Source: Nitrososphaeraceae archaeon (lineage in GTDB: Archaea > Thermoproteota > Nitrososphaeria > Nitrososphaerales > Nitrososphaeraceae). Taken from it: a stretch of DNA of 12,365 nt. Location of the stretch: the NCBI GenBank assembly GCA_030038695.1, contig JASHSN010000226.1:1-12365 (forward strand). Reading direction: 5' to 3'. The notes beneath the pieces were generated by a model. It saw only the letters and a list, made by a program, of their open reading frames with translations. It did no database searches and was not told the DNA's origin. The position numbers were made by a program, and so were the translations under genes. Below are positions 1-12,365 of the stretch, in pieces. How positions within the stretch are numbered: position 1 is the stretch's first letter; each line of letters begins with the position of its first letter.

Positions 1-360
1 AATTACAGGATATATATCTGCGGAAGAAGCTAAAAATCCCTCTAATCTATTTCCTATGCTACCTGAAACTAAACGTTTACCGTCCACAGATATGTTATAT
101 TGGATATCCTCTAAAATTGCTGTTCCTTGATTTGGATTATGTGCGTCAAAAGCAACTTCGATACTCGCTGTGCGATTATTGATTTGCGTTGGAACAACAT
201 TCTTTATTGATAGTGTAATAGGCAGTGTCATATTTGAGACGCTCTGGTTCGATCCAGTCTGTACTCCACCAAACATTCCAGTGCCGAAAATAACATATAC
301 CACTATTGCAAAAGCAGCTAAACCCCCGCCGGCCGCATAGACCGCCGTCTTTGTATTCAT
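1..360 (-). CDS. Membrane-anchored LEA14/WHy-like protein (5' part, runs off the window)
   Basis: The reading frame is open from ATG at 360 to the window edge, giving 120 residues with no stop; the C-terminus is missing. Residues 6-26 form an uncharged Gly/Ala/Val/Ile-rich segment after a single Lys, which looks like an N-terminal signal anchor leaving the rest outside the cell. Residues 46-120 read as alternating beta-strands: LPITLSIKNVVPTQ, then IEVAFDAHNPNQG, then a strand pair around VDGKRLVSGSIG. This resembles the LEA14/WHy-type beta-sandwich, where a conserved N-P motif (here N75-P76) sits after a strand. No enzymatic residues are visible. It is divergent from the FUN14 gene, with a TATA-like box about 31 bases before the ATG. 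Family assignment is by pattern only; an unrelated exported beta-sandwich protein is possible. That the frame is coding is more certain than its function. Confidence 0.65.
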   Translation of the reverse strand, partial: MNTKTAVYAAGGGLAAFAIVVYVIFGTGMFGGVQTGSNQSVSNMTLPITLSIKNVVPTQINNRTASIEVAFDAHNPNQGTAILEDIQYNISVDGKRLVSGSIGNRLEGFLASSADIYPVI

Positions 361-385
361 TTAAGGTAAACGTATTATAGTTATA

Positions 386-396
386 CCTTTTAAATG
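386..396 (-). promoter_or_regulatory. TATA-like box for the gene starting at 360
   Basis: On the minus strand this reads CATTTAAAAGG, with its centre about 31 bases upstream of the ATG at 360. No Shine-Dalgarno-like purine run precedes the ATG (ACCTTAAATG), so a very short or absent 5' leader is likely. Confidence 0.5.
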
Positions 397-472
397 TGAT
401 TCCTGTGTATAACATAATTTGCTACAGGATTTAAGATCACAATCGATACTGTGCGTGAGGTATCAAATAAAA

Positions 473-482
473 TGTATATAAC
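473..482 (+). promoter_or_regulatory. TATA-like box upstream of the FUN14-family gene
   Basis: The sequence TGTATATAAC is the best TATA match in the divergent intergenic region, about 63 bases before the ATG at 541. A weaker box (TTAGTATAAG, 508-517) lies about 29 bases before the same ATG and would give a leaderless transcript. Which one is used cannot be told from sequence. Confidence 0.4.
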
Positions 483-540
483 ATCATTATGTTAAAAATA
501 GCCACAGTTAGTATAAGCCAAACAATTGAATCGCTTCAAT

Positions 541-894
541 ATGGTAGTCGATATTAGCTCTCTCACCTCTACTGCAACCTCTGCAGGCCTCGGAGGCATA
601 AGCGGTTTTCTTATCGGGTATGCTATTAAGAAGGTTGTAAGAATCCTATTAGTACTCGTCGGCTTGGTATTTGTAGCGTTCGTGTTTCTAGAATACCAGA
701 AGTTAATATCCGTAAACTGGAACAAGATCCAGACCTCTACTATCGCCGCGCTTGGAAATATAACGTCGGGACAGCTTCTTGCAAATAGCGGCATTCCGGG
801 TACCAATCATATAGCCACCTCAATGACTAGCTTTGGTATACCTCTAACCGGTAGCCTCACTGCGGGGTTACTTTTAGGCTTCTTAAGAGGTTAG
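541..894 (+). CDS. FUN14-family small membrane protein
   Basis: 117 residues. The N-terminal Gly-rich stretch (residues 16-30, GLGGISGFLIGYAIKK) and the C-terminal Gly-rich helix ending GLLLGFLRG match the FUN14 family pattern, with hydrophobic segments at about 33-50 and 98-114. Archaeal FUN14 proteins have no established biochemical role; the eukaryotic relative FUNDC1 is a mitochondrial outer-membrane protein, and that function should not be transferred. An in-frame TTG at 526 would add five residues (MNRFN); I prefer ATG 541 because the family motif begins soon after it and a weak TATA box sits about 29 bases upstream. It converges on the RidA-like gene. The family call rests on the GYAIKK and GFLRG signatures and on size, which is usual for the family. 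Confidence 0.75.
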   Translation: MVVDISSLTSTATSAGLGGISGFLIGYAIKKVVRILLVLVGLVFVAFVFLEYQKLISVNWNKIQTSTIAALGNITSGQLLANSGIPGTNHIATSMTSFGIPLTGSLTAGLLLGFLRG

Positions 895-896
895 CA

Positions 897-920
897 TTAT
901 TGCATCTTAAGAATAATAAT
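897..920. terminator. Possible bidirectional terminator between convergent genes
   Basis: The short gap between FUN14 (plus) and the RidA-like gene (minus) is AT-rich and centred on the palindrome TCTTAAGA (905-912), with ATTAT at 897-901 and ATAAT at 916-920 as outer arms. The intervening bases pair poorly, so this is a weak call. Confidence 0.25.
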
Positions 921-955
921 AACTCGCCTTTGGTTGACGTTATCTTGTCGATATC

Positions 956-1429
956 TTAGTGTTCGTTGTGTTCTGCAATAAAATCTATTTCTACCGCACT
1001 GTCGAAGGGGAGGCTACTCATTCCAACGGCCACCCTGCTATGTCTCCCTTTTTCACCGAAGAGCTGCACGAGAAAATCTGATGCACCATTGATAACTTCA
1101 GGATGGCTGGTAAAAGAAGCATCACAATTGACAAAACCTGATAATTTGACGAACCTCTTTATGTGGTCAAGGTTAAGAAGTGCGTCTTTGAGATGTGCAA
1201 GTGCGTTTATAGTGCAGAGTTTTGCTGCCTCCATGCCATCACTTACACTAAGGTCTTTGCCCACCTTTCCTTTGAACTTGATTTCTAAGGTCTTTGAACC
1301 AATGTCTATGGGCAACTGACCAGAAACAAAGACAAGATTTCCAGTTTTCACTACTGGTAGATAAGAACCCACAGGCTTGGAAGGTGTCCGCAAAGCTATT
1401 CCTAGTGAATTTAGCTTTTCTTCAATCAT
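956..1429 (-). CDS. YjgF/YER057c/UK114 (RidA-superfamily) protein
   Basis: 157 residues from ATG 1429. The protein matches the longer YjgF subfamily along its whole length: an N-terminal EEKLNSLGI helix, PVGSYLPVV, VFVSGQLP (33-40), GKVGKDLSVSDG, AAKLCTINALAHLKDAL, VKLSGFVN and, near the end, GRHSRVAVGMSSLP followed by VEIDFIAE. Arg132 lies where RidA proteins carry the Arg that binds the substrate carboxylate. RidA proteins hydrolyse reactive enamine/imine intermediates; this subfamily is less well characterised, so substrate and deaminase activity are inference. An upstream in-frame ATG at 1441 would add MIKI. I prefer 1429 because a TATA-like box (1454-1463) is about 29 bases before it but only about 17 before 1441, and relatives usually begin near the EEKL helix. 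It appears monocistronic. Confidence 0.87.
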   Translation of the reverse strand: MIEEKLNSLGIALRTPSKPVGSYLPVVKTGNLVFVSGQLPIDIGSKTLEIKFKGKVGKDLSVSDGMEAAKLCTINALAHLKDALLNLDHIKRFVKLSGFVNCDASFTSHPEVINGASDFLVQLFGEKGRHSRVAVGMSSLPFDSAVEIDFIAEHNEH

Positions 1430-1453
1430 AATCTTAATCATGACTTCCTACTG

Positions 1454-1463
1454 TTATTAATTT
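1454..1463 (-). promoter_or_regulatory. TATA-like box for the RidA-superfamily gene
   Basis: On the minus strand it reads AAATTAATAA, about 29 bases before the ATG at 1429. A transcript starting at the usual distance from it would begin downstream of the alternative ATG at 1441, so this box decides the start. Confidence 0.45.
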
Positions 1464-1601
1464 CATGACATCCGTTCAAAAAGATACTAGGTACTTTTCT
1501 CTCTTATGGTCCCCATCGTGTGTTATTGTGGAATATTTTTAGCTGAAACCGCTAATTTAGCTTGCCTTTCAAATTATGCTGAATATAATAGTGTCTTTTA
1601 C

Positions 1602-1742
1602 ATGAAGGGTGATAGCGAAGAAATCAATTCGCCAAGATTAGTAAGATGCGAGCTCCACAACAAAATATGCAGACTGATTAATCCTACTGACAAATGTGTA
1701 TGTTGTAACAAGCGGATATGTCTTTGTAGCTATACCCTCTAG
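1602..1742 (+). CDS. Small Cys-rich, probably zinc-binding miniprotein
   Basis: 46 residues from ATG 1602. Cysteines at 16, 23, 32, 34, 35, 40 and 42 with His19 give the spacing C-x2-H-x3-C, then C-x-C-C-x4-C-x-C, which suggests a compact zinc site, perhaps two. The first part (RCELHNKICRL) has a B-box-like or zinc-ribbon-like look, but I do not recognise the family. The frame is also open upstream to an ATG at 1506 (78 residues). I prefer the short form because the extra 32 residues look non-coding and an AT-rich element (CAAATTATGC, 1570-1579) lies about 27 bases before ATG 1602. It sits alone between the divergent RidA-like gene and the nitrilase. Chance ORFs of this size occur; the regular Cys/His spacing is the only support. 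Confidence 0.45.
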   Translation: MKGDSEEINSPRLVRCELHNKICRLINPTDKCVCCNKRICLCSYTL

Positions 1743-1993
1743 AAGCGCTAACTTTCGTGGAAATTAAGATAGTGGGAGTAGGTGTATAAGTTAATGGATA
1801 GATTGTTATTAAGTTGCAATAGTTGGTGACACAACAATGTCTTTCACTCTTCTTTCCGCCATTTAGGATTGCCCAAATCGAATAAAGCAAGATTATGCGT
1901 TGTGATATGTACTTTATAGCTAATTTCTACGGTATACAAATACGGTTTCTCCCGCCAGTGGTTAGCGATTTAGTGAATCGTTTCTTGAACAAC
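1743..1993. other. Intergenic region upstream of the nitrilase gene, no gene seen
   Basis: I see no convincing gene on either strand. The one visible structure is a 5-bp inverted repeat, CGATT (1966-1970) and AATCG (1976-1980) around a 5-base spacer, about 15-28 bases upstream of the nitrilase TATA box, where a regulator could bind. An arm this short is expected by chance in AT-rich DNA. Confidence 0.4.
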
Positions 1994-2003
1994 AAATATT
2001 TAA
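1994..2003 (+). promoter_or_regulatory. TATA box, leaderless-type promoter of the nitrilase gene
   Basis: AAATATTTAA is centred about 27 bases upstream of the ATG at 2026, so transcription would begin at or next to the start codon. The bases before the ATG (GTTAGAGT) hold no convincing Shine-Dalgarno sequence. This is one of the clearest promoters in the window. Confidence 0.6.
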
Positions 2004-2025
2004 TTTTGTCATCGAGTGTTAGAGT

Positions 2026-2862
2026 ATGGAAAAATCGCACCGTGTCGCAATCGTGCAGATGAAGTCATCGACTGACAAGACAGAAAATCTTAGAATTTCG
2101 CTAGATTTTGTAAAAGAGGGGGCAAGGAGGAAGGCAGGTCTGATATGCTTCCCCGAATTTCAGATGGCATTTTCATCAGCTAAACAATCTTCTAAACAAT
2201 TGACTAACATTGCCGAGTCAGCGACTAACGGTAACTTCATCGTGAAATTATGTAGCGCAGCGAGGAGATGTAAGATCAACATTGTGGCAACAATCTACGA
2301 AAAAAGTGACGAACCGTCTTTCGAACGTGTATACGATACTGCCGTCTTGATCAACAATAGGGGAAGTATCGTTTCACGTTATCGAAAAGTACATCTGTAT
2401 GATGCGTTAGGATTCAAAGAATCCCTGAAACTGATGGCCGGCAATAGTATCGAACAGCCCAACACAAGTTCGACCGGAACCATCGGTTTGATGATTTGTT
2501 ATGATATACGCTTCCCAGAAATATCTAGGATTTTGGCAGTGCAAGGCGCTGAAATTCTGGCAGCTCCTTCCGCATGGGTTCAAGGAGTTATGAAAGAGGA
2601 GCATTGGGTAACATTACTTAAAGCTAGATCGATTGAGAATGGGCTCTACATGATGGCTCCTGATCAAGTAGGTAATATTTTCTCAGGAAGGAGCATGGTT
2701 ATAGATCCATTTGGCTCAGTAATATTGGACATGGGTAATAGAGAAGGTATGGAAGTTATCGATATCGACATCTCGAGAGTGCAAAGCGTTCGAAAATCAC
2801 TTCCACTTCTAAAAAATCGTCGAAACGACGTATATCGAAAACATCTCAGTGCGTTCACTTAG
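2026..2862 (+). CDS. Carbon-nitrogen hydrolase (nitrilase superfamily, Nit1/Nit2-like amidase)
   Basis: 278 residues, a full-length single-domain member. The Glu-Lys-Cys catalytic triad is visible: E44 in LICFPEFQM, K121 in YRKVHLYD and the nucleophile C158 in GLMICYDIRFPE. The second catalytic-site Glu sits in EEHW (about 191-194), and RARSIEN-type and RNDVY motifs near the end are also typical. ICYDIRFPE is characteristic of the Nit branch, which includes omega-amidase (alpha-ketoglutaramate hydrolase) and deaminated-glutathione amidase. Those are metabolite-repair enzymes acting on amide C-N bonds in the cytoplasm; which amide this enzyme uses cannot be told from sequence. There is no signal peptide. 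Its promoter suggests a leaderless, independently transcribed gene, and neighbours do not define a pathway, though the nearby RidA-like protein is also a metabolite-repair type. Confidence 0.9.
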   Translation: MEKSHRVAIVQMKSSTDKTENLRISLDFVKEGARRKAGLICFPEFQMAFSSAKQSSKQLTNIAESATNGNFIVKLCSAARRCKINIVATIYEKSDEPSFERVYDTAVLINNRGSIVSRYRKVHLYDALGFKESLKLMAGNSIEQPNTSSTGTIGLMICYDIRFPEISRILAVQGAEILAAPSAWVQGVMKEEHWVTLLKARSIENGLYMMAPDQVGNIFSGRSMVIDPFGSVILDMGNREGMEVIDIDISRVQSVRKSLPLLKNRRNDVYRKHLSAFT

Positions 2863-3026
2863 TGGAATTTTCACTTGTCGGTGGTCAGATAAGATGTGCT
2901 ATCCTAGGGAAAGCAGTGTCGTCTCGCGTGGTATATTATTTCCCTTTTTCGAAAGAGGAGTCTTCACCAATATTTTGCAAAAGATACATTCGACAACTCG
3001 CTAATGATTGAATTTATTTACTTAGC
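2863..3026. other. Intergenic region between nitrilase and thiolase genes
   Basis: This stretch has no supported gene. A 36-codon frame at 2894-3004 has no family resemblance. A second TATA-like string (GTATATTATT, 2931-2940) has no start codon of a convincing gene downstream at a suitable distance. Confidence 0.4.
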
Positions 3027-3035
3027 TTTTTATAA
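3027..3035 (+). promoter_or_regulatory. TATA-like box for the thiolase-DUF35 operon
   Basis: TTTTTATAA is centred about 32 bases upstream of the ATG at 3063, giving a short 5' leader. Another AT-rich string (AATTTATTTA, 3011-3020) lies further upstream. Confidence 0.45.
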
Positions 3036-3062
3036 CTCGAATGGGAAGACAGTTTTTGACAA

Positions 3063-4223
3063 ATGCTAAATAAGGTTTGTGTTCTCGGTGCTGGCAGTAC
3101 CAAATACGGTAAATTGAACGAAGGCATTATAGAAATCGCATTGGATGCATGCATGGACGCAATAAATTCGGCCGGTATAACACCTAAGGATATACAGGCG
3201 GGATACATTTCCAATGTTTTTGGAGTTTCCGATAAGCAAGTCCATATGGCTCCAGTAATTATGAGTAACCTGGGTATCCCGGAAGTGCCAGGACTGACAA
3301 TAGAATCTGCATGCGGCTCAGGTTCTATTATGTTTAGAGAAGCATATGCAAATATAGCTGCTGGGTTCTATGATTGCGTTTTAGGATTAGGAGTGGAAAA
3401 AATAACTCACACCGGAACAATCCAAAGCACTACCCTATTCTCTTATTGTTCAGATTTCTTCTACGAAGGTGGAAATGGGGCTTCATTCCCAGGATTATTT
3501 GCATCAATAGCTAGATCGTATATGGCTAAATATAAAGCCAGTGAAGAAGACCTCGCAAGAGTAGCAGTAAAGAATCACGAAAACGGTATTTTAAATCCGA
3601 AAGCTCATGTTAGAAAAAAAATCACGATAGACGACGTATTGAAATCTCCTATTGTTGCCTCACCTTTAAAGTTGTATGATTGCTGTCCGTTTTCAGATGG
3701 CGCTTCTGCAGTCATTCTTTGTAACGAAGATTTTGCGAGGAAAATTGGTAGACCTTTCGTCGAGGTGATTGGCTCGGGTAGGGGTGCATCTTCGGCTGCA
3801 GTGCAAGGTCGAGACGATATCACAACTATCCCAAGTACTGTAGCCGCCGCCACACAGGCATACAAAATGGCAGGCATCACTCCAAAGGATGTCGATTTTG
3901 CTGAAGTACATGATTGCTTTACGATCGCAGAAATCATTGATATAGAGGACCTAGGGTTCTTCAAGAAAGGGACAGGAGCGAATGCTGTCAGAGAGGGATC
4001 AACTTCTAGAACTGGAGAAATTCCCATTAACCCTTCGGGTGGACTCAAATCAAAAGGTCATCCAATAGGCGCAACAGGCATAGGTCAGGTTGTAGAAGTT
4101 TTCGAACAACTTACGGATAAAGCTGAGCAAAGAACGATTAGAGGTGCTGAAATAGGACTTACTCATAACTTCGGAGCTACTGGTGCAAGTGCTGCTGTCC
4201 ATATTTTTAAGAGGGCAGAATGA
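3063..4223 (+). CDS. Thiolase-fold acyl-CoA acetyltransferase (archaeal acetoacetyl-CoA thiolase / SCP-x-like)
   Basis: 386 residues, full length for archaeal thiolases. The nucleophilic Cys is C84 in ESACGSGS; EVHDCFTIAE (281-290) supplies a conserved active-site His; NPSGGLKSKGHPIGATG (323-339) carries the catalytic His333. The C-terminal segment THNFGATGASAAVHIF replaces the CxGGG loop of classical bacterial thiolases, as in the archaeal/SCP-x branch. Such enzymes condense two acetyl-CoA to acetoacetyl-CoA or cleave it. In archaea that serves the mevalonate pathway, where thiolase, HMG-CoA synthase and a DUF35 protein form a complex; thaumarchaea also need acetoacetyl-CoA thiolysis in the 3-hydroxypropionate/4-hydroxybutyrate cycle. 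The next gene begins directly after its TGA and encodes a DUF35 protein, the expected partner. No HMG-CoA synthase gene is adjacent, so the physiological direction is open. Confidence 0.88.
   Translation: MLNKVCVLGAGSTKYGKLNEGIIEIALDACMDAINSAGITPKDIQAGYISNVFGVSDKQVHMAPVIMSNLGIPEVPGLTIESACGSGSIMFREAYANIAAGFYDCVLGLGVEKITHTGTIQSTTLFSYCSDFFYEGGNGASFPGLFASIARSYMAKYKASEEDLARVAVKNHENGILNPKAHVRKKITIDDVLKSPIVASPLKLYDCCPFSDGASAVILCNEDFARKIGRPFVEVIGSGRGASSAAVQGRDDITTIPSTVAAATQAYKMAGITPKDVDFAEVHDCFTIAEIIDIEDLGFFKKGTGANAVREGSTSRTGEIPINPSGGLKSKGHPIGATGIGQVVEVFEQLTDKAEQRTIRGAEIGLTHNFGATGASAAVHIFKRAE
4211..4214 (+). promoter_or_regulatory. Shine-Dalgarno-like GAGG for the DUF35 gene
   Basis: GAGG lies within the last codons of the thiolase gene, nine bases before the ATG at 4224. 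It fits initiation inside a polycistronic mRNA and contrasts with the leaderless-type starts of the first genes in this window. Confidence 0.5.
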
Positions 4224-4622
4224 ATGGAATCCAAGGCAAAGACAGCACCACAAGAGAGTCCTCGTGAAAAGTTTATAATCGCTGCGCGTAGGAAGAATAT
4301 CCTTGCCAAAAAATGCTCTCGTTGTGGACACTTGATGCTTGTTACGGTATATTGTTGTGAAAAGTGTTCTAGCAGAGAATATGAGACTTTAGAGTTAGAA
4401 GGAAAAGGTAGAGTTGTCACGTACACAATTCAAGCTGTAGCTCCGGAGGGATTTGAAGACGCCGGCTCATACGCATGGGTTGTATTTAATGTAGATGGTA
4501 CAGATTTAAGAGCATCCGGTTTCCTACCAGGGGTAATATCACCATCGTCGTTACCCATTGGATCAAGCGTCAGGGTAATAGATTATCATCCAACACATGG
4601 CTTATTACTTCAAAAAGTCTAG
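4224..4622 (+). CDS. DUF35 OB-fold/zinc-ribbon protein, thiolase partner
   Basis: 132 residues. A rubredoxin-like zinc ribbon occupies residues 31-48: C31 and C34 (CSRC) with C44/C45 and C48 (CCEKC). The OB-fold follows from about residue 55 to the end: GKGRVVTYTI, then YAWVVFNVDG, LRASGFLPG, and a final GSSVRVIDYHP. DUF35 proteins bridge acetoacetyl-CoA thiolase and HMG-CoA synthase in archaea and hold the shared CoA-binding site, allowing substrate channelling. The ATG follows the thiolase TGA with no gap, so the two proteins are almost certainly co-translated and probably form a complex. The first 20 residues are rich in Lys, Glu and Pro and look disordered. The family call is firm; its substrate depends on the thiolase. 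Confidence 0.85.
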   Translation: MESKAKTAPQESPREKFIIAARRKNILAKKCSRCGHLMLVTVYCCEKCSSREYETLELEGKGRVVTYTIQAVAPEGFEDAGSYAWVVFNVDGTDLRASGFLPGVISPSSLPIGSSVRVIDYHPTHGLLLQKV

Positions 4623-4787
4623 TAGTATTCTAAGTTCCCTGTACGTAGGGGATTGCATATAATAAGTTAGATAACGCTGGTGAAAAGAACCCTAACGCTA
4701 ATGATCAAGAGCTAGTTATGAAAGCAACAACAAAGATGTTTCCGTTTGGCTACTAAGCGTTTAGTAGATTAGCTTTTTGATAGCTAT
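4623..4787. other. Intergenic region between the DUF35 gene and cdvB
   Basis: No supported gene. Just after the DUF35 stop, TCCCT (4636-4640) and AGGGG (4647-4651) can form a short hairpin around GTACGT; it is not followed by a T-run, so it is a poor terminator. A TATA-like string (CATATAATAA, 4656-4665) points at ATG codons that open only 4- and 12-codon frames. A small non-coding transcript is possible but unsupported. Confidence 0.35.
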
Positions 4788-4797
4788 TTTGTATATA
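4788..4797 (+). promoter_or_regulatory. TATA-like box upstream of cdvB
   Basis: TTTGTATATA is centred about 58 bases before the ATG at 4851, predicting a 5' leader of roughly 30 bases. That leader would contain the inverted repeat at 4826-4847. Confidence 0.45.
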
Positions 4798-4825
4798 CAC
4801 TTTAACGCTCGATCTTAACATTTTT

Positions 4826-4847
4826 TCGACTAACCTGAATCAGTCGA
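4826..4847 (+). repeat. 6-bp inverted repeat just before the cdvB start
   Basis: TCGACT (4826-4831) and AGTCGA (4842-4847) are perfect reverse complements around a 10-base spacer, ending three bases before the cdvB ATG. In DNA it could be an operator (arm centres 16 bases apart). In RNA it could be a hairpin next to the start codon. Confidence 0.4.
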
Positions 4848-4850
4848 CAA

Positions 4851-5474
4851 ATGGACCAGCATCAACAACAATTTAAGAGCGATTTAGAAAAGGCTTCGTC
4901 AGTGGTTAATGGCCAGCTCGCTAGATTGAAGATGCTTAATGAAAAATTCTCTGCAATGGATAAGAATTTCAGACACCAAATAGTAGCAAACATCAAGTCT
5001 GGCAATAATTCCAGAGCCAAAGCTCTTGCAGGAGAGCTATCAAATATTCGCAATGTGCAGCGGACAACACAAAATGCAGGTCTAGCACTTGAAGTGATGC
5101 TAATCCGTTTTAGTACTATCAACGAATTTGCTATGGTTTTGGACACCATCCACCCTACCATAGGCATGATCAGAGATATCCAAAGAGATATTTCTAAGGT
5201 GGTTCCAGCGGCTTCAAACGTATTCTCGGAAATGAAATCGATGACTGCAGATGTCTTGATCAATTCTGATATTAAATTAGATGCCGCAACTAAGTTTTCG
5301 GCACCTGTCGATAAAGATGCTCTTTCAATTCTAAATGAGATTGAGGGAATGCTTGAGACTGAAGCAAAAGAAAAGCTTCCCGAGGTGCCAACAGGCATCT
5401 TGGATAAGAAAATGGATATGCAGTTAGTTGAGGAGGAGGTATCCCAAACAGGTCAAATAATGATAGAAACTTAA
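4851..5474 (+). CDS. cdvB: ESCRT-III-like cell-division protein (CdvB family, Snf7 domain)
   Basis: 207 residues. Residues 8-135 form the helical Snf7 core: a long helical hairpin (ARLKMLNEKF through RAKALAGELSNIRNVQR), then LALEVMLIRFSTINEF and the helix with IHPTIGMIRDIQRDISKVVPAA, which is close to the archaeal CdvB pattern. A final helix (about 155-172) is acidic, and KLPEVP (175-180) followed by TGIL matches the proline-rich MIM2 motif by which ESCRT-III proteins bind the MIT domain of the ATPase Vps4/CdvC. CdvB proteins polymerise at the inner membrane at mid-cell and drive constriction. Thaumarchaea usually have several CdvB paralogues, and I cannot say which this is. No cdvA or cdvC gene is adjacent. 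It lies 89 bases upstream of the winged-helix/NrdD-like gene on the same strand, but each has its own promoter-like element. Confidence 0.85.
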   Translation: MDQHQQQFKSDLEKASSVVNGQLARLKMLNEKFSAMDKNFRHQIVANIKSGNNSRAKALAGELSNIRNVQRTTQNAGLALEVMLIRFSTINEFAMVLDTIHPTIGMIRDIQRDISKVVPAASNVFSEMKSMTADVLINSDIKLDAATKFSAPVDKDALSILNEIEGMLETEAKEKLPEVPTGILDKKMDMQLVEEEVSQTGQIMIET

Positions 5475-5477
5475 GAG

Positions 5478-5482
5478 TTTTT
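5478..5482 (+). terminator. Possible T-run terminator after cdvB
   Basis: A run of five T follows the cdvB stop by three bases. Archaeal terminators are commonly plain T-runs, but five is minimal, so readthrough into the next gene is possible. Confidence 0.25.
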
Positions 5483-5506
5483 CATGTATCGCTGTCTGCT
5501 ACATGA
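5482..5506 (+). repeat. 7-bp inverted repeat, candidate operator upstream of the NrdD-like regulator
   Basis: TCATGTA (5482-5488) and TACATGA (5500-5506) are perfect reverse complements around an 11-base spacer; arm centres are 18 bases apart. It lies between the cdvB stop and the TATA-like box at 5512-5521. It may be an operator for autoregulation or, as RNA, a hairpin at the end of the cdvB transcript. The octamer ACATGATT at its right end (5501-5508) recurs upstream of nrdJ at 7787-7794, which may be chance. Confidence 0.4.
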
Positions 5507-5511
5507 TTAGT

Positions 5512-5521
5512 AAAATATAAT
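5512..5521 (+). promoter_or_regulatory. TATA-like box for the winged-helix/NrdD-like gene
   Basis: AAAATATAAT is centred about 48 bases before the ATG at 5564. A second AT-rich string (AGTTTTAATC, 5531-5540) is about 28 bases before the ATG and would give a leaderless transcript. Confidence 0.45.
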
Positions 5522-5563
5522 TTACAAAGTAGTTTTAATCAGGTAGTCAGAATATCGGGTGCA

Positions 5564-7720
5564 ATGGAACAGTTGAGTCATGATAATTATCCAATGCAAG
5601 TGGAATCTCCAAGAGATGGGGTGTTGGAGTCCGCTTCAAAAAGAGTTAGGATGATTTTCTCTGTTATGGCTAGTCCTAACCGAATTGATATTCTTCGTAT
5701 TTTAAATTCAAAGGGCCCGCTTACATATTCAGAGTTAAAATCTTTAGCTGGATTTAAATCGAAAAAGGAATCTGGTAAATTCGCCTATCACTTGCGAAAA
5801 CTTCTTAGACAGTCCCTTGTAGCACTCAACAAGGCGGAACGTCGCTATACGATAACTAATCTAGGCAAGCTTGTGCTAAGCCTTGCCAGACAGATCGAGG
5901 AAAGGTCGATAATCGAAAGTGGAAAAATGTATGTTAGGACCACTAAGCCGTCTATTGAAGAATTTAACTCCAATAAAATAATTCAGTCACTGGTAAGGGA
6001 GGCAAATATGCCTCTTGAACAGGCACATAAGATAACAGAAGAAGTCGAGAATAAGATATACAAATTTCAGGCCATTTATCTTACATCATCACTGATTCGC
6101 GAGACGGTGAACTCTGTTTTAATTGAACATGGGCATGAGGAATATAGAAATAAATTGGCTAGATTAGGCCTTCCAGCATCTGAAATTGTTGAGATGTTGA
6201 GTAATGCAGACTCGGCAACGAACGGTCTTGAAACCCTAATGTTAAAAGCCTCACATTCAATATTTTCCGAACATCTTCTGATCAATACTCTTCCTAAAGA
6301 CATTGCGGATATGCATTTGGCTGGCGAGATGAATATATCTAATAGTGGAACTTGGGGATTGATCCCTGACACCATTTTTCTAGACATCGCTGACCTTCGT
6401 GAGAATGCGCTGGATCTTAAAGGGAAATTTTTGAACGTATCAAGGGTTTATCTTCCGGGTATCAATAATTCTAGCGACTTTGAGACTTGCCTATCATTGA
6501 TGATTTCTCTCCTGAGTAGAGAAGCCTCAACAGAAGTGGTATTTGAGGGCATTCTTCCAATGATTTTAAAGCAAATGAAGGAGCCTGAGAAAATAGAATC
6601 AAGATTTGCTAATGCACTTATGCTATCTTCAATAGCCCCTAGTCATACCCAGTCAGGATTACCACTCACCACAATAACAATTCCCACTGTTGGACAGGAC
6701 GCTACGTTAGTTGCTGCCTTATTGAACGGTTATCGGAGATACGTAGAATCTACTCCTATCCCTCGCATTGGCCTCTCGTTGGTCTATCGTGATATGGACG
6801 ATCAACTTAACCAGCTTAGCTATCATTTAGACCACATCTTGTCTGTGGTAAGAAGCGGCGGCATCATCTCGCTTTCTCATGACGAGGGATTAAGAGCAAA
6901 TAACGGTATCCGAAAAGCAATGGGAAAACGCTCCGGTACTGCTGCAACTCTTCAATCGCTCTCCATTAATCTGCCAAGACTTGCATACCAGTCGAACAAA
7001 GATGAAACTTATTTCAGAGCTAGACTCGCTTTGATGATGAAGCCCGCGATAGCAGCGCTCAATATTAGGAGGAAGGCTGTCATAGACCTTATTAGAAAAG
7101 GCACTGCTCCTGCTCTCAGTATCAATACTGACTTTATGCAGAGTGGGACAACAAGTCTCGTAATTAACCTTGTAGGTGCCCAGGAATCTGTTAGTGATAT
7201 CTTGGGATATCAGCCTAAGAACAATGGGATGGAGGTTTTGCAGAAAGTACTGAAGACCTCTGTAGATGTTGCTATCGATCAGGGGAGATCTATGGGAGCA
7301 GACGCAGTAGGTGTTGCAATGGTATCCGATGACGGCGCTGCTAGGTTCGCAGCTCTAGATTCAGATAAATATGGAAGGGGATATTTGAATTCGACTCAAA
7401 ATTCAACCACGTATTCGCAGGGATTAACTTTGTATGGTGAACAATTAATTTCATCCAATGATGACAATTCTGGTTCTGTGATAGAAGAATGTCTTTCAAT
7501 CGATAAGCTTCTGACTGGTGGGCTATCTGTGAGTCTTGATGTCACAGAGCTCGCTTCGAATAATCTGCGCCTAGGACAGGCAATCGAAGCAGCATCGCGT
7601 ATCCCATTTTTCCGTCCAGTTATGAAGCTCATGGTATGCAATAGCTGTGGAAAAAGAGAGTCGGGATATTTGGAAAGATGTGGATTCTGCAGGTCGAATA
7701 ACGTTCTGCCGATTCGTTAA
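5564..7720 (+). CDS. Winged-helix + ATP-cone + catalytically dead NrdD-like protein, candidate nucleotide-sensing regulator
   Basis: 718 residues in three parts. Residues 25-110 are an ArsR-like winged helix (MASPNRIDILRILNSKG, then the KFAYHLRKLL recognition region and a YTITNLGK wing). Residues 122-204 are an ATP-cone (KPSIEEFNSNKIIQSLVREA through RNKLARLGLP), the (d)ATP-sensing domain of reductases and NrdR. Residues 220-690 resemble class III reductase NrdD: DIADMHLAGEMNI, INLPRLAY (468-475), RFAALDSDKYG, GYLNST and LTGG (650-653). A zinc ribbon ends the protein (C692, C695, C706, C709). Class III catalysis needs a glycyl radical after that ribbon and active-site cysteines. Here only nine residues follow C709, with no glycine, and the body has only C309 and C643. 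I infer a regulator of dNTP supply, most likely of nrdJ next door; the target is not shown by sequence. Domain calls are firmer than the role. Confidence 0.82.
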   Translation: MEQLSHDNYPMQVESPRDGVLESASKRVRMIFSVMASPNRIDILRILNSKGPLTYSELKSLAGFKSKKESGKFAYHLRKLLRQSLVALNKAERRYTITNLGKLVLSLARQIEERSIIESGKMYVRTTKPSIEEFNSNKIIQSLVREANMPLEQAHKITEEVENKIYKFQAIYLTSSLIRETVNSVLIEHGHEEYRNKLARLGLPASEIVEMLSNADSATNGLETLMLKASHSIFSEHLLINTLPKDIADMHLAGEMNISNSGTWGLIPDTIFLDIADLRENALDLKGKFLNVSRVYLPGINNSSDFETCLSLMISLLSREASTEVVFEGILPMILKQMKEPEKIESRFANALMLSSIAPSHTQSGLPLTTITIPTVGQDATLVAALLNGYRRYVESTPIPRIGLSLVYRDMDDQLNQLSYHLDHILSVVRSGGIISLSHDEGLRANNGIRKAMGKRSGTAATLQSLSINLPRLAYQSNKDETYFRARLALMMKPAIAALNIRRKAVIDLIRKGTAPALSINTDFMQSGTTSLVINLVGAQESVSDILGYQPKNNGMEVLQKVLKTSVDVAIDQGRSMGADAVGVAMVSDDGAARFAALDSDKYGRGYLNSTQNSTTYSQGLTLYGEQLISSNDDNSGSVIEECLSIDKLLTGGLSVSLDVTELASNNLRLGQAIEAASRIPFFRPVMKLMVCNSCGKRESGYLERCGFCRSNNVLPIR

Positions 7721-7735
7721 TTTGTTTTGAACAAA
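7721..7735 (+). repeat. Short inverted repeat after the NrdD-like gene
   Basis: TTTGTT (7721-7726) and AACAAA (7730-7735) are perfect reverse complements with a 3-base loop, directly after the stop codon. It may be a weak terminator hairpin or a regulator site. Confidence 0.35.
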
Positions 7736-7768
7736 CTTCGAATATGTGGGTATTTCTCAGACTTCGAA
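7735..7768 (+). repeat. Direct repeat ACTTCGAA x2 upstream of nrdJ
   Basis: ACTTCGAA occurs at 7735-7742 and 7761-7768, 26 bases apart, each holding the palindrome TTCGAA. They are about 130-160 bases before the nrdJ start, so they could be distal regulator sites. Confidence 0.35.
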
Positions 7769-7837
7769 ATTCGGTAGCTATAGATGACATGATTTACAGG
7801 ATGCGACCATTTTTCTTGAGGAAGTTAGCTGTTCTTA

Positions 7838-7881
7838 AATCAACTATTTTTCAGATGAAATACTTCAAATACTTGTTGATT
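7838..7881 (+). repeat. Widely spaced 7-bp inverted repeat in the nrdJ promoter region
   Basis: AATCAAC (7838-7844) and GTTGATT (7875-7881) are perfect reverse complements with a 30-base spacer. The right arm lies inside the tighter inverted repeat at 7864-7890. Such spacing is unusual for a single operator, so this may be chance. Confidence 0.25.
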
Positions 7882-7890
7882 CAATTTGAA
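7864..7890 (+). promoter_or_regulatory. Inverted repeat overlapping the nrdJ core promoter, candidate operator
   Basis: TTCAAAT (7864-7870) and ATTTGAA (7884-7890) are perfect reverse complements with a 13-base spacer and arm centres 20 bases apart, about two helical turns. The left arm is about 28 bases before the nrdJ ATG at 7895, where the TATA box should be (no other strong TATA match is seen), and the right arm ends four bases before the ATG. A dimeric winged-helix protein here would block TBP and the transcription start. The left arm also falls in a tandem AAATACTT repeat (7858-7865 and 7867-7874). Confidence 0.4.
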
Positions 7891-7894
7891 TGTC

Positions 7895-10645
7895 ATGGCC
7901 GGTGTTACTGAGATTAATGACCAGAAAGAGAATTTGATTATTCATATACGAAAGAGAGACGGAAGAGAGGTGGATTTTGAACCACCCAAGATATCGGATG
8001 CGATTTACAAAGCCCTTGTCGCTACAGGTATACCTGATTTTCCACTCTCAGAAAAACTGGCCAAGAAAGTAGTCCAAAAGATGATCCATCATGGATATGG
8101 ATCGACAGAAATTCCAAGTGTCGAGGACGTTCAGGACATGGTGGAATCGATCCTTATCGAAGAAGGCTTGTCTGAGACAGCAAAAGCGTTCATTCTCTAT
8201 AGACACGAGAGACGCAAACTTCGCGACGAAAAGATGAAAATTTTAAACAAGAAAGTTTTAGATGAAGTAGACAAGGTCTTTGACATTAATTCTCTGAGGG
8301 TTTTAGCCGCTCGCTATCTGCTGAGGGATGACAATAATGAAATAATAGAAGGTCCGAAGCAAATGTTCGAAAGAGTAGCTACTCTTGTGGCCATTCCAGA
8401 TATCATGCATGATGCTCGCGTGTTTGCTTTATCGACTGACAAGAAACCTAACCGAAGCGGAGAGGAAGCAGAAAAATATTATTACAAATTGAATTACTTT
8501 GATCTTAAGCTAAAAATTGGCAAATATTATTTGAACAAGTATCATTTCGAATCGATAATTAGGCATTACGTTGAACTTGCAAAAGAAGGACATACGAAAA
8601 TCTCGTTCAAGGAATTACTTACATTAATCGCTGAAGGTAAGTTTGCATCGTTTGCAGAAAGAATAAAAGAATATTATAATCTAATGGTATCGAGAGACTT
8701 TCTTCCAAACACGCCAACATTAATGAATGCGGGTGCACGCCTAGGCCAGCTCTCTGCCTGCTTTGTTCTTGATATGCCAGATGATATGCAAGCCATAATG
8801 AAGTCATCGACAGATGCTGCAATGATCTTCAAATCTGGAGGAGGCGTAGGCATAAACTATTCCAACCTACGACCTGAAGGAGATATAGTGGCGTCAACTT
8901 CAGGTGTCGCCTCTGGGCCCACATCTTTTATGAAAATTATAGATACCATTACGGATGTTGTGAAGCAGGGTGGAAAGCGACGAGGAGCAAACATGGGTAT
9001 TTTGGACGTTTGGCACCCTGATGTAGAAAAGTTCGTAACAGCCAAAACAAAACCCGGCGCTTTTGAGAACTTTAACGTAAGCGTCGGTTTCTGGGATGAT
9101 TTTTGGCTATCCCTTATAAATAAGGACAACGTAAAGTATACACTACGCAATCCCAGAACCGGTGAGCCTATAAAGCAAATTGATTCACATGCCCTAATGG
9201 ATCTGATTTCTTTCAGCGCCTGGAAGAGCGCTGAACCGGGCATTATTTTCTTTGACAACATAAATAAATACAATCCATGTATCAACGCCAAGGGCGGCCC
9301 AATACGCGCAACTAATCCCTGCGGCGAACAATCACTATATCCCAATGAATCCTGTAATTTAGGCTCAATAAATCTTGCGAACTTTGTAAAACGTAAAGCA
9401 GACGGAATCTATGAATTCGACTGGCAGAGGTATGAGCAAACTATTAGGCTCGCATCAAGGTTTCTAGATAATATCATTGATATAAACAAGTATCCTATCG
9501 AAGAAATTGATGCTAACACGAAGCTCACTAGACGAATCGGCCTCGGAATAATGGGCCTAGCAGATCTTCTTTTCTTGCTCAGAATCCCCTACAATTCAAA
9601 GCCTGGTTATGAATTTATGAATAAATTAGCAGAAGCTATGTCATACTATAGCATGGAAGAAAGTGTCGCCATAGCTAAGACAAGAGGCGCATTTCCCCTG
9701 TTCGGAGAGACGGATTATGTCAAGGGGAGAATCCCTGTTGCAGGCTACTATGAACTACCAAATGAGCTACATACATACGACTGGAAATCGCTTATTGAAA
9801 AGATCAAAAAACATGGGATTAGAAACTCTTGGACCTCTACTATAGCTCCCACAGGCAGTTTGTCGATGATAGCTGACACATCAAATGGAATTGAACCTAT
9901 GTTTGCTGTTGTTTTTGAAAAACGCGTTACGGTTGGCAGATTCTTTTATACGAATAGAATTTTTGAAGGCGCATTAAGAGAAAATAGTCTATACGACGAT
10001 GAAATACTTGGTAAGATTTCCAATAATTACGGTTCCACACGCGGCCTTCATGATGTCCCTGGATGGATGCAGAAGATCTTCGTTACTGCAATCGACATCC
10101 ACTGGATCGATCATTTAGTGGCACAAGCAACATGGCAGAAGTGGATTGCTAACGCAATTGCTAAGACGATTAATATGCCTGGAGACGTAACTGCCGAAGA
10201 CGTAAAGTGCGCATATCTACTATCACATGATCTAGGCTTAAAGGGGATTACTGTATACAGAGATGGCTCAAGACACGAACAAGTTCTTCACATTACAGGT
10301 GACAACACTAGAGAACGCAGATTTTCCGTTGCTCCAAGTCGATATGCAGTAGACTATATACATGAAAATGTTTCCGAACCCTATGTGCTTAGGTCATTAG
10401 AACAAATCTTGAAGGATACTTCACCAGATCAGAACGAACTACTCGATAAAGACCTATTGAGTCTAGAACACCAACAACATTCCGAAATTGAACCAGCTAG
10501 CGCTTTGACGCATCCTGGTCCTTCAAGCTCACAAGAAGAGTTATCGGAGGATGGACAATGTCCTTCTTGTCAAGCAAAATTAATAATAAGTGAAGGATGC
10601 GATCTCTGCATCGAATGCGGTTTTAGTAGCTGCATATCTGGTTAA
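7895..10645 (+). CDS. nrdJ: Adenosylcobalamin-dependent (class II) ribonucleotide reductase
   Basis: 916 residues. This enzyme reduces ribonucleotides to deoxyribonucleotides with a thiyl radical generated from coenzyme B12 and needs no oxygen or second subunit. Residues about 14-112 form an ATP-cone (IRKRDGREVDFEPPKISDAI), the dATP/ATP activity switch. The catalytic barrel shows FLPNTPTLMNAG, then C289 in LSACFVLD (redox partner C487 in SCNLGSINL), SGGGVGINYSNLRPEGD, the N474-x-C476-x-E478 triad in NPCGEQ, and APTGSLSMIADTSNGIEP (651-668). After DLGLKGITVYRDGSR the catalytic core ends. An 80-90 residue Ser/Glu-rich linker leads to a Cys-rich tail with six Cys (889-913), which would re-reduce the active-site disulphide. 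I chose ATG 7895 over an in-frame TTG at 7886, which adds only three residues. The gene follows the winged-helix/NrdD-like gene by 174 bases and probably has its own promoter. Confidence 0.95.
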   Translation: MAGVTEINDQKENLIIHIRKRDGREVDFEPPKISDAIYKALVATGIPDFPLSEKLAKKVVQKMIHHGYGSTEIPSVEDVQDMVESILIEEGLSETAKAFILYRHERRKLRDEKMKILNKKVLDEVDKVFDINSLRVLAARYLLRDDNNEIIEGPKQMFERVATLVAIPDIMHDARVFALSTDKKPNRSGEEAEKYYYKLNYFDLKLKIGKYYLNKYHFESIIRHYVELAKEGHTKISFKELLTLIAEGKFASFAERIKEYYNLMVSRDFLPNTPTLMNAGARLGQLSACFVLDMPDDMQAIMKSSTDAAMIFKSGGGVGINYSNLRPEGDIVASTSGVASGPTSFMKIIDTITDVVKQGGKRRGANMGILDVWHPDVEKFVTAKTKPGAFENFNVSVGFWDDFWLSLINKDNVKYTLRNPRTGEPIKQIDSHALMDLISFSAWKSAEPGIIFFDNINKYNPCINAKGGPIRATNPCGEQSLYPNESCNLGSINLANFVKRKADGIYEFDWQRYEQTIRLASRFLDNIIDINKYPIEEIDANTKLTRRIGLGIMGLADLLFLLRIPYNSKPGYEFMNKLAEAMSYYSMEESVAIAKTRGAFPLFGETDYVKGRIPVAGYYELPNELHTYDWKSLIEKIKKHGIRNSWTSTIAPTGSLSMIADTSNGIEPMFAVVFEKRVTVGRFFYTNRIFEGALRENSLYDDEILGKISNNYGSTRGLHDVPGWMQKIFVTAIDIHWIDHLVAQATWQKWIANAIAKTINMPGDVTAEDVKCAYLLSHDLGLKGITVYRDGSRHEQVLHITGDNTRERRFSVAPSRYAVDYIHENVSEPYVLRSLEQILKDTSPDQNELLDKDLLSLEHQQHSEIEPASALTHPGPSSSQEELSEDGQCPSCQAKLIISEGCDLCIECGFSSCISG

Positions 10646-10671
10646 ACGAGACTACTACGAAGTATAGTAAC

Positions 10672-10681
10672 GATTATAATC
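10672..10681 (+). promoter_or_regulatory. TATA-like box for the 46-residue RHH-like gene
   Basis: GATTATAATC, itself a near-perfect palindrome, is centred about 32 bases before the ATG at 10709. No Shine-Dalgarno sequence precedes that ATG. Confidence 0.4.
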
Positions 10682-10708
10682 AGTAACCAATCCAATTTGT
10701 ATTGAAAA

Positions 10709-10849
10709 ATGAACCAAAGCTCCAAAAAAAATATGCCTATTTGCCTTAGGGTAGAACAGTTAAAGATCGTCGAGCAATATGCAAAGAGCAAAGGCCTATT
10801 GAATGCAGGTCAAGCTATTGAGCAATTGATGAATTGTTGTGCTAATTAG
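10709..10849 (+). CDS. Small ribbon-helix-helix-like miniprotein
   Basis: 46 residues. The order is a short basic N-terminus, a strand-like PICLRVE, a helix QLKIVEQYAKSKGL and a second helix AGQAIEQLMN, the strand-helix-helix plan of CopG/Arc-type dimeric DNA-binding proteins (compare the common pattern LRV-x4-L-x3-EYAKxKG-x4-AIxxL). RHH proteins bind DNA by inserting the paired strand into the major groove, here ICLRV. ATG 10709 is preferred because of its TATA-like box; M9 is an alternative but would leave almost nothing before the strand. No partner toxin gene is adjacent, so a stand-alone regulator is more likely than an antitoxin. The length is below the usual for annotation, and support is the pattern alone. 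Confidence 0.55.
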   Translation: MNQSSKKNMPICLRVEQLKIVEQYAKSKGLLNAGQAIEQLMNCCAN

Positions 10850-10881
10850 CAGGATATTGGTTATGTCTGTACTACATCCGC

Positions 10882-10891
10882 ATAAAGTTAA
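10882..10891 (+). promoter_or_regulatory. TATA-like box for the acidic-tailed hypothetical gene
   Basis: ATAAAGTTAA is centred about 25 bases before the ATG at 10911, a spacing that fits a leaderless transcript. Confidence 0.4.
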
Positions 10892-10910
10892 AAATTCGTA
10901 AATCAGTAAT

Positions 10911-11366
10911 ATGGGCAGGGCAAAGACCGATTCTAAAAAACCGAGCGAAGAAAAGCTCCCAGAATGGGCAGAACAGGAAATTAAGTCAGTTCAGTTTGGA
11001 GCCGAACAAGTTATCAAGAGAACAGGATATATTTTGGATACTTACGAGAACGACTACAAGATTGATATCCAGCTTTACGAGCCACTGCCTGACAGCAGGA
11101 CTATTATCGAGGGATTAGATGTCCCTAAGCCCATGAATATCGGCGATTTTAGGAAAGGATTCGTATATGAATTTGAGATAAAGATTTACAAGGGCGATTT
11201 AAGTGGTAGACTAGTTGAGTTTTTGAAAACGAATTTTTCACTAGATATGGACGCAATTTATCGCTTTGAACTGAAAGACCTGCAGCTCATGGATGTCGAG
11301 TCCGATGTCTCTTCACCCCTGCCAATGTCTGCTGAAGGAGACGCAGATGAGGCCGATGACCTGTAG
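10911..11366 (+). CDS. Hypothetical protein with basic N-terminus and acidic tail
   Basis: 151 residues; I do not recognise the family. Residues 1-15 are basic (MGRAKTDSKKPS) and likely disordered. A helix follows (LPEWAEQEIKSVQFGAEQVIKR, 16-37), then a beta-rich stretch: YKIDIQLYEPLP (49-60), FRKGFVYEFEIKIYKG (80-95) and YRFELKDLQLMDVE (117-130). The last 20 residues are acidic (EGDADEADDL). There is no membrane segment, signal peptide or cysteine. The even strand spacing and the basic/acidic ends recall a small OB-fold or nucleic-acid-associated protein, but that is a guess. It has its own TATA-like box and converges on the LPG_synthase_TM-family gene. The codon pattern and the promoter make it very likely real. 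Confidence 0.7.
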   Translation: MGRAKTDSKKPSEEKLPEWAEQEIKSVQFGAEQVIKRTGYILDTYENDYKIDIQLYEPLPDSRTIIEGLDVPKPMNIGDFRKGFVYEFEIKIYKGDLSGRLVEFLKTNFSLDMDAIYRFELKDLQLMDVESDVSSPLPMSAEGDADEADDL

Positions 11367-11498
11367 TGAACAAACTCAATAGTTAACGATCACACCGCTT
11401 GATGGATACAATTCAAGTTTTCTGATTCTCTGACATGCCCATTCAGGTAGCAACATCCATGACCCATTACATTCCTATATTAGGATGACTATAATTTT
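11367..11498. other. Intergenic region between convergent genes
   Basis: This gap holds no gene. A short T-run (GTTTTC, 11418-11423) could end the plus-strand transcript, and no clear hairpin is seen for the minus-strand gene. Confidence 0.3.
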
Positions 11499-12365
11499 CT
11501 ACCTTCCAGGTTCTACATTATCGTCAGTAGTAGTAGTCTTTTTGTTATTATTGCGCATATTCCATAGATTATTTTTCTTTGTTAGCGCTTTGAGAGAACT
11601 ATTAGTCATCGTTAGTCGCATGAGCGCAATCCACATTATAACCAGTGGCACGTGATATGATGCTATTCTCCAAGCTATGATGAGGCTTAGGTGTGAATCA
11701 TTAACTACATTATGAAAAGATGGAATTCCTGTAAAATGAGAAGTATATGCCCACATCCCTAGCTCTGCAAGTCCAGAACCTCCAATCGTGATTGGTAATG
11801 TCGACAAAGCAGTAGAAGCCGAAGTTGCCATTAGAGAATCAAATAACCCCAACCTAAAGCCGACAGCATTTGCCAATATCAGGAACGACACACCTTGCAA
11901 CAAAAATGCAATAAATGTTATTACGATTCCTACGGCAAAGGTCTTTACAGCATTTACAGAATTAAAATTCTGCCTACTCATTTTGCAGAGGTCGGATATT
12001 GCATTATTGGTCGTAGTAATAATTCGCTCTGCCTTTTGTCTGGCGATGAACTTCTGTAATAGTTTCAAGGAAAATGAAGGCAATCTTAGTGTGCGTTTCG
12101 CAGAGAAAACTATCAACAGAAACCAAAAAACAAATGTCGGAATTGCTACCAGGATGACAGCAATGCCTATAAAATAACCTCCGTGGTATAGTGCTAATCC
12201 TCCTGCAATGAAGGCAAGCATAGTACCCACAAAAACGTCGGCAATAATCTCCATTGTAGTAACCCATGCTGCATTCCCAGTAGGCACACCATTTTTGGTT
12301 AAGAAAGCGATTCTAACTATTTCTCCACCTACGTAGGAAGGTGTCGTTTGAGTTACGAATTCTCC
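11499..12365 (-). CDS. LPG_synthase_TM (UPF0104)-family membrane protein, 3' part
   Basis: The frame is open from the window edge (12365) to TAG at 11499, giving 288 residues without the N-terminus. The first visible residues, TPSYVGGEIVRIAFLTKNGVP, match the family motif in which a GGE/GGEA loop is followed by a helix and GVP. Several transmembrane segments are visible (about 40-57, 65-88, 145-168, 180-200, 228-248), with PITIGGSGLAELG (191-203) matching the second conserved P-x-G-G-x-G motif. The family includes flippase-like proteins of glycan and lipid transfer, such as AglD in haloarchaea and the MprF flippase domain. An archaeal role in cell-surface lipid or glycan handling is likely but the substrate is unknown. 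The C-terminal tail is Asn/Lys/Thr-rich. A GTG at 12287 is an internal Val rather than the start, because the homologous motif lies upstream of it. Confidence 0.82.
   Translation of the reverse strand, partial: GEFVTQTTPSYVGGEIVRIAFLTKNGVPTGNAAWVTTMEIIADVFVGTMLAFIAGGLALYHGGYFIGIAVILVAIPTFVFWFLLIVFSAKRTLRLPSFSLKLLQKFIARQKAERIITTTNNAISDLCKMSRQNFNSVNAVKTFAVGIVITFIAFLLQGVSFLILANAVGFRLGLFDSLMATSASTALSTLPITIGGSGLAELGMWAYTSHFTGIPSFHNVVNDSHLSLIIAWRIASYHVPLVIMWIALMRLTMTNSSLKALTKKNNLWNMRNNNKKTTTTDDNVEPGR

Follow-up and report, generated by a model that had tools for sequence, protein, structure and literature searches.

The window, meaning the whole 12,365-nucleotide stretch of DNA analysed here, belongs to a soil archaeon whose genome (with this window) is 78.5% complete. 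It carries a gene encoding a protein that joins a winged helix, an ATP-cone and an NrdD-like body, henceforth the pseudo-NrdD protein, and this gene lies between a CdvB-like gene and nrdJ (Table 1). Pfam models above their curated cut-offs place DUF7347 and HTH_20 at residues 31-105, the ATP-cone at 122-194 (43.8 bits versus a cut-off of 25.8) and NRDD at 456-713, while comparison of structure and sequence revealed the NrdD barrel fold and the C-terminal zinc ribbon. Both approaches agree with an earlier sequence-only reading of this DNA, which had proposed these three parts in this order. In the window genome the gene is the single NRDD match, and two ATP-cones were found, one in this gene and the other in nrdJ.

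Table 1. Features of the pseudo-NrdD locus, in window coordinates.
Feature	Position	Strand	Remark
CdvB-like (ESCRT-III-type) gene, immediately upstream	4851..5474	+	weak Snf7 and CdvB1/B2 matches
Conserved element TTTACAAAGTAGTTTTAATCA within the promoter of the pseudo-NrdD gene	5521..5541	+	fixed distance to the ATG in Nitrososphaeraceae
pseudo-NrdD gene (winged helix / ATP-cone / pseudo-NrdD)	5564..7720	+	718 codons, 718 aa
Winged helix (DUF7347 / HTH_20), residues 31-105	5654..5878	+	most conserved part of the protein
ATP-cone, residues 122-194	5927..6145	+	Pfam PF03477
NrdD-fold body, residues 220-718	6221..7717	+	lacks active-site Cys and glycyl-radical loop
C-terminal zinc ribbon, Cys 692, 695, 706, 709	7637..7690	+	protein ends 9 residues further on
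Spacer containing the nrdJ promoter	7721..7885	+	165 bp
nrdJ, encoding a class II ribonucleotide reductase that also has an ATP-cone	7886..10645	+	presumed target

Residues 24-120 show the topology helix-helix-helix-strand-strand of solved winged-helix regulators and share the fold of the ArsR, MarR, HxlR and RosR proteins. A winged helix is therefore present in the stretch (residues 25-110) on which the sequence-only reading had staked its proposal. Unlike those regulators, however, the pseudo-NrdD protein has its winged helix fused to a cone and a reductase body, and the sequence family of this domain is DUF7347/HTH_20 as opposed to the curated ArsR families: the protein does not reach the curated ArsR/SmtB score (NF033788, 23.3 versus 55 bits; HTH_5, E 0.85). 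A Foldseek search found no winged-helix chain at E <= 0.001, a result that we count against a transcription factor.

Catalytic residues, selection and distribution

The full frame was read in 40 fetched loci only, every one a strong match, and residues were counted in 40 rows comprising 39 of these loci plus the window (L086, with its frame split in two, was omitted). The active-site cysteine column of NrdD, on the first barrel strand, is lost in all 40 rows, L081 having a cysteine one column away; the cysteine is present in 7/7 neighbouring NrdDs. At the aligned columns of the radical loop, glycine followed by tyrosine occurs in none of the 40 rows and 16 have no residue at all, while four distant rows (L076, L077, L079, and L094) have the glycine without the tyrosine and L067 has a Gly-Tyr displaced by one column. 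The window protein stops immediately after the zinc ribbon, its relatives terminate ahead of the radical loop, and the frame of L085 ends even before the ribbon. Thus, compared with NrdD, the class III anaerobic ribonucleotide reductase (structure 1h7b is presumably the T4 enzyme), the pseudo-NrdD protein retains the barrel fold and the C-terminal zinc ribbon, but has gained an N-terminal winged helix and lacks the active-site cysteine, the radical loop and mostly also the glutamate of the TPAE motif. Because the cysteine is lost, Gly-Tyr is absent and the window protein ends after the ribbon, the body looks catalytically dead, as had been claimed from the sequence alone, and no intact glycyl-radical site, which would have spoken against that claim, was found among the relatives read.

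With the NCBIfam NrdD model (cut-off 326.35 bits), the window protein scores 47.1 bits and two neighbouring NrdDs that were tested score 521.3 and 532.0. In a tree with seven NrdDs (no support values), the 40 regulator rows group together, apart from two NrdD groups, which we do not take as proof of a single origin. NrdG is above its cut-off in none of 81 genomes of the window's order, with weaker matches in 57, although just 3/14 controls pass this cut-off.

The gene is under selection, with dN/dS of 0.00 for the winged helix, 0.013 for the cone, 0.15 for the body and 0.118 overall, values that argue against decay; compared with locus L003, the winged helix shows no amino-acid change at a dS of 0.79. 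Profile searches, confined to the window's phylum, matched the pseudo-NrdD protein in 220/398 genomes at E <= 1e-40 (185/315 better ones) and in 257/398 at E <= 1e-6 (207/315 better ones), the former being the safer count since the 37 weaker matches may include plain NrdDs. In the 398-genome sample, each of the 74 rows listed for the window's order is a match and the genomes without a match begin outside the order, so from the sorting of the table we infer that every genome of the order in that sample has the protein. In another sample of the order, NRDD is matched at E <= 0.001 in 74/81 genomes, and the only strong full-length NrdD among the 81 belongs to G408 (527.9 bits; next 142.5). A scan of genome contigs with six words of one pseudo-NrdD protein yielded 23 loci, Nitrososphaeria by their titles.

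Gene neighbours and promoters

As the sequence-only reading had it, a class II reductase gene adjoins the pseudo-NrdD gene, nrdJ starting 165 bp downstream on the same strand. We collected 63 loci of close relatives (with two duplicates, L020 = L088 and L031 = L061), 56 of which have at least 1 kb downstream. In 54 of the 56, the gene that follows, in the same orientation, is nrdJ or a class II relative; the exceptions, which we count against the interpretation favoured below, are L013, where other genes follow, and L018, without nrdJ within 2.1 and 1.5 kb, respectively. Among 27 more distant loci, an intact nrdD comes next in seven, from three families (f27, f37, and f57), and a class II reductase gene in one (L067, 1198.4 versus 961 bits with the B12-dependent reductase model). 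Thirteen have aspartate carbamoyltransferase (ATCase) genes, pyrB and/or pyrI and mostly convergent, without a reductase gene (L065, L066, L068, L072-L075, L077, L084, L092, L094, L096, and L097), four have neither (L079, L080, L081, and L093) and two end too soon to show a neighbour (L071 and L076).

Altogether pyrB and/or pyrI lie downstream in 17/27 distant loci, four times behind nrdD (L069, L070, L082, and L091), and behind nrdJ in 5/13 loci of the Nitrososphaeria type (L058, L059, L064, L089, and L090); six of these ORFs pass the NCBIfam aspartate carbamoyltransferase cut-offs. Since pyrB or pyrI follows the reductase in nrdD and nrdJ loci alike, an old order regulator - reductase - pyrB/pyrI is suggested, in which the reductase would have been lost or exchanged for one of the other class (III or II). 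The pseudo-NrdD protein is retained where its reductase neighbour switches class. As the same architecture stands beside an intact nrdD elsewhere, the protein is linked to the reductase irrespective of class, though gene neighbours alone are no proof of a target.

On the other side, a relative of the CdvB-like gene lies directly 5' of the pseudo-NrdD gene in 26/63 loci, the window counted. Its Snf7 match is weak and under the cut-off, and it scores 65.7 bits with CdvB1/B2 (cut-off 350). The cluster combines this cell-division type of gene with genes for dNTP supply. A contig of Candidatus Nitrosopolaris wilkensis bears a broken second copy of the pseudo-NrdD gene (L024:4714-5511), in which the beginning of a CdvB-like gene continues into pseudo-NrdD pieces, with integrase- and virus-like ORFs nearby.

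The last 60 nt before the pseudo-NrdD gene are conserved in Nitrososphaeraceae, with a mean identity of 0.73 (17 loci); the corresponding values are 0.46 for nrdJ (12), 0.31 for the CdvB-like gene (17), 0.37 for a thiolase gene (14) and 0.31 for an OB-fold gene (14). The TTTACAAAGTAGTTTTAATCA element is a candidate core promoter, operator or both. An operator common to this promoter and the nrdJ spacer was sought as the best 18-base match per genome against 30 mononucleotide shuffles; only 1/52 loci (L047) beat its shuffles, so we take the matches as no evidence for a shared site and count the result against the interpretation favoured below. A perfect 16-bp palindrome, TTGACCTTTTGGTCAA, occurs some 80-90 bp before the pseudo-NrdD gene, past the CdvB-like stop, in L007, L008, L010 (with AAAA in the middle), L012 and L060, and may be a terminator hairpin or an operator.

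Proposed role, relation to NrdR and alternatives

Two papers describe NrdR as a repressor of reductase genes, and often of its own gene, that senses nucleotides through its cone (PMC9110341, PMC12176259), and these and two more describe it as rare in archaea (PMC12051234, PMC2795772), one of the latter two counting six archaeal NrdRs in RNRdb. The pseudo-NrdD protein resembles NrdR in joining a predicted DNA-binding domain to an ATP-cone, in lying next to reductase genes of more than one class and, probably, in autoregulation. It differs in having a winged helix where NrdR has an N-terminal zinc ribbon, in its size (718 versus 140-220 residues) and in the whole pseudo-reductase that follows the cone. 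NrdR also oligomerises in a nucleotide-dependent manner and binds paired boxes before reductase genes, a trait for which the shared-site search above served as a rough proxy, with a negative outcome. Among the 398 phylum genomes, NrdR (TIGR00244) is above its cut-off in 35, all from family f5 except G305 of f37, and in none of the window's order, the window genome included. All but one of the 35 also have a pseudo-NrdD protein at E <= 1e-40, the exception (G196) having one at 3.3e-22; G305 pairs NrdR with a pseudo-NrdD protein beside nrdD (L078). A strict rule that the protein replaces NrdR is rejected because both occur in f5. The earlier idea of an archaeal NrdR counterpart survives in the domains and in the adjacency to reductases of either class; because 34 of the 35 NrdR genomes have both proteins and 13/27 distant loci adjoin aspartate carbamoyltransferase genes, the protein is not simply an archaeal stand-in.

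We think it likely that the pseudo-NrdD protein is a nucleotide-sensing transcription factor derived from a catalytically dead class III ribonucleotide reductase, NrdR-like in role and outside the NrdR family by descent; it is probably a gene switch that has gone unrecognised. The winged helix would bind DNA as a dimer and the ATP-cone would read ATP and dATP, while the NrdD body, its fold kept without nucleotide reduction, would probably hold the dimer together and might offer a second effector site. Binding of dATP rather than ATP would rearrange the DNA-binding domains and thereby alter the expression, perhaps by repression, of the adjoining reductase gene (nrdJ in the window, nrdD elsewhere) and of the pseudo-NrdD gene itself. 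More tentatively, the dead body might act as a gauge of the dNTP pool: with ATP or dATP at the cone and effector dNTPs, perhaps also substrates, bound by the body, the former at its old specificity site, it would integrate pool size and balance and pass them to the winged helix, setting the reductase and other nucleotide or replication genes over the course of the archaeal cell cycle. Such a gauge would constitute a separate class of regulators, spread over much of the phylum.

Automatic annotation would make the protein a divergent working class III reductase, and the full fold with its ribbon, a Pfam NRDD score above cut-off, the glycine at the radical column in four rows and the displaced Gly-Tyr of L067 would suit this. 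Yet no row has the active-site cysteine or an aligned Gly-Tyr, the NCBIfam NrdD score is far below its cut-off, the relatives of the window protein stop short of the loop, and none of the 81 genomes of the order has NrdG above cut-off, a weak point with so few controls passing. The missing residues refute a working reductase unless another radical site exists, and we consider it very improbable. Harder still to credit is a decaying, functionless nrdD relic, which the lost residues and the one broken fragment in the Nitrosopolaris genome would fit; the dN/dS values, nil in the winged helix, and the retention of the gene in all 74 listed rows of the order refute it.

Pseudo-enzymes commonly regulate their active relatives, and the dead reductase might instead bind and throttle NrdJ or NrdD at the protein level, for example through cone-cone contact or as a catalytically inactive partner, with the winged helix making protein or minor DNA contacts. 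The retained fold and the strict adjacency to reductases of two classes favour this, but the most conserved part is the winged helix, whose invariance relative to L003 would be puzzling if it had no DNA target, and the partner would belong to class II or class III depending on the lineage, two enzymes with different surfaces; we judge it quite unlikely. It is also doubtful, if slightly less so, that the conserved target is pyrB/pyrI or a replication regulon, with the reductase as one member or a bystander. The pyrB/pyrI genes downstream and, in family f2, the GATC arrays at the pseudo-NrdD gene, nrdJ and RFC/GINS (see below) point that way; against it, pyrB is mostly convergent and therefore has no promoter in common with the pseudo-NrdD gene, and the window's family lacks the GATC arrays despite a near-identical winged helix.

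The open-licence literature on ATP-cone or reductase regulators in archaea or thaumarchaea gave no account of the pseudo-NrdD protein, and no paper in it joined the ATP-cone with winged helix, helix-turn-helix or Nitrososphaera, or class II reductase with Nitrosopumilus; as far as we found, the control of reductase gene expression in archaea of this phylum is undescribed. If the nucleotide-sensing transcription factor is real, a metabolic enzyme has turned into a sensor regulating the gene of the enzyme that took over its function, a logic like that of NrdR has been built from unrelated parts, and proteins of ammonia-oxidising archaea liable to be named anaerobic reductases are regulators.

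GATC and AGCT arrays

Family f2, which we take to be the Nitrosopumilaceae, is rich in GATC at this locus. Across 30 f2 loci (L031-L057, L062, L085, and L087), the 150 bp around the pseudo-NrdD start (130 before and 20 after the start of the frame) hold 93 GATC versus 19.7 by Markov shuffles, and the spacer to nrdJ holds 112 versus 34.6; in the group compared with f2, counted without the f2 locus L061, GATC occurs 5 times over 3150 bp and 12 times over 5477 bp. Gaps between neighbouring GATCs before the f2 pseudo-NrdD gene measure 10-11 bp in 14/60 cases and 20-22 bp in another 14, and of the periods from 6 to 16, those of 10.25-10.75 fit best (resultant 0.48, 59 distances), a fit for which we claim no significance because the sequences are related. 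In genome G114 (872 upstream regions in 1,198,001 of 1,713,078 bases read, the pseudo-NrdD locus deliberately included), the maximum of seven GATC falls at the shared promoter of the RFC small subunit and GINS (Sld5), followed by the pseudo-NrdD gene with five, two other regions with four and 15, nrdJ among them, with three. The RFC/GINS array lies at L105:5962-6137, and the GINS promoter carries 4-8 GATC in 24/24 f2 genomes and 0-1 in 5/5 genomes of the window's family.

GATC as the operator of the pseudo-NrdD protein was rejected: it is enriched in f2 and not in the window's family, and with near-identical winged helices in both, its reader is probably another protein. The f2 arrays, whose spacing follows the helical repeat, possibly mark a replication regulon served by that other reader; dependence on methylation is one idea. 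The CdvB-like promoter of 17 Nitrososphaeraceae loci (in the window, the region some 100 bp ahead of 4851) is rich in AGCT, with 49 copies versus 13.9 expected, often 11 bp apart. For the window's family, the counts are 10 versus 3.6 expected at GINS promoters and 1 versus 4.8 at the pseudo-NrdD gene, and AGCT may stand in for GATC there.
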